In this document: positions 1 through 64,000 of the stretch, one piece after another | Position numbering within the stretch: the first letter of the stretch is position 1 | How the letters are laid out: each line of letters opens with the position of its first letter | NCBI RefSeq assembly: GCF_014696675.1 | Contig: NZ_JACJQN010000004.1 | Coordinates: 124,001 to 188,000 of the forward strand | Source: Phormidium tenue FACHB-1052 | GTDB taxonomy: Bacteria; Cyanobacteriota; Cyanobacteriia; Phormidesmidales; Phormidesmidaceae | Direction: 5' to 3' | Length of the DNA: 64,000 nt | The notes under the pieces: model-generated | Databases searched by the model: none | Told to the model about the DNA's origin: nothing | The model's input: only the letters and a program-made list of their open reading frames with translations | Position numbers and translations under genes: made by a program

Positions 1-1
1 C

Positions 2-1066
2 GACGGCACCTCGGCCACCGTGCTGCTGTGCGATCAGGCGGGGGAATCGCTGACGCCGCCGCTGCTCTACAACCATCCCTGCGGAGAAGTCTTAGAAAAC
101 GTTAAGGCCTTGGCCCCCGCCCAAAGCCCCGCCGCCAGCGCCACATCGAGCCTGGCCAAACTGGTGTGGTGGCACCAGACACTGCCCTCCTCAACCTGGA
201 ATCAAGCGACCTATCTGCTGCACCAGGCCGACTGGCTCAGCGCCCAGCTCCACGGCCAGTGGGGGCTGAGCGACTACCACAACAGCCTCAAGCTGGGCTA
301 CGACGTGGGTGAGCTGAGCTACCCTGCCTGGATGCAGGGGCAGCCGTGGAGTCGGGTACTGCCTCGGGTGTTGGCACCGGGAGAACTGGTAGGGTGCGTG
401 ACGGAAACTGTAGCCCAGCGGTTTGGCCTATCGCCCCAGTGTCAGGTAGTGGCGGGCACCACTGACAGCATTGCGGCCTTTTTGGCCAGCGGCGCGATCG
501 CCCCAGGCGACGGGGTCACCTCCTTGGGGTCAACCCTGGCCATCAAGCTACTCAGCGATCGGCGAGTCGACGTGGGAGACTACGGCATTTACAGCCACCG
601 GTTGGGAAACCACTGGTTGGTAGGCGGGGCCTCTAACAGCGGCGGGGCCGTGCTCGAAAAATTCTTTGATCGAGAGACGTTAGTCAACCTGAGCCAGCGT
701 ATCGACCCCGCCGTGCCCACGGAGCTAGACTATTACCCCCTGGTGCAGCCGGGAGAGCGCTTTCCCATCAATGACCCCACCCTGGTTCCGCGCCTCTCGC
801 CCCGCCCAGGGGATGACAGCGCGTTTTTGCATGGTCTGCTGATGGGCATCGCCCGCATTGAGCAGCGAGGATATGAGCTGCTCATTCAGCATGGAGCATC
901 ACCCCTACGGCAAATTTTCACGGCGGGGGGCGGTGCCGCTAACGAAACCTGGCGACAGCTGCGGGCTGCTCTACTGCCGGTGCCCATCAAAAACGCCGCC
1001 TCGGTGGAAGCGGCGGTCGGTAGTGCCTATTTAGCGCGGGGATGGCTGGGGGATGCTATTAAGTAA
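2..1066 (+). CDS. FGGY-family carbohydrate kinase (5' end outside window)
   Basis: ATP-dependent sugar kinase of the FGGY family (xylulokinase/ribulokinase type), cytosolic, phosphorylating a pentose or pentulose. The reading frame is open from base 2 and its first residues, DGTSATVLLCD, match the N-terminal DxGTS phosphate-binding motif of FGGY kinases. The true start therefore lies just upstream of the window and the GTG at 20 is internal. Further family signs are the GTTDSIAAFL segment in the middle and the glycine-rich TAGGGAANETW segment of the ATP-binding domain near the C-terminus. At least 354 residues are present, so only a short N-terminal piece is missing. The stop is 45 bases from the end of the convergent petG. 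Cyanobacterial members have been linked to D-ribulose or D-xylulose, but the substrate cannot be read from sequence. Confidence 0.85.
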   Translation, partial: DGTSATVLLCDQAGESLTPPLLYNHPCGEVLENVKALAPAQSPAASATSSLAKLVWWHQTLPSSTWNQATYLLHQADWLSAQLHGQWGLSDYHNSLKLGYDVGELSYPAWMQGQPWSRVLPRVLAPGELVGCVTETVAQRFGLSPQCQVVAGTTDSIAAFLASGAIAPGDGVTSLGSTLAIKLLSDRRVDVGDYGIYSHRLGNHWLVGGASNSGGAVLEKFFDRETLVNLSQRIDPAVPTELDYYPLVQPGERFPINDPTLVPRLSPRPGDDSAFLHGLLMGIARIEQRGYELLIQHGASPLRQIFTAGGGAANETWRQLRAALLPVPIKNAASVEAAVGSAYLARGWLGDAIK

Positions 1067-1111
1067 GCTCTAAGGCGGCGATCGCGCCCGCCCTCACCCC
1101 CAGCGACCGGG

Positions 1112-1225
1112 CTATGAGTTTAGCTGATTGTCCCGGCGATATTGCATGTAAGCCGCAACGAAAAGCCCGGCCAGGGTGACAGGAATAAACCCTAGAACGA
1201 TGCCACTTAGCAAAGGCTCAACCAC
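1112..1225 (-). CDS. petG: Cytochrome b6f complex subunit V, PetG
   Basis: Small single-span subunit needed for assembly and stability of the cytochrome b6f complex in the thylakoid membrane. The frame encodes 37 residues, the canonical PetG length. It begins [12 protein letters not shown] and continues through [10 protein letters not shown] and AYMQYRR, which match chloroplast and cyanobacterial PetG almost residue for residue. The start is GTG, supported by an AAGGAG ribosome site at 1233-1238, seven bases upstream. One hydrophobic helix covers about residues 5-28, with a basic tail on the other side. It is monocistronic here, between the convergent sugar kinase and the downstream end of cobB. 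No other b6f gene is in the window. Confidence 0.95.
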
Positions 1226-1313
1226 AGCAATACTCCTTATCTCAACAAAAATCTATGGTCTAACCATAACACTAATTAGGGCTTGACTAAGGCCTTTGGC
1301 CGGTACCCTAGGA

Positions 1314-2729
1314 CTAGGGTTTAGCCTGACTCTGACGGTATTGTAGACAGACTCCAACCAGAGCTTTAGCAACCTCTGGGCAGCCACCCCAATGCAGATG
1401 CAGATATGAGGCATGAATGCGATGCGGTGCCCAGCCCTCGGTGGCGTGGTGCTGCACTGCCCCGTAGCGCTTGAGTTGGTACAGAGGCGATGGGGTGGGC
1501 ATTTCTGTCTCGGAGCGGTGAAACTCGTGCCCCCAGATGGTTTGACCGGCCTGTAAAAGTAAGCTGCCTTGTTCTGCCAAGGCGTGACGGTAGCCCAGAG
1601 TGAGCCGTCCGGTCATCCTCACGCTGGTGGGCAACACGTCGACCATAGGCCAGGCATTGTCATCTAAATCGACCAGGGTGGTGGCTAAGTACATCAACCC
1701 GCCACATTCGGCATAGACAGGTAAGCCTTGCCGAATCAGAGCCTTGAGTCTTGAGCGCAAGCTCTGGTTAGCGGCTAGCTCTGCGGCAAACATTTCGGGA
1801 AAGCCGCCGCCAAAGTACAATCCATCGACATCGGCAGGAGGATGGGCATCCCGCAGGGGGCTCCAGGGAATGATCTCGGCTCCCAGGGCGGTGAGAATAT
1901 CGAGGTTGTCGGAGTAGTAGAAGCTGAAAGCAGGATCTTGGGCGATCGCGATGCGGGGTGAGGGGGGTGGGGAAGTTAGGGGGTGGGTGAGTGCGAGAGG
2001 GTAGGGAGGGTGGGAGAGTTGAGGGGTGGAGTTGGCAGTTAGAAGGGGGGTGAGGGCATCCCAGTCAAAGCAGGTGTGGCCGAGGTGGGCGAGGCGATCG
2101 AGAATGTCGGGGAGTTGGGGAAGTTCGGCGGTGGGCACGAGGCCCAGGTGGCGATCGGGGAGGGCGATCGCATCCTGCCGCCGCAACACGCCAAGAATGG
2201 GCAGATCAATGCTGGCTAGGGCATCGGTGAGGAGTTCGAGATGGCGATCGCTGCCCACCCGATTTAGCACCACCCCGGCTAGTTTTACCTGAGGATCTAG
2301 CGTACGGTAGCCGTGGATGATGGCCAGCACCGATCGCGACAGACGGCTGCAATCGACCACCAGCAGCACCGGCAGGTTCAGCAGACGGGCAATATGGGCA
2401 GTGCTGGCGACATCCGAGAGCCCAGACGCGCCGTCGAAGAGACCCATGACCCCTTCGACCAGGGCAAAGTCAGACCCCTGGCAGCGGTGGGCAAAGCAGT
2501 GCTGCACATAGGTTTCTGAGGTCAGAATCGGGTCGAGGTTGTAGCAGGGTCGCCCCGTCGCCTGCTGGTGAAACATCGGGTCGATGTAGTCTGGCCCCAC
2601 CTTAAACGACTGCACGCGGAGCGATTTTTGCGCTAGGGCCGCCAGCAGCGCCAGGGTGACGGTGGTCTTACCCACACCGCTGCGCTCGCCTGCAATCACT
2701 AGGCCGCCGGGGCTAGCCGCTGTACTCAA
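1314..2729 (-). CDS. cobB: Cobyrinate a,c-diamide synthase (CbiA/CobB)
   Basis: Amidates carboxylates a and c of cobyrinate using glutamine and ATP, in corrin ring biosynthesis; cytosolic. The 471-residue protein has an N-terminal ATPase domain with P-loop GERSGVGKTT (about 14-23) and the substrate segment KVGPDYIDPMFH. A C-terminal class I glutamine amidotransferase domain (about 258-455) has nucleophile Cys342 in YAECGGLMYL and a late histidine in HASYLHLHWGG. The two domains are joined by an unusually Pro/Ser/Thr-rich linker (about 228-258) encoded by a G-rich low-complexity tract. The start appears to be TTG at 2729. A later GTG ten codons in would still keep the P-loop. The gene is divergent from the HExxH protein at 2854. 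Another corrin gene, cobK, lies 12 kb away. Confidence 0.93.
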   Translation of the reverse strand: MSTAASPGGLVIAGERSGVGKTTVTLALLAALAQKSLRVQSFKVGPDYIDPMFHQQATGRPCYNLDPILTSETYVQHCFAHRCQGSDFALVEGVMGLFDGASGLSDVASTAHIARLLNLPVLLVVDCSRLSRSVLAIIHGYRTLDPQVKLAGVVLNRVGSDRHLELLTDALASIDLPILGVLRRQDAIALPDRHLGLVPTAELPQLPDILDRLAHLGHTCFDWDALTPLLTANSTPQLSHPPYPLALTHPLTSPPPSPRIAIAQDPAFSFYYSDNLDILTALGAEIIPWSPLRDAHPPADVDGLYFGGGFPEMFAAELAANQSLRSRLKALIRQGLPVYAECGGLMYLATTLVDLDDNAWPMVDVLPTSVRMTGRLTLGYRHALAEQGSLLLQAGQTIWGHEFHRSETEMPTPSPLYQLKRYGAVQHHATEGWAPHRIHASYLHLHWGGCPEVAKALVGVCLQYRQSQAKP

Positions 2730-2853
2730 GACCCTGCCCTCATGGTTGGCTTCCTGCGGTTAAATCTGTGCAAACCATCTTATCGAGGGACGGGTACCGA
2801 CGGTGGCAGTTGGGTAGTCTGGAAATATCTACGATACGGGATAGCCCAACGCG

Positions 2854-4341
2854 ATGACGACTCCTTCGCTACTAGAGCAGGCCAAGGATGGGGAGGCGGC
2901 AGCGATCGCCGCCCTGCTCACCCACGCCCTCAGACCCAAAGGCATTACGGTGCGGGGCGATCGCCAGAGCTACTGTTTGCAGCTGTGGTTTAGCAGCAGC
3001 CCCGCCCCACCCCAACCGGCAACGGTGGCCTACATCCGCCGCACCCTGGCAAAATTGCAGCCGCCTGACATTGGTATTGTGCAACTCTACGGCACCCAAA
3101 CAGGTGAAGCTCAGCCTATTTGGAGTGAGGAAATCGCTCTGTTGTCGCTCTCACCGACCCTTTTCTCGGATGAGTCCCAGGCCTGTGAGACGTTAGCCTC
3201 CACAACCGATGGCGGTTGGGCTGCTACCCCAGCACCCCAACCGAGTTCCCCCACAGCTACCTCAACGCCGGTAGCGGTGGTGCGCGCCTACGAGGAACTG
3301 GGGTTATCTCTAGGAGACCCGTTGCCCCAGATAGAGTCGGTGTATTTCAAGCGGCGGGCGGAGTTGCTTCGGCGGGGCGATCGCGCCGCCCTAGAGCCCC
3401 TCAAGTGGGCCTTTGCTACCCTCAAAACCCACCTAGAGCAGTCCACCGCCGAGGCTGAGACTGCTTCAGCGGTCTACGCGTCCTTAGGCCAAAACTCTAC
3501 CGTGGCTAGTGTCGTGCCAAAGCCGCGATCGCCGCGCCAGTCGAACGGCCTGGCCATTGCCAGCGACGACACGGATATCCTCTCGTTTCAAAATCGCTAC
3601 AGTAACGGGCTGATTTTCCCCGGCTTGATGCTGTTGGGGATGCTGATGAACGCCATGCCGATCGTGAATGCGCTGCTGTTCGGCATCAAGATTTGGCTGC
3701 ACGAGTTTGGTCACGCTACCATCGCCTGGCTAGCGGGGCGGCAGGCACTACCCCTGCCCATTGGGTGGACGACGCTGAACCCGCAGCGATCGCTCTTTGT
3801 CTACCTCGGCATTTTCACCCTGCTGGGTCTGCTGTTTTGGGCCGGGCGACGCGAGGGCAAACGCTGGCCCATGGTGCTGGCCATAGGGCTTGCGGTGGTG
3901 CAGTTTTACATGACCTGGCTCCTACCCGCCGACACCTTCGACATGCTGTTTTCCTTCGGCGGCATTGGCGGCGAAATCTATCTATCGGCCCTGCTGATCG
4001 TGGGCTTTTACTTCCCCTTGCCCGAATATTTTCGGTGGGATTTTTACCGTTTTCCAGTGGTGCTAGGGGCGGCCTTTTGCTTTTGGGGTCAGGTATGGCT
4101 GTGGCAGCAAGTTCCTAAGGGCAAAGCCTCGATTCCCTTTGGCTCAATGTGGGGCGACGTTGAGCACGGCGATATGAACCAGTTGGTCAACGACCACGGC
4201 TGGACGCCGGGCGATATTATTAGCACCTATAGCGCGATCGCCCACCTGTGTTTGTTTGCGATCGTTGCCGTCTACGGCTACACCCTCTTCCGCCAGCATC
4301 GCGAAACCTTCATTGCCCTGGGACGGCAATGGTTTCCTTGA
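2854..4341 (+). CDS. Membrane protein with HExxH (M50-like) motif and J-like segment
   Basis: Cyanobacterial membrane protein of 495 residues whose exact role I do not recognise. Three parts can be seen. Residues 1-115 form a soluble N-terminal domain. Residues about 145-200 form a helical segment, starting AYEELGLSLGDPLPQI, that resembles the J-like start of cyanobacterial division and chaperone proteins. From about 250 there are six or so hydrophobic segments. The first of these carries HEFGH (His283, Glu284, His287), the zinc-binding signature of membrane metalloproteases such as the site-2 (M50) family. A third ligand is not certain; the GGIGGEIYLS segment offers a candidate. An intramembrane protease or a relative that lost activity are both possible. 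It is divergent from cobB and is followed closely by an unknown gene on the same strand. Confidence 0.6.
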   Translation: MTTPSLLEQAKDGEAAAIAALLTHALRPKGITVRGDRQSYCLQLWFSSSPAPPQPATVAYIRRTLAKLQPPDIGIVQLYGTQTGEAQPIWSEEIALLSLSPTLFSDESQACETLASTTDGGWAATPAPQPSSPTATSTPVAVVRAYEELGLSLGDPLPQIESVYFKRRAELLRRGDRAALEPLKWAFATLKTHLEQSTAEAETASAVYASLGQNSTVASVVPKPRSPRQSNGLAIASDDTDILSFQNRYSNGLIFPGLMLLGMLMNAMPIVNALLFGIKIWLHEFGHATIAWLAGRQALPLPIGWTTLNPQRSLFVYLGIFTLLGLLFWAGRREGKRWPMVLAIGLAVVQFYMTWLLPADTFDMLFSFGGIGGEIYLSALLIVGFYFPLPEYFRWDFYRFPVVLGAAFCFWGQVWLWQQVPKGKASIPFGSMWGDVEHGDMNQLVNDHGWTPGDIISTYSAIAHLCLFAIVAVYGYTLFRQHRETFIALGRQWFP

Positions 4342-4384
4342 AGCTGTGGTATCAGTAGGAAATGCTAACTGCCCAGACTTTGCC

Positions 4385-5227
4385 ATGAAACTTTCTGAAG
4401 CCGATGCTGCCCTATTCTTTGAGCTGATGTGGAGTCTGCAAATCTACGTCAACCAGCAGCTCAAACTTGTGCCCCACATCGAAGACCCAGCGGGTTTTGA
4501 AGCTCGTCCGACGGAAGAGAAGATAGCAATTCGGGATGCCTTATACCAAAATCCAGAGTTGATCGATCGCTTCATCCAAGAAAATCCTCAAGGTTTGGGG
4601 CCTGACAAGATTGAGATTCTCGATTCCTGGAAAAACTTCATTGAGGGCACCTTTTACATCGAGCGATTCCTCAAAAAGTATGCCGTCTTCATCAGCAATA
4701 AAGATGTAGTTTATGGGGTTCTAGGGCTGTGGGATAGCTTCGACGACATGATTCATAAAAGCTATCTACCCCTCATGGTTAAAGCAGTGCTGCTGCCCTT
4801 TAAAGGGCAAATTGTGTACGACGGGCTGCTCCAGAGCACAAACATCCACTTTGGCGGAGGCATTAGAAGCGAGCTAAAGCAGATTTATCTAGCGGCTAAA
4901 AACGCTGGCCGAATCATCGAATCCCTCGACCCAGTTCAGCACAAGGCTATAGCTCAGGCCGCGCCTTTGCCCAATAAACCTAAGCAAGACTTCGCACCGC
5001 TGCTCGACGATTTGGCCCAACAGGCTAAGGTGCTGCGGGGCGGTAATGGCCAGCCGCCCATAAACAGTCCTATTTTTAGCCTAATTAAAGCCAGCTTAGA
5101 ATTGGGCCAACTTAGCGTCAACGAGCCAGATAACGAAGAGCAGATGATGAAATCTCTAGATAAGGCCGAGCGAGCTTTGAAAAAGATAGAGTCCGCACTT
5201 TACGGCCCTCGGGGCTGGATGCTCTAA
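4385..5227 (+). CDS. Conserved hypothetical protein, 280 residues
   Basis: I do not recognise this family. The protein is soluble and helical, with no signal peptide or membrane segment. It begins MKLSEADAALFFELMWSLQ and ends with a helical, charged region (about 235-275) that could form a coiled coil. I chose the ATG at 4385, which lies 43 bases after the preceding stop. The frame stays open upstream to 4256, but that extension would overlap the M50-like gene by 86 bases. Codon use looks less GC-rich than in the neighbours. The gene converges on cysS, and the two coding regions overlap by four bases (5224-5227). Confidence 0.7.
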   Translation: MKLSEADAALFFELMWSLQIYVNQQLKLVPHIEDPAGFEARPTEEKIAIRDALYQNPELIDRFIQENPQGLGPDKIEILDSWKNFIEGTFYIERFLKKYAVFISNKDVVYGVLGLWDSFDDMIHKSYLPLMVKAVLLPFKGQIVYDGLLQSTNIHFGGGIRSELKQIYLAAKNAGRIIESLDPVQHKAIAQAAPLPNKPKQDFAPLLDDLAQQAKVLRGGNGQPPINSPIFSLIKASLELGQLSVNEPDNEEQMMKSLDKAERALKKIESALYGPRGWML

Positions 5228-6699
5228 CGATGCCACTCGGTGATGCCGCCGGGCTTGTCGATCAGAGTAATGCCCTCGGCCTGGAGCAGGTCGCGGATGC
5301 GATCGCCCTCGGCAAAGTCCTTTGCGGCCCTGGCTTCCCGCCGCTGGGTCAGCAGCGCCTCAATGTCGGCATCCGACAGCCTGCCCTCGGTGGATATCTC
5401 GGCCCCAGGCCGAGCTTCTAGCCCCAGCACCTGGGCGAGGCACACCAGGGTTTGCCACTGCTGGCGGAGAACATCGCTAGCGGTATCAGCCTCGCCCGTG
5501 TGAGTAATCAAATTCCCTGCGCGGCGCAGGTCTTTGGCCAGGTCAAACAGCACCGCCAGCCCCCCAGCCGTGTTGAAATCGTCATCCATAGCGGCTTGAA
5601 AGGCTTGAACAGGGGCACTGGCGCGATCGATTCGCATGGCAGTAGGATCCCCAAAGACAGCATCCTCACTGTCGGCCCAGCCCAACTTAGCGCCGTATTG
5701 ATAACCAAACAACAGCCCGTCTCGCACCGTGCCCCAGCTAGTTTGGACAGCGGCGATCGCCTCATCGGTAAAATCTACCGGCTTGCGGTAGCTGCCCTGG
5801 AGCAAAAACAGCCGCACCGCCATGGGGTCAGGGGCGTTAGGCGCATCCAGCAAATCTCGAATGGTAGTGAAGTTGCCGAGGGATTTTGACATCTTCTCGC
5901 CGCCCACATTCACCATGCCGTTGTGCATCCAGTAGCGCGACAGGGGATGGCCGGTAGCCGCCTCTGACTGAGCAATCTCGTTTTCGTGGTGGGGAAACAC
6001 CAGATCGTTGCCGCCCACATGGATGTCAATGGTGTCGCCGAGGCGATCGCGAATCATTGCCGAGCATTCGATGTGCCAGCCCGGTCGCCCCGGCCCCCAG
6101 GGCGACTCCCAAAAAGGCTCACCTGCTTTAGCGCTTTTCCATAGGGCAAAGTCAAAGGGGTCTTGTTTAATCGAGTCCTCGGCAGCGACCCGACCGCTGG
6201 CCCCAGACTGCATGTCGTCAAGCTTGCGGCCCGAAAGCTTGCCGTAGCCCTCAAATTTACGCACGGAGTAATACACATCGCCGTTGGCGGGGTAAGCGTA
6301 GCCCTTTTGCTCTAGCTCGCCAATCAGCCGCTGAATGCCATCTAGGGTTTGGGTGGCGTAGGTGTATTCGTCGGCCTCCATCACGTTCAAGCGGGCAATA
6401 TCTTCTAAATACGCTTGGGTATAGCGCTCCGCCACCGTCTGCATAGAAGAATTCTCTGCCTTAGCACGGTTGAGAATTTTGTCGTCAATGTCGGTAAAAT
6501 TTTGCACGTAGTGGACGGCATAGCCCCGCCACAGCAGGTAGCGCCGCACCGTATCCCACGCCACATAGCAGCGGGCATGGCCCAAGTGCGAATGGTCATA
6601 TACCGTGACGCCGCAGCAGTACATCTTCACCCGGCCCGGCTCGTGGGTTTCGAAGGGTTCTTTTTTGCGGGTCAGGGTGTTGTAGAGAGCAATGCTCAT
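5224..6699 (-). CDS. cysS: Cysteinyl-tRNA synthetase
   Basis: Class I aminoacyl-tRNA synthetase that charges tRNA-Cys; cytosolic. The protein shows the HIGH-type motif HLGH within DHSHLGHAR near the start and the KMSKS loop in [11 protein letters not shown]. The zinc-binding cysteine of [10 protein letters not shown] and the WHIECSAM and [10 protein letters not shown] motifs are also present. The length of 491 residues is normal for bacterial CysRS. I start at the ATG encoding [11 protein letters not shown], the usual beginning of the family. The frame extends five codons further to a TTG at 6714, which is less likely. No clear ribosome site is visible. It is convergent with the unknown gene at 4385 and divergent from the pentapeptide gene. 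Confidence 0.96.
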
Positions 6700-6965
6700 G
6701 GCAGGGGCGGGCAACGGTGCAGAATGCCCATTATATAAAGAACGCTAACAGAACGATTCAACACTGAAACCGCCCCCAGTGCAACGCGGTGCTCCAGGCT
6801 CGCCAACCGTTACAGCTAGCTCACCATAACTAGAAGAGTCGCGGCAACAGTCTAGAAGATTGTCGCGGGCAGAGTCACAGCATACCTACAGGCCGGGGGA
6901 TTGGTTTGACCCAAGTCAACCTGTAGACTCAAATATGTAGGATTTGATGCAAAATATTGGGAGCC

Positions 6966-7457
6966 ATGGTTAGTCGATCCAGCCTGTGTCGAATAGTGGT
7001 AGCCACGCTGATGGTGCTAACCCTTTGTCTGAGCTGGGTTCACCCGGCCCAGGCCACCAACTACGATCGCCAAAACTTGAGAAAGACCGACTGGTCTAAC
7101 CAAGACCTGCGCGGCAACGACTACACCCGCGCCGATATGGCCGACGCTGACATGAGCCACACCGACCTGCGCGGGGTGCGCCTGTTTGATACCACCCTGG
7201 CCCGCGCCAATATGGAAGGTGCCAATATGACTGGCGCGACGCTGGATGGAGCCCGATTCTTTCAGGCCAACCTCACCAACGCCATTCTCGAAGGGGCCTA
7301 CGCCTTTGGCACCGATTTTCGCGAGGCTATTATCGATGGGGCCGACTTTACCGATGTGCTCCTCGACCCCAAGGTTAATAAGATGCTCTGCGATGTAGCC
7401 AAAGGCACCAATCCGGTAACAGAGCGCAACACCCGCGACACGCTGTACTGTCCATAG
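6966..7457 (+). CDS. Exported pentapeptide-repeat protein
   Basis: Protein of 163 residues with a Sec signal peptide (about 1-31: basic start, hydrophobic core, cleavage near HPAQA-TNY). It then has a run of pentapeptide repeats of the A(D/N)LxX type, for example ADMADADMSHTDLRG and ANMEGANMTGATLDG, from about residue 40 to 135. These fold as a right-handed quadrilateral beta-helix. The tail contains two cysteines (MLCDVAKG and DTLYCP), which may form a disulfide in the oxidising lumen. It resembles thylakoid lumenal pentapeptide proteins; lumenal rather than periplasmic location is inference. The frame opens at a TTG nine bases earlier, but the ATG gives the cleaner signal peptide. Confidence 0.85.
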   Translation: MVSRSSLCRIVVATLMVLTLCLSWVHPAQATNYDRQNLRKTDWSNQDLRGNDYTRADMADADMSHTDLRGVRLFDTTLARANMEGANMTGATLDGARFFQANLTNAILEGAYAFGTDFREAIIDGADFTDVLLDPKVNKMLCDVAKGTNPVTERNTRDTLYCP

Positions 7458-7483
7458 GGTCAAACGCAGCGAGGCCAGCGGAT

Positions 7484-10400
7484 TCAGGCCCTTGGCAAAG
7501 CTGGCCCGTCAGGCCGATTGCTGGAGTTGATGCAGTAACGATTGCGGCCTGCCAGTTTGGCTTGATATAGGGCAGCATCGGCAGCAGCCAGTAGCTCGCT
7601 GGGCGAATTTTTGTGGAGGGGCACGCAGCAGGCAATGCCAAAGCTTAAGGTGATGTGGTCAGCTACCGATGAAAACCCGTGGGGCAACCGGGCCTGAGTA
7701 AACTGGTGCTGAATTCTGGCGGCTACCGCCATGGCCCCCACCAGCGTGGTTCTGGGCAATAGCACCACAAACTCTTCTCCACCATAGCGAGCCAGCACAT
7801 CTCCAGGACGCTGAATATGATCTTTCAGCAGTTGGGCCACCTGTTGCAAACACCGATCCCCTGCTGGGTGCCCGTAGTGGTCGTTGTAGGGCTTGAAATA
7901 ATCCACATCACACATGATTAGAGCCAGAGAGGTGGTAGCCCGCTGGGCCTGTGCCCACTCCTGAATGAATATCTGGTCGAAATGGCGTCGGTTGGCGACT
8001 TGCGTGAGAGCGTCTGTGGTGGCAACTCGATTCAGTTCTTCGTTCGCCTGCTGTAATTGTTGAGTCAACTCTTGGAGCTGCATGTCTGCCCGCATCTGAG
8101 CATCAATGTCTTGAAATGCTCCATAAAGGCGGGTGCAGGTGCCATCAACGAACTCGGCCTGCCCCAGCGATCGCACCCAGCGCAGATTTCCCTGAGCGGT
8201 CACTAGCTGTAGCTTCTCATCCCAGGGTTGCCCAGTGAGGCGCGCGCACTCGATGGCCGCCGCCATGCGCTGACGGTTGACGCCTGACGGATAAAAATTG
8301 AGGGCTGTCGCTAGGGTGGGCTCAAAATCGGCATCGACCCCATGAATTTCTCGGGTGATGGGGGTCCAATGCACCAGATTCTGTTGCAGATCAACTTCCC
8401 AGCCGCCGACGCGGGCGACGCTGTTGGTCTGCTCTAAAAAGACTTTGGTGCGCTGAAGCTCTTCTTCCATGTGCTTGCGCTGGGTGATGTCGCGCCCCTC
8501 CGGAATCAGCAGCACCACCTGACCTTGGTCATCTAAGACTGGCCGCAGGGAGAAGTCGATGGTCATCAGCTGTTGATTGGCCCCCTGTATAACCACCTCA
8601 TAGCGCACAAACTCGCCTCGGCCAGCGGCGGCGATCGCCTGCTTGAGCTGGGCCTGGATTTCCGGGGAGACATCCCACCAGCCCATCTCCCAAATGGGGC
8701 GATCGACCACATCTTCTCGCTCAAAGCCGCCAAAGGCCAGGGCAGTTTGATTGGCCTCCAGCACAATACCCTCCGGCGTCAGCAAACCAATAAACTGATA
8801 CATCTGGTCAAAAATTGCCTGAAAGCGCTGCTGGCTCTCCCGCAAAGCCTTCTCCGCCACTACCCGGCCAGAGACATCCCGCACCATCACCAGCACTTCA
8901 TCCCCCTTCAGGGGCACGATCCGCGCCTCTTCGTAGCGGGGTTTGCCCTCTGCCGTGATGGTGTATTCGTAAATCTGTCGCTCGCCAGTATCAATCGCCT
9001 GCTGGATGAAGTGCAGCCGCTGATCGGCTAACGCTTGAGGCAGCATCTCGTAGAGCGACTGAGGACGCTGGGTGTCAACATCGCCGTAGAGAGCGATCTC
9101 ACCGCCAGAGATAAAGTCGTAGCGCAGACCGCTGCGATCGATGCGCATGAGCAGATCGGGAATCGCTGACAACATGGCCTGTTTGGTGGCTTCACTGGCT
9201 TGCAGGGCCAGTTCTGTCTGCTTGCGCTCGGTGATGTCTTGGATGTAGCCCAAGAACTGGGTAACAGTGCCATCGGCAGCATAGATCACCCGGGTAAAGT
9301 CATCGATCCAGCGATATTCGCCGTTGGCGTGGCGCACCCGATAGGTTTGGGCAAAGCACAGGGTTTGGGCCGCCGTAGCGGTGACTACCTCTGCCTTGAC
9401 CTGTTCTATGTCGTCGGGATGAATGAGAGAGGCAAAAGCCATCTGCCCCTCTACCAACACCCTCGGTTCATACCCTAGCTGGGCTTGCACATTGGGAGAA
9501 ATATACTCCACTGGCCAGTCAGCTGTTGTTCCCCAGCGAATGACCATCGTCGGGCCGCCGATAAACAGGCTGCGCTCTTCCTCGAGGGCTTGCTCGATCT
9601 GTTTGCGATCGCTGATGTCCTGCACAATCGCAATGTCTGAAATCGCCCGCCCATCGGCATCGCGAAGGATAGACAGCACTAGATTTGTCCATCGAACGCT
9701 GCCATCTTTGTGAAAGTAGCGTTTTTCTAACGTGACTGACGCGGCTTGCCCCGCATAGAGCTTGGCCAGGGCAGCCTCAGTTTCTTGTCGCTCGTCGGGA
9801 TGGGCAATATCTTGATAGCGCAGTTGGAGTAGTTCTGCCTTGCTGTAGCCCAGCATGTCGCAGTAGGCTTGGTTAACCTGCAAAAAATGACCGTCTAGAT
9901 CCGCTTGGTTAATGCCCAGGGCAACTTGCTGAAAAATGGCCCGCAGCCGACTTTCACTCAGGCGCAGGGCTTCTTCTAGCTGTTTTTGTTCAGTAATGTC
10001 AGTGGCAACGCTGTCGAGGTGAACTGGCTTGCCCTCGGGGTCATACACCACTCGCGAGCGATCGCGTACCCAGCGCAGCTCTCCATCGGCTCGGATAATG
10101 CGATACTCCAGATCAAATCGCTCCTGCTCGCGGAGTTGCCCCAAAACCTGCTCGATTTTGGGCTGATCGGCTGGGTAAATCAAACTCCGCCACAGGCCAG
10201 GGGCATTCAGAAAATCCTCCTTAGAATAGCCATAGAGGGTTTCCACAGCAGAATTAACGTACCGAGTCGCCATCGTTTGCAAATCGATCGACCAAACCAC
10301 GCCATTAATATTGCTGAGAATGCCGTCCAGCAAAGAGTGCTTTTGAGCGAGCTGAGTTTGAACGACCCGTAATTCCTCGGTGCGTTCTTTAACCTGCTGG

Positions 10401-10948
10401 GCCAGCATTTGGTTGAGATGCTCCTTGAGCGCCTCGGCCTGCTTGCGCTCGGTTACATCCCGCAGAATAGATAGGTGAAAGTGGGGCGAAACATTGGCCG
10501 TAGCCGCGTACTCCACGATGCGTTCTTCTCCGCTGTCACCCCTTAAAGCAACCTCTCCCTGCATGTGACCCTGGGCCAAAAACATCTGCCACTGGTGGAG
10601 CAGGTCGCCCCCAGCGGGCAAAACACAAAAATCGGCAATAGTGCGGCCCATGATCTGGTCTCGAACACAGTTCAGCAGTTTGCAAGCGGCAGGATTAGCC
10701 TCAACATATTGGCCCTGATCGTTGGCGATAAGCATGGCATCTAAGGCCATATTGAAAAGGTTACGACCTTGAGATTCTAAAGGTATTCCCTCTCCCCCCA
10801 AGCCAGCCTGAGGCAAGGGACTAAGGCTTACAGACAAACCGTTAGGAGTTAGAGACACGATAAAGCGTGGAGCGAAGACAACAGGGAAACGGAAACATCC
10901 TGGGTGAAAGGTTTCACCCCACCAGGGTTTTAGAAAACGCGGGGCCAA
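7484..10948 (-). CDS. Diguanylate cyclase with seven PAS domains
   Basis: Large soluble sensor that would make cyclic di-GMP. Seven PAS/PAC modules follow each other from about residue 63 to 975, most closed by a DITERK-type PAC end. They begin near NLFNMALDAML, LLDGILSNING, LRAIFQQVALG, SLFIGGPTMVI, MLSAIPDLLMR, FQAIFDQMYQF and NSVARVGGWEV. A short coiled-coil (about 975-990) leads into a C-terminal GGDEF domain with the active motif YGGEEF. The inhibitory site RPGD sits five residues before that motif, so both catalysis and product feedback look intact. No membrane segment is seen. The start is unsure: TTG at 10948 opens the frame and GTG at 10858 is an alternative. The first 60 residues look like low-complexity read-in. 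Confidence 0.9.
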   Translation of the reverse strand: MAPRFLKPWWGETFHPGCFRFPVVFAPRFIVSLTPNGLSVSLSPLPQAGLGGEGIPLESQGRNLFNMALDAMLIANDQGQYVEANPAACKLLNCVRDQIMGRTIADFCVLPAGGDLLHQWQMFLAQGHMQGEVALRGDSGEERIVEYAATANVSPHFHLSILRDVTERKQAEALKEHLNQMLAQQVKERTEELRVVQTQLAQKHSLLDGILSNINGVVWSIDLQTMATRYVNSAVETLYGYSKEDFLNAPGLWRSLIYPADQPKIEQVLGQLREQERFDLEYRIIRADGELRWVRDRSRVVYDPEGKPVHLDSVATDITEQKQLEEALRLSESRLRAIFQQVALGINQADLDGHFLQVNQAYCDMLGYSKAELLQLRYQDIAHPDERQETEAALAKLYAGQAASVTLEKRYFHKDGSVRWTNLVLSILRDADGRAISDIAIVQDISDRKQIEQALEEERSLFIGGPTMVIRWGTTADWPVEYISPNVQAQLGYEPRVLVEGQMAFASLIHPDDIEQVKAEVVTATAAQTLCFAQTYRVRHANGEYRWIDDFTRVIYAADGTVTQFLGYIQDITERKQTELALQASEATKQAMLSAIPDLLMRIDRSGLRYDFISGGEIALYGDVDTQRPQSLYEMLPQALADQRLHFIQQAIDTGERQIYEYTITAEGKPRYEEARIVPLKGDEVLVMVRDVSGRVVAEKALRESQQRFQAIFDQMYQFIGLLTPEGIVLEANQTALAFGGFEREDVVDRPIWEMGWWDVSPEIQAQLKQAIAAAGRGEFVRYEVVIQGANQQLMTIDFSLRPVLDDQGQVVLLIPEGRDITQRKHMEEELQRTKVFLEQTNSVARVGGWEVDLQQNLVHWTPITREIHGVDADFEPTLATALNFYPSGVNRQRMAAAIECARLTGQPWDEKLQLVTAQGNLRWVRSLGQAEFVDGTCTRLYGAFQDIDAQMRADMQLQELTQQLQQANEELNRVATTDALTQVANRRHFDQIFIQEWAQAQRATTSLALIMCDVDYFKPYNDHYGHPAGDRCLQQVAQLLKDHIQRPGDVLARYGGEEFVVLLPRTTLVGAMAVAARIQHQFTQARLPHGFSSVADHITLSFGIACCVPLHKNSPSELLAAADAALYQAKLAGRNRYCINSSNRPDGPALPRA

Positions 10949-11183
10949 AAGAGAGGCCCAACCATGACTGTGATCTGAATTGTTTAACCACTAATCTAGG
11001 GCGAGGGCAGCCTTCATTCTGTATCACTGCCGCTATGCCCGCAGTAATGACCTATTTTTCCCAATTGCTCAGCAATTTATCCTGACCGATCTAGGCACTT
11101 GGGCATCAGACCGGTCAAGAGTGCCGACGGCACCTAAAGCCCGACTGCCCTCAAGAAGCGTTGCCTGAATCAGCTACTAACAA

Positions 11184-11219
11184 AATAGCCCCTGCCAGCA
11201 ACCTCCGGCAGGGGCTATT
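11184..11219 (-). terminator. Rho-independent terminator after the DUF4278 gene
   Basis: Perfect 13-bp inverted repeat (arms 11184-11196 and 11207-11219, ten-base loop) starting 22 bases after the stop of the minus-strand DUF4278 gene. On that strand the stem ends in CTATTTTG, giving a short T tract. The GC-rich core (GCCCCTGCC) makes this a strong hairpin. Confidence 0.85.
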
Positions 11220-11240
11220 CATTTAACGCGTTAAGCACGC

Positions 11241-11690
11241 TTAGCTAGCGGCGGCACCACTGCGGCTATAGGTGGCCCAAAAGCTGGGGTGTACCTTGCC
11301 TTGAATGTGGTTCCAGTATTGAGCGGCTTCGGCGGGCAAACCGGCTTCGACGGCCAGACGGCCCAGCATCGATTGCTGACGCTGCTTTACGGAGCGATGA
11401 CGGTTCATCATGCTCATGCGGGCTTTGTCTTCGGTGCTCAAGGCGGTTGCTACGGCTGGGGCTGCCATTGCTGGAGTTGCAACCTCAACCACAGGTGCAA
11501 CCTCAGGGGTGCCAGACTGGTAAGCCACACCGCGATAGACCAAGTCTAGGGTGGGCTGCTGCACAGCCGCTTTCTTAACGGTGCGGAATCGAATATCTAC
11601 GCCGCGGAACTTGCCAGCCTCATCGGTTAGGTTGGATTCCACAACGGGGGGGGTGTAGTCGTAGCTTACGCCGCGATAGGTGAGTTTCAT
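11241..11690 (-). CDS. DUF4278 domain-containing protein
   Basis: Cyanobacterial protein of unknown function, 149 residues. The N-terminus MKLTYRGVSYDYTPP is the signature of DUF4278, and a second, weaker copy (LDLVYRGVAYQSG) follows at about residue 48. An Ala/Val/Pro-rich linker leads to a basic helical region (residues about 90-125, RHRSVKQRQQS) and a C-terminal segment ending HPSFWATYSR. No signal peptide or membrane segment is visible. An excellent GGAGG ribosome site lies eight bases before the ATG. A consensus-like promoter sits about 135 bases upstream and a strong terminator follows, so the gene is probably well expressed as a single transcript. Confidence 0.85.
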   Translation of the reverse strand: MKLTYRGVSYDYTPPVVESNLTDEAGKFRGVDIRFRTVKKAAVQQPTLDLVYRGVAYQSGTPEVAPVVEVATPAMAAPAVATALSTEDKARMSMMNRHRSVKQRQQSMLGRLAVEAGLPAEAAQYWNHIQGKVHPSFWATYSRSGAAAS

Positions 11691-11770
11691 GGGGTCGCCT
11701 CCAAAAGATCAAGGGTTTGATCAGAACATTGGGGCGCGTTCCTTCGGGGGCTATTAACCCCTACTTCCGT

Positions 11771-11799
11771 CTCGCTTTAATCGGCTGTGAAAAAGCGAG
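11771..11799 (-). other. Hairpin in the 5' leader of the DUF4278 gene
   Basis: An 8-bp inverted repeat (CTCGCTTT at 11771-11778, AAAGCGAG at 11792-11799) lies inside the roughly 130-base leader transcribed from the promoter at 11826. A second short G/C repeat occurs between 11740 and 11760. The structures could affect message stability or translation; this is inference. Confidence 0.45.
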
Positions 11800-11825
11800 A
11801 TGAACGAATTTCTGATTACTTCTGT

Positions 11826-11855
11826 ATAGTAAGCTACGGTTTTGGAGAATGTCAA
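11826..11855 (-). promoter_or_regulatory. Sigma-70 type promoter of the DUF4278 gene
   Basis: On the minus strand a perfect -35 hexamer TTGACA (11850-11855) is followed after 18 bases by TACTAT (11826-11831), which matches the -10 consensus at four of six positions. Transcription would start near 11819, about 130 bases before the ATG at 11690. It is the clearest promoter I saw in the window. Confidence 0.7.
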
Positions 11856-11906
11856 GGTAATACCTGTTCTGTATAAGCTTCTACACAATCTCAAATGCCT
11901 ACTAAA

Positions 11907-12500
11907 TCAAGCCTTTGAAGCGCCTAGCGGCAGCTCGGAGAAAATTCGCCAAATTTGCCCATCGTGGCGGAGCAGGGTGAGGGTAGGCACCTCAAAATCT
12001 GCCGAGAAAGGGCGGTGCTCAAACTCAGCCCAGGCCTGGTGAAAGGCCTCGGGCCTGAGGTCACGAAAGCCTACGGTGACGTGGGGCGTAAAGGGCCAGG
12101 GAGCAGGGCGGTTGGAGCCGGGGTATCGATAGCCCTCCCGCAGCCCACAGTGAGTGTCTAAGTGGGCGACCAAGGCTGGCTGAACGGCCATTAGCGCTGC
12201 CGTCTGATGCACATCCACATAAATTACTCGCGGGGGAAACGCGCTAAACCCTTCTAAAACAACGGGGATGGGCCGCTGCTGACGGGCAAAGCTATGCAGA
12301 TGGTGTTGTAGCTCGTCCAGTCGCTCTAGAGACCACTCAAAGGGCGGTTGTAGAGTGATGTGAGGTGGGGAGCGGAGGGCGGCCCTGCTGCCAAATCGCT
12401 GCTCAATGTCCTGCTTGATGGCGGTGATGGCGTCCTGCACGGGCTGGGGCGGCAGTAGGGCCACAAAAAATCGCGCAGTCTCTGGCGATGGGCTAGACAT
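11907..12500 (-). CDS. 2'-5' RNA ligase / 2H phosphoesterase family protein (LigT-like)
   Basis: Soluble 197-residue protein of the 2H phosphoesterase superfamily. The two hallmark HxT motifs are present: PPHITL (His47, Thr49) and TPHVTV (His140, Thr142). Their spacing is right for the bilobal fold in which both histidines act on 2',3'-cyclic phosphate or 2'-5' linkages. Known members include LigT/ThpR, which ligates or cleaves 2'-5' RNA in vitro, and cyclic phosphodiesterases. The natural substrate is unknown. The gene lies 30 bases downstream of the DUF2808 gene on the same strand, so they may be cotranscribed. Confidence 0.87.
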   Translation of the reverse strand: MSSPSPETARFFVALLPPQPVQDAITAIKQDIEQRFGSRAALRSPPHITLQPPFEWSLERLDELQHHLHSFARQQRPIPVVLEGFSAFPPRVIYVDVHQTAALMAVQPALVAHLDTHCGLREGYRYPGSNRPAPWPFTPHVTVGFRDLRPEAFHQAWAEFEHRPFSADFEVPTLTLLRHDGQIWRIFSELPLGASKA

Positions 12501-12530
12501 GGGGGCAAACCTTAACCATGAGGGTTGGGG

Positions 12531-13127
12531 CTAGGGCCAGCGATCGCGGTCTCGCTCATAAAACGACAGCCGGGCATAACCCATAAAGGTAGGTTCCACC
12601 ATTGCGCCCACCGGATAAGCCGTGGCCCCAAACAGGTAGACACCGCCAAAACGAGGATTCCGCACGGGCCGCAGGGCTAAGGTAATAGGCACCCCAGGCT
12701 CAGCCGGTGGATCGAAGGAAATCGACAATTCGCGAGCGTCCCGATCTTGGGTGAGTTCCCCGAGGGGCAAACGTACCCGGCCATTGGGGGTGTTGGCAAA
12801 GGCTTCGGTGGCCTCTAGCCGATAGCGAAACATTGGGTCATAGCCTTCATTCAGGCGAGTCACTACCCGATCCAACGGCTCAACCGCTGCCTCGGGAAAA
12901 TCAAAGGTGAGGTAGTAGGTGACATTGCTTTCGCTGACCAGATTGCGAGTGGCGTAGCTGTCGGTGAGGCGCGGTGGGTACGAAAAACCCACGGTGCCGT
13001 CAGAGTACTGAATTGCCGGGGCAGAGGCGGGCGGGAAAAATCCCCAGGTAGACCCCAGGGTGAGTAGCCCAGCGCTGGCCAGCGCAACGCCTCGCCGAAA
13101 AGATGGCCAAGGTAGGGGTGTAAACAT
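12531..13127 (-). CDS. DUF2808 domain-containing exported protein
   Basis: Cyanobacterial family of unknown function, 198 residues. An N-terminal signal peptide (about 1-38, hydrophobic core GVALASAGLLTLGSTWGF, cleavage near APA) directs export. The mature part carries the family motifs VTYYLTFDFPEAA, ITLALRPVRNPRFGGVYLFG and a C-terminal YARLSFYERDR. It is probably a small beta-rich extracytoplasmic protein; location in lumen or periplasm is not resolved. The gene ends 30 bases before the LigT-like gene and begins 117 bases after the phosphatase stop, all on the minus strand. Confidence 0.85.
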   Translation of the reverse strand: MFTPLPWPSFRRGVALASAGLLTLGSTWGFFPPASAPAIQYSDGTVGFSYPPRLTDSYATRNLVSESNVTYYLTFDFPEAAVEPLDRVVTRLNEGYDPMFRYRLEATEAFANTPNGRVRLPLGELTQDRDARELSISFDPPAEPGVPITLALRPVRNPRFGGVYLFGATAYPVGAMVEPTFMGYARLSFYERDRDRWP

Positions 13128-13244
13128 AGGGCGATCGCGGCAAAGGGCTACCTCACCTTCGGAGACGGCGACATCGCCAAATGGAGGCCAGATACCTCAA
13201 GTCTAGCGCTGTCAACCCGAAAATTTGGGCCGAGAAAGCGGGCT

Positions 13245-14699
13245 TTAGTTGTCAAATAGGTTGAGCTGGAGCTCTGGCTTTACCCGCATCACCACCAGGG
13301 TCATGTCGTCGTCGTTGCTGCGATCGCCCCCAATGAAGCGATCGATCAAGTCAAAGGTGTAGTCTAAAATTGCCTCGGCTGACGTGCAGTTGCGGCAGGC
13401 CCACTGGAGCGCCCGCTCCAGATTTTCTTCCTCAAAGCGCTCACCGCGAGGGTTGGCGGCCTCGGTAAAACCATCGGTGTAAAACACCACCGTGTCGCCT
13501 GGCTGAAGCTCTACCTCGGCTTCGCAGTACTCGGTGTTCATATCCAGCCCCAGCAGCATACCAGGGGTATCGAGCCGGGTGATGGTGTTAGTAGCCGCCT
13601 GCCACAGCAGTGGTGGGTTGTGGGCGGCGTTGCCGTAGGCCAGACGGCGAGTTTTAGGATTGTACTCGGCGTAAAACAGCGTCACAAAGCGGTTAGAGCT
13701 TTCGAGATCGCTGTGCATAACAAAGTTTAAGTCTTGCAAAATGCGGGCGGGCGAATGGCCGTTGAGCACCTCAGTTCGCAGCATGCCCCGCATCATGGTC
13801 ATGATCAACCCGGCGGGCACCCCTTTGCCCATGACATCGCCAATGGCAAAGCTCCAAGGGGCCGCCGCCGTCTGCTGGGAGTCAGTCTGGCGTAGCTGGT
13901 CAAAGGTGGTGGGGATAAAGTCGTAGTAATCGCCGCCTACCTTGTGAGCGGTGCGGCACTTGGCGGCCAAATCCATGCCCTGAATGGCGGGACACTGACG
14001 GGGCAGCAGTTGTAGCTGAATTTCAGCCCCAATTTCGAGCTCGCGATCGAGGCGCTCTTTTTTGCGCACCGCCGCTGTTAGCTCATTGTTTTCGATCGCT
14101 ACCGAAGTCTGGTCAGCCACCAGGCGCACCAGCTTTTGGCGGGTCTCCGTCCAGGCATAGCCAGGGTCGCGACTAAACACGTAGAGCCGCCCTCGCTCTA
14201 CGTTTTGCACAATAATAGCGGTGCCAAACAGCTGAAACTCGTCACCCAGGTAGCGGTTGACCTGGCGATCGAGGGCCAGCATGGCGTTGCGCGCCATCGA
14301 CATCATGCTGCTCTCAGGGGCAGCTTTGAAGCTAGCCGTCACTTGGCGAGTAGCGGCCTCTAAGGCCGATCGCACGTCTTGGCACTGATCTTCGCTCTGA
14401 CAGTGCAATCGCTCTAGGCGCACCTGCCCATCGGCTCGAAACAGCACTAGGGCACCGCCACTGGCATCAGTTACCCGACTGGCAATCATGGGAATCAGCT
14501 CTAGGAACTGATTTAAGTTATTGAGGCTGCGGAGGGCAAACCCCAACGAACTGAGCAAGTCTTGAATTTTATACTGCTCACGCTGCAGCCGAGCCACCAG
14601 TTCTTTAAGAGCAAACACAGGTGGAGTATCTGGCAGAGCGCTACTGCTAACGCTCTCAAAAGAGGGGGATGGCCCGGATGGCATGGGAAAAGCTGTCAT
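13245..14699 (-). CDS. GAF domain-containing PP2C phosphatase (RsbU/SpoIIE type)
   Basis: Serine/threonine phosphatase of the PPM (SpoIIE/RsbU) class, 484 residues, cytosolic. A short Pro/Ser-rich start and a helix precede a GAF sensory domain (about 50-205), a coiled-coil linker rich in KKERLDRELEIGAEIQ, and the catalytic SpoIIE domain (about 225-475). The metal-binding motifs VGGDYYDF, GDVMGKGVPAGL and FYTDGFTEA are intact, as is the late DDMTLVV. Such proteins usually act in partner-switching, dephosphorylating an anti-sigma antagonist, but no antagonist or kinase gene is adjacent. I chose the ATG for MTAFPMPSG; the frame extends 17 codons further upstream. Confidence 0.9.
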   Translation of the reverse strand: MTAFPMPSGPSPSFESVSSSALPDTPPVFALKELVARLQREQYKIQDLLSSLGFALRSLNNLNQFLELIPMIASRVTDASGGALVLFRADGQVRLERLHCQSEDQCQDVRSALEAATRQVTASFKAAPESSMMSMARNAMLALDRQVNRYLGDEFQLFGTAIIVQNVERGRLYVFSRDPGYAWTETRQKLVRLVADQTSVAIENNELTAAVRKKERLDRELEIGAEIQLQLLPRQCPAIQGMDLAAKCRTAHKVGGDYYDFIPTTFDQLRQTDSQQTAAAPWSFAIGDVMGKGVPAGLIMTMMRGMLRTEVLNGHSPARILQDLNFVMHSDLESSNRFVTLFYAEYNPKTRRLAYGNAAHNPPLLWQAATNTITRLDTPGMLLGLDMNTEYCEAEVELQPGDTVVFYTDGFTEAANPRGERFEEENLERALQWACRNCTSAEAILDYTFDLIDRFIGGDRSNDDDMTLVVMRVKPELQLNLFDN

Positions 14700-14984
14700 G
14701 GATGACCTGTGCACAATGCTCTTGTGAGACTCAACAAACCAAATGACCAACTAAATATAGGGGCTAACTGAAAAATTGGCGCACGTCTTTGAGCTTGAGC
14801 GGAGAAAATCCCTATTTTTGGCGAGATACAGCAACTTTTGCCATGGCTATCCCGGCTGACTGCAACCGGCGATAGCCCATAGTAGCGCACAAATTGAAGG
14901 CCAAGGATAGCATTCCCGAAAGGTCTTAACTACCCCTGGCGGAGGAGATAGTTTGATGGGGCCGAGAGAGTTGGTCGGTGGATT

Positions 14985-15782
14985 TTATTCATGGCTGGGG
15001 CGCGATCGCCACCACCCTCGGCAAAACGCCAAGGCCTCCTCTGAGCTACGGCAGACCACCGGATAATTGAGTTGAGGACGATTCAAAATAAACAGAGAAA
15101 TATTGAGCTGCTCAGCCGCCGCACGCTTGATATTTTCTCCCCCAGGCGCGCCAGAGGCTTTGGTAATAACTTGAGTAATGCCCCACTGCTGCCAGAGGGC
15201 ACATTCTAGCTCGGTAGTAATGGGGGGCCGCAGGGCGATCAGGCGATCGGGGGTAAAGCCTGCTCCTAGGGCAGCATCCAGCGCTACCGGCGAGGGCAGA
15301 ATGCGGGCAAACAGGGTGGCCTGGGCCTGCCAGGGGGCAAAACGGTGCAGCCAGCGATAGCCGAGAGTGAGCAACGTTCGATTGTCTAGCAAAACCTCAG
15401 GGGTGAGCACGGTTTGGAGGTCTTCTATATAGTGAATCCGCCCACTGGAGGAAGATTCTATAGCAGGACGTTCATAGCGCCAGTAAGGGAGGTTGAGGGC
15501 GCGGGCGGCGGCGATCGCCCCCTTTGAGATCTCCACCGCAAACGGATGCGACACATCGAGCACCGCCCCGATCCGCTGAGCGTGAATAAACTCCCCCAGC
15601 GCTGCCCCGTTCAACCCACCGACTAGAACCTTTAGATAGGTACTCTTTTTATAGGCATGCTGTGCGATCGCCGTCGTCACCGTAACTAAACACGGAATCT
15701 GCTCCGCCGTCAGGGCTGAGGCTAACTCTACAGCCTCCCCAGTACCGCCAATCACCCATAGTACTGAACCCCGATTTTCCAC
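14985..15782 (-). CDS. cobK: Precorrin-6A reductase
   Basis: Reduces the corrin macrocycle at the precorrin-6 (or cobalt-precorrin-6A) stage with NADPH, in cobalamin biosynthesis. The 265-residue protein opens with the Rossmann-like VLWVIGGTGEAVELA. Family motifs LDVSHPFAVEIS, LPYWRYERP, LTLGYRWLH and ITKASGAPGGENIK follow in order. The start is GTG at 15782. The CobK and CbiJ variants of the aerobic and anaerobic routes share this fold; the cyanobacterial pathway is generally of the anaerobic type, so cbiJ would be an equally fair symbol. It stands alone between the phosphatase and the divergent murT. Confidence 0.9.
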   Translation of the reverse strand: MENRGSVLWVIGGTGEAVELASALTAEQIPCLVTVTTAIAQHAYKKSTYLKVLVGGLNGAALGEFIHAQRIGAVLDVSHPFAVEISKGAIAAARALNLPYWRYERPAIESSSSGRIHYIEDLQTVLTPEVLLDNRTLLTLGYRWLHRFAPWQAQATLFARILPSPVALDAALGAGFTPDRLIALRPPITTELECALWQQWGITQVITKASGAPGGENIKRAAAEQLNISLFILNRPQLNYPVVCRSSEEALAFCRGWWRSRPSHE

Positions 15783-15871
15783 AAATTCCCCTCAATCTTG
15801 CATCTGCCTACAAAGGACACGAAAACACGGTTTTCCCTGCTCATCCCCTCAGAAAGTTAAAGCAGACCTGT

Positions 15872-15887
15872 AGGTCTGTCCCTACAC
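15872..15887. repeat. Short palindrome upstream of murT
   Basis: CAGACCT and AGGTCTG separated by two bases form a near-perfect palindrome about 40 bases before the murT start. It is followed by GTCCCTACA. Elements of this look are scattered in many cyanobacterial genomes. It could also be an operator or hairpin in the leader. Confidence 0.4.
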
Positions 15888-15925
15888 TCTGCTACCCTTT
15901 CCCTCATGATCTGCCTAGCCCGGCT

Positions 15926-17242
15926 ATGAACCAACTGCTGCTGATTCCTATTGTTGCGTTTGCCAAGCTGCTGACCCTGGCCCTACGGGCATCGGGTTGG
16001 GGGTCGGGTACCGCCCTGCCAGGCTACCTAGTGGGCCGCTATTTTCCTTTTGTTCTAAAGGCACTGGTCAGCCAAATTCCCGTGGTGGTGGCCATTACCG
16101 GCACCAACGGCAAAACCACCAGCCAGACCATGCTCAGCGCCGTGCTTGACCAAGCGCCGCAGGCTAAGGTACTGCGCAACAAGGCCGGGGCCAACCTCAG
16201 CCAGGGTATTTTGTCAGAATTACTCAAGCAGAGCAACGCCGTTGGTCGCCTTGACTTTACCCATGCGGTGCTTGAAGTCGAAGAAGCCACCCTGCCCCGC
16301 ATTGCCAGGCTGATCAAACCCAATATCATCGCCGTCACCAACCTCTACCGCGACCAGCTCGATGCCTACGGTGAAGTCGATCGCACCGAAAAGCTGATTC
16401 GCGACGGCATTGCCCAGTGCCCCACCGCCGCCGTGGTCGTCAACGGCGACGATCCCCGCACCTCTCGCCTCACCCAAGGGCTGGAGAACGCCACCTACTT
16501 TATGTCGCTTGCCCCAGAGTACGCCCGGTTTCTGCCCTACGAAGGCAAGCTCAACAGCCGCGTCCCCGACAGTCAGGGGCTAGAGGCGACGAACATCCAC
16601 ATCAATGAAGACCTGACCACCGATTTCTCAGTTCAAGGGCAAATTAATAGTGAAAGGGTGAACCTGCCCCAGGCCAAGACGGTGTCGCCAGGGTTCTTTC
16701 ATGTTTACAACGCGCTGACGGCGATCGCGATCGCCCACCTGCTGGGTATAGACGGAGCCACTGCGATCGCCGGGCTCAAAGCCTTCAAGCCAGCCTTTGG
16801 CCGGGGCGAAATCCTCACCCGTCAGCAGGGCGATAAACAGGTCAACTACCGCCTACTGCTAGTCAAAAATCCCGCCAGTTTCAGCCTCAGCCTAGAGCTG
16901 CTGCGCAATATCCCCAGCCTCAAACTCATTCTCGCCATCAACGACAACACCGCCGACGGCAAAGACGTCTCCTGGCTGTGGGATAGCGAACTTGAAAGGC
17001 TCAACCAGGCCAATATCGACTGGATTCTCTGCACCGGCATTCGCGCCAAAGACATGGCCGTGCGGCTCAAATATGCGCTTGATGTCCCCCCTGGCCCCAT
17101 CCCAGCCGAAGAATCTATTCGTCAGGCGATTGATTCATCCTTCAAAAAAGTTGGTTCTGGCGACACGGTGTTTGTGCTGCCCACTTACACCGCCATGCTC
17201 GAATTTCGCAAGCTCATGGGCAAAACCTTAGATGTGCTCTAG
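15926..17242 (+). CDS. murT: Mur ligase family protein MurT (lipid II isoglutaminyl synthase subunit)
   Basis: Large subunit of the MurT/GatD complex, which amidates the alpha-carboxyl of D-Glu in the peptidoglycan stem of lipid II. The protein has 438 residues: an N-terminal hydrophobic helix (1-20), a central Mur ligase ATPase domain with P-loop GTNGKTT (59-65) and the EVEEATLPRI metal/ATP segment, and a C-terminal DUF1727 domain. In Gram-positive MurT a four-cysteine zinc ribbon is inserted in the central domain. Here that region (about 195-250) has no cysteine at all. The gene is followed 68 bases later by gatD, as in other bacteria. Whether cyanobacterial peptidoglycan is amidated this way is not established by the sequence. 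Confidence 0.88.
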   Translation: MNQLLLIPIVAFAKLLTLALRASGWGSGTALPGYLVGRYFPFVLKALVSQIPVVVAITGTNGKTTSQTMLSAVLDQAPQAKVLRNKAGANLSQGILSELLKQSNAVGRLDFTHAVLEVEEATLPRIARLIKPNIIAVTNLYRDQLDAYGEVDRTEKLIRDGIAQCPTAAVVVNGDDPRTSRLTQGLENATYFMSLAPEYARFLPYEGKLNSRVPDSQGLEATNIHINEDLTTDFSVQGQINSERVNLPQAKTVSPGFFHVYNALTAIAIAHLLGIDGATAIAGLKAFKPAFGRGEILTRQQGDKQVNYRLLLVKNPASFSLSLELLRNIPSLKLILAINDNTADGKDVSWLWDSELERLNQANIDWILCTGIRAKDMAVRLKYALDVPPGPIPAEESIRQAIDSSFKKVGSGDTVFVLPTYTAMLEFRKLMGKTLDVL

Positions 17243-17310
17243 GCCTTCGCCATCAGGCCCAACCCCACCGCAATTCAAAATTTAAAACTCTCCCATCTTC
17301 CCCTCATCCC

Positions 17311-18102
17311 ATGGCCTACGCCCTCACCATCACCCACCTCTACCCCGACTACCTCAACCTCTACGGCGACACTGGCAACCTCATCGTGCTGCGCCGCCGC
17401 TGCCAGTGGATGGGCATTGACTGCACCGTAAAATCCTTGACCATGGAGGAGGTCGCCCAAAGCGGTCAGACTGATCTTTACTTCATGGGCGGTGGCCAAG
17501 ATCTGGATCAGGTGGCGGTGGTCAACGACTTCCACCAGCTCAAGTACGAAGCCATTCGGGCCGACACCGAGGCCGGAGTCGTGTTCCTGGGGGTATGCGG
17601 CGGCTACCAGCTCATGGGCAACACCTTCTTAATGGGCAATGGTGAAGCAACTCAAGGATTGGGCATCATCAACGTCAACACCCGTGCGCCGGGCACTGAC
17701 GTCAAGCAGCGGTGCATCGGCAACCTCATTGTCGAAATCAATCCTGTCACCTACGCCGAAATGCAGACAGTTTATACCGCTGCCCGCGATATTCCCCAAA
17801 CTCTGGTTGGGTTTGAAAACCACTCAGGACAAACCTACTTGGGCGACGGCGTCGAACCCCTGGCCAAAACCATTGTCGGATTTGGCAACAATGCCACCGC
17901 CGAGTACGAGGGCGCGCGCTACAAAAACGTCTTTGGCAGCTACATGCACGGGTCACTACTGCCCAAAAATCCGCATTTTGCTGATTATCTAATTGCGTTA
18001 GCCCTACGCCGTAAGTATGCCGATGCTACCCTCACTCTGCCCACCCTGGCCGATACCGAAGAATTTGCCGCCCACGAGTCTGTTATTCAGCGCTATGGCT
18101 AA
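17311..18102 (+). CDS. gatD: Glutamine amidotransferase GatD (lipid II isoglutaminyl synthase subunit)
   Basis: Glutaminase partner of MurT, supplying ammonia for amidation of lipid II; cytosolic, acting at the inner face of the membrane. The 263-residue protein starts with ITHLYPDYLNLYGDTGN, typical of the family. It carries the nucleophile Cys96 in GVCGGYQLMG and the catalytic His213 in GSYMHGSLLPKN. The FENHSGQTYLG segment is also characteristic. GatD-like proteins resemble cobyric acid synthase amidotransferases, but pairing with murT settles the assignment. The stop lies nine bases before the signal peptidase gene, so the three genes are probably one transcript. Confidence 0.9.
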   Translation: MAYALTITHLYPDYLNLYGDTGNLIVLRRRCQWMGIDCTVKSLTMEEVAQSGQTDLYFMGGGQDLDQVAVVNDFHQLKYEAIRADTEAGVVFLGVCGGYQLMGNTFLMGNGEATQGLGIINVNTRAPGTDVKQRCIGNLIVEINPVTYAEMQTVYTAARDIPQTLVGFENHSGQTYLGDGVEPLAKTIVGFGNNATAEYEGARYKNVFGSYMHGSLLPKNPHFADYLIALALRRKYADATLTLPTLADTEEFAAHESVIQRYG

Positions 18103-18111
18103 CTCTCATTT

Positions 18112-19176
18112 ATGAAGGCAACCCCTAAGGTACTGGTAGGCCAACGCAAAAGTCCGTGGCTGGCGGTCAACTTGTCAGCGGCACTGCCTGGCATGGGGCA
18201 AATTTATGATGGTGCGATCGCCCGTGGTCTGTTCATCGCCGCTGCTCACCTAGGGCTCGTTGTCTTCATCTTCTGGTCAATCTTTGCGCCCAAGGGCAAC
18301 ACCCTGCGAGGGCTGATCACCCTCATACCACTATTCAGTCTCTACATATTCAATTTGTGGGATAGCCACCATGCGGCTAAGCGGGGCATTACCCTCAACG
18401 AGTTCAGCCCACTGCGCTATCAATCCAGCGATCCGTGGTATCCCGTATTTCTTTCACAAATATTGCCAGGGCTAGGGCACCTATTTTTGCAACAGCCCAC
18501 CATGGGGGGACTGCTGCTAATCTTAGGCGTTCTTACAGCCTACCTAGCCAACTTCAACTCAGCTCTGCTGCCCATACCGCCCATAGTTTGGGGTGTGGGT
18601 TGCGGGTTGGTCTACCGAGCTGCTCCCGCCCGTCAGCGGCAGTGGAGCTGGTTAGGAGGGCTGCTTGTCGCAGTGCTGATCACCCGTCTGGCGATCAGCT
18701 CTATCCCATTCATCGTGCCGCAGAAGGTGGTGCAGTGCATTGTGCCCAGCGAGTCGATGCTGCCTACGCTAGAGGTGCGCGATCGCATTTTCGTCCGTCC
18801 TCGCCCTCTCGGGCACCCCTTAGCGGTGAACGACATCGTTGTCTTTTCTAACCCCGAGCGCACTCCAATTGAACAAGCCGGAGACCTCAAAAATTTAATG
18901 GTGAAACGGGTCATCGCTCTACCCGGTCAGCAGGTAGAGATCCGCAACGGTAAGGTTTGGCTGAATGGCATCTCCCTAGACGAGTCCCACTTGGCCGAGC
19001 CTATCCTCTACCAGTGGGGTCCAAAAACAGTACCCACTGACCACCTGTTCGTACTTGGCGACAATCGCAACAACAGCCGCGATTCTCATGTGTGGGGATT
19101 TCTGCCCCAAGCTCACGTGGTAGGCAATGCCTACAAAATCTATTGGCCACCCCAACGGGTACAGCCTTTACCCTAG
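18112..19176 (+). CDS. lepB: Signal peptidase I with a duplicated N-terminal membrane domain
   Basis: Type I signal peptidase, which removes Sec/Tat signal peptides at the outer face of the membrane. The catalytic domain (about 200-354) has the nucleophile Ser215 in PSESMLPTL, the general base Lys265 in MVKRVIALPGQ and the conserved GDNRNNSRDSHVWG box. Unusually, about 195 residues precede it with roughly six hydrophobic segments. These form two related units: LSAALPGMGQIYDG (about 21-34) and LSQILPGLGHLFLQQ (about 115-129) share a PGxGxxxxxG pattern of TM2-like or DUF5683-like domains. Typical LepB has one or two membrane spans, so this one is a fusion. It follows gatD by nine bases. Confidence 0.88.
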   Translation: MKATPKVLVGQRKSPWLAVNLSAALPGMGQIYDGAIARGLFIAAAHLGLVVFIFWSIFAPKGNTLRGLITLIPLFSLYIFNLWDSHHAAKRGITLNEFSPLRYQSSDPWYPVFLSQILPGLGHLFLQQPTMGGLLLILGVLTAYLANFNSALLPIPPIVWGVGCGLVYRAAPARQRQWSWLGGLLVAVLITRLAISSIPFIVPQKVVQCIVPSESMLPTLEVRDRIFVRPRPLGHPLAVNDIVVFSNPERTPIEQAGDLKNLMVKRVIALPGQQVEIRNGKVWLNGISLDESHLAEPILYQWGPKTVPTDHLFVLGDNRNNSRDSHVWGFLPQAHVVGNAYKIYWPPQRVQPLP

Positions 19177-19805
19177 TTGAAGAACACTCTCAACTATTTT
19201 AGTCGTTCATCACAGATCTAAATTGTTGATTCTCAGTCTTCCTAGAGTTAGATCAATCTCCCATCAGGGTAATTTAAGGGTGATTTTGCCTGCCAAAGGC
19301 TAATCTAAACAGCTACCGCTATATTTATAGGGTTTTTACATGTTGACTGTCTGACTTCACCGACTGCTCACAATGATAGTCCGGGTCAGGGCTAAGCTAG
19401 CCAACAGGCGTATCCTGGAAGAGTCTAAGCATGTATGTCGTCACCATGCAACAAATTTACGTCATGCTTAGGCATGCTAGTTGCACTCTAGCAGCGACTT
19501 TGTTAGTCCTAAAGTACACAACTTCATGATCAAGTTAAAAACTTGTTAATACGGTTGAAGACAACAGGAAGAGTATAGAAGTCTAGCGTAAGCTACGGTA
19601 AGAATACTTAAGCTAAAGATTCGCTCAATTTAACTTAGTTCCCCGGCTTACGGCTAAATAAATTTTCCAGAAATGAGGACTTTAATTTGATGTAGGCAGT
19701 GTTTTACTGGAACAAATGAGTTAAAGATTTAGCTCAATTTCCACAGGCTAAGCGCGTCAGCTCGAAGACCAGAACTTCCTAGTTTTATTATTTTCTAGAG
19801 GGTTT
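19177..19805. other. 629-base non-coding leader before the sugar cassette
   Basis: This stretch is AT-richer than its surroundings and has no convincing gene on either strand. A 9-bp inverted repeat, CTAAGCATG at 19425-19433 and CATGCTTAG at 19463-19471, lies in the middle. An AGAGGG ribosome-like site (19797-19802) directly precedes rfbF. It probably holds the promoter and a long leader for the five-gene cassette. I found no clean -35/-10 pair and no recognised riboswitch. Confidence 0.5.
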
Positions 19806-20579
19806 ATGAAAGCAGTTATATTAGCTGGTGGTTTAGGTACTCGTCTAAGTGAAGAGACTAGCATCAAACCTAAACCCATGGTCGAGGTTGGGGGCTATCC
19901 CATCCTTTGGCACATCATGAAAATTTATGCAGCCCACGGCATCAACGAATTCATCGTTTGCTGCGGCTACAAAGGCTATGTCATCAAAGAGTACTTTGCC
20001 AACTACTTTTTGCACATGTCAGATGTAACCTTTGACCTGCGTTACAACCAAATGAATATCCATAACGGTAACGCCGAACCGTGGAAAGTCACGCTAATTG
20101 ATACTGGCGCATCAACGCTAACCGGTGGACGCCTCAAGCGGGTAAGAGAATATATTGGGTCTGAGCCCTTTTGTTTCACCTATGGTGATGGGGTTAGTGA
20201 TGTAAACGTCACCGAACTCATCAAATTCCACGAAGCTCAAGGTACCCTAGCTACACTTACCGCAGTCAAGCCCCCTGGTCGATTTGGGGCCATCTCCCTA
20301 CATGACGGACAGACCACGATCGCATCCTTTGCTGAAAAAGCCGATGGCGATGAAGCCTATGTCAACGGTGGCTATTTTGTTTTAGACCCTCAAGTAATCG
20401 ACTTCATCCCCGATGAAGACGTCATGTGGGAGCATGAGCCCCTGACTAAACTGGCTGAGATGGGACAGTTGTCAGCCTACCGTCACGACGGATTTTGGCA
20501 ACCTATGGATACTCTTCGAGATAAAAATAATCTTGAAGGATTATGGAAGTCTGGGGAAGCTCCCTGGAAGGTTTGGTAA
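19806..20579 (+). CDS. rfbF: Glucose-1-phosphate cytidylyltransferase
   Basis: Makes CDP-glucose from CTP and glucose 1-phosphate, the entry step to CDP-linked deoxy and branched sugars of surface polysaccharide. The 257-residue protein begins [19 protein letters not shown], the nucleotide-binding signature. It has the family segments [41 protein letters not shown] and [10 protein letters not shown], and ends with [13 protein letters not shown]. Length and motifs are normal. It is the first gene of a same-strand cassette running to 24896, with LhgO 54 bases on. No CDP-glucose 4,6-dehydratase (RfbG), its usual partner, is found nearby. Confidence 0.93.
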
Positions 20580-20633
20580 TTCAAGCCCTGCATTCCAAAA
20601 CAGCCTGCATAACTGCACAATAGAGCAAACATA

Positions 20634-21854
20634 ATGTCCAATACCTACGACTACGCCATTGTTGGCGGTGGCATTGTGGGCCTGGCTACAGCTATGAAGC
20701 TGAGCCAAATGCTCCCCAGCGCCAAAATCACCGTCATCGAAAAAGAGTCCTCCTGGGCCTATCACCAAACAGGTAATAACAGCGGAGTTATTCACTCTGG
20801 CATCTACTACAAACCTGGCAGCTTCAAAGCAAAATTTAGCCGGGCCGGCTGTCAGTCAATGGTAGACTTTTGCCGCCAGCATGACATTCCCTATGATGTC
20901 TGTGGCAAAGTCATTGTTGCGACCCAGGAAAAAGAACTACCGCTTCTAGAAAATCTCTTTCAGCGTGGTCTTCAAAACGAAATTCCCGTTAGCAAGATTA
21001 CGCCTGAGCAAGTTAAGGAGATCGAACCCTATGTCAACTGTATTGCCGCTGTTAAGGTAGACTCAACCGGCATCGTTAATTACAAAGCCGTCTGCCAAAA
21101 GTACATCGAGATTATTCAAGAGTCCGACAACGATCTCCGCTTGAATACCAAAGTGCTAGGTATCTCTATAGAGCCACAAAACGTGGTTCTAGAAACCAAC
21201 AAAGGCACTATTAAAGCGAAGTTTTTAATCAACTGCGCTGGGCTATTCTCGGACCGAGTAGCTCAAATGGCTAACCTCAAGCCCTCAGCCAAAATTGTGC
21301 CTTTCCGCGGTGAGTATTATGAGCTAGTGCCCGAAAAGCGGCATATGGTTAATACCCTGATCTATCCGGTACCTAACCCCAGCTTCCCCTTCCTTGGGGT
21401 GCACTTTACCAAAATGATTGATGGTAGTGTTCATGCTGGCCCTAATGCAGTCCTAAGTCTGAAGCGGGAAGGCTACAAAAAGACCGATTTTGATCTGAAA
21501 GACTTTGCTGAAGTGATGGCTTATCCAGGCTTTTGGAAACTGGCCTCCAAGCATGCAGATGAAGGTATGCGCGAGATCGTTCGCTCCTTCAGCAAAGCGG
21601 CCTTCGTCAAAAGCTTACAACGCCTCATTCCAGAGGTTCGTAGTGAAGACGTTGTTCCCACCCATGCTGGAGTACGGGCTCAAGCACTGATGAACAACGG
21701 CAGCCTGGTTGATGACTTTCTCATCGTCAACGGGGAGCGGTCAATTCATGTCTTGAACGCGCCGTCTCCGGCAGCCACATCATCTCTTGAAATTGGTAAA
21801 GAGGTTGCCTCTCAAGTGGTTAAGGCCACTGCTCCTGCCTCCGTCGCACTCTAG
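20634..21854 (+). CDS. lhgO: LhgO-like FAD-dependent oxidase (DAO superfamily)
   Basis: Flavoprotein of the L-2-hydroxyglutarate oxidase family, 406 residues. The FAD-binding motif is YAIVGGGIVGLATAMKL near the start, and the HQTGNNSGVIHSGIYY segment is typical of LhgO. The second dinucleotide-related segment, LINCAGLFSDRVAQ, and the C-terminal family motif THAGVRAQAL are intact. LhgO oxidises L-2-hydroxyglutarate to 2-oxoglutarate and feeds electrons to the membrane. Its place inside a nucleotide-sugar cassette suggests either that meaning or oxidation of a sugar-acid intermediate, which is speculative. The next gene starts 25 bases after the stop. Confidence 0.87.
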   Translation: MSNTYDYAIVGGGIVGLATAMKLSQMLPSAKITVIEKESSWAYHQTGNNSGVIHSGIYYKPGSFKAKFSRAGCQSMVDFCRQHDIPYDVCGKVIVATQEKELPLLENLFQRGLQNEIPVSKITPEQVKEIEPYVNCIAAVKVDSTGIVNYKAVCQKYIEIIQESDNDLRLNTKVLGISIEPQNVVLETNKGTIKAKFLINCAGLFSDRVAQMANLKPSAKIVPFRGEYYELVPEKRHMVNTLIYPVPNPSFPFLGVHFTKMIDGSVHAGPNAVLSLKREGYKKTDFDLKDFAEVMAYPGFWKLASKHADEGMREIVRSFSKAAFVKSLQRLIPEVRSEDVVPTHAGVRAQALMNNGSLVDDFLIVNGERSIHVLNAPSPAATSSLEIGKEVASQVVKATAPASVAL

Positions 21855-21879
21855 TCATACTCAAACAGGTAATTCATCC

Positions 21880-22905
21880 ATGAAAGTATTAGTTACTGGT
21901 ACAGAAGGCTATCTCGGTTGTTTGCTAGCGCCGTTGCTCTTGCAAAAAGGCCATGACGTTATCGGCGTTGACACCGGCTTTTATAAGGCGGGGTGGCTTT
22001 ACAACGGCATTAACTCATCGGCCAAAACCCTAAACAAAGATATTCGCAACATTGAAGCTGCCGATCTCGAAGGTGTAGAAGCCATTGTTCACATGGCTGA
22101 GCTATCCAACGATCCTCTGGGTAAGCTCGCCCCTACCATCACCTACGACATCAACCATAAAGGGTCTGTGCGCTTAGCAGAATTGGCTAAGGCCGCTGGG
22201 GTACGTCGCTTTGTCTATATGTCATCCTGTAGCGTTTACGGGGTCGCTGAAGGCGATGACTACGTTACCGAGGAGTCTGAGGTTAACCCTCAAACCGCCT
22301 ACGCTAAATGCAAAACCCTCGTCGAGCAAGATCTGAAGCCGATGGCGGACGACGACTTCTCGCCCACCTTCATGCGTAATGCCACTGCCTATGGGGCCTC
22401 TCCCCGCATGCGTTTTGACATTGTGCTCAACAATCTCTCGGGGTTGGCTTGGACAACCAAAGAGATTCGGATGACCAGCGATGGTACTCCATGGCGTCCC
22501 TTAGTGCACGGTTTAGACATTGCTAAATCAATTATCTGTGCCCTTGAAGCTCCTCGCGATATTGTTCACAATCAAGTCTTCAACGTCGGCGACACCAACC
22601 ACAACTACCAGGTGCGCGAAATTGCCACGATTGTTGCAGAGACCTTCCCTGAATGTCAGCTGAGCTTTGGCCAGCCCGACACTGATAACCGCAGCTATCG
22701 CGTCTCCTTCGACAAGATTAACAGCGTGCTGCCTGGGTTCAAGTGCGATTGGGATGCTAGACGCGGTGCAGAGCAGCTTTTGAAAGTGTTCCAGCAAATT
22801 GACATGACCGAGGAGATGTTTACCTCTCGCGGCTTTACCCGTCTCAAGCAGCTGGAGTACCTCATTCGCACTCAGCAAATTGATAAAGATTTCTTCTGGA
22901 GCTAG
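21880..22905 (+). CDS. NAD-dependent epimerase/dehydratase (extended SDR)
   Basis: Nucleotide-sugar epimerase or dehydratase of the extended short-chain dehydrogenase family, 341 residues. It has the NAD-binding motif VTGTEGYLG at 5-13, the MSSCSVYG serine segment and the catalytic pair in AYAKCK (Tyr-x3-Lys). The usual sugar-binding C-terminal lobe follows. It does not look like RfbG (CDP-glucose 4,6-dehydratase), so the reaction on the CDP-sugar is unassigned. I chose the ATG at 21880; the frame is open upstream into lhgO. The stop at 22905 is two bases from the start of the rfbC-like gene, so translation is probably coupled. Confidence 0.87.
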   Translation: MKVLVTGTEGYLGCLLAPLLLQKGHDVIGVDTGFYKAGWLYNGINSSAKTLNKDIRNIEAADLEGVEAIVHMAELSNDPLGKLAPTITYDINHKGSVRLAELAKAAGVRRFVYMSSCSVYGVAEGDDYVTEESEVNPQTAYAKCKTLVEQDLKPMADDDFSPTFMRNATAYGASPRMRFDIVLNNLSGLAWTTKEIRMTSDGTPWRPLVHGLDIAKSIICALEAPRDIVHNQVFNVGDTNHNYQVREIATIVAETFPECQLSFGQPDTDNRSYRVSFDKINSVLPGFKCDWDARRGAEQLLKVFQQIDMTEEMFTSRGFTRLKQLEYLIRTQQIDKDFFWS

Positions 22906-22907
22906 CC

Positions 22908-23438
22908 ATGATTTTTGAAGCAACTAATCTTAAAGATGCTTTTGTCATCGATCTCGAAATTCGCAGCGATGACCGAGGTGGCTTTGCTCGTACTTTTTGC
23001 GCCAAGGAGTTTGAAGAGCATGGGTTGAAACCCATGGTTGCTCAGTGCAACATGTCCTTCAACTACAAGAAGGGTACTCTACGCGGCATGCATTACCAGC
23101 TTGCCCCAGCAGCAGAAACTAAGCTGGTGCGCTGCACCCGCGGCGCTATCTATGATGTCATCATCGATATTCGCCCCGATTCTCCCACCTACATGCAGCA
23201 CTTTGGCATTGAGCTAACGGCTGACAACCGTAAGGCGCTCTATGTACCTGAGCTGTTTGCCCACGGCTACCAGGCGCTGACCGACGATGCCGAAGTAATT
23301 TACCAAGTGGGTGAATTTTACTCGCCTGGTTACGAGCAGGGTATTCGTTATGATGACCCCACCTTTGGCATTGAGTGGCCAATTCCTGTGACGGTTATTT
23401 CTGAAAAAGATGGTCAGTGGCCTCCCTTTAAAGGCTAG
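22908..23438 (+). CDS. dTDP-4-dehydrorhamnose 3,5-epimerase family protein
   Basis: Cupin-fold epimerase of the RfbC/RmlC family, 176 residues, acting on 4-keto nucleotide sugars. The hallmark segments are present: the RSDDRGGFARTFC start, LRGMHYQLAP with the catalytic His, RGAIYDVIIDIR, and FAHGYQALTDDAEVIYQV. A tyrosine-containing Y-DDPTFGIEWP segment near the C-terminus completes the family pattern. In this setting the substrate is more likely a CDP-linked sugar than dTDP-rhamnose, because rfbF leads the cluster and no rmlA, rmlB or rmlD is present. A terminator-like hairpin follows 10 bases after the stop. Confidence 0.88.
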   Translation: MIFEATNLKDAFVIDLEIRSDDRGGFARTFCAKEFEEHGLKPMVAQCNMSFNYKKGTLRGMHYQLAPAAETKLVRCTRGAIYDVIIDIRPDSPTYMQHFGIELTADNRKALYVPELFAHGYQALTDDAEVIYQVGEFYSPGYEQGIRYDDPTFGIEWPIPVTVISEKDGQWPPFKG

Positions 23439-23448
23439 GTAATCTTCT

Positions 23449-23491
23449 GCCAGTTCTTTGCTGAGATGAATCCCTCTGTCAAAGAACTGGC
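23449..23491 (+). terminator. Hairpin between the rfbC-like gene and the SAF dehydrogenase
   Basis: Perfect 12-bp inverted repeat (GCCAGTTCTTTG at 23449-23460, CAAAGAACTGGC at 23480-23491) with a 19-base loop, followed by CTTTATT. It could be an intrinsic terminator or a processing or attenuation site that lowers expression of the last gene. It overlaps the earliest in-frame ATG of the next gene at 23466, which argues that translation starts further on. Confidence 0.6.
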
Positions 23492-23537
23492 CTTTATTGA
23501 GCTATTTCAATCTGATCTATCGCTTAGGTTTAAACAC

Positions 23538-24896
23538 ATGTTTATTGTTGATACGGCGCTAAAAGCCAGACACGAAGCCGGCAATCCGGTTCGAGTAGGG
23601 ATGATCGGTGCAGGGTTTATGGGGCGCGGGGTCGCTAACCAAATGCTCAACTCCGTGCCGGGTATGGAGTTGGTAGCGATCTCAAATCGCAACGTAGATA
23701 CCGCTAAGCGGGCTTACCAAGAAGCCGGTGTCGAGGACATTAACGTCGTCTCCACTGTGGCTGACCTGGAGAACAGCATTGCAGCGGGCGGCTATGCTGT
23801 TACCGATGACCCGATGCTGCTGTGCCGAGCGGATGGTATCGATGCTCTGATTGAGGTCACTGGTGCCGTAGAGTTTGGTGCCCATGTGGTGATGGAGGCG
23901 ATCGCCCACAAGAAGCACGTTGTGCTGATGAATGCTGAGCTAGATGGCACCATCGGGCCTATTCTTAAGACCTATGCCGATAAAGCTGGGGTAATCTTGT
24001 CAGCCTGTGATGGCGACCAGCCGGGCGTTGAGATGAACCTCTACCGCTTTGTTAAGAGCATCGGCCTTACTCCACTGGTGTGCGGCAATATCAAGGGGCT
24101 GCAAGACCCTTACCGCAACCCCACTACTCAAAAAGGGTTTGCTGAACAGTGGGGACAGAATGTAAACATGGTAACTAGCTTTGCCGATGGGACTAAAGTC
24201 TCTTTTGAGCAGGCCATTGTGGCTAATGCTACCGGTATGACTGTCGCTAAGCGCGGCATGCTAGGCCATGACTTTAGGCTCCATCAGGATGAACTGGTGA
24301 AGCAGTATGGCCTCAACTACACCGGTCACATTGATGACTTGACCAAGCTATACGATGTCGACCAGCTTAAGGAACTAGGGGGCATTGTTGACTATGTAGT
24401 GGCAGTCAAGCCTGGGCCAGGGGTTTATGTATTTGGCACCCACGATGATCCCAAACAGCGCCATTATCTGAACCTCTACAAGTTGGGCGAGGGGCCTTTG
24501 TACAGCTTCTACACCCCCTACCACCTGTGCCACTTTGAAGTGCCCCTGTCGGTTGCCCGCGTTGTCTTGTTTGGCGATCCCGTCATGACTCCCATCGCTG
24601 GTCAAAAGGTTGATGTGGTTACCACCGCGAAAATCGATTTGAAAGCTGGTGAGACCATTGACTGCATTGGCGGCTTTATGACCTATGGCGAGTGCGAAAC
24701 CGCTGAAATTACAGCGGCAGAAAACTTGCTGCCGGTGGGGCTAGCTGAGGGCTGTAAGCTAAAGCGGGATGTTGCGAAGGATCAGACGTTAACCTATGAC
24801 GATGTCGAGCTGCCCCCTGGGCGGCTGTGCGACAAACTACGGGCTGAACAAAACGCTATGTTTGCTCCGCAGAAATCCTTAGCAGGGGTAGCGTAG
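23538..24896 (+). CDS. SAF domain-containing NAD(P)-dependent oxidoreductase
   Basis: Dehydrogenase-like protein of 452 residues. An N-terminal Rossmann domain has the NAD(P) motif GMIGAGFMGRG and resembles homoserine dehydrogenase and Gfo/Idh enzymes. A middle substrate-binding region contains SACDGDQPGVEMNLYRF and LHQDELVKQYGL. A C-terminal SAF domain (about 370-440) includes LKRDVAKDQTLTYDDVELP. SAF domains bind sugars or sialic acid-like ligands in NeuB and related enzymes, which fits a nucleotide-sugar cluster. The reaction is unknown. I chose the ATG for MFIVDTALKARHEAG because the earlier ATG at 23466 lies inside the loop of a hairpin. The gene ends the cassette and is closed by a terminator. 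Confidence 0.8.
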   Translation: MFIVDTALKARHEAGNPVRVGMIGAGFMGRGVANQMLNSVPGMELVAISNRNVDTAKRAYQEAGVEDINVVSTVADLENSIAAGGYAVTDDPMLLCRADGIDALIEVTGAVEFGAHVVMEAIAHKKHVVLMNAELDGTIGPILKTYADKAGVILSACDGDQPGVEMNLYRFVKSIGLTPLVCGNIKGLQDPYRNPTTQKGFAEQWGQNVNMVTSFADGTKVSFEQAIVANATGMTVAKRGMLGHDFRLHQDELVKQYGLNYTGHIDDLTKLYDVDQLKELGGIVDYVVAVKPGPGVYVFGTHDDPKQRHYLNLYKLGEGPLYSFYTPYHLCHFEVPLSVARVVLFGDPVMTPIAGQKVDVVTTAKIDLKAGETIDCIGGFMTYGECETAEITAAENLLPVGLAEGCKLKRDVAKDQTLTYDDVELPPGRLCDKLRAEQNAMFAPQKSLAGVA

Positions 24897-24933
24897 CTAG
24901 AGCAATTCGCTACAGCTCAATAGAGTTAATACC

Positions 24934-24969
24934 AAGAGGGGAAGCCCATTGTGGATTTCCCCTTTTTTT
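24934..24969 (+). terminator. Intrinsic terminator of the nucleotide-sugar cassette
   Basis: GGGGAA (24938-24943) pairs with TTCCCC (24957-24962), extended by A/T pairs, and is followed directly by seven T residues (24963-24969). It lies 38 bases after the SAF dehydrogenase stop and marks the end of the plus-strand cassette. Confidence 0.85.
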
Positions 24970-25102
24970 ATGATCTTGCTGAGGAAGGTACCTGCTCGAA
25001 AAGCAGCGCAGAGGTACGGCCACGGCGTCCTAGCCCAAGGGCGTAGCGATGGTGTATGGCGCGAAAATTGGTAAATCTGCTATACGTAGCCCATTTTTGT
25101 CA

Positions 25103-25882
25103 TTAGCTGTGACGGGTTAAGCTGACGCGATAGCGCTCTTTTTTGGTAACAGCGATTTCACCAATTTCGAGCCTTCCCTTACCACGAATTGCGATTGAGT
25201 CTCCAGTGGACAAGGTGTAGCTGGCTTGTGTGACCGGCTTCCAGTTCACGCGCACGTCGCCGCTGTTGATTAGGTCAGCCATTTTGCTGCGCGACATGCC
25301 AAACCCAGCGGAGGCTACGGCATCAAGTCTTAGGGAGGCCTCAACCGTGGTCAAGTCTTTTTTCTGAGGAGCACGCACCCGCAGTTGATCCCACTCTAGG
25401 GGCTGGGTCTTTACGGGTACAGAGCGTACCTGAGTGAGCGACTGGGTAAGGAATTCTGCCAGTTCAGGCACGACGATCGCCTGTGCTCCCCGCTCGCCAA
25501 GCACGATGATGTCGCCTACTTTGCCACGGTCAAGGCCAGTACCGAGTAGCGCGCCCAAAAAGTCGCTGTGGCTGGCAGGGTCGAACATAAAATTTCCCCC
25601 TACGGTCAGCAGCGAGAGGGGGATCTGGCTCTGATCGAGGGGGATGTCGGATCGGGCGATCGCCAACCGCTGTCGCTCAGCCTGGGGATAGCCACCCCAA
25701 GCAAGACTGTGAACATCGGTCAACCGCTGGAGCAGTGCTTCGGCCTCGATTTGCTCGGGGGGCGACAAAAAGTCGGTGACGACAATATCCCAGGTTTTGA
25801 CAGCCTGGTCGGCCTGGTCTAAAACGCGGGTCAAACAGTCGCTGTTATCGATCGATTTCAGCAGGTCATCCTTGGGCAGCAT
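25103..25882 (-). CDS. Photosystem II S4 domain protein (YlmH-like)
   Basis: S4 RNA-binding protein of the cyanobacterial and plastid YlmH-like family, annotated in the field as photosystem II S4 domain protein, 259 residues. The N-terminal part (about 1-90) has the segment WDIVVTDFLSPPEQIEAE. A middle part includes GDIIVLGERGAQAIVVP. The S4 domain at about 180-245 begins LRLDAVASAGFGMSRSKMAD and includes GDVRVNWKPV. The S4 fold binds structured RNA. A role in PSII assembly or in recycling of stalled ribosomes has been suggested for relatives. A 15-base palindrome lies 42 bases upstream. Confidence 0.87.
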   Translation of the reverse strand: MLPKDDLLKSIDNSDCLTRVLDQADQAVKTWDIVVTDFLSPPEQIEAEALLQRLTDVHSLAWGGYPQAERQRLAIARSDIPLDQSQIPLSLLTVGGNFMFDPASHSDFLGALLGTGLDRGKVGDIIVLGERGAQAIVVPELAEFLTQSLTQVRSVPVKTQPLEWDQLRVRAPQKKDLTTVEASLRLDAVASAGFGMSRSKMADLINSGDVRVNWKPVTQASYTLSTGDSIAIRGKGRLEIGEIAVTKKERYRVSLTRHS

Positions 25883-25923
25883 GGGCAGAGAGCGTTTAGC
25901 GACAGATCAGCAATGCAGAGGAC

Positions 25924-25938
25924 TTGGGTTAAACCCAA
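25924..25938. promoter_or_regulatory. 15-base palindrome upstream of the PSII S4 gene
   Basis: TTGGGTT and AACCCAA flank a single A, a perfect inverted repeat 42 bases before the ATG of the minus-strand S4 gene. Its size and position suit a repressor operator or a leader hairpin; no regulator is identified. Confidence 0.4.
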
Positions 25939-26063
25939 CCTTCGGGCACTGATCCTAGCTTACTGTTAGGCAGACCTGGGGCAGAGAAGGGAAACTAGGC
26001 GGTTATGTTGTCGCTAGACAAATCTAACCTTTCAACATGACCACCCGGTTTCTGCGGCGGTCG

Positions 26064-26666
26064 TTAGTTTGCGATCGCTTCAGTCACCTCCTTGCGCTTA
26101 GCGTAAATGCTCTTCAGGTGGCGCTTCACTGTATTGACGGTAATGTAAAGCTCCTGGGCAATTTCGTCATAGGTGCGATTGGCTCGGCGCAGCACCCACA
26201 CGGCTCGCTCACGGGGAGTGAGGTTATACTGCACCGCCTCAAGCATGGCAGAGGAGTGAGCCGCGCGGGTCTTATTCTCTAAAGACATCAGCAGATAAGC
26301 GCTGGTCGCGGCAGGCAGTTCGAGCCACTGAATGCGGACTCGAATTTGATGGCCAGAGCGAGACGTAAATTCTTGAGTGAGCACCAGCAGAGTTTCGGGG
26401 TAAAACTCGCGGCTTTCTAGCAAGTGCCCGCACATGGCCTTGAGGCTGGGGGGCAGAAGGTTGTTACTATCACTGCCGCTGAGATCGCGGCAGAGGGCTC
26501 TACCCTTCTGATTGCTATGTACGCAGGTGCCGTCTTCGGTCAAGACTAAAATTCCATCAACAAAGCCTTCGAGCACGGCGCTGAGCAGGGGTAGATTGGC
26601 CTGGGTTGCTGGGGAAGCAATAAAACGAGAATTAGAGAGAGTGGTGGATGAACTCATAGTGACCAT
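26064..26666 (-). CDS. LuxR-family transcriptional regulator with N-terminal PAS-like domain
   Basis: DNA-binding regulator of about 200 residues. The C-terminal LuxR/GerE helix-turn-helix (last 60 residues) is clear: LTPRERAVWVLRRANRT, DEIAQELYITVNTVKRHL and KSIYAKRKE. The N-terminal half looks like a PAS fold (VLEGFVDGILVLTEDGTCVHSN), with a possible heme or redox Cys in CRDLSG. There is no receiver domain, so it is not a classical response regulator. The start is uncertain: in-frame ATGs lie at 26708, 26666 and 26657, and the frame opens at a TTG at 26777. I took 26666. Its targets are unknown. It is preceded by a 528-base non-coding spacer shared with the divergent TPR gene. Confidence 0.82.
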   Translation of the reverse strand: MVTMSSSTTLSNSRFIASPATQANLPLLSAVLEGFVDGILVLTEDGTCVHSNQKGRALCRDLSGSDSNNLLPPSLKAMCGHLLESREFYPETLLVLTQEFTSRSGHQIRVRIQWLELPAATSAYLLMSLENKTRAAHSSAMLEAVQYNLTPRERAVWVLRRANRTYDEIAQELYITVNTVKRHLKSIYAKRKEVTEAIAN

Positions 26667-27194
26667 GGGGCTACCTGGTTTAAGACACGACAGAGTTAAA
26701 GGAGTCATCCGGGAACACAGCCGGTTAAGTTGCGCTGGGATGGTTTGCGCTGGAGTTTTCAATAAGGAGAACCTCAACCTGGAGGGTGGGATCTCCGCAC
26801 ACTAGGGACAGTTTTCTAAGTGGTTTCTACAGGGTTGCAGCGGTGGCGAAGGTGAATCGTCCGTGAAAAAACGGATAAAACTGACAGATTCTTCACCAAG
26901 ATAAAGCGTTGTTCTGGAAAGTTTGGCAAGTTTCTGTGGCAATTTACTGATTTTTTTAAGTCACTTGCTGGCAGATAGAAACCACTCTCGGGTTAAAGGG
27001 CTTGCATAGATGCTGTTCGCCATATTCTGAGCAGATCGAGCAAGGCTCAATAGCGACCAGAGCGCCCTGTCCAGTCTGCTGCACTAGCCCCTAAGTTGTT
27101 GTTGTTGCAGCAATTTGGTAAGACGGTTGAAAAAGTAAGGGCTTATCTATATTGTTATGGGCATTCCATTGGGCTAGGGGCCATAGCAACGAGT
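26667..27194. other. 528-base divergent spacer between the LuxR and TPR genes
   Basis: Non-coding apart from weak upstream extensions of both genes. A nested inverted repeat lies at 26851-26897: outer arms GGTGAA (26851-26856) and TTCACC (26892-26897), inner hairpin TCCGT-gaaaaa-ACGGA (26860-26875). It could be a structured leader or operator of the divergent promoters. I see no recognisable RNA gene. Confidence 0.4.
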
Positions 27195-28097
27195 ATGATA
27201 TCGGCCAATCGACGACTGTTACGCCGTTTGCGGGGGGGCGTGGTGGCTGCTGCGATCGCACTTCCCCTCCTCTGTTTAGCCCTGCACAAGGCGAGCTATG
27301 CCCAGCAGGCACCGCCAGCGGCGGCAGAGGCCGCTCTCAACCAAGGGTTGACCCTAATTCAGCAGGGGCAAATCGACGGTGCTCTGGCTCAATTTCAGCA
27401 GGCAGCAAACCTTGACCCCACCCTGGCTGCTGCCCACTACAACATTGGCCTAGCGCTGCGCCAAAAGGGTGAGCTGCAAGAGGCCGCCTCTGCCTTCTGG
27501 GCAGCGATTCGAGCCGATCCGCAGTTCGCGCTGGCCTACGCAAACCTGGGCGGTGCCCTCATTGAGGGCAATAACCTTGACCAGGCCGAACAGTATTTGC
27601 AGCGGGCGATCGCCATTCAGCCCGACCTAGGCAATGCCCACTACAATCTGGGCTTGGTTTACCAGTCTCAAGGGCAATTTCCCGAAGCGCTGGCGGCGTT
27701 CGAACGGGCGGGTCAATATAGTCCCAACGCCCCCGAGTCTTTTTTACAGCGTGGCATTATCTACCTACAAACCGAGCGCAACGGCGAAGCTGAGGCTGTG
27801 CTGCAACAGGCCCTAACGCTTCAGCCCCGCTACGCCCAAGCCCACTACAACCTGGGAATTGCTCGATTCAACCAGGGTCAAACCGAGACCGCTCTCAACT
27901 CGTTTCGCATAGCGACTCAAATCAACGGTGGCTACGCTGACGCTTACTACAGTGCTGGGCTAGCCTTTATTCAGCTTGGTCGTTTTGATGAAGCCCGCAC
28001 CGTGCTGGAATATGCCAAAAACCTTTATATCACCATGGGTAACCCGACCTGGGCAGCTAAAGCCCAAAGCCACCTCGGGCAATTGCCCGAGAGCTAG
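27195..28097 (+). CDS. Exported tetratricopeptide repeat protein
   Basis: Protein-protein interaction scaffold of 300 residues. A basic, hydrophobic N-terminus (MISANRRLLRRLRGG and a core through about 35, then ASYAQQA) is a likely Sec signal peptide. The rest is built of about seven TPR units from residue 45 to 295. Examples are AHYNIGLALRQKGELQEA, AHYNLGLVYQSQGQFPEA and AHYNLGIARFNQGQTETA. No catalytic domain is fused. The ATG at 27195 gives a compact signal sequence; an upstream TTG at 27096 would add an implausible 33 residues. The partner is unknown. The gene is convergent with the methyltransferase-glycosyltransferase gene. Confidence 0.85.
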   Translation: MISANRRLLRRLRGGVVAAAIALPLLCLALHKASYAQQAPPAAAEAALNQGLTLIQQGQIDGALAQFQQAANLDPTLAAAHYNIGLALRQKGELQEAASAFWAAIRADPQFALAYANLGGALIEGNNLDQAEQYLQRAIAIQPDLGNAHYNLGLVYQSQGQFPEALAAFERAGQYSPNAPESFLQRGIIYLQTERNGEAEAVLQQALTLQPRYAQAHYNLGIARFNQGQTETALNSFRIATQINGGYADAYYSAGLAFIQLGRFDEARTVLEYAKNLYITMGNPTWAAKAQSHLGQLPES

Positions 28098-28150
28098 CGG
28101 GTTTTGAGGGGCAGTTCAGCAATTCACGCCACTATTTCACGACCAACACA

Positions 28151-29623
28151 CTACCGAAACTTGAGCTTGCGGGAGGCGTAGAGGCACATTTTTAGCAAAA
28201 TTAGCCCTTCTCTGACGTGGGCAATATTCGAGCTGCCGTAGGTGCGGGGTTGGTAGCGAATTGGCACCTCCACAATATGGAGGTTGAGCTTGGCAGCCCC
28301 AAACAGCAGGTCAAAATCGCCGAAGGGGTCGAAGTCGCCAAAGTAGCTGCGCCCGGCGGCAATGCGCTGGTAGTCGCGCCGCCAAAGCACTTTGGTGCCG
28401 CAGAGGGTGTCTTTAAGCGGCTGCTCTAGCAGAAACGAAAAGAGCAGGGCAAAGATTTTGTTAGCCACCATATTTAGCCAGGGCATGGCGGTCTTGGAGC
28501 GAGGGTAAACCAACCGCGATCCGTTGGCAAATTCTCCCCGCCCTGAAGACAACACCTCGACGAAGTGAGGCAAATCTTCGGGAGGAACCGTCAAATCAGC
28601 ATCAAGAATCAACAGAATGTCGCCGCTGGCCTGGTCGAACCCCAGGCGCACAGCATCCGCCTTACCTCGCCCCGTCTGCTGGAAGGTCTTCAAGGTAAAC
28701 GGCCCTCGGTAGGTCTGCACCAAATCCTGAATGGCTGACCAGGTCTGGTCGTGGGAATGGCCTTCGACAAAGATAACTTCGGTGTGAGCACCTAGCTGGG
28801 GCAGCCGAGCCACAGCAGCGGCAATGTTTCCCGCCTCATTTCGGGCGGGGATGATCACTGAGCAGGTCGGCGGCTCTGAACTGGGAACAGGCTGGGGTCG
28901 AGCCACGATGAAGGTGGTCAGGCAAAGGTGCTTGACCACGGGCAGGGGCGCTAAATAACGGTTCACCAAACCTGCTAGGCCCGGCACAAACTTGGGCCAG
29001 AGAAACCGACTGCCCCGCTGGAGGGGGCGATAGCCGGTGATGGTGAGCAGGTTGGCCACATCATCCATGCTGAGCCAGTTTTGGGGCGGCTGGGGACGGC
29101 GCTGCCCGATCCGTTCGGCTAGGCCTAGCAGGGGCTCCCAGAGATGGCTGTGGAAGGTGAGAATCAGGCGGGTGTGGGGCTGGCAGAAGGGCTGCAACCG
29201 CTGAAGCACAGCTTGAATATCGCCCAGGTAGCCCAGCACTCCTGACAGCAGAATGTAGTCGAACTGGCGGTGTTCTGGGGCTAGCTGAGCGGGTTCGATC
29301 GCCTCAGCATCTAGCGTGTAGAAAGCGAGCTCAGGGTATTTTTGGCTGGCGATCGCCGTCACCGCTGGGGCGAAATCAATACCCACCCCAATTGCTGGGG
29401 CAGTGGCGTTAAGCAGGTCGCCAGTACCGCAGCCGACTTCTAGCACGCGGCTGCCGGGCGGAATAATAAATTGATGAAGCCGAGCCAGATCGCCGTAGTA
29501 GTAGCGGTTGCGACGACTCCAGCGATCTAGCTCGGGGGCAGTGTAGTCAAAGTAGGCCCGGATATCTTGCTTGAAGTCTTGCTTGGGGGCCTCAAGCAAA
29601 TTAGCGGAATGGGCTTGAATCAC
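28151..29623 (-). CDS. Methyltransferase-glycosyltransferase family 2 fusion protein
   Basis: Bifunctional protein of 490 residues. The N-terminal half (about 15-235) is a class I SAM-dependent methyltransferase with the motif VLEVGCGTGDLL and a downstream FDYILLSGVLGYLGD. The C-terminal half (about 252-490) is a GT2 glycosyltransferase of the dolichol-phosphate-mannose-synthase type: SVIIPARNEAGNIAAAV, then ILDADLTVPPEDLP with the DxD-type metal site. It ends in an amphipathic region rather than extra membrane spans. The pairing suggests methylation and transfer of a sugar in exopolysaccharide or glycolipid synthesis; the substrate is unknown. The start is GTG, six bases after the psaI stop. 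Confidence 0.85.
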   Translation of the reverse strand: MIQAHSANLLEAPKQDFKQDIRAYFDYTAPELDRWSRRNRYYYGDLARLHQFIIPPGSRVLEVGCGTGDLLNATAPAIGVGIDFAPAVTAIASQKYPELAFYTLDAEAIEPAQLAPEHRQFDYILLSGVLGYLGDIQAVLQRLQPFCQPHTRLILTFHSHLWEPLLGLAERIGQRRPQPPQNWLSMDDVANLLTITGYRPLQRGSRFLWPKFVPGLAGLVNRYLAPLPVVKHLCLTTFIVARPQPVPSSEPPTCSVIIPARNEAGNIAAAVARLPQLGAHTEVIFVEGHSHDQTWSAIQDLVQTYRGPFTLKTFQQTGRGKADAVRLGFDQASGDILLILDADLTVPPEDLPHFVEVLSSGRGEFANGSRLVYPRSKTAMPWLNMVANKIFALLFSFLLEQPLKDTLCGTKVLWRRDYQRIAAGRSYFGDFDPFGDFDLLFGAAKLNLHIVEVPIRYQPRTYGSSNIAHVREGLILLKMCLYASRKLKFR

Positions 29624-29629
29624 AGACGT

Positions 29630-29758
29630 TTAGGGCTTCTTGAGGGGCTCAGCGGCGTCATCCCGCTCAATGTAAAGGAACAAAAAGGCCATGGCAACAG
29701 CGGGAAAAACAATCCCCACCAAAGGAACCAAAATAGAGGGTAAGAATGCAGCTGGCAT
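29630..29758 (-). CDS. psaI: Photosystem I reaction centre subunit VIII, PsaI
   Basis: Small single-span subunit of photosystem I in the thylakoid membrane that helps organise PsaL and the trimer interface. The 42-residue frame contains [16 protein letters not shown] and [13 protein letters not shown], which match chloroplast and cyanobacterial PsaI closely. The charged C-terminal tail (AAEPLKKP) is slightly longer than in plastid PsaI. A GAGGT ribosome site lies nine bases before the ATG. It is not next to psaL; instead it sits between an unknown gene (62 bases upstream) and the methyltransferase-GT2 gene (six bases downstream) on the same strand. Confidence 0.93.
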
Positions 29759-29820
29759 AGGGTTTCTACCTCAATAGCAACATCACAGCGTTGAGCATAA
29801 GACTACTGCGAATCGGCGTT

Positions 29821-30216
29821 CTATATGTCTGTTTTGTTACAAACTTTCTCACTCGACGGGTTTGTTTCTTCCAGGAGCAGGCGGCTGTGCCACCAGGCCT
29901 GGGTTTCGCGATCGAGCTTGGCGGTGTAGAGGGTAGTAACAAACGACTGGGCTCCGTAGCCCTGGCCGACGATTTCAACACAGTAGGAGGGCGACTTGCG
30001 GGTGGCCATATCGGGCACAAACCGCTTGCCGATGCGTCGCCAACTGGGTTCTTTGCCCCGCCACTGAATGCGACAGCAGGGCCAGGGAAGCTGATCGCGA
30101 TCGAACAGGCGGCAACAGGGGCCAACGACTCGGTAGGTGAGGTGGGCCCCTGGGCTCTGAAAAACGTGGCCCGTAGGCCAGGGATGCTCTGAGGAGGGCG
30201 GCAGGGGCGGTATCAT
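29821..30216 (-). CDS. Hypothetical protein with paired cysteines, 131 residues
   Basis: I do not recognise this family. The sequence reads like a real soluble protein: an N-terminal Pro-rich part (MIPPLPPSSEHPWP), then RVVGPCCRLFDRDQLPWPCC with two CC pairs eleven residues apart. A basic segment (WRRIGKRFVPDMATRK) and a conserved-looking end rich in aromatic residues (AWWHSRLLLEE) follow. The cysteine pairs may bind metal or form disulfides. I used the ATG at 30216; the frame is open further to 30330 but would overlap the divergent DUF2470 gene. The gene is 62 bases upstream of psaI on the same strand, so they may be cotranscribed. Confidence 0.6.
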   Translation of the reverse strand: MIPPLPPSSEHPWPTGHVFQSPGAHLTYRVVGPCCRLFDRDQLPWPCCRIQWRGKEPSWRRIGKRFVPDMATRKSPSYCVEIVGQGYGAQSFVTTLYTAKLDRETQAWWHSRLLLEETNPSSEKVCNKTDI

Positions 30217-30265
30217 AACAGCATGTAACAACTGGCCAATGTTGAAGTAGTCTACGGGATTTTCT

Positions 30266-30547
30266 ATGGCTGAGCCAATTACTCCAGCGGTGAGCGATCG
30301 CATCTGTAAGCACATGAACGACGACCACACCGAGGCGGTGCTGCTCTACGCCACCGCCTACGGCAACCAACCCACCGCCACCGCCGCCGTGATGGAATCT
30401 GTGGATCCCGAGGGTATGACCCTGGCGGTGACCGTAGACGGTGCCCCAACCACCGTGCGAGTGCCCTTCGACCACACCTTAGAGGGGGCTGAGGATGCTC
30501 ACCATACCCTAGTTGCCATGCTCAAACAGGCGAAAGCCAGGACTTAA
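30266..30547 (+). CDS. DUF2470 domain-containing protein
   Basis: Small protein of 93 residues, consisting of the DUF2470 domain alone. The hallmark CKHMNDDHTEAVLLYA at about 13-28 is clear, followed by MESVDPEGMTLAV and a VRVPFDH segment. The same domain forms the C-terminal part of heme-utilisation and pyridoxamine-oxidase-like proteins and is found beside heme oxygenase homologues in plants. The stand-alone form has no assigned activity, though heme or tetrapyrrole binding is plausible. It is followed after 15 bases by a ferredoxin gene, which suggests a shared redox role. Confidence 0.85.
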   Translation: MAEPITPAVSDRICKHMNDDHTEAVLLYATAYGNQPTATAAVMESVDPEGMTLAVTVDGAPTTVRVPFDHTLEGAEDAHHTLVAMLKQAKART

Positions 30548-30562
30548 GCTGGGATCTTTGCC

Positions 30563-30805
30563 ATGAGCGTCTCGATTCAATTTTTACCCGATGGCGTCAG
30601 CGTCGAAGCCGAGGTGGGGGAGCCCCTACTGGCGGTGGCCGATCGCGCCGGGGTGTGCATTCCCACCGGCTGCCTGATGGGGTCGTGCCACGCCTGCGAA
30701 GTTGATTTGGAAGGGCAAGCAGACCCGATCTGCGCCTGCATTTCAGCGGTGCCGCCGGGCCATGACAGGCTCGTCGTCAACCTCTATGTCGATCCAACCT
30801 GGTAA
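30563..30805 (+). CDS. Short plant-type 2Fe-2S ferredoxin
   Basis: Electron carrier of 80 residues with a [2Fe-2S] cluster. The ligand pattern is C37-x4-C42-x2-C45 in GCLMGSCHACEV, with the fourth ligand from Cys57 or Cys59 (PICACIS). Photosynthetic PetF ferredoxins are near 97 residues with about 30 residues between the third and fourth ligands. Here the interval is only 12-14, so this is a shorter, divergent type. A further Cys32 precedes the motif. The gene forms a tight pair with the DUF2470 gene; together they might serve a heme or tetrapyrrole reaction, which is inference. Confidence 0.85.
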   Translation: MSVSIQFLPDGVSVEAEVGEPLLAVADRAGVCIPTGCLMGSCHACEVDLEGQADPICACISAVPPGHDRLVVNLYVDPTW

Positions 30806-30827
30806 GCATGCTGACTGAAACACTCAG

Positions 30828-32102
30828 CTATACTCTGAATCCTTTGCCGAACGCTGGGAACAGGCTGCGAGGACGGAGTAGTTGATTGAAGGTTGTGCTG
30901 CGGTCAGCCTTTGGATCAGGTCTTGAACTATCGCCGTCCGTCACCAACTCCTGTAAGTAGCCCCAGGCCTGCTGTTGAGCCGCCTCCCAACTGAGGTGCT
31001 GGCGGTAATGCTGCCAGGCCGAGAGGGCCAGAGTTTGATAACGGGGATAGTCGGCCATGACGGCAGCGATATATTGAGCGTAGTCGCTAGCGGTGGCCTC
31101 TACCGAGAAGGCTCTGCCGTTAATGTCGCTCTGCAATACGGTGGGAATGCCCCCGACAGCGGCGGCCACGCAGGGGAGCCCAGCGGCGTTAGCTTCACTG
31201 ATGGCGACTCCAAAGGTATCGGCCTTGGTGGGAAAAATTAAAAAGTGGGCGGTGCTGAGCAGATGGGCGAATTGCGTCTCACCCTGGGGAGTGGCGCGAT
31301 CGATGAACCCAAATGACTGCACAAAGCTGGGGCGATCGCCCACCCATTTAGGCTCGCAGCCGACCACCCAGAGTTCTGTTTTCACGCCCTGCTGGTTGAG
31401 GATACGGGCGACCTCTAGGGCCAGCGGGCCACCTTTGCGCTCCCAGTCCACCCCAAGAAATAGAAGCCGGCAGGGGCTTGGGGGTCGCTGTGCGATCAGG
31501 GCTTCGATCTCGGTCTGAGTCAGATCCTGGGCGCGGCTAGCGCCTCGGGGAATAATGCGAATTTTGTCGGCGGGCAGACCATAGAGTTCCATAGCAGACT
31601 GGGCTGCCCACTGGGAGGTGAGAATGACGCGATCGCACCGCTCCAGAGCCTCTTTCTCCACAACGTGCAGCCGCCGCCGAGTCTCTGGGCACAGGTCAGT
31701 TAGATAGGGATAAAAATCCACCAGGCTGCCCAGCAGAGCATCGGTCCACAGCACCGTGGGCAACGCCGTACGCACCCGTGCTAAAGGCATCGCATTCTCA
31801 GGACAGAGCAGCAGATCAGCCTGAGATCGGGCAAGGCGAGCTTCAAGCTGGCGGGCATAGTAGGGCGCGACCCAGGGTTCCACAGGGCTGTAGTAGCTCT
31901 GCCCCAGGCGTTGGTAGATCAGCCATTTGAGCCGGGTAATCGGTACCTTGCGCCGTTCTAGCGGGCCGAGAAACTCCAGCTCAGCCCCAGCATGTTGCAA
32001 AAGATCAGCGATTTTTTGCCCGGCTCCGTAGAGGCCCAGGTGACGACGGGGCCAGGAGGCGCGATCGCGCACGTCGTAGGTGGTAGCGTAGGCAATTTTC
32101 AT
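30828..32102 (-). CDS. Glycosyltransferase family 4-type protein
   Basis: GT-B fold glycosyltransferase of 424 residues. The N-terminal domain begins MKIAYATTYDVRDRASW and contains the GLYGAGQKIADLL glycine-rich turn. The C-terminal domain has RLLFLGVDWERKGG, then FLIFPTKADTFGVAISEANAAG with the conserved E-x7-E pattern of GT4, and LPCVAAAVGGIP. It transfers a sugar from a nucleotide donor, probably in surface polysaccharide or glycolipid synthesis; donor and acceptor cannot be read. I started at the ATG for MKIAYATTYD, since an upstream start would add a weakly conserved 23-residue tail. Confidence 0.85.
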   Translation of the reverse strand: MKIAYATTYDVRDRASWPRRHLGLYGAGQKIADLLQHAGAELEFLGPLERRKVPITRLKWLIYQRLGQSYYSPVEPWVAPYYARQLEARLARSQADLLLCPENAMPLARVRTALPTVLWTDALLGSLVDFYPYLTDLCPETRRRLHVVEKEALERCDRVILTSQWAAQSAMELYGLPADKIRIIPRGASRAQDLTQTEIEALIAQRPPSPCRLLFLGVDWERKGGPLALEVARILNQQGVKTELWVVGCEPKWVGDRPSFVQSFGFIDRATPQGETQFAHLLSTAHFLIFPTKADTFGVAISEANAAGLPCVAAAVGGIPTVLQSDINGRAFSVEATASDYAQYIAAVMADYPRYQTLALSAWQHYRQHLSWEAAQQQAWGYLQELVTDGDSSRPDPKADRSTTFNQLLRPRSLFPAFGKGFRV

Positions 32103-32194
32103 ATGAATAATGAATAAGGGTTGAGCTATGGCTAGCCCAACCCTCTCAGCGACTGATTCTAGAGTGCCCAAGAAATCTTGCCCTGCAACGATAG

Positions 32195-34351
32195 TTAGAT
32201 CAGGCGAATCCAGTAGCGATCGCGCCCTCTTCTTTTGGCTTGATAGAGCGCGGCATCGGCGGCGGCGATCAGGTCTTCGGGCGACTGGTCTGCCGTGGGC
32301 ACCACACTGGCAATGCCAATGCTGATGGTGAGGTAGTCGCTCACAGACGACTGGGGGTGAGCAATTTTGAGGGCAGCAATTTCCTCTTGAATGGCCTTAG
32401 CGACGCTCTCAGCCCCAGCGCGGCGGGTGTTAGGTAACACCACCGCAAATTCTTCGCCACCATAGCGGGCCAGCAGATCGGCAGCACGCTTGACGGCGCG
32501 GGTGGCAGCGGCGGCGATCGCGATCAACGCCTCATCCCCCTGCTGGTGGCCCAGGCAGTCGTTGTAGGGTTTGAAGAAATCGACATCAAACATAATCAGC
32601 GATAGAGGCTGCTGCTCGCGCACCATACGCTGCCACTCTTGATCCAGGTACTCGTCAAAACGGCGGCGGTTGGGGATATGGGTCAACCCATCTAGGGTGG
32701 CCAGGCGCTCTAGGGTTTCGTTGGCCTCGGTCAGCGCGGTTTCCATGGCCTTGCGATCGGTAATGTCGATGCAGTTAGTGATCACACCATTGACGGTACC
32801 GCTGGCATCCCGAAAGGGGCTAATCACGACTTGATACCAGCGGCGAACGCCTCCTCGGTCAATTACTTCCTGCTCCCCCTGGTAGGGAATTTGAGTCTCA
32901 ATCACCTGTTGATGAATGCGGTGCTGCTGAATGGCCTCAAAGGCCGAAACGTTGGGGTTAACGTCGGTGTCGAGTTTGCCCACCATGTCGGCGGGGGTAA
33001 TGCCATGCAGGCTGGCGCTGGCGCGATTGGCCATCTGCACCCGGCCCTGACGGTCTTTGACCACAATGATGCTGGGAATGCTATCGATCACATTTTGCAA
33101 AAACTGACGCTGGCGAGCAATCTCGGCCTCGGCCTGCTTGCGCTCGGTGATGTCGCGCACGATCGCCAACACTTGGTTGGGGCCGCTGGTCACAATCCGA
33201 GCCTCTTCATAGCGCCAGCCGTTGGGGGTCGAGCAGCGATACTCGTAGACCTGAGGTTCGCCGGTTTGTAGTGCTAGCCGAATATAGTGCATACGCTCGG
33301 CCACCATGTCAGCGGGGAGCACCTCATGCATGGGTTTGCCAATCTGGGTGCTGGGCTCAGCAATCAGGTTGACTGCTCCGGCATTCATCACATCGAGGCA
33401 GACACCATCCCCCGAGAACCGCACCAGTAGATCAGGAATCGCCTCTAGAATAATCCGCTGGGTGGCTTCGGCCTGGCGGAGGGCAGCGGTGCGATCGGCC
33501 ACCTGGCGCTCCAGGGTTTGGTTGTAGTCGGCCAGCAGGGTTTGGGCCTGCTTGCGGGTGGTGATGTCTTGAAAGGCCGCGATCGCATATTCCACCTGCC
33601 CCCTCTGATCAAAAATAGGCGTCGTCACCATCTCAATGGGTATAGCCTGGTTGCCGGGCCGCAGCTCAATATCATCGGCCCAGCCGGTCTGCCCTCGCAG
33701 CGCCATGGCAATGGGCAGGGCCGCAGTCGGGTAGCGCTGGCCGGTGCTGGCCCGGTAGGCAATACAGGTTTCATCCAAGCCGAGCGACGGTATTGAGGGC
33801 ATGTCTTCAAGGCAGAGCAAAATGCGGGCCTGCTGGCTCGCAAACACCATCTGACCGTGGCGATCGTAGACGGCAATGCCCAGGGGAATGCCGTCTAGAA
33901 ACTGCCGCCAGCGCCGTTCGCTGTGCTGAAGCTGGCGGTTGAGGTGCTCTAGTTCGGTAAACGAATCATGCAGCTTGGTCGCCATGGTGTTAAACGCCCG
34001 CGCTAGCTGCCCCAGCTCATCGGTGCTCTCAATGGGAACTGGGGTTTGCCAATTGCCCTGGGCCGTAGCCTGAATGGCCCGCCGCAGTTGGGCAATGGGC
34101 TGTAGCACCCGGTTGACTACCGCCAGCCCCACCACCACCGAGCTGCCAATGGCACCCAGGCTCACCAATGCCACGGCCCAGTTGCCGAGATAAACGCTTA
34201 AAAACCCCAGCAGCCCAACCGCACTAACGAGCTGAAGCACAAAAATCGCTACCAACACCGTGCTGAGCGAAAAAGGCTGAAGCAGACGGCTCACTGGTCG
34301 GTAGAACGGGAGTTTTGGCACTGGATTGAGCGGCAATATTAAGTGAAGCAA
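32195..34351 (-). CDS. Membrane diguanylate cyclase with HAMP and three PAS domains
   Basis: Sensor that would make cyclic di-GMP, 718 residues. Two membrane helices (about 28-50 and 57-80) have almost no periplasmic loop between them. They lead to a HAMP domain (about 80-135, LQPIAQLRRAIQATAQGNW) and a coiled-coil. Three PAS/PAC domains follow (about 145-275, 295-420, 425-545), then a C-terminal GGDEF domain. The active motif is YGGEEF with RAAD five residues before it, so catalytic and inhibitory sites both look intact. Several PAC and GGDEF segments are very similar to those of the diguanylate cyclase at 7484. The start is TTG; a GTG ten codons later is also possible. Confidence 0.9.
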   Translation of the reverse strand: MLHLILPLNPVPKLPFYRPVSRLLQPFSLSTVLVAIFVLQLVSAVGLLGFLSVYLGNWAVALVSLGAIGSSVVVGLAVVNRVLQPIAQLRRAIQATAQGNWQTPVPIESTDELGQLARAFNTMATKLHDSFTELEHLNRQLQHSERRWRQFLDGIPLGIAVYDRHGQMVFASQQARILLCLEDMPSIPSLGLDETCIAYRASTGQRYPTAALPIAMALRGQTGWADDIELRPGNQAIPIEMVTTPIFDQRGQVEYAIAAFQDITTRKQAQTLLADYNQTLERQVADRTAALRQAEATQRIILEAIPDLLVRFSGDGVCLDVMNAGAVNLIAEPSTQIGKPMHEVLPADMVAERMHYIRLALQTGEPQVYEYRCSTPNGWRYEEARIVTSGPNQVLAIVRDITERKQAEAEIARQRQFLQNVIDSIPSIIVVKDRQGRVQMANRASASLHGITPADMVGKLDTDVNPNVSAFEAIQQHRIHQQVIETQIPYQGEQEVIDRGGVRRWYQVVISPFRDASGTVNGVITNCIDITDRKAMETALTEANETLERLATLDGLTHIPNRRRFDEYLDQEWQRMVREQQPLSLIMFDVDFFKPYNDCLGHQQGDEALIAIAAAATRAVKRAADLLARYGGEEFAVVLPNTRRAGAESVAKAIQEEIAALKIAHPQSSVSDYLTISIGIASVVPTADQSPEDLIAAADAALYQAKRRGRDRYWIRLI

Positions 34352-34734
34352 AACACCCTACCTACCTTTCTAGAATAAAGCGCCTAGACCGACCCTGAAA
34401 CACTTGCTGTGCCACATGTTTACAGAAGGTTAGGGCTGAGCTCATAGGCCTATCCTAGGGGTTAAGTAAAGGCTAGCCCGTGATCTCAAACAGCTATTTC
34501 AGCACCTCGGGGGAACAAGTCAGGTGATTTAAAGCAGTTGCAGCGGCAAAGTCCTGGTTCTAGGCGACTCCAGTGAACCTGGTATAAAAATGCAGAGCCT
34601 CTTTACGGGCTCTTGAAAGACCAACTGACCCAGATTGGAGTCTCTTAGCCTTGCCTTAACCCTAAAGGGGGTCTGGGCCTGCAATAGTTAGGGTGTTCAT
34701 GCTTGCTGGCCTGTAGCGCAATTCTGGTGCCCTC
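34352..34734. other. 383-base spacer upstream of pstB
   Basis: No gene is visible on either strand. The only element I recognise is the PHO-box-like tandem repeat at 34644-34662. The rest should include the promoters of pstB and of the divergent diguanylate cyclase. Confidence 0.5.
34644..34662 (+). promoter_or_regulatory. PHO-box-like tandem repeat upstream of pstB
   Basis: CTTAGCCT (34644-34651) and CTTAACCC (34655-34662) are separated by three bases, an 11-base period. The cyanobacterial PHO box is built of PyTTAAPyPy(T/A) octamers at this spacing. The site lies 72 bases before the pstB ATG, which suggests control by the SphR/PhoB phosphate-starvation regulator. A third octamer is not obvious. 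Confidence 0.55.
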
Positions 34735-35538
34735 ATGTCAAACGCCTATGCCCCAACCTCTACAGCTGTAGCCCTGAGGACCGAAAATCTCAACGTCTAC
34801 TACGGCTCTACCCTAGCGGTGCGCAATGTAGACCTGTTTATTCCTCGGAATGAGATTGTCGCCTTTATTGGCCCCTCTGGCTGTGGCAAGAGCACCGTTC
34901 TGCGCTGCTTTAACCGCATGAACGACCTGATTGCATCGTGCCGGGTAGAGGGCAAAATCACTTTCCACGGCAGCGATATTTATGCCAAGCAGGTAGACGC
35001 TGTAGAACTCCGCCGCCGGGTTGGCATGGTGTTCCAAAAACCCAACCCCTTCCCTAAGTCAATCTACGAAAACGTTGCCTGGGGTGCTCGTATTAATGGC
35101 TACCAGGGCGACATGGATGAGCTAGTGGAAACTTCTCTGCGCAAGGCCGCCGTGTGGGATGAAGTGAAAGACAAGCTTAAGCAGAGTGGCCTGTCGCTGT
35201 CGGGCGGGCAGCAGCAGCGTCTCTGTATTGCCCGCGCGATCGCGATTCAGCCCGATGTGATTTTGATGGATGAACCCTGCTCAGCCCTTGACCCGATCTC
35301 GACTATCAAGGTCGAGGAAACGATGAAGCAGCTCAAGGAAGACTACACAATTATCGTTGTCACCCACAACATGCAGCAGGCCTCGCGGGTGTCCGATCGC
35401 ACGGCTTTCTACAACGCCGAGTCAACGGACAAGGGGGGCAAGGTCGGCTACCTGGTGGAGTACGACCACACCGAAGTCATGTTTAACAACCCCCGCGAGC
35501 AGTTTACCCGCGACTACGTATCGGGCCGTTTTGGCTAA
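34735..35538 (+). CDS. pstB: Phosphate ABC transporter ATP-binding protein PstB
   Basis: ATPase subunit of the high-affinity phosphate importer PstSCAB, on the inner face of the plasma membrane. The 267-residue protein has Walker [11 protein letters not shown]-loop [15 protein letters not shown], signature LSGGQQQR, Walker [13 protein letters not shown] and the switch VTHNMQ. The PstB-type sequence RCFNRMNDL is also present. It stands alone: no pstS, pstC or pstA is adjacent, so it must work with permease subunits encoded elsewhere or be a second copy. A PHO-box-like site lies upstream and a strong hairpin follows, marking a monocistronic, probably phosphate-regulated unit. Confidence 0.95.
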
Positions 35539-35562
35539 GGTTGTCCCAGTAACGCCTGGTTG

Positions 35563-35600
35563 TGAACCGTGGGGTTGATTTAGATCAACCCCACGGTTCA
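35563..35600. terminator. Strong 17-bp hairpin between pstB and the SLC13 gene
   Basis: Perfect inverted repeat, arms 35563-35579 and 35584-35600, with a four-base loop. It lies 24 bases after the pstB stop and between convergent genes, so it can end transcription from both sides. The T tract is weak, with only TTACTTT following. Confidence 0.75.
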
Positions 35601-35670
35601 TTACTTTAGTCGCTCAAGTTATCAAAATTGGGGTGAGACAAGCCCCTTGGATACCCAAGCGTCACAACGT

Positions 35671-37470
35671 TTACAGGCCGTACAGCCAGGCAATCAAAAG
35701 GGGTGTGATCACGGTCAAGATCAGGTTGAGGGGCAAACCGACTCGGGTAAAGTCAAAGAATTTGTAGCCTCCTGGGCCGTAAACCATGGTGTTGGTCTGA
35801 TAACCAATGGGCGTGATGTAGCTGTTAGAAGCAGCAAAGGTAACGGTAAATATAAAGGCCATGGGGTTCAGCCCTAGGCTGGTGGCCACCCCCGCTGCGA
35901 TCGGAATCATGAGGATGACGGCAGCGTTGTTGGAGAGCAGTTCGGTCAACAGATTGGTTACCAGATAGAAAATGATCAGGAGAACGAGGCCCGATGCGCC
36001 ACCGCCAATGGTGGCGAGCTGCTGGGCCAGCCAGTCAGTCGTACCGGAATTTTCCATGGCGGTGCCGAGGGGAATCAACCCGGCCAGCAAAAATATCACA
36101 TCCCACCGCACCGCACCATAGATTTCGCCTGGTTTGAGGCAGCCTGTAACCACCATGGCCATCACCCCTATGAGAGCGGTGACGAGAATGGGGGCCAAGT
36201 CTAAGGCGGCGGCCACAATTACGCCTAGGATGATGGCGATCGCAACCCAAGCCTTGTCAACCCGCAGGCCCTCAGCCTCTCGCTGCTCTAGAACTAGCAG
36301 CTCTCGGGTGGTTTGCAAGCCGGTAAAGCTGCTCTGGGGGCCTTGCACCAGCAGCAAGTCACCAAAGCGGAGGGGAACTTTGCCCATGCGATCGCGCACT
36401 AGCTCTTCACCTCGGCGGATAGCCAGCACCGTGGCGTTGTAGCGTTGGCGAAAGCGCATTTCCTTGAGGGTAGACCCGACCAGGCGAGAATTTGACAAAA
36501 TCAGCACCTCAGCAATGTGCTCTTCGCTATTGTCTAGCTCGTCTTCAAGGGGTGGTTGGCCAAATTTGACCTCGGGTAGAATGTCTAGCCCGCGCTGATC
36601 TTTGAGGCTCAGCAGTTCATCCCGACCGCCTCGAATCAGCAGTAGGTCGCCCGCTTGCAGCACCTTATCGGCTAGGGGTTGGGCAAAGTGGCTGCCATCG
36701 CGAATGATTTCTAGTACGTCTATGTCAAACTTGCGCTGAATCTCGCTCGCTTTTAGGGTCTGGCCGATTAGGGTTGAGCGCGGAGTAACCACTACCTCAC
36801 TCATGTAGTCTTTCAACTCGTAGTTGGCCAGATTAGGGGACGACGATTTGCGATCGGGCAAGAGTTTGGGAGCAAACAGCGCTAAGTAAACCAAGCCCAC
36901 AATAAAAGTGATCACCCCGACGGCGGTGAACTGAAACAGCCCAAATTCTCCATAGCCGAGGTCTTTAGACACACCGCTAGCCAAAATATTAGTTGACGTA
37001 CCAATCACGGTAATCATGCCGCCTAGCACCGTGACGTAGGAAAGCGGAATCAGTAGCTTCGACGGAGAAATATTCTGTTTTTTGCACCATTCTTCTACGA
37101 TTGGCAGAAAAACGGCTACTACGGCAGTGTTGTTGATAAAAGCGGTAATCGGCCCGACCAGTAGACCCATGACAAAAATCTGCCGAGAAGGCTCCTTACC
37201 GCCCCATTTCATCAGCCAGTCTCGCACGATTTGAATTACACCCGTTTTAGCGATGCCAGCGCTCAAAATGAACATGAGCATGACGGTAATGGTGGCTGCA
37301 TTGCCAAACCCGGCGATGCCTTCTTCAGGCGTAACCAGTCCTAAAACAATCAATACAGTGGCGATCGCCAGGGCGGTCAAATCTACCGGCAGCCACTCTG
37401 CCACAAAGGCGATCAGAGAGCAGACCAACACCACCAGCATCAGAACAATAGGATTTTGAATAAAGTTCAT
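35671..37470 (-). CDS. SLC13-family permease with two TrkA-C (RCK_C) domains
   Basis: Ion-coupled anion transporter of the plasma membrane, 599 residues. About five helices form the N-terminal half, including the FINNTAVVAVFLPIVEEW and GTSTNILASG motifs typical of the DASS/SLC13 (CitT, SLT) fold. A cytosolic insertion (about 205-400) holds two RCK_C/TrkA-C domains, seen in DVLEIIRDGSHFAQPLADKV and ATVLAIRRGEELVRDRMGKV. The C-terminal helices carry the second motif, LLSNNAAVILMIPIAAG. Relatives transport sulfate in Synechocystis (SLT) and dicarboxylates elsewhere. A sulfate role would suit the window, which also has ATP sulfurylase, but this is inference. Confidence 0.87.
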   Translation of the reverse strand: MNFIQNPIVLMLVVLVCSLIAFVAEWLPVDLTALAIATVLIVLGLVTPEEGIAGFGNAATITVMLMFILSAGIAKTGVIQIVRDWLMKWGGKEPSRQIFVMGLLVGPITAFINNTAVVAVFLPIVEEWCKKQNISPSKLLIPLSYVTVLGGMITVIGTSTNILASGVSKDLGYGEFGLFQFTAVGVITFIVGLVYLALFAPKLLPDRKSSSPNLANYELKDYMSEVVVTPRSTLIGQTLKASEIQRKFDIDVLEIIRDGSHFAQPLADKVLQAGDLLLIRGGRDELLSLKDQRGLDILPEVKFGQPPLEDELDNSEEHIAEVLILSNSRLVGSTLKEMRFRQRYNATVLAIRRGEELVRDRMGKVPLRFGDLLLVQGPQSSFTGLQTTRELLVLEQREAEGLRVDKAWVAIAIILGVIVAAALDLAPILVTALIGVMAMVVTGCLKPGEIYGAVRWDVIFLLAGLIPLGTAMENSGTTDWLAQQLATIGGGASGLVLLIIFYLVTNLLTELLSNNAAVILMIPIAAGVATSLGLNPMAFIFTVTFAASNSYITPIGYQTNTMVYGPGGYKFFDFTRVGLPLNLILTVITPLLIAWLYGL

Positions 37471-37681
37471 ATTTGTTTGAAGCTTAGACTGAGCTTAAGT
37501 TTTGCACACCGCATGCTCTAAACGATTGGGGTTCGCCTGAGAACCATTTAGCTTCTTTCTGATTGCACATCGAAGCGCAGATTGCTCCTTAGCTCACGTA
37601 CCGAGTCAGGAGCGACCTGATATGGCCATACAATTAGGTTCTAAGGTAGTACTATCCTCTGCAAATTTTTCTTAGAAGCCT

Positions 37682-39145
37682 ATGACTAGCCCCGATGTTT
37701 CGCCCTCGGCGCCGGGTTCGGCGGTCGTCCCCAAGCCCAACCTGGGCATTTTGACCATGCTGCGCTTGGGGGTCTTTAACATGGGCCTGGGCATTATGTC
37801 GCTGCTCACCCTGGGGGTGCTCAACCGGGTGATGATCGAAGAATTGCGCGTGCCGGCGCTAGTGGCGGCGGGGGCGATCGCGGTACACCAGTTTATGGCC
37901 CCTGCCCGAGTGTGGTTTGGCCAGATGTCTGACTCTAGGCCGATTTTTGGCCATCACCGCAGCGGCTACATCTGGATAGGCATCGTGACGGTGGCGGTAA
38001 CGGCGTTTTGTGCGCTACAGGTAGTGTGGCAAATTGGCAGCCGCATTGCCGAGACTGGCTGGGGGCCAGCGGTGTATCCCTGGGTGGGGCTGCTGGGGCT
38101 ACTGTTTGCAGTCTACGGCTTGGCGTTGAGTGCCACCTCGACCCCGTTTACGGCGCTGCTGGTAGATGTGTCGGATGAAGACTCGCGATCGCGTCTGGTA
38201 GGCATTGGCTGGGCCATGCTGATGGTGGGCATTATCGCTGGGGTAATCATCACCTCGATTGTGCTGAAGCCGATTGAGCTGAATGCCCCCTTTGACCAGG
38301 TGCGCAGCGCGGTGAACCGGCTATTTGTGATTGCCCCGGCGGTGGTGTGCGCGCTGGCGGTGCTGAGCACCTACGGCATTGAGCGCAAGTATTCGCGGCT
38401 AACCCAGCGATCGTCGCTGCGCGATCGCGAAGACAGCCTCACCCTCGGTCGGGCGCTCAAGATTCTCACCGCTAGCCGCCAGACGGGGCTATTTTTCACC
38501 TTTTTGCTGGTGCTCAGCCTCAGCCTGTTCATGCAGGATGCGGTGCTGGAGCCCTACGGTGGCGAAGTCTTTGGCATGACCATTGCCGAAACCACCCAGC
38601 TCAACGCTGCCTTCGGTATGGGCACACTGCTGAGCATTATTGTCACCGGCTGGCTGGTGGTGCCCCGCTTGGGCAAAAAGCGTACGGTGGTGGTGGGCTG
38701 TAGCTGGGCGGCGGTGTGTCTGGTGGGCATTACCCTGTCGGGGCTGACGGGCAACCCGGCAATTTTGCTAACGGCGGTGTTTCTGTTTGGCACGGCCTCT
38801 GGCATTCTCACCCTGGGGGCGATCGTGCTGATGCTGGATTTGACCGTGGCGGAGACAGCGGGAACGTTTATTGGGGCCTGGGGGCTAGCCCAGGCGATCG
38901 CCCGTGGCAGCGCCACAGTCCTGGGCGGCGGCGTGCTCGACCTGGGTCGCGCCTTGCTCAGAACCTTCAACGGAGCGGCGGAAGTGGGCGAGCCCCAGGC
39001 GTTTTTGGCCTACGGGCTGGTGTTTACCCTGCAAGCGATCGGCATGCTGATCGCGATCTGGCTGCTCAGCCGGGTGAACATTCAAGAATTTCAGGCCAAT
39101 GCCAAGGCGGCAATCACCGCTGCCATCGCAAACGATATGGATTGA
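37682..39145 (+). CDS. BCD/PucC-family MFS protein (chlorophyll transporter-like)
   Basis: Major facilitator superfamily membrane protein of the bacteriochlorophyll delivery (PucC) family, 487 residues with about 12 helices. Typical segments are RLGVFNMGLGIMSLLTLGVL, GQMSDSRPIFGHHRSGYIW, ALLVDVSDEDSRSRLVG and GAWGLAQAIARG. In purple bacteria PucC and LhaA assist light-harvesting complex assembly. Cyanobacterial relatives are thought to handle chlorophyll. Binding of chlorophyll here is inferred from the family. The stop is two bases from the start of the inositol-phosphatase-like gene, so translation is probably coupled. Confidence 0.87.
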   Translation: MTSPDVSPSAPGSAVVPKPNLGILTMLRLGVFNMGLGIMSLLTLGVLNRVMIEELRVPALVAAGAIAVHQFMAPARVWFGQMSDSRPIFGHHRSGYIWIGIVTVAVTAFCALQVVWQIGSRIAETGWGPAVYPWVGLLGLLFAVYGLALSATSTPFTALLVDVSDEDSRSRLVGIGWAMLMVGIIAGVIITSIVLKPIELNAPFDQVRSAVNRLFVIAPAVVCALAVLSTYGIERKYSRLTQRSSLRDREDSLTLGRALKILTASRQTGLFFTFLLVLSLSLFMQDAVLEPYGGEVFGMTIAETTQLNAAFGMGTLLSIIVTGWLVVPRLGKKRTVVVGCSWAAVCLVGITLSGLTGNPAILLTAVFLFGTASGILTLGAIVLMLDLTVAETAGTFIGAWGLAQAIARGSATVLGGGVLDLGRALLRTFNGAAEVGEPQAFLAYGLVFTLQAIGMLIAIWLLSRVNIQEFQANAKAAITAAIANDMD

Positions 39146-39147
39146 GC

Positions 39148-39963
39148 ATGTCACAAAATTTTTGGGACGAGGTGCTGGCCTTTGCCGAGGCAACTACCAA
39201 AACCGTGGGGCAAAAGCTGCTCGAAGACTTTGGCCAGGTGCAGGCCGATTTGAAAGCCGACGGCAGTCTGGTGACTCGGTGCGATCGCTGGGCCGACGAC
39301 ACCCTGCGCGCCGCCATCCACGAAAAATTTCCCGACCACGGCGTGCTCAGCGAAGAGGTGGAACACATTTTCCCCGCCACCGACTGGTGCTGGATCATTG
39401 ACCCGATCGACGGCACCACCAACTTTACGCGCGGCATTCCGGTGTGGGGCATTTCATTGGGCCTGCTGTATCGCGGCATCCCGGTGTTTGGCTACGTGGC
39501 CATGCCGCCTTTAAACCAATCTTTCTACGGCTACTGGCCGGGGCAGAGCGGACTGAACATGCCCAGCGGGGCGTTTTGCAACGATCGCCCCATCCACAGC
39601 AGCGCGGCGACCCCCGACAAAACCCAGTTCTTTAGCCTCTGCGCCCGCAGCACCTCGGTACTGGAGAAACCCTTTCCCTGCAAAATTCGCATGCTGGGTT
39701 CTGCCGCCTACAACCTGCTGCTGGTGGGGGCTGGCTGGGCGGTGGGCGCGGTGGAAGCAACGCCTAAGATCTGGGATATTGCGGCGGTTTGGGCAATTAC
39801 CCAGGCTGCCGGAGCCACCTGGGTACCGCTAGATGACCTAGAGCCCTTTCCGCTGGAGGTAGGCAAAAACTACAGCAATCGGCCCTACCCCACGCTGGCG
39901 ACAGCCCAGACTCCCTGGGTAGAAGTCTTCCGTCCGTTGGTACAGCAAGTGGCTAATCCCTAG
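39148..39963 (+). CDS. Inositol monophosphatase family protein
   Basis: Mg-dependent phosphatase of the IMPase/FIG superfamily, 271 residues. The metal-binding motifs are present: LSEEVE (Glu), WIIDPIDGTTNF (the DPIDGTTNF signature) and WDIAAVWAITQAAGA (the C-terminal WDxxA). Substrate could be inositol-1-phosphate, histidinol phosphate, PAP or fructose bisphosphate. The sequence alone does not decide, and cyanobacterial genomes often have several. The frame is open far upstream (to 38716), overlapping the PucC-like gene, but the ATG two bases after its stop is clearly the start. Confidence 0.87.
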   Translation: MSQNFWDEVLAFAEATTKTVGQKLLEDFGQVQADLKADGSLVTRCDRWADDTLRAAIHEKFPDHGVLSEEVEHIFPATDWCWIIDPIDGTTNFTRGIPVWGISLGLLYRGIPVFGYVAMPPLNQSFYGYWPGQSGLNMPSGAFCNDRPIHSSAATPDKTQFFSLCARSTSVLEKPFPCKIRMLGSAAYNLLLVGAGWAVGAVEATPKIWDIAAVWAITQAAGATWVPLDDLEPFPLEVGKNYSNRPYPTLATAQTPWVEVFRPLVQQVANP

Positions 39964-39997
39964 GCGGCATCCTTAGGGCATGCAGGGAAGCCCAGAC

Positions 39998-40783
39998 TCA
40001 TAGGGACTCGGCGGCGGCAGGGTGCACAAACTGCTTGCCGCAGACTTTGCAGAGGTAGCACTGTTTACCCCGCCGCCGACCGTTTTTAGCCAGCTCCTGG
40101 GATTTGCAGTGGGGGCAAATCATTACATTCATTACATGGCCGTGAATTTGATCGCCCACATCGGCAGCTAGGTACACGGCCAGTAGCACTGGAATTTGCT
40201 GCATCAGGCGATCGCGCTTTTCTTCATCGGGCTGCCGCAGAGCCGCCAAAATCAGCGCATTGCAGCTGTGGACGCAGACCTCCGCCAAAAGATTGCGCCG
40301 CTCCGTTGGCAGCTCTGGATTGCGCTGGTGCAGGATGGCGGAGAGAAATGCGATCGCCCCCTGAGTCAGGCTGTCATCGATGGTTTGGAAGCGATCGCGT
40401 GCCGTGTAAAACTGCACAAACATTACTCGCGACACCGGCTGCTCAAACAGCGCCACCACGCCAGCGGTTAGCTGAGTCAGCATCTCCTTCAGCGGCAGCC
40501 GCCAAAATTCCTGGGCATTGGCCTGGCTCCACATAGCCTGTACCCGCTCCAGGTGGCGCAGTTCCATAGCGTTAAAGATCGCCGCTTTGTCGGGAAAGAA
40601 CTGGTACAGCGACCCGATCGCCGTGCCTGCCCGTTCCGCAATCTGGTGGGTAGTCGCCGCTTCATAACCCACTTCGTCAAACACCAGGGCAGCGGCTTCT
40701 AGAATTTTCTCGACCCGCTGCTGGCCCCGCCGCTGCTTTGGCTGGCGACGCAGACTGCTTGACGAATACGAGTCATCTGTCAT
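39998..40783 (-). CDS. TetR/AcrR regulator with C-terminal zinc-ribbon domain
   Basis: DNA-binding repressor of 261 residues. The N-terminal TetR helix-turn-helix (about 20-68) reads RVEKILEAAALVFDEVGYEA, TTHQIAERAGTAIGSLYQFF and FPDKAAIF. A helical ligand-binding domain follows to about 210. The last 42 residues hold a four-cysteine cluster, CPHC ... CYLCKVC, in the order MICPHCKSQELAKNGRRRGK followed by QCYLCKVCGKQF. This is the zinc ribbon otherwise known from the N-terminus of IS1 InsA and related transposase helpers. It could add a second DNA or RNA contact, or sense metal or redox state. I chose the ATG for MTDDSYSSS. The gene is divergent from the Rieske oxygenase, its likely target. 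Confidence 0.85.
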   Translation of the reverse strand: MTDDSYSSSSLRRQPKQRRGQQRVEKILEAAALVFDEVGYEAATTHQIAERAGTAIGSLYQFFPDKAAIFNAMELRHLERVQAMWSQANAQEFWRLPLKEMLTQLTAGVVALFEQPVSRVMFVQFYTARDRFQTIDDSLTQGAIAFLSAILHQRNPELPTERRNLLAEVCVHSCNALILAALRQPDEEKRDRLMQQIPVLLAVYLAADVGDQIHGHVMNVMICPHCKSQELAKNGRRRGKQCYLCKVCGKQFVHPAAAESL

Positions 40784-40835
40784 ATTTTTTAAACACGACG
40801 AATTTCTCACAATTTTATAGCTATCGGAGGCTTCT
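40784..40835. promoter_or_regulatory. 52-base divergent promoter region, TetR gene / Rieske oxygenase
   Basis: A short AT-rich spacer between divergent start codons. A strong GGAGG ribosome site (40826-40830) precedes the oxygenase ATG. The tight spacing means the TetR protein probably controls both genes from an operator here, but I see no perfect palindrome. Confidence 0.5.
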
Positions 40836-41870
40836 ATGCAGTCCATGCTTCCCGGTGCGCCCTGGCTGGCGGCGCACAAGTCTATGCTGACTACTAACCA
40901 ACCCCGCAAAATTTCCCTCTACGGTAATGATTACGTCCTGTGGAAAGATGGCGCAGGCGAGGTTCATGCCCTGCCCAACGCCTGCCCGCACATGGGGGCG
41001 ATGCTGTCAGAAGGCTGGTGCGAAGCAGCGGGTGATAGCAACAGCCGAGTCGTCTGCCCCTTCCACGCTCTTGGGTTTGATAGTCGGGGTTGCACGGTAC
41101 TGCCGGGTTCCGATCGGCAAACTCTACCTCAGTTAGAACCTTTGGAGTTGATTGTTCAGGGCGATTTTGTTTGGTCCTATGGCGGCTATGAACCCAAGGT
41201 GCCAATTCCAGGGGTGCTAGGGGCGATCGCAGCCGATTACACCTTCATCGGCCACACCGCCGACTGCACAGTGGCAACCGACTTACTCACCATGCTGCTC
41301 AACATGCATGATTACAATCACCAAAATGGCACCCACCGCGATCTGTTTCGCATTGCCGAGGTGCAGTTCCACCAGTTCGTCGATCGCGGACACGAATCCC
41401 ATGCCTACTACGCCATGCCCACCGCGCCCTACGCCCTAGGGGAAAAACTGCGTCGTCCAGACTTGTTTTTGCTGCCCGGCACCATCGAGGCCCATCTCGA
41501 AAATCACTTTCCGTCTCTCGTCATTTTTCACGGAGAGTCACCCCTGGGCAAACTGGTGCAGTGCCATCTGTTTGTGCCCGAGGCCGAAAACCGCACTCGC
41601 ACCTATATTTTGCTGTTTGGGCTAGCGAAGCATCCCGCCTTCAATCTGCTGGGGCGCAGCTATCTCAACTTTGGCAAAGTGGTGGTCGATCAAGATGCCG
41701 ATATTTTAGGCAAGATCTACCCCAACAGTCCGCAAAAAATCAAGCTCAACAATGAGGTGGGCATGGACTGGGTAAAACGTAATTTCGCCAGCTTTCCAGC
41801 AGTGGTTGAACCAAACTTTTCTAAAGATAGCGCTACTGCTCCGGCACCAGCTCCGAGTTCACCTCGTTGA
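40836..41870 (+). CDS. Rieske 2Fe-2S non-heme iron oxygenase
   Basis: Oxygenase alpha subunit of the Rieske non-heme iron family, 344 residues. The Rieske cluster ligands are Cys50-x-His52 in ACPHMGAM and Cys74-x2-His77 in CPFHALGF. The mononuclear iron site is Asp159, His162 and His167 in MHDYNHQNGTH, the canonical D-x2-H-x4-H spacing. Members include aromatic ring hydroxylases and the chlorophyll-pathway enzymes CAO and PaO. The substrate here is unknown. It is divergent from a TetR regulator, as in inducible catabolic or detoxification units. Its 3' end overlaps the convergent exported protein gene by 38 bases. Confidence 0.88.
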   Translation: MQSMLPGAPWLAAHKSMLTTNQPRKISLYGNDYVLWKDGAGEVHALPNACPHMGAMLSEGWCEAAGDSNSRVVCPFHALGFDSRGCTVLPGSDRQTLPQLEPLELIVQGDFVWSYGGYEPKVPIPGVLGAIAADYTFIGHTADCTVATDLLTMLLNMHDYNHQNGTHRDLFRIAEVQFHQFVDRGHESHAYYAMPTAPYALGEKLRRPDLFLLPGTIEAHLENHFPSLVIFHGESPLGKLVQCHLFVPEAENRTRTYILLFGLAKHPAFNLLGRSYLNFGKVVVDQDADILGKIYPNSPQKIKLNNEVGMDWVKRNFASFPAVVEPNFSKDSATAPAPAPSSPR

Positions 41871-42447
41871 TGGGGCGGCGGCGCAGCTCTTCCGACTCGG
41901 TGCGGGGTAGTAGGTCAAACACCTCTCGCATGACATCGTCGATCGCCTCGTAGGGGACTAGGCCAACTTCGTTAAACACCAGCTTCCCCTGGGCATTGAA
42001 CACCAGGGTTTGAGGAACAGCATCCTTAAAGTAGTAGCCGGGCTCGTAGGGCTCGTAGGAGGCTTTGACCGGAATTGCGTCAGCCATAATCGGCACAAAG
42101 TTAGCCACCCGTCCGTAGGGGGCTTGCAGCTGAGAAACAACCGACGCAAATTTCTTACAGTCGCTGCTGTCATCCACGTAGATCACCACAATAGCGGCCT
42201 TGCCGTAGCGCAGCGACTGCTCTAGGCTGACCTTGGGCGGCACTAGCGACCCATTGCCAGCATAGAGAGCAAAGATATTGCCGTCATAATTGTCGTCGGT
42301 GAGGCCAGCCAGGGCAGCGGGCTGTCCGCCCAGACTGAGCCACAGCACCAGGGCCGCACAGGCCAGACCAAGACTACGACTCAGGCCAGTCATAGCGTTG
42401 GGGAAAACGGCTAGGGTAGAAAACAGTGCAATAAGCCAGCGCAGCAT
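41833..42447 (-). CDS. Thylakoid thioredoxin-like protein (PSI accumulation factor family)
   Basis: Exported protein of 204 residues. A long hydrophobic N-terminus (about 1-48, core LGLACAALVLWLSLGG) ends near QPAALAG. The mature part LTDDNYDGNIFALYAGNGSL, then AAIVVIYVDDSSDCKKFASV, resembles a thioredoxin fold with only one cysteine, so it is not a dithiol oxidoreductase. Cyanobacterial homologues are named thylakoid membrane photosystem I accumulation factor; I recall this family name rather than prove it. An AAGGA site seven bases before the ATG at 42447 supports that start; a second ATG at 42393 would trim 18 residues. Confidence 0.65.
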   Translation of the reverse strand: MLRWLIALFSTLAVFPNAMTGLSRSLGLACAALVLWLSLGGQPAALAGLTDDNYDGNIFALYAGNGSLVPPKVSLEQSLRYGKAAIVVIYVDDSSDCKKFASVVSQLQAPYGRVANFVPIMADAIPVKASYEPYEPGYYFKDAVPQTLVFNAQGKLVFNEVGLVPYEAIDDVMREVFDLLPRTESEELRRRPINEVNSELVPEQ

Positions 42448-42531
42448 GGCAATGTCCTTGGTCTAAGAGCTGAGGCCGAGGCGTAATAGCCGCAAAGCCA
42501 CAGACTCTATTAGGCCACAGAATGGCGGCGC

Positions 42532-43146
42532 TTAAAGCTGAGCAGCGCGAAATTCCTCGACTATGGCCCGCATGGCGTCGGCGTTGGCCATGCGCAGATC
42601 GTCGGGAGTCCACACCACCACCTGGTAATACTCTTCGCCCATTTCAATGGTGGTGTGCAGGTAGGCGACGGCCTGCTCAGACACATCGCCCCGCACCTCG
42701 TACTGCACCGCCGGAAAACTGCTGATGCGCTCGACGCTGGTGCGCCTCTGGTTGGCTAGCACTTGACTAAAGCCACCCTTGAGAATTTGTAGATAAATAT
42801 TGGCCTGCTCTTCGATATTGCCGGGGGCTACCGCCTCGCGATTTTCGCCCAGCACGACCAAAAACATGTTTTCGTCGAGGTTATAGGCCTCAAGGTCGGC
42901 GTTGTTGTGCAGGGTGCCAGCGGGGGCCGCGCTCCAGCCGCTGGGCAGACGAATCTGCACGGGCTTGATGCGGCTCACCAGCATGTTGCCGCGAAACCCC
43001 TGAGCGACGTATTGGTTGCTCATCTCGCTGGTGCCCTCGGGCGATCGCGACAACCCCAGAGTGCTGCACCCCGCTAGCCCCAGCGCCACCAGCCCTGCCA
43101 CTAGAATGGGCCGCACCCGCTGCCCTGCCCCAGTCACTCCAGCCAT
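42532..43146 (-). CDS. Lipoprotein with PsbP-like character
   Basis: Membrane-anchored exported protein of 204 residues. The N-terminus has a signal peptide with the lipobox LGLAGC, so the mature protein probably starts at a lipidated Cys. The rest, including VQIRLPSGWSAAPAG, FLVVLGENREAV, AVQYEVRGDVSEQAVAYLHT and VVVWTPDD, has the beta-alpha-beta look of the PsbP/Mog1 fold. PsbP-like proteins in the lumen assist PSII, while others have no known role. The gene lies 84 bases upstream of the thioredoxin-like gene on the same strand and may be cotranscribed. Confidence 0.7.
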   Translation of the reverse strand: MAGVTGAGQRVRPILVAGLVALGLAGCSTLGLSRSPEGTSEMSNQYVAQGFRGNMLVSRIKPVQIRLPSGWSAAPAGTLHNNADLEAYNLDENMFLVVLGENREAVAPGNIEEQANIYLQILKGGFSQVLANQRRTSVERISSFPAVQYEVRGDVSEQAVAYLHTTIEMGEEYYQVVVWTPDDLRMANADAMRAIVEEFRAAQL

Positions 43147-43226
43147 AGCTCACCCTTTTGCGGTCGTTGGTTTGGTTTGACTTAAGGGTATAGCAACACC
43201 TCCGCAATGGCCCCATCCTCTCCTAT

Positions 43227-43268
43227 GCTAGATAGGTGTTTGCCGCAGTTGGCAAACACCTATCTAGC
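43227..43268 (+). promoter_or_regulatory. 18-bp perfect hairpin just upstream of ychF
   Basis: Arms 43227-43244 and 43251-43268 are perfectly complementary, with a six-base loop GCAGTT. The right arm ends 22 bases before the ychF ATG and is followed by AATTTCATTTT. It could act as an attenuator/terminator, a translation-controlling leader or a binding site; on the minus strand it would lie upstream of the lipoprotein gene. Confidence 0.65.
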
Positions 43269-43290
43269 AATTTCATTTTAGAGTTACCCC

Positions 43291-44382
43291 ATGTTACGAG
43301 CTGGCATTGTTGGCCTGCCCAACGTTGGCAAATCGACCCTGTTCAATGCCGTGGTGGCCAACGCCAAGGCCCAGGCCGCCAACTTTCCCTTTTGCACCAT
43401 TGAGCCCAACGTCGGGATTGTGGCGGTGCCCGATGCCCGGCTGCGGGTGCTGGCCGACATCTCTAGCTCTGTCGAGACTGTGCCCGCTCGGGTTGAGTTT
43501 GTCGATATTGCCGGTCTGGTGCAGGGGGCCAGCCAGGGCGAAGGGCTGGGCAACCAGTTTTTGGCCAACATTCGCGAGGTGGATGCGATCGTCCACGTGG
43601 TGCGCTGCTTTGAGGACGACGACATCATCCATGTCTCCGGCTCGGTGGATCCGGTGCGCGACATCGAGGTGATCAACCTGGAGCTGGCCCTGTCTGATTT
43701 GGCCCAGCTCGAGCGCCGGGTCGATCGAGTGCGCAAACTGGCCCGCGCCGACAAAGAGGCCCAGGCCGAGCTGGCCATTTTAGAAAAAATATTGCCGGTG
43801 CTCAACGAGGGCAAAGCCGCCCGCCAGGTAGAGTTCGACGCCGAGGCCGAGGCAATTATCAAGCCCCTGGGGCTGCTCACCCGCAAGCCCGTCATCTATG
43901 CCACCAATGTCTCTGAAGAGGATCTGGCCAGCGGCAATGCCTGGGTAGAGCAGGTGCGAGCGGTGGCGGCGGCAGAAAATGCCCAGGTGGTCGTTATTTC
44001 GGCCCAGGTAGAGTCAGAACTGGTGGATTTGAACGACGAGGAGCGCAAGGACTTTCTCGAAGCCCTCGGGGTCGAAGAAGGCGGCCTCAAGACCCTGATT
44101 CGCGCCACCTACGAACTGCTGGGGCTGCGCACCTATTTCACCACCGGCCCAAAGGAAACCCGCGCCTGGACGATCAAGGCGGGCATGGTGGCTCCCCAGG
44201 CCGCTGGGGTCATTCACACCGACTTTGAGCGGGGTTTTATTCGCGCTGAGACGGTGGCCTATAACGACCTGGTGGCGGCAGGCTCAATGGCGACGGCCAA
44301 AGATAAGGGCCAGGTTCGCAGTGAGGGCAAAGAGTATGTGGTGCAGGAGGGCGACGTGATGCTGTTTCGCTTCAACGTGTAG
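43291..44382 (+). CDS. ychF: Redox-regulated ATPase YchF (Obg family)
   Basis: Universally conserved ribosome-associated P-loop ATPase of the Obg-HflX group, cytosolic. The 363-residue protein has G1 [12 protein letters not shown] at 8-19, then [10 protein letters not shown] and [14 protein letters not shown] (G3 region). A divergent specificity motif explains ATP rather than GTP preference in the family. The C-terminal TGS domain (about 278-362) contains [12 protein letters not shown] and ends [10 protein letters not shown]. Length and motifs are standard. The gene stands alone behind a striking hairpin and is followed by an SGNH hydrolase on the same strand. Confidence 0.96.
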
Positions 44383-44513
44383 CCTACCTGGTGCCATCCT
44401 TTAAAGCGAGTAAAAAACCCTCGCGGCAAAGTGGTTTGTAGGGGAAAATCTATCTACAATTTGACCCATTGGCAGGGCTGGTTCTCTAGCTCCAGGTTTG
44501 TAGGTATATCGCT

Positions 44514-45380
44514 GTGGCTTTACCGCTTCAACCCTATCTTCAGTTTCGCTTGGCGCTGCATCGGCTCCAGGGAGTTCCCCCTTGGGCGCTGCTGTCGCTG
44601 GTGTTGAATGGGCTGCTGTTTATCACAGCGATGGTGATGCTGCGGCAGCTGAGCCAGGCGGGGGATGCGGTGCTGCCCCAGGCCAATGCCTTTGCTGCCG
44701 ACCCGCTGCCAACCGTGGCCCCCTTGGAACCCGGTTTGGGCACGCGCCACAGCCTCGACTATGAGCAGTGGGTGGCGCTGCTGGCCGCCGAAGCGGAGGC
44801 GATGGTTGCGATCGATGCTCCCAGTCAAACGGTTTTGCTGGGCGATTCGCTGACGCTGTGGTTTCCGGCCAACATGCTGCCAGGGCGCAGAACCTGGCTA
44901 AACCAGGCCATCTCAGGGGAAAAATCGACCGGGCTGCGCGATCGCCTCTACCTGCTCGACAACACTTCCCCCGAAGCGGTGTTCATTATGGTGGGCATCA
45001 ACGACCTGATCTGGGGCGGCTCTGAGGCTGACCTGGTGTACAACGTCCGCAAAATGGTGGACTACCTGCACCGGACTCATCCCCAAACGCGGGTGGTGGT
45101 GCAGTCAATTTTGCCCCACGGCGGCGAGATGGCCACCTGGGAAGGGCGCGATCGCCTAGTGGCCGTGTCCCCCGATCAAATTCGCACGGTGAACGCCCAG
45201 CTTAAGGCCGTAGCCGCTGAGACCGGGGCCGAGTTTTTGGATTTGTATCCGCTGTTTACCAATGGCGACGGCTACCTGCGAGCCGACCTCACCACCGACG
45301 GACTGCACCTCAACCAGGACGGCTATATGGTGTGGCGCACCGCCCTGGCCCTGCTCAACGAGACAGAGTTTCAGCCCTAG
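44514..45380 (+). CDS. SGNH/GDSL-family hydrolase with N-terminal membrane anchor
   Basis: Serine esterase or lipase of the SGNH superfamily, 288 residues. One hydrophobic segment (about 26-42, ALLSLVLNGLLFITAMVML) suggests a membrane anchor with the domain outside the cytoplasm. The four conserved blocks are visible: block I LLGDSLTLW with the nucleophile Ser, block II AISGEKSTG, block III VGINDLIWGG, and block V DGLHLNQDGY with the catalytic Asp and His. The substrate could be an acyl or acetyl ester of a polysaccharide. The start is GTG at 44514. The 3' end overlaps the convergent carboxypeptidase-regulatory-like gene by 26 bases. Confidence 0.87.
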   Translation: MALPLQPYLQFRLALHRLQGVPPWALLSLVLNGLLFITAMVMLRQLSQAGDAVLPQANAFAADPLPTVAPLEPGLGTRHSLDYEQWVALLAAEAEAMVAIDAPSQTVLLGDSLTLWFPANMLPGRRTWLNQAISGEKSTGLRDRLYLLDNTSPEAVFIMVGINDLIWGGSEADLVYNVRKMVDYLHRTHPQTRVVVQSILPHGGEMATWEGRDRLVAVSPDQIRTVNAQLKAVAAETGAEFLDLYPLFTNGDGYLRADLTTDGLHLNQDGYMVWRTALALLNETEFQP

Positions 45381-45972
45381 GGCAAGCGGCGGCTGGGGTA
45401 TGCCAAGCCTGCTCTGGGCCGACTAAGGGCGACGGTAGGCAATCGCCCACTACCGGCAACGGACAAGCCCCCGGCACCAGGCTAATGGCCAAATCCGCAG
45501 CCGCAAAGCTGAGCCGTCGATCGCTGTGGAGTACCTCCACTTGAGCAGAGGTCACCCCTTGGCCACGGTGGGGCAAGATATAGGTGGCTGTGAGGGTATA
45601 GGAACCAGGTGGCAGGTCGTAAAAGCAGTAGTGGCCATCCCCACCGCTCTGGGTTTGGTCGGGGCGGGCTAGGGCCAGCGGTGACTCTAGACAATCGAGC
45701 AGCCGCTGCGCTGGGGCTAGGGGAGCCAAAGACCGCTGCCAGTCTTCGACCATGTGACTGTAATTGGCCTGAACTTCAGGCTGATGGGCGATCGCAGCGA
45801 CTAAAAACGCCAGTATCTCCTCGATAAAGGCTACCGGAGCAGCGGTAATGCGCACCACCGCCTGGGGCATGATGTCGCCGGTAGCGGCGTTGGTAATGGT
45901 GCCTGCGATCGCAACTCGATAGGGTCGAGCAGCATTGGGCAAAGATTGATTGGCTGTCTGGGAGCCGGACAT
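45355..45972 (-). CDS. Carboxypeptidase regulatory-like domain protein
   Basis: Soluble 205-residue protein of unknown role. The N-terminal part starts VAIAGTITNAATGDIMPQAVV, a carboxypeptidase regulatory-like (transthyretin-type) beta-sandwich beginning. A helical insertion (about 50-95) follows, and the fold resumes with GHYCFYDLPPGSYTLTATY and VEVLHSDRRLSF. It has no export signal, which is unusual for this domain, so it may work inside the cell or be exported by another route. The C-terminus is proline- and cysteine-rich. It overlaps the SGNH hydrolase gene on the opposite strand by 26 bases. Confidence 0.65.
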   Translation of the reverse strand: MSGSQTANQSLPNAARPYRVAIAGTITNAATGDIMPQAVVRITAAPVAFIEEILAFLVAAIAHQPEVQANYSHMVEDWQRSLAPLAPAQRLLDCLESPLALARPDQTQSGGDGHYCFYDLPPGSYTLTATYILPHRGQGVTSAQVEVLHSDRRLSFAAADLAISLVPGACPLPVVGDCLPSPLVGPEQAWHTPAAACPRAETLSR

Positions 45973-46512
45973 GGCTATCTTCCAATAGAATTACAAGGGA
46001 AAGCAGGCACTGCTGCACAAATCGGAGCGCACCGACCAGTCATAAAACCAGAACCGCCAAGCGTCCGGCAGCTTAAGGCACAACAATTTTGCCTAGAAAT
46101 TTCGAGATTGCAGTCTGTTTAAAGCCTGGCAAGCTAGCTTGCAGCCAAGCTTGCCCAGGAAAGACAAAAAATTACAAAAGCAGCTTCAAAGCGCCTGAGC
46201 CTGATTGAACAGGCATCCTTAAGATCAGCGCATTTTTCAATGGCAAAGCAAATTTAATCGAGAGAACAATTGCAAATGCAAAGAATTTATCGTTAGCGTC
46301 AGCATATACTCGCTTGGAGCCAAAGGCTATTTCGAGCCCATGCCCATGCTACTGCGATTCGTTGCAGCGTTGAAGTGCCAGTAAATTAAATTTGCATCAA
46401 GAACGCTCTGAGTGAGCCGCTAGAAGAGCGGCGAGGCAGGACAACAGCCTTCGGAAGCGTGGTTCAACGGTGTAGATTTGGTCAGAATAGCCCACTGACG
46501 CCCGTACTCAGC
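45973..46512. other. 540-base AT-richer spacer without genes
   Basis: No convincing coding region is seen on either strand. An imperfect inverted repeat, CCTGGCAAGCT (46125-46135) against AGCTTGCCCAGG (46148-46159) with one bulged base, forms a possible hairpin. A 6-bp stem GCCGCT/AGCGGC lies near 46420. It must hold the promoter of the carboxypeptidase-regulatory-like gene and the 3' region of the DUF6816-like gene. Confidence 0.45.
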
Positions 46513-47364
46513 TCATATCGGCACCAGCTCCAGTCGATAGCGATACAGAGCCACAGGTCGATTTTGCGCCTTGAGAAAATCAGGATCTTGAGGCGATAAA
46601 TACACCGCCGTCACCTGGTCGGCCCCTATGCGATCGGTGGATCTTGCTCCAGAGTCATCTGCCGCTCGGCGGTAGGCGGTAGTAATTTCCACTTCGTTGA
46701 AGTAAGGAACCGCAACGCCACCCCGAAACACCTGCTGGAATCGCTCTACAGTGATAAACTCAGCCTCCCCAGGCACTTCAACGGCTCGGGCCGTCACAGT
46801 TGATTCAAGCTGGCGATCGCCCTTCAGCAGCGTCACCTGGCGGTTAGGATTATTAGGGTCTACCTTGACCGCCTGCACCGCTGTTCCTAGGTAGGCGCGG
46901 GCCATACTGAACCCATTAAAGGCGCGATCGGCCACGGTTTGAGGCGAACCGGCTACAGCAGGAATTAAACGCTGCGCTGCCCCCAATGGCCCCCGTGCCC
47001 CCTGGGGCGCTGCGACAAACTGCACCGAGCAGGTCACGGGTAGATCTAGCTGGGCTCGGTTGCCCTCAAAGCCGGGGGTCACCACCTCAGGAGCCATTGG
47101 GGCAGCCAGATCAACCAGGGTGCTGGTTAGCTGCCACTTGCCCTGCAACCAGTCAGGGTAGATCAAGTCACCTTGGGCCGTAGGCAAGGCGGGCTTAGTA
47201 CCCCACTGGGGAAACGCCGCTAGGCGATCGCCCAGACTTTGCCCCTGGCCTTTTAGCGCCATCGCTCCCGCCGGAGCCTGACCACTGCACAGGAGCCACA
47301 CCGTCAGCAGCAGAGTGAGCCAAAATAGGCGGCGACGCAGAAGGGTGAGCAGCGATCGGGGCAT
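46513..47364 (-). CDS. Exported DUF6816-like protein
   Basis: Exported protein of 283 residues, known to me only as a cyanobacterial and plastid conserved family (probably DUF6816). A signal peptide covers about 1-34 (RRRLFWLTLLLTVWLLCSG, then APAGAMA). The mature part contains LIYPDWLQGKWQLTSTLVDL, then LPVTCSVQFVAAPQGARG, VADRAFNGFSMARAYLG, and ends with a Y-R-Y-R-L-E motif. The single Cys in the mature region makes disulfides unlikely. A lumenal lipocalin-like role is conceivable but unproven. It is divergent from the pentapeptide gene at 47728. Confidence 0.65.
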   Translation of the reverse strand: MPRSLLTLLRRRLFWLTLLLTVWLLCSGQAPAGAMALKGQGQSLGDRLAAFPQWGTKPALPTAQGDLIYPDWLQGKWQLTSTLVDLAAPMAPEVVTPGFEGNRAQLDLPVTCSVQFVAAPQGARGPLGAAQRLIPAVAGSPQTVADRAFNGFSMARAYLGTAVQAVKVDPNNPNRQVTLLKGDRQLESTVTARAVEVPGEAEFITVERFQQVFRGGVAVPYFNEVEITTAYRRAADDSGARSTDRIGADQVTAVYLSPQDPDFLKAQNRPVALYRYRLELVPI

Positions 47365-47727
47365 AGATAAGCGACCAAGACGACAGGCTAGAACGACCTA
47401 AAATCCAGACTTAGCATACCCTAGGTAAAGATCTGTGCCGCGCCCCCGCTAGGGATGGGCTAGGGTTGAACGACTAAAGCCGATGGCCTGAGTCAATCGG
47501 CTGGTTTTTCTGGCCTCACCCGGTAGGGCAGATTGAGAACTGTTAAGGTTGCAGAAATCAGAACTGTCATAGTCAGGCAACCGTTTACCGAAGGCAGGCT
47601 TCTGGTTATCCTAAAACATCCGGCCTAGGGCAAATGACACTTCTTTTTTGCCTAAATTACTCCAGCGACCTGAAACGCTGAGATTTGTAGCTCAACCCCT
47701 AATTATCGTTGCCGTTGAGGATTTTCT
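47365..47727. other. 363-base divergent spacer with an orphan terminator-like hairpin
   Basis: No protein gene is seen. The hairpin at 47478-47509 is described separately. The promoters of the DUF6816-like gene and the pentapeptide gene should lie here. A GAGG ribosome site (47717-47720) precedes the TTG start at 47728 by seven bases. Confidence 0.5.
47478..47509 (+). terminator. Orphan terminator-like hairpin
   Basis: AGCCGAT (47478-47484) pairs with ATCGGCT (47496-47502) and is followed by GGTTTTT. It faces the plus strand, but no plus-strand gene ends before it for about 2 kb. It may end a small RNA starting near 47400, or be fortuitous. Confidence 0.4.
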
Positions 47728-48633
47728 TTGGAAACGCCCCCTTCTAGTTCCCAGTTTTTCAGTTCTCAACTGCCTGACCTACCTATAGATATAACCGTTG
47801 CCGATCTCCTAGAGCGTTACGCGGCTGGAGAACGAGACTTTCGCGGCATTCAGCTAATTGGCGCTGACCTGAGTCGACAAAACCTCAGCGGGGCCAATTT
47901 CCGTCAGTCCAATCTGCAAAATACGACCTTTGCTGGAGCCACGTTAGTGGGGGCCAACTTCCGCGAAGCTAAGCTCACCGACGTCAATTTTGACCAAGCC
48001 ACGCTGATTTTAGCCAACTTAATTGGGGCTGACTTAGCCGATGCTCGCCTAGTGGAAGCCGACCTGAGCGAGGCGGGTATGCGCAGCGCCAACCTGGTGC
48101 GAGCCGACCTAACCCAGGCGGTTTTACGCGAAACCAACCTCAACGAAGCCGTGCTCGACCACGCTACGCTGCACAAAGCCATGCTGAGTGAGGCCAGCCT
48201 CAGCCGGGGCAGAATGCTGGCGACGAATATGGAAGGCGCTAACCTGGAACACGCCAACATGACCAGTGCGCTGATGAACCGAGCCATTCTGCGGGGAGCG
48301 GTGCTAGTGGGGGCGGTGTTTACTGGAGCGACCCTTGAGGGAGCTGATTTTCAGGAGGCCGACATGAGCCGGGCTAAGCTGACGAGCACCAACCTGGTGA
48401 ATGTCAATTTATCCTATGCCAATTTGCGCGGGGCCAATCTGAGCTGGAGCTCGCTGCGGGGAGCCAATCTGCGGGGAGCGACCCTATATCGCACTCGCCT
48501 GAGCTGGTCAAATCTCAGCGGGGCTGACCTCACCGATGCGGTCATGATCAACGCCAAACTCGACTACACCAACCTGCGACGTACCGATGTCCACGGCACC
48601 ATCATGCCCGACGGGTACACCATGGATTCCTAG
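47728..48633 (+). CDS. Cytosolic pentapeptide-repeat protein
   Basis: Protein of 301 residues made almost entirely of pentapeptide repeats, from about residue 43 to 295. Examples are ADLSRQNLSGANFRQSNLQN, ANLEHANMTSALMNRAIL and ANLRGANLSWSSLRGANLRG. They form a long right-handed beta-helix. The first 40 residues form a non-repeat cap containing DITVADLLERYAAGERDF. No signal peptide is present, in contrast to the pentapeptide protein at 6966. The function is unknown; some members mimic DNA, but most cyanobacterial ones have none assigned. The TTG start is supported by a GAGG site seven bases upstream. Confidence 0.87.
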   Translation: METPPSSSQFFSSQLPDLPIDITVADLLERYAAGERDFRGIQLIGADLSRQNLSGANFRQSNLQNTTFAGATLVGANFREAKLTDVNFDQATLILANLIGADLADARLVEADLSEAGMRSANLVRADLTQAVLRETNLNEAVLDHATLHKAMLSEASLSRGRMLATNMEGANLEHANMTSALMNRAILRGAVLVGAVFTGATLEGADFQEADMSRAKLTSTNLVNVNLSYANLRGANLSWSSLRGANLRGATLYRTRLSWSNLSGADLTDAVMINAKLDYTNLRRTDVHGTIMPDGYTMDS

Positions 48634-48699
48634 GGATAGTGGCTTTGGGTTCATATCACTAGCTCATGTTGACGGGGCTAAGCGCCAAAACATAGGCCG

Positions 48700-50601
48700 C
48701 TACTGAGCGGCGGCTGGTTTGCTGCCGGGCTGGTTGGCCTGCATTGGCAGTTGGGGCACCAACCAGGGCCAATATATCGCTGTTAGGGAGGGGGGGGAGT
48801 GGCGCAGATAGGCAATCATCTGATGCTGGAGCGCCCGAACCTGGTCTTGAATGGCCAGTGCCTCAAGGTGGAGGAGAGAAGGCAGGTAGCTGATCAGACC
48901 TTCTTGGCGGTGCGGCCCGCTTTGGCGCAGCCGGGGCCAGGCAGCCAGCCCCTCAGGCACGGTCTGACTCAAGCGCAGTGACATGGTCGTCGTCGAAAAC
49001 GCATGGGCCACAGCGGGGTTTAAAGCGGGGCTATAGACTTCGGCTTCGGGAGTCTGCTGCATAATAAAGCTGAAACTCACCCCTTGGAGAAAGATGCGCA
49101 GGGGGGCGGTGGTAACGTCGGGCAGCTCGGCCATAAACGGAATGCGGCCCAGGTCGGCGTTGAGGTTGTTAGGATCACCAACGCTCAGATGCGACCCACC
49201 CACCACGGTCACAAGATACTTATCGGTGGGTAGCTGCATAAAGGGACGCAGCTGCTGACTGGCCATGGGAGTGACGGTATCGTGGGTGCCGGCCAGCACT
49301 AGGGTGGGCACCCGCACCCGGCTCAGCCCTGCCTCACCAAATAGCACTCCGGTGAGGGGGTTAGCCACAATGAGCTGGGTGATGCGGTCGTCGCGCAGGT
49401 TAGCGTATTTTACGGGCAAGTCTTGGGCGGCGCACTGAAGCCAGTCGGCAGGGGAGACGTTGACGGGGTTGAGGGTTTGGCAGTAGGCCTCAAGCGATCG
49501 CAGGTCGAGCGCCGCCCCAGCCAGAGCTAACCCCGTATAGCCACCCAGGGAATGGCCAATGAAGGCTACCTGGTCGGTGTTGATGCGATCGCGCAGGCTG
49601 TAGGAGTAGGTGTTGAGTTTCTCCAGGCGATCGAGCACGTAGCTGATATCGCGAGGCCGGTCAAGAAACTCGGTGGCAGGTAAAATGCGGCTCTGGGCAG
49701 CGGCCTCAGGCAGGTTATCGGTGGGCAGTGACAGCAGGGCGGCAACATTGCTGCCGGGGTGCTCTACTGAGACCACCGTGAGCCCGTGGGAGGCCAGGTG
49801 TTCAGCCAAGTAGGCAAAAAAGCGGCGATCGGCCCCAAACCCGTGGGAGATCACCACCAGCGGGCCGTGGCTGTCTTTGCTCCAGTAAATATCGATGGGG
49901 ATGCTGCGATCGCGGCTGTGATCGCGCAGCACCAGTTCCCAGCGCTCAACCGCCGAGGTACCCATAGCAAAGGGATCAGGCCCCAGCAGCGGGTCAGGTA
50001 CGGCAGTTTCAGCCGGATTCTGGCGCAGCACTCGGCCAAGCGCCTGGCTCTCCATCTGCGCGAGGCGAAACTGAGAGGCCAGGGTGAGCAGGGTGCCCAC
50101 ATCAATTTCTAGGGTGTCTTGGGGCATGGCTCGCAAAATGCCCAGCAGGGTAAGCCCGGCCTCCGCCTCAGACACCTGCTCTAGGGTGACGCGCAGGTCG
50201 GCGGCGGCCAGGTTAGGTGCGATCGCCCGCAGGGTATCAAGCAGCCGTGCGCCGCCGGGGGTCTGCAAAATTTCATCTAAAATTACCTGGCCCACCTCGG
50301 GTTCGAGGGCAATTTCGCCCTGGAGCACATCCTGGAGGCTGGCGTTGAGCAGGGGCCGATAGAGCCGCAGTGATGGGGGTACCTCACCGGTGGCGGCAAA
50401 CGACTGGAGATCGTCAAGGCTGACCGTCTGAGACAGTCGCCCCAGCCGCACCGTTACCGAATCGGCTGCCGCTGCCGAAGGGGCCATTGCTAGCCCGCCC
50501 ACCAGCAATCCACTGGCTGCGATCGCGCCCCAGCACCATCGACTGAGGGGGGAGAGCAGACTCAAGCAAGACACTGTAGATCGCACGGCAGAAAGATTCA
50601 A
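48700..50601 (-). CDS. Exported alpha/beta hydrolase with DUF1400 domain
   Basis: Exported hydrolase of 633 residues. A signal peptide (about 1-46, through APSAAAA) is followed by the DUF1400 domain (about 47-175: VTVRLGRLSQTVSLDDLQSF). The alpha/beta hydrolase domain (about 215-560) has the nucleophile elbow GHSLGGYTG, an oxyanion segment VVISHGFGADRRFFAYLAEH and a late HLSVGDPN histidine. It resembles the platelet-activating-factor acetylhydrolase group. A C-terminal tail of about 70 residues is without recognised fold. The substrate is unknown, probably a lipid or polymer ester outside the cytoplasm. The start could be the TTG at 50601 or a GTG five codons later. Confidence 0.87.
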   Translation of the reverse strand: MNLSAVRSTVSCLSLLSPLSRWCWGAIAASGLLVGGLAMAPSAAAADSVTVRLGRLSQTVSLDDLQSFAATGEVPPSLRLYRPLLNASLQDVLQGEIALEPEVGQVILDEILQTPGGARLLDTLRAIAPNLAAADLRVTLEQVSEAEAGLTLLGILRAMPQDTLEIDVGTLLTLASQFRLAQMESQALGRVLRQNPAETAVPDPLLGPDPFAMGTSAVERWELVLRDHSRDRSIPIDIYWSKDSHGPLVVISHGFGADRRFFAYLAEHLASHGLTVVSVEHPGSNVAALLSLPTDNLPEAAAQSRILPATEFLDRPRDISYVLDRLEKLNTYSYSLRDRINTDQVAFIGHSLGGYTGLALAGAALDLRSLEAYCQTLNPVNVSPADWLQCAAQDLPVKYANLRDDRITQLIVANPLTGVLFGEAGLSRVRVPTLVLAGTHDTVTPMASQQLRPFMQLPTDKYLVTVVGGSHLSVGDPNNLNADLGRIPFMAELPDVTTAPLRIFLQGVSFSFIMQQTPEAEVYSPALNPAVAHAFSTTTMSLRLSQTVPEGLAAWPRLRQSGPHRQEGLISYLPSLLHLEALAIQDQVRALQHQMIAYLRHSPPSLTAIYWPWLVPQLPMQANQPGSKPAAAQ

Positions 50602-50940
50602 CGCAGGGGGCAGCGGCCAGGGTCGAGCAATGGTACAGAGTTAAGCTAGGAGTACAGTACCCAAATTTTCTCTAATCGTTAACTTAATCTAAACGACAGC
50701 TCCCCTGGGTGGTGGAAATCGATCGTCAAGTTTTTTTGCGATCGCCCCACTGCCCCGTTCACCGCCCTTGCTCGCCAAGAGATCACGCTAACAGAGAGAT
50801 TCCGCTGACTGCCACCGCACCAACCACCATAACCCCACTGATTGCCCACTTGCAGACCACAGTCAGAATTGCGATCGCCGCCAGCAGGCAAAAATTTATC
50901 TAATGTAAGGTAAGAGCTATGCCCTCCACCCGCTGGTGCC
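50602..50940. other. 339-base divergent spacer between the DUF1400 hydrolase and a small gene
   Basis: No gene I can support. Two HIP1 octamers and a run of seven T residues near 50732 are visible. A minus-strand frame here (50679-50993) overlaps the start of the next gene and resembles no family, so it is left out. Promoters of both flanking genes must lie here. Confidence 0.45.
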
Positions 50941-51213
50941 ATGACCGACAACCAACCCACCGCCAAGGAAAATTTCCTTTTCCCCCGCAGCAAGTACTGG
51001 GGTGAATTTACGCCTCAGCAGCTCGCGTTTAACGCTAACCTGCAGGAGTTCGCTCAGCGGGTTTCCTTAGTCTGCAACCTGGAGACCGGCGGCAAAATGT
51101 CGGCTGACGAAGCCTACGACCAAATTAAGCGCCTGTGGAAAGATCTGAAGCAATCTAAGGCCAACCTGCTCGATGCCGCCGCCCCTCCACCAGAGTTGCC
51201 CCCCGAGGAATAG
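50941..51213 (+). CDS. Small cyanobacterial conserved protein (DUF7219-like)
   Basis: Soluble, acidic protein of 90 residues. It contains FPRSKYWGEFTPQQLAFNAN, then LQEFAQRVSLVCNLETGGKM and DEAYDQIKRLWKDLKQSKAN, a helical pattern I associate with the cyanobacterial DUF7219 family. The last 14 residues are proline-rich. There is no catalytic motif, signal peptide or membrane segment, and the function is unknown. It is often a stand-alone gene, as here, divergent from the DUF1400 hydrolase and convergent with the ZIP-like transporter. Confidence 0.7.
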   Translation: MTDNQPTAKENFLFPRSKYWGEFTPQQLAFNANLQEFAQRVSLVCNLETGGKMSADEAYDQIKRLWKDLKQSKANLLDAAAPPPELPPEE

Positions 51214-51407
51214 CGATCCGACGGCGAGCAAAAGGGAGTACAGATTTTGGCGGGAAGTTGGCAGACTCAATCTGTCTCAATACCTGGTGCTGGTGATAGT
51301 GAGCCAGGGCAGGGCAAACGTTGGATTTGCTATCGATTTTCCTGACGATTGATGGTGCAGGATTGGGAATCCATCCAGATTTTTGCCCGGGCAAAGATTA
51401 GCTAACT

Positions 51408-52682
51408 TCAAAACGCCGAGGAGGCTAGCCAAAAGCTAACTAAAAAACCGGCAATGGTGGAAAAGGTTACCGAACCGCCGCCCATTTCGTAGGCTTCGGG
51501 CATCATGGTGCTGGCGACCATGGCGAGGATGGCCCCGCCAGCGGTGGCCTTGGCCATGGCAAGCATCCATTCCGACACCACCGGCACCAGTTGACTGCCC
51601 ACCATGGCAACCAACCCGCTGAGCAGCACCGCCCCACCCCACAGGGCCAAAATGCGACTGGCCGAGGTGCCCGCCTGACGCATGCCAATGGAGCTGGACA
51701 TAGCCTCAGGAATGTTGGAGATAAACACCGCCATTAAGAACGACGCCCCCGTGTGACCTGTGCCCACGTGAAAGCCGATCACCAGCGCCTCGGGAATGTT
51801 GTCAATCATGGTGCCCACCAGAATGGCCAAGGGGGCCGAGCTTTGGGCGAGTTCTTTAAACTGCTGTTCTGAGATGGGGATATCGACCTCAACGCTGTCG
51901 AGCACCTGCCGCCGCCAGTGGTCGTCATCCACCGGAGCCAGCTTGGCGGTGGACTGGGTAGTTTCGCGCAGCCGCCGGGCCAAAATCCGGCTCAGCCCGC
52001 TGGAGAGCTGAGGGGCGTAGGTGAGCATGGCGTCAAAATCACCTTTGTCGAGTTCGTAGAGCTCCATAGGGGTTTTGGCGACCACCGTCGCCGATCGCTC
52101 TTCGCCGGTCAGCAGCGCCATTTCGCCAAAGATTTCTCCAGAGCCCAAAGCGGCCAGCCGTTGGGGGCCTTTGTAGATCTCAGCATCCCCCTCCACAATT
52201 AGGAACATAGAGTTGCCGGGGGCACCCTCCTGGCACAGCACCATCCCCGCCTCGACCTGGAGCGGCTTGAGCAGGGGAATGATCGCCTGCATTTCGTCGG
52301 GGGAAAGACTGTGGAGCACTTCGATGTGGCCGATGCGATCGAGTACTTCCGAGGCTTCGTCTTGGCGGTGGTGGTAGAGAAACCGCCGCGACGACGACGG
52401 GTGGCGAATAAAGCCCCCCTGATTGTCGATGTAGCCGACGATGACGGTAAATAGGGTGCCGCCCAGGGCAAAGCCCGCTACCAGCGGCAAAAAGCCGCTG
52501 CTCTGGTAGGCGGGTAGGGTGATGTCGAAGGCGATCGCAGAGAGCAACGTGCCGCTGCCAAAGGCCATGATTGCCGCCGTGAGCGATCGCGCCGGTCGCC
52601 AGGCAATGCCTAAAATGGCCCCTACCAGCAAACTAGAAGCCGCCAACAACCCTTGAACTAGCGCAGCAACGGGAACACTCAT
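51408..52682 (-). CDS. ZIP-like metal transporter with inserted cyclic-nucleotide-binding domain
   Basis: Membrane protein of 424 residues combining two known modules. The N-terminal part (about 1-85) has three helices. A cytosolic insert follows, carrying a cNMP-binding (Crp-type) domain at about 110-235: GMVLCQEGAPGNSMFLIVEG, then FGEMALLTGEERSATVVA, the phosphate-binding cassette with its Arg. From about 280 four to five helices include MIDNIPEALVIG and FISNIPEAMSSSIG, which resemble the HNxPEG and HEIPxE metal motifs of ZIP helices 4 and 5. In both the leading His is replaced (Asp and Ser). Metal transport gated by a nucleotide or by voltage-like signals is a guess. I chose the ATG for MSVPVAALVQG. 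Confidence 0.8.
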   Translation of the reverse strand: MSVPVAALVQGLLAASSLLVGAILGIAWRPARSLTAAIMAFGSGTLLSAIAFDITLPAYQSSGFLPLVAGFALGGTLFTVIVGYIDNQGGFIRHPSSSRRFLYHHRQDEASEVLDRIGHIEVLHSLSPDEMQAIIPLLKPLQVEAGMVLCQEGAPGNSMFLIVEGDAEIYKGPQRLAALGSGEIFGEMALLTGEERSATVVAKTPMELYELDKGDFDAMLTYAPQLSSGLSRILARRLRETTQSTAKLAPVDDDHWRRQVLDSVEVDIPISEQQFKELAQSSAPLAILVGTMIDNIPEALVIGFHVGTGHTGASFLMAVFISNIPEAMSSSIGMRQAGTSASRILALWGGAVLLSGLVAMVGSQLVPVVSEWMLAMAKATAGGAILAMVASTMMPEAYEMGGGSVTFSTIAGFLVSFWLASSAF

Positions 52683-52779
52683 TGACGAAATGACAGGGAT
52701 TATGACCAGGTTACTGCACAATGCTCCGCTTCCTGGCAAACTAGAGCCTAGGATTTTACCGGTCTATGGTCTGTCTGCT

Positions 52780-53334
52780 ATGAACCAACCGACCCAGCGC
52801 CGTCGCTCCGGCTTCAATCGTCAACCGCGTCAGCGTCCGGCACGACGACCTTCGACCCGCCGCCCTTTTTTTGGGCTGTGGCTGCTGTGCGGCCTGCTCT
52901 ATGCCGTTGCCGGGATGATTTTGACTGCCCTGGCCAGCCCCTGGGTGTGGCCCATAGCCGCCGCTGGCACCGTCGTACAGGGGGGCACTCTGGCAGGCCC
53001 CGAAGCGCTGAAGCGATTTCGGTGGCTGACGGCCAACCTGCTGGTGCTGGGCAGCATCGTGGGGGGCACGGCCCTGGCAGTGGCACTTTCGATCGCCCTC
53101 AATCACCTGGGCACCGACAACCTCGATGAGCTGACCATCGGCAGGGCATTTCTAGAAATCGCTCTCTACAGCCTGCTGGCGGTACTGCTGGCGGTGCTGT
53201 GCAGCCTGACGACAGCAGCTCTAGGCGATCGCCTGCTGCGGCGCAACAAGGGCCGCAAAACCAGCCTGATTTTGCTGCTGACCTGCCTGCTGGGGCTGGG
53301 GATCGGCGGTGCGATCGGGCTGCTGATTGCCTAG
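52780..53334 (+). CDS. Hypothetical integral membrane protein, 184 residues
   Basis: I do not recognise this family. The N-terminus (1-30) is strongly basic, with many Arg and Pro (QRRRSGFNRQPRQRPARRPS). About four to five hydrophobic helices follow between 31 and 184. A basic loop, RLLRRNKGRK, lies near residue 150. A cytoplasmic basic start fits the positive-inside rule. The ATG at 52780 was chosen; the frame is open from 52690, which would nearly touch the divergent ZIP-like gene. No motif points to transport or enzyme activity. Confidence 0.65.
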   Translation: MNQPTQRRRSGFNRQPRQRPARRPSTRRPFFGLWLLCGLLYAVAGMILTALASPWVWPIAAAGTVVQGGTLAGPEALKRFRWLTANLLVLGSIVGGTALAVALSIALNHLGTDNLDELTIGRAFLEIALYSLLAVLLAVLCSLTTAALGDRLLRRNKGRKTSLILLLTCLLGLGIGGAIGLLIA

Positions 53335-53369
53335 CCGTCCGTTGCTCAAGCAAGCTCAAGACATAGGCC

Positions 53370-55616
53370 TCAGGCAATGGCGTAGCGAAAGCTCAGGGTA
53401 GCCCAGCGATCGTGGTGCAGGGCGTAGTAGTCGGGGACTGGCTTCTCCTCGTCAGGGTAGGCGCTGAGGTCTTGCAGCAGCGCCTGGGCCAGTCGCAGGG
53501 GCTGGGGTACTGGGCGAAAACCTGTAGTCAGCGACGGCGGATCATCGCCCAGCACCGCTAGGCACTGTTCGAAGGGCTGGGTGCTGAGAATGACGTAGGC
53601 CTCTACCCAAGTGGCTGCCCCGGCCATGGCCCAGCCCGCGCCATCGGCGGGGATAGACACGAGCTGACCCGGCTCCAGGGGCATAGCAGCGGCGGGTACT
53701 TCGGCCCCATCGGCGGCGATCGCATTGGGCAGTGTCATCAGGGCATTGCACTCGCCCCGGCTATCAAAGCTAATCCACAGTAGGTGCAGGGGCTGGGTCG
53801 AGGTGTTGGCCAGGCGATAGCCAATGCGACCATCGCGGGGCAGCATAATCGGGTCATCGGTCGCGGCCTTCTGGGCCTGGCGCATCGCCACAGGCCAGGT
53901 GACGGTGGGGCTGCGTTCGGTGGTCTGCACCAGCAGCGGCATGGGCTTGGGCTGCACCGCCTCCAGCAGCGCCGCCGCTCCCACCCGAGAAGCCGCATGA
54001 TTTTCGGTCAGCCGCACCAGCTTGAGGGCCAGCAGGGTTTGCAGGTAGGGGGTGAGCCGGTTGACCGCTGTTTTCACCGCCTCTTCTTTGGCCAGCATGG
54101 TGCCGGGCAGCAGGGTGCGATTGGGGGCAAACAGCCCATAGCTGCTCTCAGCGGGGCGTTCTCCCCCCTGGGCGGCTCCCCGAGCATCGCCGCCCAGCTT
54201 GGGCTGGGCCTCCTCAGCACTGGGCAGGGCCGCAGTCAGGGTGGAAACCGGGCCAATGGGCAGGCGACCAAACAGGCAGTCGGCAGCCTTTTCGCCAGCG
54301 GTCACCGAGGTCACCAGGGGGATACCCGCCAGGGCGCTGGTGGCGTCCACCCGTTCCACCCGCTTAAGCTGACTGTCGAGGGCGACAATTAAATCGATAG
54401 TTTGGGGTAGCCGCCGCACCTGCTCGAACAGGGGCTGATGGGCAAGCGATGGCGGAGAAACCTCGCCCTCCAATGGCCGAACCACTGCTTTTAGGCCCGT
54501 ACGCGACTCCAGCCGCAAAAGCAAGGCCGGTGAATCAGCTCCGGCAACTAAGCGAGAGCCAGGCTGTAGGTAACGCAGCACCTGGGGCGGCACCCCCCCC
54601 AACCAGGCGGTCAAAGGGCGCTCATCGCTGGCCGACAAAATTATCCCTGCCGCTGGCGGCAGTTGGGGGGGTAGACCGTAGGCCGTTGGGCTGGTGCGAA
54701 GGGGCAGGCGATCGCTCAGACCAGGCTGCTGGTCAGCCCCCACCCATCGCTGGAGCCGCGAACTCGCGCGCTGGATCAAGACCCTAGCCGTGGAGTTAGG
54801 TTCTGTTTCCCACAGGCTTTGGGTGAGGGCATAGGTGAAAACTCCGGCGCTAAACCCGTCCCACTGGCTTTCTAATACCAGTCGACCCATGTCAGCCGCC
54901 CGCAGCACTAGCCCTGGCCAGGGATCGTCTAACGGCAAGGGAAATATTTCCGTGGATGAGGGCAGCAGCCCCGTGGGTACTGTAGGCCGAGACCTAACTC
55001 GAGAATTTCCCCAGCGCAGATAGCCCGCATCCTGACTGCCCGCATCGATGACGGTGGTCAAGTTAGCGGTGGCTAAAGGTCTGAGTCGAGCGATAATTTC
55101 GGCCTCAAGCAGGTCGCCCAGGGCAGGGTTAGCTTCGCTGGGTAGGCGGCTATCGACCGTTACCCAAGCGGCCTGGAGAGCATCCGAGGCCTCAGCCTCA
55201 ACCACGCGCACCTGACTGCCGTAGCCGCTGAAGTGCAGCAGCACAACATCGTCGCTCTGGGCCTGCTGCACCAGATGCTCGTCAATGGCGGTGAGAATAT
55301 TGGCGCGGGTGGCCTCCTGGTTGGTTAGCGTTACCACATCGGCGGGCTGAAAGCCAAAGCGGTGCACCAGCAGCTGTCGCTGTAGTTCCACATCGGTGAC
55401 ACAGCCCTTGAGGGCAATATCTTGGGCAACGCCGGGGTCAAGAGCGCGATCGGGGTAAGTATTAATGCCAATCAGCAAGGCCAGCCGCCGCCGGGCGGGC
55501 TTGGCCAGGGCCTCCTGGTAACGGCTGTAGGTGGACAGCCAAGCCGAACCACCTACCCCCAGCGCCCCTAGAGCCAAGCTCGCCTGCTGCAAAAACGCCC
55601 GTCGTTTCAGTGTCAC
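53370..55616 (-). CDS. Orthocaspase-like protein lacking the catalytic His-Cys pair
   Basis: Caspase-fold (C14) protein of 748 residues, of the cyanobacterial orthocaspase type. A twin-arginine-like export signal (KRRAFLQQ, then a hydrophobic stretch to about 26) precedes the p20-like domain (about 43-270), which begins RRLALLIGINTYPD. The catalytic His of the usual SGHGSQ motif is Tyr132 here (HFSGYGSQ). The catalytic Cys of DxCHSG is replaced in VIDAGSQDAG (Gly193). It is therefore a pseudo-protease by inspection. The C-terminal part (about 330-748), with SDERPLTAWLGG and GRIGYRLANTSTQPL, is the usual long extension of unknown role. The start is GTG, 18 bases after the sat stop, so the two are probably cotranscribed. 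Confidence 0.85.
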   Translation of the reverse strand: MTLKRRAFLQQASLALGALGVGGSAWLSTYSRYQEALAKPARRRLALLIGINTYPDRALDPGVAQDIALKGCVTDVELQRQLLVHRFGFQPADVVTLTNQEATRANILTAIDEHLVQQAQSDDVVLLHFSGYGSQVRVVEAEASDALQAAWVTVDSRLPSEANPALGDLLEAEIIARLRPLATANLTTVIDAGSQDAGYLRWGNSRVRSRPTVPTGLLPSSTEIFPLPLDDPWPGLVLRAADMGRLVLESQWDGFSAGVFTYALTQSLWETEPNSTARVLIQRASSRLQRWVGADQQPGLSDRLPLRTSPTAYGLPPQLPPAAGIILSASDERPLTAWLGGVPPQVLRYLQPGSRLVAGADSPALLLRLESRTGLKAVVRPLEGEVSPPSLAHQPLFEQVRRLPQTIDLIVALDSQLKRVERVDATSALAGIPLVTSVTAGEKAADCLFGRLPIGPVSTLTAALPSAEEAQPKLGGDARGAAQGGERPAESSYGLFAPNRTLLPGTMLAKEEAVKTAVNRLTPYLQTLLALKLVRLTENHAASRVGAAALLEAVQPKPMPLLVQTTERSPTVTWPVAMRQAQKAATDDPIMLPRDGRIGYRLANTSTQPLHLLWISFDSRGECNALMTLPNAIAADGAEVPAAAMPLEPGQLVSIPADGAGWAMAGAATWVEAYVILSTQPFEQCLAVLGDDPPSLTTGFRPVPQPLRLAQALLQDLSAYPDEEKPVPDYYALHHDRWATLSFRYAIA

Positions 55617-55634
55617 CGAGTTGATTGCATCCTA

Positions 55635-56816
55635 CTAGCTGACGGCTTCGGGAACTCGCATGGCCTTAGCCAGCTCCGCCGCCACCTCGGGCCGAGAAAA
55701 CTCAGGGGGGGGCAGTTCGCCGCGGCGCAGCATCTCCCGTACCTTAGTACCCGACAGGTGAATCCGCTCGTCCTTGGTGCTGGGGCTGGTTTTAGAGGTG
55801 GCCATGCCTCCGGTGCGGGTGCAGTAGAAGGCGTGCTCAAACTTCATTGGCACAATGCCCAGCTCCGTCGGCTCAAACTCATCGAAGATGTACTGAGCGT
55901 CGTAGGTGCCGTAGTAATCACCCACTCCAGCGTGGTCGCGGCCCACAATGAAGTGGGTGCAGCCATAGTTCTTGCGGATCAGCGCGTGGAAAATCGCTTC
56001 CCTAGGGCCAGCGTAGCGCATTGCGGAGGGGTTGATCGCAAGAATCACGCGGTCTTGGGGGAAGTAGTGTTCCACCATAATTTCGTAGCAGCGCATGCGC
56101 ACATCGGCAGGGATATCGTCGGACTTAGTGGCCCCCACCAGCGGGTGCAAAAACAGACCGTCCACGGTTTCTAGGGCACACTTTTGAATGTATTCGTGGG
56201 CGCGATGGATGGGGTTGCGGGTCTGAAAGCCGACGACGGTCTTCCAGTTGCGATCGCGAAACAGTGCTCGTGACGCTGCCGGGTCAATCTGGTAGGTGGG
56301 AAACAGCGGATGGGGATCGCGCTCCAGTAGCCACACTGGGCCAGCTAAATTCACCGCTCCCTGGTCGTAGACTACCTTAACGCCGGGATGCTTTTCGTCG
56401 TCGGTGCGGTAGACGTTCATAGCCTCGCGGGCTTTGTCGTAGGTATATTTTTCTTCCAGTTCTAGCACGCCGACAAAGCGGCCAGTGGGATCATCCAGTC
56501 GCACCAGGCTGCCCTCCACAAGGGGTGCCGCAGTAGCTTCATCCACCGACAGCGTGACCGGAATTGCCCAGGGCAGACCGTTAGCCAGGCGCATATCGGT
56601 GACCACGGTGTCGTAGTCAGCCTGCTTCATAAAGCCACTGAGGGGACTAAAGCCGCCAATAGCAATCATCACCAGATCAGAGAAGGCCCGCTCGTCAAGG
56701 GTGACGCGGGGTAGGGTGTCGGCTTTAGCTAAGAACTGGGCTTTTTGGTCAGGCGTCGCCAGTCGATCGACCAGGGTGCCGCCGTGGGGGGCAATACCGT
56801 CTTTGTGTAGAGTCAT
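55635..56816 (-). CDS. sat: ATP sulfurylase (sulfate adenylyltransferase)
   Basis: Forms adenosine 5'-phosphosulfate from ATP and sulfate, the first step of assimilatory sulfate reduction; cytosolic. The 393-residue monomeric type has [26 protein letters not shown] and [17 protein letters not shown], the three substrate-binding motifs. A late [17 protein letters not shown] segment with the family's APS-binding look is also present. It starts [19 protein letters not shown] like other cyanobacterial Sat proteins; the frame extends 23 codons upstream to 56885. The next gene on the same strand is the orthocaspase-like gene, 18 bases on. Confidence 0.95.
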
Positions 56817-57013
56817 GGAGATACCGCTGCCTTCTGCTGATGAAACACGAAAAATTTGAGGCTGAGCCATGGCCTGGCTGACCAAAGCAACTCCGGTTTC
56901 CCACCGGGGAATCGGGGTTAATTGCCTTGTTCTATGAAATTACATCTTGGTACCAATGTCACGCAGGGGCGCTGAGTCATGTCTGGAATGGCCACCTTTA
57001 GCCCTCCACCAAG

Positions 57014-57385
57014 TTAATCGCGATGGATCTGCTTCCAGAGGGGGTGGGATGGCCCCTGGGCGGTAATGCGATCGCACTGTTTCTCTAGCCGCCGCTGTTC
57101 GTCCTTGGTCATGCCCCACAAAATATAGCGGCTCTCGGCCACTAGTAGAGCAACAGTCAAACCTACGCACAGCCCTAGCCCCAGGGCAGCAGGACGATTG
57201 TAGGCCAACCCCAACCGCATCGTTGACCAGGTGAAATACTGGCGCAGTTGAGCAATTTCAGGGCGCAGGCTCCACAGGCTGAGGGGAGCCACCGTCAGCC
57301 ACAGCAACCCGCTAATGGCCCACCAGCGGCGTAGCATAATCGCCCGCAGGTGCTCCAGAGGCGCAGGGTAGCTAGGGGTGCCCAT
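57014..57385 (-). CDS. Small membrane protein downstream of secF
   Basis: Unrecognised protein of 123 residues. Two hydrophobic segments are seen: about 20-37 (WWAISGLLWLTVAPLSLWSL) and about 65-83 (AALGLGLCVGLTVALLVAES). The C-terminus is charged (KDEQRRLEKQCDRITAQG) and probably cytosolic. No motif points to an activity. It starts nine bases after the secF stop, so it is part of the secD-secF transcript and could be an accessory to the Sec machinery; that is inferred from position only. Confidence 0.65.
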   Translation of the reverse strand: MGTPSYPAPLEHLRAIMLRRWWAISGLLWLTVAPLSLWSLRPEIAQLRQYFTWSTMRLGLAYNRPAALGLGLCVGLTVALLVAESRYILWGMTKDEQRRLEKQCDRITAQGPSHPLWKQIHRD

Positions 57386-57394
57386 GGTTAACCG

Positions 57395-58366
57395 TCAGCT
57401 TTGGGTTTCGGGCTGAGCTTCTACCAAGTCAGGGTCATCGCTGTAGGCTTGGCCCGTGCGTTCTCGCCACAGAGCCAGCAGCGAGCTGGCTACAAAAATG
57501 CTGGAGTAGGCTCCGGCCACAAAGCCGACAATCAGCGCCAGAGCAAAATATTTCAGGGTGGGGCCGCCGAAGATGACGATCGCCACCAGGGGCAGCGTAG
57601 TCGTCAGCGAGGTATTAATTGAGCGGGCCAGGGTTTGGTTGACGGCGCTATCGACAATGTCGTTGATGTGACTGCCAGGGCTGAGCTTCATGTTCTCACG
57701 GACGCGATCGTAAATCACCACCGTGTCATTGACTGAGAAGCCCACGATGGTAAGCAGCGACACGATGAACAGACTGTCGACCTCGACGCCGAGCACCAGC
57801 CCCAAGATGGCAAACACGCCAGCGGTAATAATCACGTCGTGAGCTAGAGCCAAAATCGCCAGCAGCGCATAGTCGAGCTTAAAGCGCAGGCTCATGTAGG
57901 CCACAATTCCAGCAAAGGAAACCAGCAGCGCCAACAAGCCTGCCACCAACAGCTGTTTCCCCACCACCGGCCCGACGGTATCAATCTGGGTAGAACCGGG
58001 ATCAAAGGGGCCGATGGCCTCGTCGAGTGCGCTTTGCAGAGGAGCGCGCTCGTCTACAGTCAGGGTACGGGTGCGAATCGAGAGCACCTGTTGGTCTTCC
58101 CCTAAAAGCTGAAGACTGCTGGAGTCGAGCCCCTGATCCCCCAACACTTGCCGAACCTCTGCCAGTTCTAGTGGTTCGGTGCAGCTATCGGTAACCACGC
58201 AGGCCCGAGTTAGCTGTAGCCGGGTGCCTCCGGCAAAATCTAGACCGGGCTTGAGGGGCGCGCCCAGCTGCTGCCACGAAATCGCCATAGCCACTAGGCT
58301 GACCAGCACCAGCACTATTGAGATTCCCCACCACAGGCTGCGCTGCTGAATAATGTTGAGCTTCAT
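57395..58366 (-). CDS. secF: Protein translocase subunit SecF
   Basis: Works with SecD and SecYEG to drive late steps of protein export using the proton gradient; in plasma and perhaps thylakoid membranes. The 323-residue protein has six membrane helices and a periplasmic domain after the first. The SecF signatures are present: [11 protein letters not shown] in the first periplasmic part, [20 protein letters not shown], and the [17 protein letters not shown] motif before helix 5. The gene begins nine bases after secD and is followed nine bases later by the small membrane gene. Confidence 0.96.
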
Positions 58367-58375
58367 GGGGCACTC

Positions 58376-59809
58376 CTAGGGGCGAACGGGGTCGGGGCGA
58401 GCAGTGGTTAAGCCAGGGCAAAACAGGCTGGGTCGCCGAAACTGCGGCAGGCTAATGGCTAAGAACATCAGGGTACGGGTGCAAGTCAGGGCAGTAAACA
58501 TGCTGATAATCACGCCAATGGCCAGGGTCAGGGCAAACCCCTTAACTAGCCCGGCTCCAAAGTAAAACAGCGCCAAACAGGAAATCAGGGTCGTGACGTT
58601 GCCGTCCAAAATGCTTGAGAAGGCTCGGTAGAAGCCCGATTCGACCGAGCGGTAGAGGGTTTTGCCCGCTTGTAGCTCTTCACGGGTGCGCTCAAAAATT
58701 AGCACGTTGGCATCTACTGCCATACCAATGCTGAGAATGAACCCGGCAATTCCCGGCAGGGTGAGGGTCACCCCCAGCAGGTTGAAGGCCGCCCAGGTGA
58801 GCAGGGCATAGATGATCAGGGCGATATCGGCTAGAACACCGGGCAGACGGTAGTAAACCGCCATAAACACCAGCACCAATCCCAAACCAGCAATACCGGC
58901 GTAGAGGCTGCGCTGAATGCTGTCGCGGCCCAAGGTAGGCCCTACGGTACGATTCTCAACCACCTCTACAGGTAGCGGTAGGGCACCACCGCGCAGCTGA
59001 ATTTCCAGGTCGCGAGCCGACTCGGCAGTGAAGTTGCCAGAGATCACGGCGCTGCCCCCGGTGATGCCAGTCTCAGCGTACTGCACGTTAACTGTTGGCG
59101 CGCTCAGCAGACGGTTGTCGAGAAAGATACCGATGGTGCGACCGGTACCGGCGATCGCCTTACTGATCTCAGCAAACTCGTTGCCGCCCTCGCTGTTGAA
59201 CTGAATCACCACTTCCCAGAGGGTGCCGCTGGTGGGCCGGGCGATCGCATCGGTCAGCTTATCCCCACCCAGGGTACTGGGTTCAAACAGAGCCGCCACG
59301 GCCTTTTCGCTAGCGGTGATATCGGCTTGGAGCTTATCAATGCGGGCCTGGGTGTCGCTGTTGATTTCCCCATTGGTAGGCAGGGTAGCCTGGAGCGCCG
59401 CCAGCTCGCCCAGGTGCCCTTGCAGCACCTGATTTTCGATCTGGAGCTGCTGGTCAGTGCCGGGCCGCTGGGCGCGAAATTCGAGCTGAGCCGTGCCCCC
59501 CAACACCCGCTCCGCCTGCTGAGGATCGCTGACGCCGGGCAGCTGCACCAGCAGCTGGTTGTTGCCCAGTTGCTGCACCACCGCCTCCGAAACGCCCAGG
59601 CCGTTGACTCGGCCTTCGACTACGGTTTGCACCGCCTCCAGCTCCCGCTCAGTAATGGTGGGGATGGCGGCGGTGGGCTGCACCTGGATGGTGAGCTGAG
59701 AGCCCCCTCGCAGGTCTAACCCTAATCGGGTGGGTATCTTAGTAATCACCACCACGGAGGCGATGGTAAGCACCAAAATAACCCCTAGCCAAGCTCGATA
59801 TTTTGCCAT
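58376..59809 (-). CDS. secD: Protein translocase subunit SecD
   Basis: Partner of SecF in the SecDF export-assisting complex, 477 residues with six helices and a large periplasmic head. Family signs are LGLDLRGGSQLTIQVQ near the start, VQLPGVSDPQQAERVLG, GALPLPVEVVENRTVGPTLG and the C-terminal GMAVDANVLIFERTREEL. Cyanobacterial SecD has an extra periplasmic insertion, seen here at about 130-180 as a Gln-rich helical stretch. The gene lies 141 bases after pdhB on the same strand, in the frequent cyanobacterial order pdhB-secD-secF. Confidence 0.96.
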   Translation of the reverse strand: MAKYRAWLGVILVLTIASVVVITKIPTRLGLDLRGGSQLTIQVQPTAAIPTITERELEAVQTVVEGRVNGLGVSEAVVQQLGNNQLLVQLPGVSDPQQAERVLGGTAQLEFRAQRPGTDQQLQIENQVLQGHLGELAALQATLPTNGEINSDTQARIDKLQADITASEKAVAALFEPSTLGGDKLTDAIARPTSGTLWEVVIQFNSEGGNEFAEISKAIAGTGRTIGIFLDNRLLSAPTVNVQYAETGITGGSAVISGNFTAESARDLEIQLRGGALPLPVEVVENRTVGPTLGRDSIQRSLYAGIAGLGLVLVFMAVYYRLPGVLADIALIIYALLTWAAFNLLGVTLTLPGIAGFILSIGMAVDANVLIFERTREELQAGKTLYRSVESGFYRAFSSILDGNVTTLISCLALFYFGAGLVKGFALTLAIGVIISMFTALTCTRTLMFLAISLPQFRRPSLFCPGLTTARPDPVRP

Positions 59810-59910
59810 TGCGATTTGCTGCGGTGTGGGTGCGGATAGTGATCCCCTGGAATGGGCTGTGCCCCTGGGATCGCGGCGACGATTGGGCGGCGTCTAGGAA
59901 CTAGGCAGTT

Positions 59911-59925
59911 GTGGGCAGTGCCCAC
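59911..59925. repeat. Palindromic dispersed-repeat-like element between pdhB and secD
   Basis: GTGGGCA and TGCCCAC flank one base, followed by CCTACAGGG. GC-rich GTGGGC/GCCCAC palindromes next to a CCTAC motif are common scattered repeats in cyanobacterial genomes. Only one copy is clear in this window. It may act as a hairpin between pdhB and secD in the shared transcript. Confidence 0.45.
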
Positions 59926-59950
59926 CCTACAGGGTTCCGAGGATTTGGCC

Positions 59951-60934
59951 CTAGACCTTGAGGGCGACCATGTTTTCGACGGCGGCCTCAATTTGTTTGG
60001 GCTGCACGATGGTCAGTGTCTCTAGCTTACCGTTGTAAGGGGTGGGGATGTCTTGGGACGACAGGCGCACCACCGGGGCATCGAGTTCGTCAAAGTAGCG
60101 ATCGTTGATCGAGGCAATGATTTCGGCACCGATACCGCCAGTTTTCATGCACTCTTCGACAATAATCACCCGATGGGTCTTTTTGATTGAGGCTCCGATG
60201 GTGTCGAAATCTAGCGGCTTGAGGGAAATCAGGTCGATCACCTCGGGGTCGATGCCTTTTTTCTCTAGACCTTTGACCGCTTGGGTGACGTGGTGGCGCA
60301 TGCGGGAGTAGGTGAGGATGGTGACATCCTTGCCGGGGCGCACAATTTCGGCCTTGTCTAGGGGCACCACGTATTCGTGGTTGGGCAGGTCTTCTTTGAG
60401 GTTGTAGAGCAGCACGTGCTCAAAGAACAGCACCGGGTTGTCATCGCGGATGGCGGCTTTAAGCAACCCCTTGGCGTTGTAGGGAGTGGAGCAGGCCACG
60501 ATCTTCAGCCCCGGCACCGCCTGAAAGTAGGCCTCGAGCCGCTGGGAGTGCTCGGCCCCCAGCTGCCGCCCCACGCCGCCAGGCCCGCGAATCACCATAG
60601 GAATTTTGTAGTTGCCGCCCGAGGTATAGCGCAGCATACCGGCGTTGTTGGCGATTTGGTTGAAGGCCAGCAGCAGGAAGCCCATGTTCATGCCCTCAAT
60701 GATCGGGCGTAGGCCGGTCATCGCAGCACCGACGGCCATGCCGGTGAAGCTATTTTCGGCGATCGGGGTGTCGAGCACGCGCAGCTCGCCATACTTGTTG
60801 TAAAGGTCTTTGGTGACCTTATAGGAACCGCCGTAGACACCGACATCTTCGCCCAGAACAAAGACGGTGTCGTCGCGGCCCATCTCTTCATCGATGGCCT
60901 CGCGCAGGGCGTTAAATAGGAGGGTTTCTGCCAT
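59951..60934 (-). CDS. pdhB: Pyruvate dehydrogenase E1 component subunit beta
   Basis: Beta chain of the E1 enzyme of pyruvate dehydrogenase, which decarboxylates pyruvate with thiamine diphosphate and passes the acetyl group to E2; cytosolic. The 327-residue protein shows [16 protein letters not shown] at the start, [17 protein letters not shown], and [20 protein letters not shown]. The conserved PFFEH-like segment [16 protein letters not shown] follows. The C-terminal transketolase domain contains [17 protein letters not shown]. It follows pdhA by 84 bases. Cyanobacteria often keep pdhA and pdhB apart, so the pairing is worth noting. Confidence 0.95.
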
Positions 60935-61018
60935 TGCTTTGGTCTAAATAGGGTAGGGGGTGAATGGGTAGGGGGTTAGGGCGATGGGGATTCGCTGGGA
61001 GGAAGCGGTGCCCTAAAG

Positions 61019-62047
61019 CTACTCGTCGGCAAAAATATATTTATAGAGGTCATCGGGGCTGGGCTCAGGGCTCTCTTCGGCGAAGGTGAGGGCGTCGTCA
61101 ATGGTGGTTTGGATGCGATCGCGCACTTCTTTCAGCGTCCCCTCGTCAGCCAGATTTTGCTCTAGCAGGTAGCCCTCAAACCGCTTGATCGGGTCGCGGG
61201 CCAGCCATGCTTCCTTTTCGGCCTTCGATCGCAGCTCGTCGGGGTCAGCCAGGGAGTGGCCCCTAAAGCGATAGGTGAGGGCTTCGATCAGCGTGGGGCC
61301 TTCCCCAGCGCGGGCGCGGGCGACCGCCTGCTGGGCCACCTCGCGCACGGCCATCACGTCCATGCCATCGACTTCGACACCGGGCATGCCAAAGACCGAG
61401 GCTTTCTTATAGATCTCGGGCTGGGAGGTAGCCCGCTCGTGGGCCATGCCGATCGCCCACTTGTTGTTCTCCACCACAAACAAAATCGGCAGCTTCCAGA
61501 GGGCCGCCATGTTTAAGCACTCAAAGAACTGGCCGTTGTTGCTGGTGCCGTCGCCAAAGAAGCAGGCGGTCACTTGGTCGGCGCTAGAGTCGCCCAGGGC
61601 ATCGCGGCGGTAACGCGACTGAAACGCCGCCCCCAGAGCCACGGGAATGCCTTCCCCAATGAAGGCAAAGCCCCCCAGCATATTGTGCTCGCTCGAAAAC
61701 AGGTGCATCGAGCCGCCCCGCCCCTTGCTACAGCCCGTCTCCTTACCAAACAGCTCGGCCATGACATTCTTGGCGGGCACCCCGGCACTGAGGGCGTGGA
61801 CGTGGTCGCGGTAGGTGCTGCACACATAGTCGTCAGACCGCAGCGACTTGATCACCCCGCTCGAGACCGCTTCCTGACCGTTGTAGAGGTGCACGAAGCC
61901 AAACATCTTGCCCCGGTAATACATCTCGGCGCACTTGTCCTCAAAAAAGCGCCCCAGGATCATGTCCTCATAGAGCCTCAGCCCCTCTTCGGGGGCGATC
62001 TGGGCTGCTGGAGCGTGGAATTGGGGTAACGTCCGTTCTTGAACCAT
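61019..62047 (-). CDS. pdhA: Pyruvate dehydrogenase E1 component subunit alpha
   Basis: Alpha chain of the pyruvate dehydrogenase E1 heterotetramer, 342 residues. The thiamine diphosphate motif is [20 protein letters not shown], then [12 protein letters not shown]. The N-terminal part has [21 protein letters not shown], then [14 protein letters not shown]. The [11 protein letters not shown] segment and the [14 protein letters not shown] activation-loop region are present, with no sign of loss of active-site residues. It is the first gene of the minus-strand group pdhA-pdhB-secD-secF and has a 668-base spacer upstream that should hold its promoter. Confidence 0.95.
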
Positions 62048-62715
62048 GGGTTTTGCTGGGTCCTACGCCGCGATGTCCAACATTTGACTATACCGAAAAG
62101 TATCCCCCCTTGGGCAGAGAACCGGCTGGGATATGCCCTTCATCATACCGACCGGGCTGCGGGCAACAGTGTTCACCTTGGCCATCGAGCCAAGATTATT
62201 CTGACTGTTGTGCCCCCTGATTGCTCTCTGCTGCTCAATGTGAAGCCGTCTGGAGCCAGGCATAGGATCTTCATTCAACTTTTAATAGGCTCGACGACGA
62301 GGTGAATGGTCTTTAAACCTAATTGAACTGAGCGCTAACACTGGGACTCGCTGAAGCATCTAGCTGACTTAGACTGAACGATGGCCAGCCGGATGGTGTT
62401 GGCTGGGTTAGTCAAGGGTCGCGATCGCTCTGGCAGGGGCGGCGAACATGTGTTATAAACTTCACTTTTGTCCTGATTTTGGGGCAAACGCGATAGGGTG
62501 TAGCTATTTCCCAGAGTTCCGTTGGGCAATAAAGTGACGCGGTCTAGGGGAAGCGATGGTCAAAACCAGGGTTATGGGCCGTGGCTATGGGGCGAAGGCC
62601 TGGGAGCGTAGGGTGCGGAGCGCAGCGTAAGCTATAAAGTTCAGCGGTTTAGACAGTCCGCAATAAATCTTTTTGGATACTATTTCGAGTGAATTCGCCG
62701 TTGGGGACGTGAGCT
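62048..62715. other. 668-base divergent spacer between pdhA and ftn2/zipN
   Basis: No protein gene I can support on either strand; two short frames (about 88 and 64 codons) look random. A 6-bp stem CTTGGC/GCCAAG (about 62177-62194) and a HIP1 octamer near 62421 are visible. A segment around 62600-62640 (GCGTAGGGTGCGGAGCGCAG) resembles a repeat remnant. Promoters for pdhA and ftn2 must lie here. Confidence 0.45.
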
Positions 62716-64000
62716 GTGCAAATTCCGTTAGACTACTACCGAATTTTAGGATTACCCATCCAGGCGACCGCCGACCAGCTAAAACAGGCCCACCGCGATC
62801 GCGGCTTGCAGCTGCCCCGGCGCGAATTCTCCACCGCCGCCATTGAGGCCCGCAAGCAGCTCATTGACGAAGCCTATACGGTGCTGTCTGACCGCGATCG
62901 CCGCCGCAATTACGACAGCAGGTTTCTCGCCAGCGCCTACACCGTCGACATGGCCCCCGAACCCCTGCCCGAGGGGCGCATTCCCGGCCTAGAGGTGAGT
63001 GCTGATGCGGGAGAAGCAGCGCTCAGGTCGCTGGCCACCGAGCCCGGCGGCAGCGAGGCCCAGAGTTCCAAAATTGAGATCGAGAGCGATCAGCTAGTCG
63101 GGGCGCTGCTGCTGCTGCTAGAGCTGGGCGAGTACGAGCAGGTGCTCCAGCTGGGCCAGCCTCAGCTAGTTAACCCCTACGCCAGCGGCGGTCTAGCCAC
63201 CCCCGAACCTGCACAGGACGACGTGGTGCTCACCCTGGCCCTGGCCTGCCTAGAGCTGGGTCGAGAGCAGTGGCAGCAGCGCCAATACGAAATTGCCGCC
63301 GAGTCGCTGCAAACCGGCCACGAGCTGCTGGCCCGAGGCAACCACTTTCCCAACATTCGAGCTGAGATTCAAACCGAGCTGTATAAGCTGCGGCCCTACC
63401 GGGTACTGGAGCTGCTGGCTCGCCCCCTCGACCAAACCCGCGAGCGCCGCCAGGGACTCAAGCTGCTCAAGACCATGCTCGAAGACCGAGGCGGCATTGA
63501 GGGCAGCGAGGACGACCTCTCCGGCCTAGCGATCGACGACTTTTTGCGCTTTATTCAGCAGCTGCGCGACTATCTCACCGCCAGTGAGCAGCAGGAGCTG
63601 TTTGAGCACGAGGCCCGTCGGCCCTCGCCTGTGGCTACCTACCTGACTGTGTATGCCCTGCTGGCCCGAGGCTTTGCCCGCCACCAGCCCGCCCTAGTGC
63701 GCCGCGCCAAACAGCTGCTGCTGCGACTGGGGGCTCAGCAAGACGTCCACCTAGAGCAGGCGGTGTGCGCCCTACTACTCGGCCAAACTGAGGAAGCCAA
63801 CCGCGCCCTGGAGATGAGCCAGGAGTATGAGCCCCTGGCCTATATTCGCGAGCATTCGCGCCAGTCGCCCGACCTACTGCCGGGCCTGTGCCTCTACGCC
63901 GAGCGCTGGCTCAAGGACGAGCTGTTTCCGCACTTTCGCGACTTCAAAGATCAAGAGGCCACCCTCAAGGATTACTTTGCCGATGTCCAAGTGCAGGCCT
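62716..64000 (+). CDS. ftn2: Cell division protein Ftn2/ZipN (ARC6 homologue), 3' end outside window
   Basis: Membrane-associated division protein that anchors the FtsZ ring in cyanobacteria, homologue of plastid ARC6. The frame is open from a GTG at 62716 to the window end, 428 codons with no stop. The N-terminus IPLDYYRILGLPIQATADQL and the following AHRDRGLQLPRREFS form the degenerate J-like domain of the family. The HPD motif of true DnaJ is absent. The middle helical repeats include LLLLLELGEYEQVLQLGQP and ALLARGFARHQPALVRRAK. The membrane span and the C-terminal IMS domain should lie beyond base 64000. Confidence 0.87.
   Translation, partial: MQIPLDYYRILGLPIQATADQLKQAHRDRGLQLPRREFSTAAIEARKQLIDEAYTVLSDRDRRRNYDSRFLASAYTVDMAPEPLPEGRIPGLEVSADAGEAALRSLATEPGGSEAQSSKIEIESDQLVGALLLLLELGEYEQVLQLGQPQLVNPYASGGLATPEPAQDDVVLTLALACLELGREQWQQRQYEIAAESLQTGHELLARGNHFPNIRAEIQTELYKLRPYRVLELLARPLDQTRERRQGLKLLKTMLEDRGGIEGSEDDLSGLAIDDFLRFIQQLRDYLTASEQQELFEHEARRPSPVATYLTVYALLARGFARHQPALVRRAKQLLLRLGAQQDVHLEQAVCALLLGQTEEANRALEMSQEYEPLAYIREHSRQSPDLLPGLCLYAERWLKDELFPHFRDFKDQEATLKDYFADVQVQA

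Follow-up and report, generated by a model that had tools for sequence, protein, structure and literature searches.

A Tyr-Gly member, in Phormidium tenue, of the Tat-signal pseudo-orthocaspases, encoded next to the ATP sulfurylase gene in many cyanobacteria

The window, a 64,000-nucleotide stretch of the Phormidium tenue FACHB-1052 genome, encodes an orthocaspase homolog that carries a twin-arginine-type signal, has lost both catalytic residues, and lies directly behind the ATP sulfurylase gene (sat), an arrangement that recurs across many cyanobacterial families. As a whole, the data are best explained by an exported, probably lumenal pseudoprotease that binds substrates and acts without cutting them, a reading to which we assign a probability of about 0.5. 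The features discussed below are located in the window as follows.

53370 to 55616, complement strand: gene of the Tat-signal pseudo-orthocaspase, Tyr-Gly dyad, 748 amino acids, GTG start (open reading frame and translation; Peptidase_C14)
55503 to 55616, complement strand: twin-arginine-type signal, residues 1 to 38 (KRRAFLQ; A-x-A before K39), from the sequence and the RR motif of orthologs
54711 to 55490, complement strand: caspase domain, residues 43 to 302 (Pfam PF00656, Peptidase_C14, E = 5.8e-15, passing the cut-off)
55221 to 55223, complement strand: Tyr132 codon, catalytic His position (alignment with 97 orthologs and 20 His-Cys sisters)
55038 to 55040, complement strand: Gly193 codon, catalytic Cys position (alignment with His-Cys sisters and profile-profile alignment)
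53547 to 53846, complement strand: DUF4384-like region, about residues 591 to 690 (DUF4384 matches of relatives and collinear alignment)
55617 to 55634, complement strand: 18-base gap from the sat stop to the GTG start (sequence)
55635 to 56885, complement strand: sat, ATP sulfurylase (sulfate adenylyltransferase), 416 amino acids as listed (TIGR00339, 1.2e-131)

Caspase domain, catalytic dyad, and selective constraint

Read by eye, the N-terminus (MTLKRRAFLQQ...EALAKP) displays a twin-arginine pattern followed by a cleavage site of the A-x-A type, and the RR motif is present in all 97 orthologs, whose starts were chosen by a script near the expected place. The twin-arginine-type signal of the preliminary description is therefore borne out by the sequence pattern, and its caspase fold by the Peptidase_C14 match. 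In addition, a profile of 52 family members matched solved metacaspases (best E-value, 5.7e-24), and a p10-like part is touched both by the Pfam match and by a weak second stretch of similarity to Metacaspase-9, whereas the YS clade described below has no p10 domain by the model used in PMC6426788. AlphaFold2 models of the full-length protein and of residues 38 to 320 were of low confidence (mean pLDDT of 38 and 42, respectively), so the pocket is not visible in structure. The input alignments of these models were shallow, with 14 rows, the 13 others being 69 to 91% identical to the window protein.

The two catalytic positions read SGYGSQ, giving Tyr132, and IDAGS, giving Gly193. In the alignment with the His-Cys sisters described below, the Tyr132 column holds His and the Gly193 column holds Cys in 20 of 20 sequences, which confirms the proposed replacement of both residues. 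Placement of the catalytic Cys through solved metacaspases was rejected; in the HMMER alignment, Metacaspase-1 (7qp0) is out of register around DSCHSG, and the position consequently rests on the His-Cys sisters. The window protein thus lacks, in the alignment, the catalytic His and Cys that mark an active orthocaspase.

This loss extends across the family. One ortholog was read in each of 97 of the 106 matching foreign genomes. Residue 132 is Tyr in 86 of these, Cys in 4, Phe in 3, Leu in 2, and His in 1, with 1 unread; residue 193 is Ser in 80, Gly in 15, and Cys in 1, again with 1 unread. None of the 96 readable orthologs (97 aligned) combines His with Cys: the sole His (L123) is paired with Gly and the sole Cys (L078) with Tyr. 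Asp75 and Ser130 are kept in 97 of 97 orthologs, Cys72 is kept in 88 of 97, and Asp191 is invariant across the 52 rows of alignment A2. The assignment of these positions to the S1 pocket is taken from T. brucei MCA2, as treated in the available text of Klemencic et al. (2019; PMC6426788), and from equal spacing rather than from a structure. Among the variants, four genomes of family f11 (L054, L055, L058, and L062) read SGCG, with Cys at the His position, and L015 has a Cys one residue past the Gly.

Comparison of the window gene with 13 near relatives yielded dN/dS ratios of 0.12 to 0.23 for the whole gene and 0.05 to 0.15 for the p20 part (residues 43 to 210). Of four regions compared, p20 gave the lowest ratio in 11 of 13 pairs. 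The pairs are not independent, and the values are rough, as dS is near or above 1 in several of them. In most pairs, constraint is tighter on the domain that has lost catalysis, which is under strong purifying selection. The protein also has matches in 107 of 292 genomes sampled across the phylum. Together, this presence and the low ratios exclude a chance open reading frame or a decaying pseudogene.

Relation to described pseudo-orthocaspases and to His-Cys sisters

The window protein fits the published cyanobacterial Tat-signal pseudo-orthocaspases (the "YS clade") and is therefore of a kind already described. Klemencic et al. (PMC6426788) report, in the available text, pseudo-orthocaspases with Tyr-Ser or Tyr-Gly dyads, the latter listed for several strains, with an acidic pocket that is retained and, in the YS form, a Tat-like N-terminus. 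This bears out the earlier remark that cyanobacteria are known to carry orthocaspase homologs with substituted dyads. Like the YS clade, the window protein combines a p20 domain and a substituted His-Cys dyad with an N-terminal RR and A-x-A and kept pocket Asp residues, and it groups apart from the His-Cys forms. The same dyad is found in SyOC (sll0148) of Synechocystis PCC 6803 (PMC7889975), a likeness drawn from the published description rather than from direct sequence comparison.

Among 139 genomes of the same class with the protein or sat, 104 have the protein, and the remaining 35 all belong to family f20, whose genomes measure 1.6 to 3.7 Mb, a small size suggestive of picocyanobacteria. 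YS pseudo-orthocaspases are reported to be absent from Gloeobacter, Prochlorococcus, and Cyanobium in the available text of PMC6426788.

The sister group comprises 20 His-Cys paralogs (L148 to L167) from 18 genomes, 19 of them 689 to 759 amino acids long and one of 402 amino acids. They share the Tat-type signal (RR-type at the N-terminus), the p20 domain, and the C-terminal region with the window protein but differ from it in their intact dyad, both His and Cys being kept in 20 of 20. A profile of 19 of these sisters (A3) is collinear with the pseudo-group profile (724 columns; probability, 100). A quick tree without an outside root was built from 59 pseudo rows and 15 His-Cys rows, the latter comprising Tat-signal forms only; in it, one change divides the two groups (SH-aLRT, 100). 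Because this split is clean and His-Cys prevails in the wider family, a single ancestral loss of the dyad would be the simplest reading.

DUF4384 was detected at an E-value of 0.01 in 19 of 19 sisters (A3) and in 32 of 52 A2 members, but the Pfam search of the window protein gave no match to it. This differs from the available text of PMC6426788, where the YS and YN groups have no C-terminal domain. As judged from these matches, the C-terminal part, in print without an identifiable domain, is a diverged DUF4384 region in many members.

The P. tenue genome also holds a Tat-signal His-Cys sibling (L168:3174-5435; G000:C21, about 17180-19420), which lies in pieces in different frames with an internal stop. 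This copy may be broken, or the assembly may contain errors there.

Linkage with sat and the gene neighborhood

As first described, the gene follows sat by 18 bases on the same strand. Co-conservation with sat, listed at that stage as a point to check, proved to be strong: in 66 of the 97 loci, sat is found on the same strand no more than 6 kb upstream, the distance being within 700 bases in 64 (gap of -23 to 394 bases) and roughly 2.0 and 2.3 kb in the other two. The opposite strand carries it in 0 of the 97, and it is absent from the examined stretch in 31, for 3 of which that stretch covers less than 1.4 kb upstream. The 64 linked genomes span 16 of 27 family codes, a count that is the fairer measure, given that family f7 alone contributes 31 of the 97. 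Among near relatives with upstream DNA, sat stands in front in 14 of 14, and a local Nodosilinea accident is ruled out by the breadth of the linkage. The other neighbors in the window do not share this pattern. The secD/secF genes, the pyruvate dehydrogenase E1 beta gene, and the genes for 443-, 214-, and 123-amino-acid proteins occur within 6 kb of the ortholog in 0 of 97 loci and the gene for a 633-amino-acid protein in 2 of 97, with secD/secF and E1 beta as the fair controls, as the others may be lineage genes without a counterpart in most genomes. The next commonest neighbor after sat is S-methyl-5'-thioadenosine phosphorylase (23 of 97 loci, four family codes; 3 of the 23 were checked by NCBIfam).

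On a FastTree phylogeny of 117 rows, the sat link requires 11 changes over 94 labeled rows, whereas 100 shuffles required 23.8 on average and never fewer than 20. Counted against all other rows, the link requires 13 changes. The linked family f18 branches deep in this tree, a placement made unsure by long branches, and the 74-row tree places it elsewhere. The linkage is likely old and lost many times; repeated gain is possible.

One instance is in print. Asplund-Samuelsson et al. (2016; PMC4933709) report, in the available text, that the Nodularia spumigena caspase homolog M32 (NSP_23610) adjoins sulfate adenylyltransferase (NSP_23620), like the window gene, as well as methylthioadenosine phosphorylase (NSP_23600), and they propose a sulfur connection. 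This likeness concerns one species and rests on the description, the sequences being uncompared. The word "sulfurylase" is absent from the main text of PMC6426788, and the literature searched on sulfur and caspase homologs, with most subscription journals outside it, yielded no wider count of the linkage. As far as this literature extends, the neighborhood was known for Nodularia, and its spread over 16 family codes is new.

Pseudoproteases long kept by selection must do something, and a lasting gene partner offers a handle on function. Any reason for the link is, at this point, conjecture. The favored one, which we consider about as probable as its opposite, is promoter sharing only, with the gene riding on a steady housekeeping transcript and having no sulfur role. 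The gaps of -23 to 394 bases indicate that the coupling is often loose. In Nodularia, transcripts of M32 may begin at several sites, some of them within the gene before it, and expression is steady near the median (PMC4933709), housekeeping behavior that promoter sharing would help explain. Furthermore, three genomes of genus code g47 (L074 to L076; G268, G147, and G183) keep the protein with a divergent sat elsewhere (57 to 58% identity), an apparent replacement of sat, while the fourth (L103; G143) has the usual sat (78%) linked. These three genomes argue against a strict need, and a requirement of the protein for the usual kind of Sat is unsupported. On the other hand, the surrounding gene order is shuffled and many promoters could serve, yet sat stays in front in 16 of the 27 family codes.

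That constancy, always upstream and on the same strand, could also reflect a functional module in which the protein would adjust redox state or protein turnover in the lumen to the Sat-made supply of sulfate and cysteine, an explanation we consider less likely. The phosphorylase as the next most frequent neighbor would fit it, and a functional partnership would, in oxygenic photosynthesis, tie sulfate assimilation to the quality control of lumenal proteins. However, Sat is taken to be cytosolic while its partner is exported, and the protein persists both where sat is replaced and where the two genes are apart. Of the published statements, the sulfur link proposed for Nodularia speaks for a module (PMC4933709, available text), and the main text of the SyOC paper, with no match to sulfur or sulfate, speaks against it (PMC7889975). 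We favor promoter sharing over a functional module as the reason for the sat link.

A bolder version, in which sat together with the pseudo-orthocaspase would constitute an ancient cyanobacterial module coupling sulfate assimilation to thylakoid-lumen protein handling, near photosystem II upkeep, appears doubtful. In one weak-match genome (G036; L172), psbO is followed by sat, a caspase-like gene with a His-Gly dyad by motif, and ftsH; no caspase-like gene was found at sat in the other five weak-match genomes viewed there. All three f20 genomes examined (L178 to L180) have psbO, a divergent sat, and ftsH in this order, without a caspase-like gene. The psbO assignments are Pfam-confirmed in L180 and L059 and based on tblastn in L172, L178, and L179; those of FtsH are Pfam-confirmed in L180 and L172 and based on tblastn in L178 and L179. 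In L178, sat was missed in the open reading frame listing and placed by a separate sat search. Of the 97 loci, only 1 has psbO and none has this FtsH, and the psbO/ftsH association is suggestive rather than a pattern. At L059:1418-8277, psbO, a putative sigma factor gene, two further open reading frames, and the pseudo-orthocaspase gene share one orientation, with no sat among them and with psbO about 4 kb upstream.

Location and candidate function

Published data on a homolog bear on the location of the protein. In Synechococcus PCC 7002, A0101, the listed homolog of sll0148, was labeled by the lumenal probe PsbU-APEX2 (enrichment, 7.64), where it is listed between Psb32 and Ycf48; the cytoplasmic probe did not recover it (PMC7880944, Table 1 and available text). 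By analogy, this labeling supports export of the family to the thylakoid lumen.

In the explanation that we prefer, the protein would fold in the cytoplasm and then be exported by the Tat route, most likely to the thylakoid lumen, as the published homologs suggest, or else to the periplasm. There, the kept acidic S1 pocket might bind exposed Arg/Lys segments of client proteins, a speculation that starts from the kept pocket positions, while a partner may be held by the long C-terminal part, which includes the DUF4384-like region. Under light or oxidative stress, the protein could then sequester or present other proteins during turnover in the lumen. An influence on how well cells survive oxidative stress would be in line with SyOC, whose deletion raises H2O2 tolerance and for which a pro-death role is proposed (PMC7889975, available text). 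The non-proteolytic binding protein outside the cytoplasm envisaged in the preliminary description fits the dyad loss in 96 of 96 readable orthologs, the pocket acids, the universal RR motif, and the lumenal PCC 7002 homolog; its inactivity, binding, and location in P. tenue are what we infer from these. Several points weigh against this explanation. The pocket acids may be retained because folding requires them, 35 sat-bearing f20 genomes do without the protein, the lumenal location comes from another species, and loss of SyOC has no growth phenotype in the absence of stress (PMC7889975, available text).

Alternatively, the protein could regulate an active His-Cys sibling as a decoy or partner, like cFLIP for caspase-8, the example named in PMC6426788. 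A Tat-signal His-Cys sister is indeed present in the 18 genomes that gave the 20 paralogs, but we regard this role as unlikely, given that the sibling of P. tenue itself is in pieces in different frames and that, in the available text of PMC6426788, most unicellular species carry the pseudo form only. Hydrolysis through other residues, such as Ser194 or Tyr132, is very improbable: Ser194 adjoins Gly193 and Ser takes the Cys position in 80 of 97 orthologs, but the Ser at residue 194 is not shared (Tyr in 58 of 97, Phe in 26, His in 10, Ser in 1, Asp in 1, and 1 unread) and His is absent in 95 of 96.

Further p20 proteins are encoded in the P. tenue genome. By motif, L001 and L002 keep SGHG and DCC; L003 (G000:C32:139126-139764) has SGYG, with LDMNR in place of DxC, and looks like the published Tyr-Asn type. 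A tblastn search of plasmids returned 100 records with a p20-like match, 88 of them from Rhizobium and none above 60% identity.
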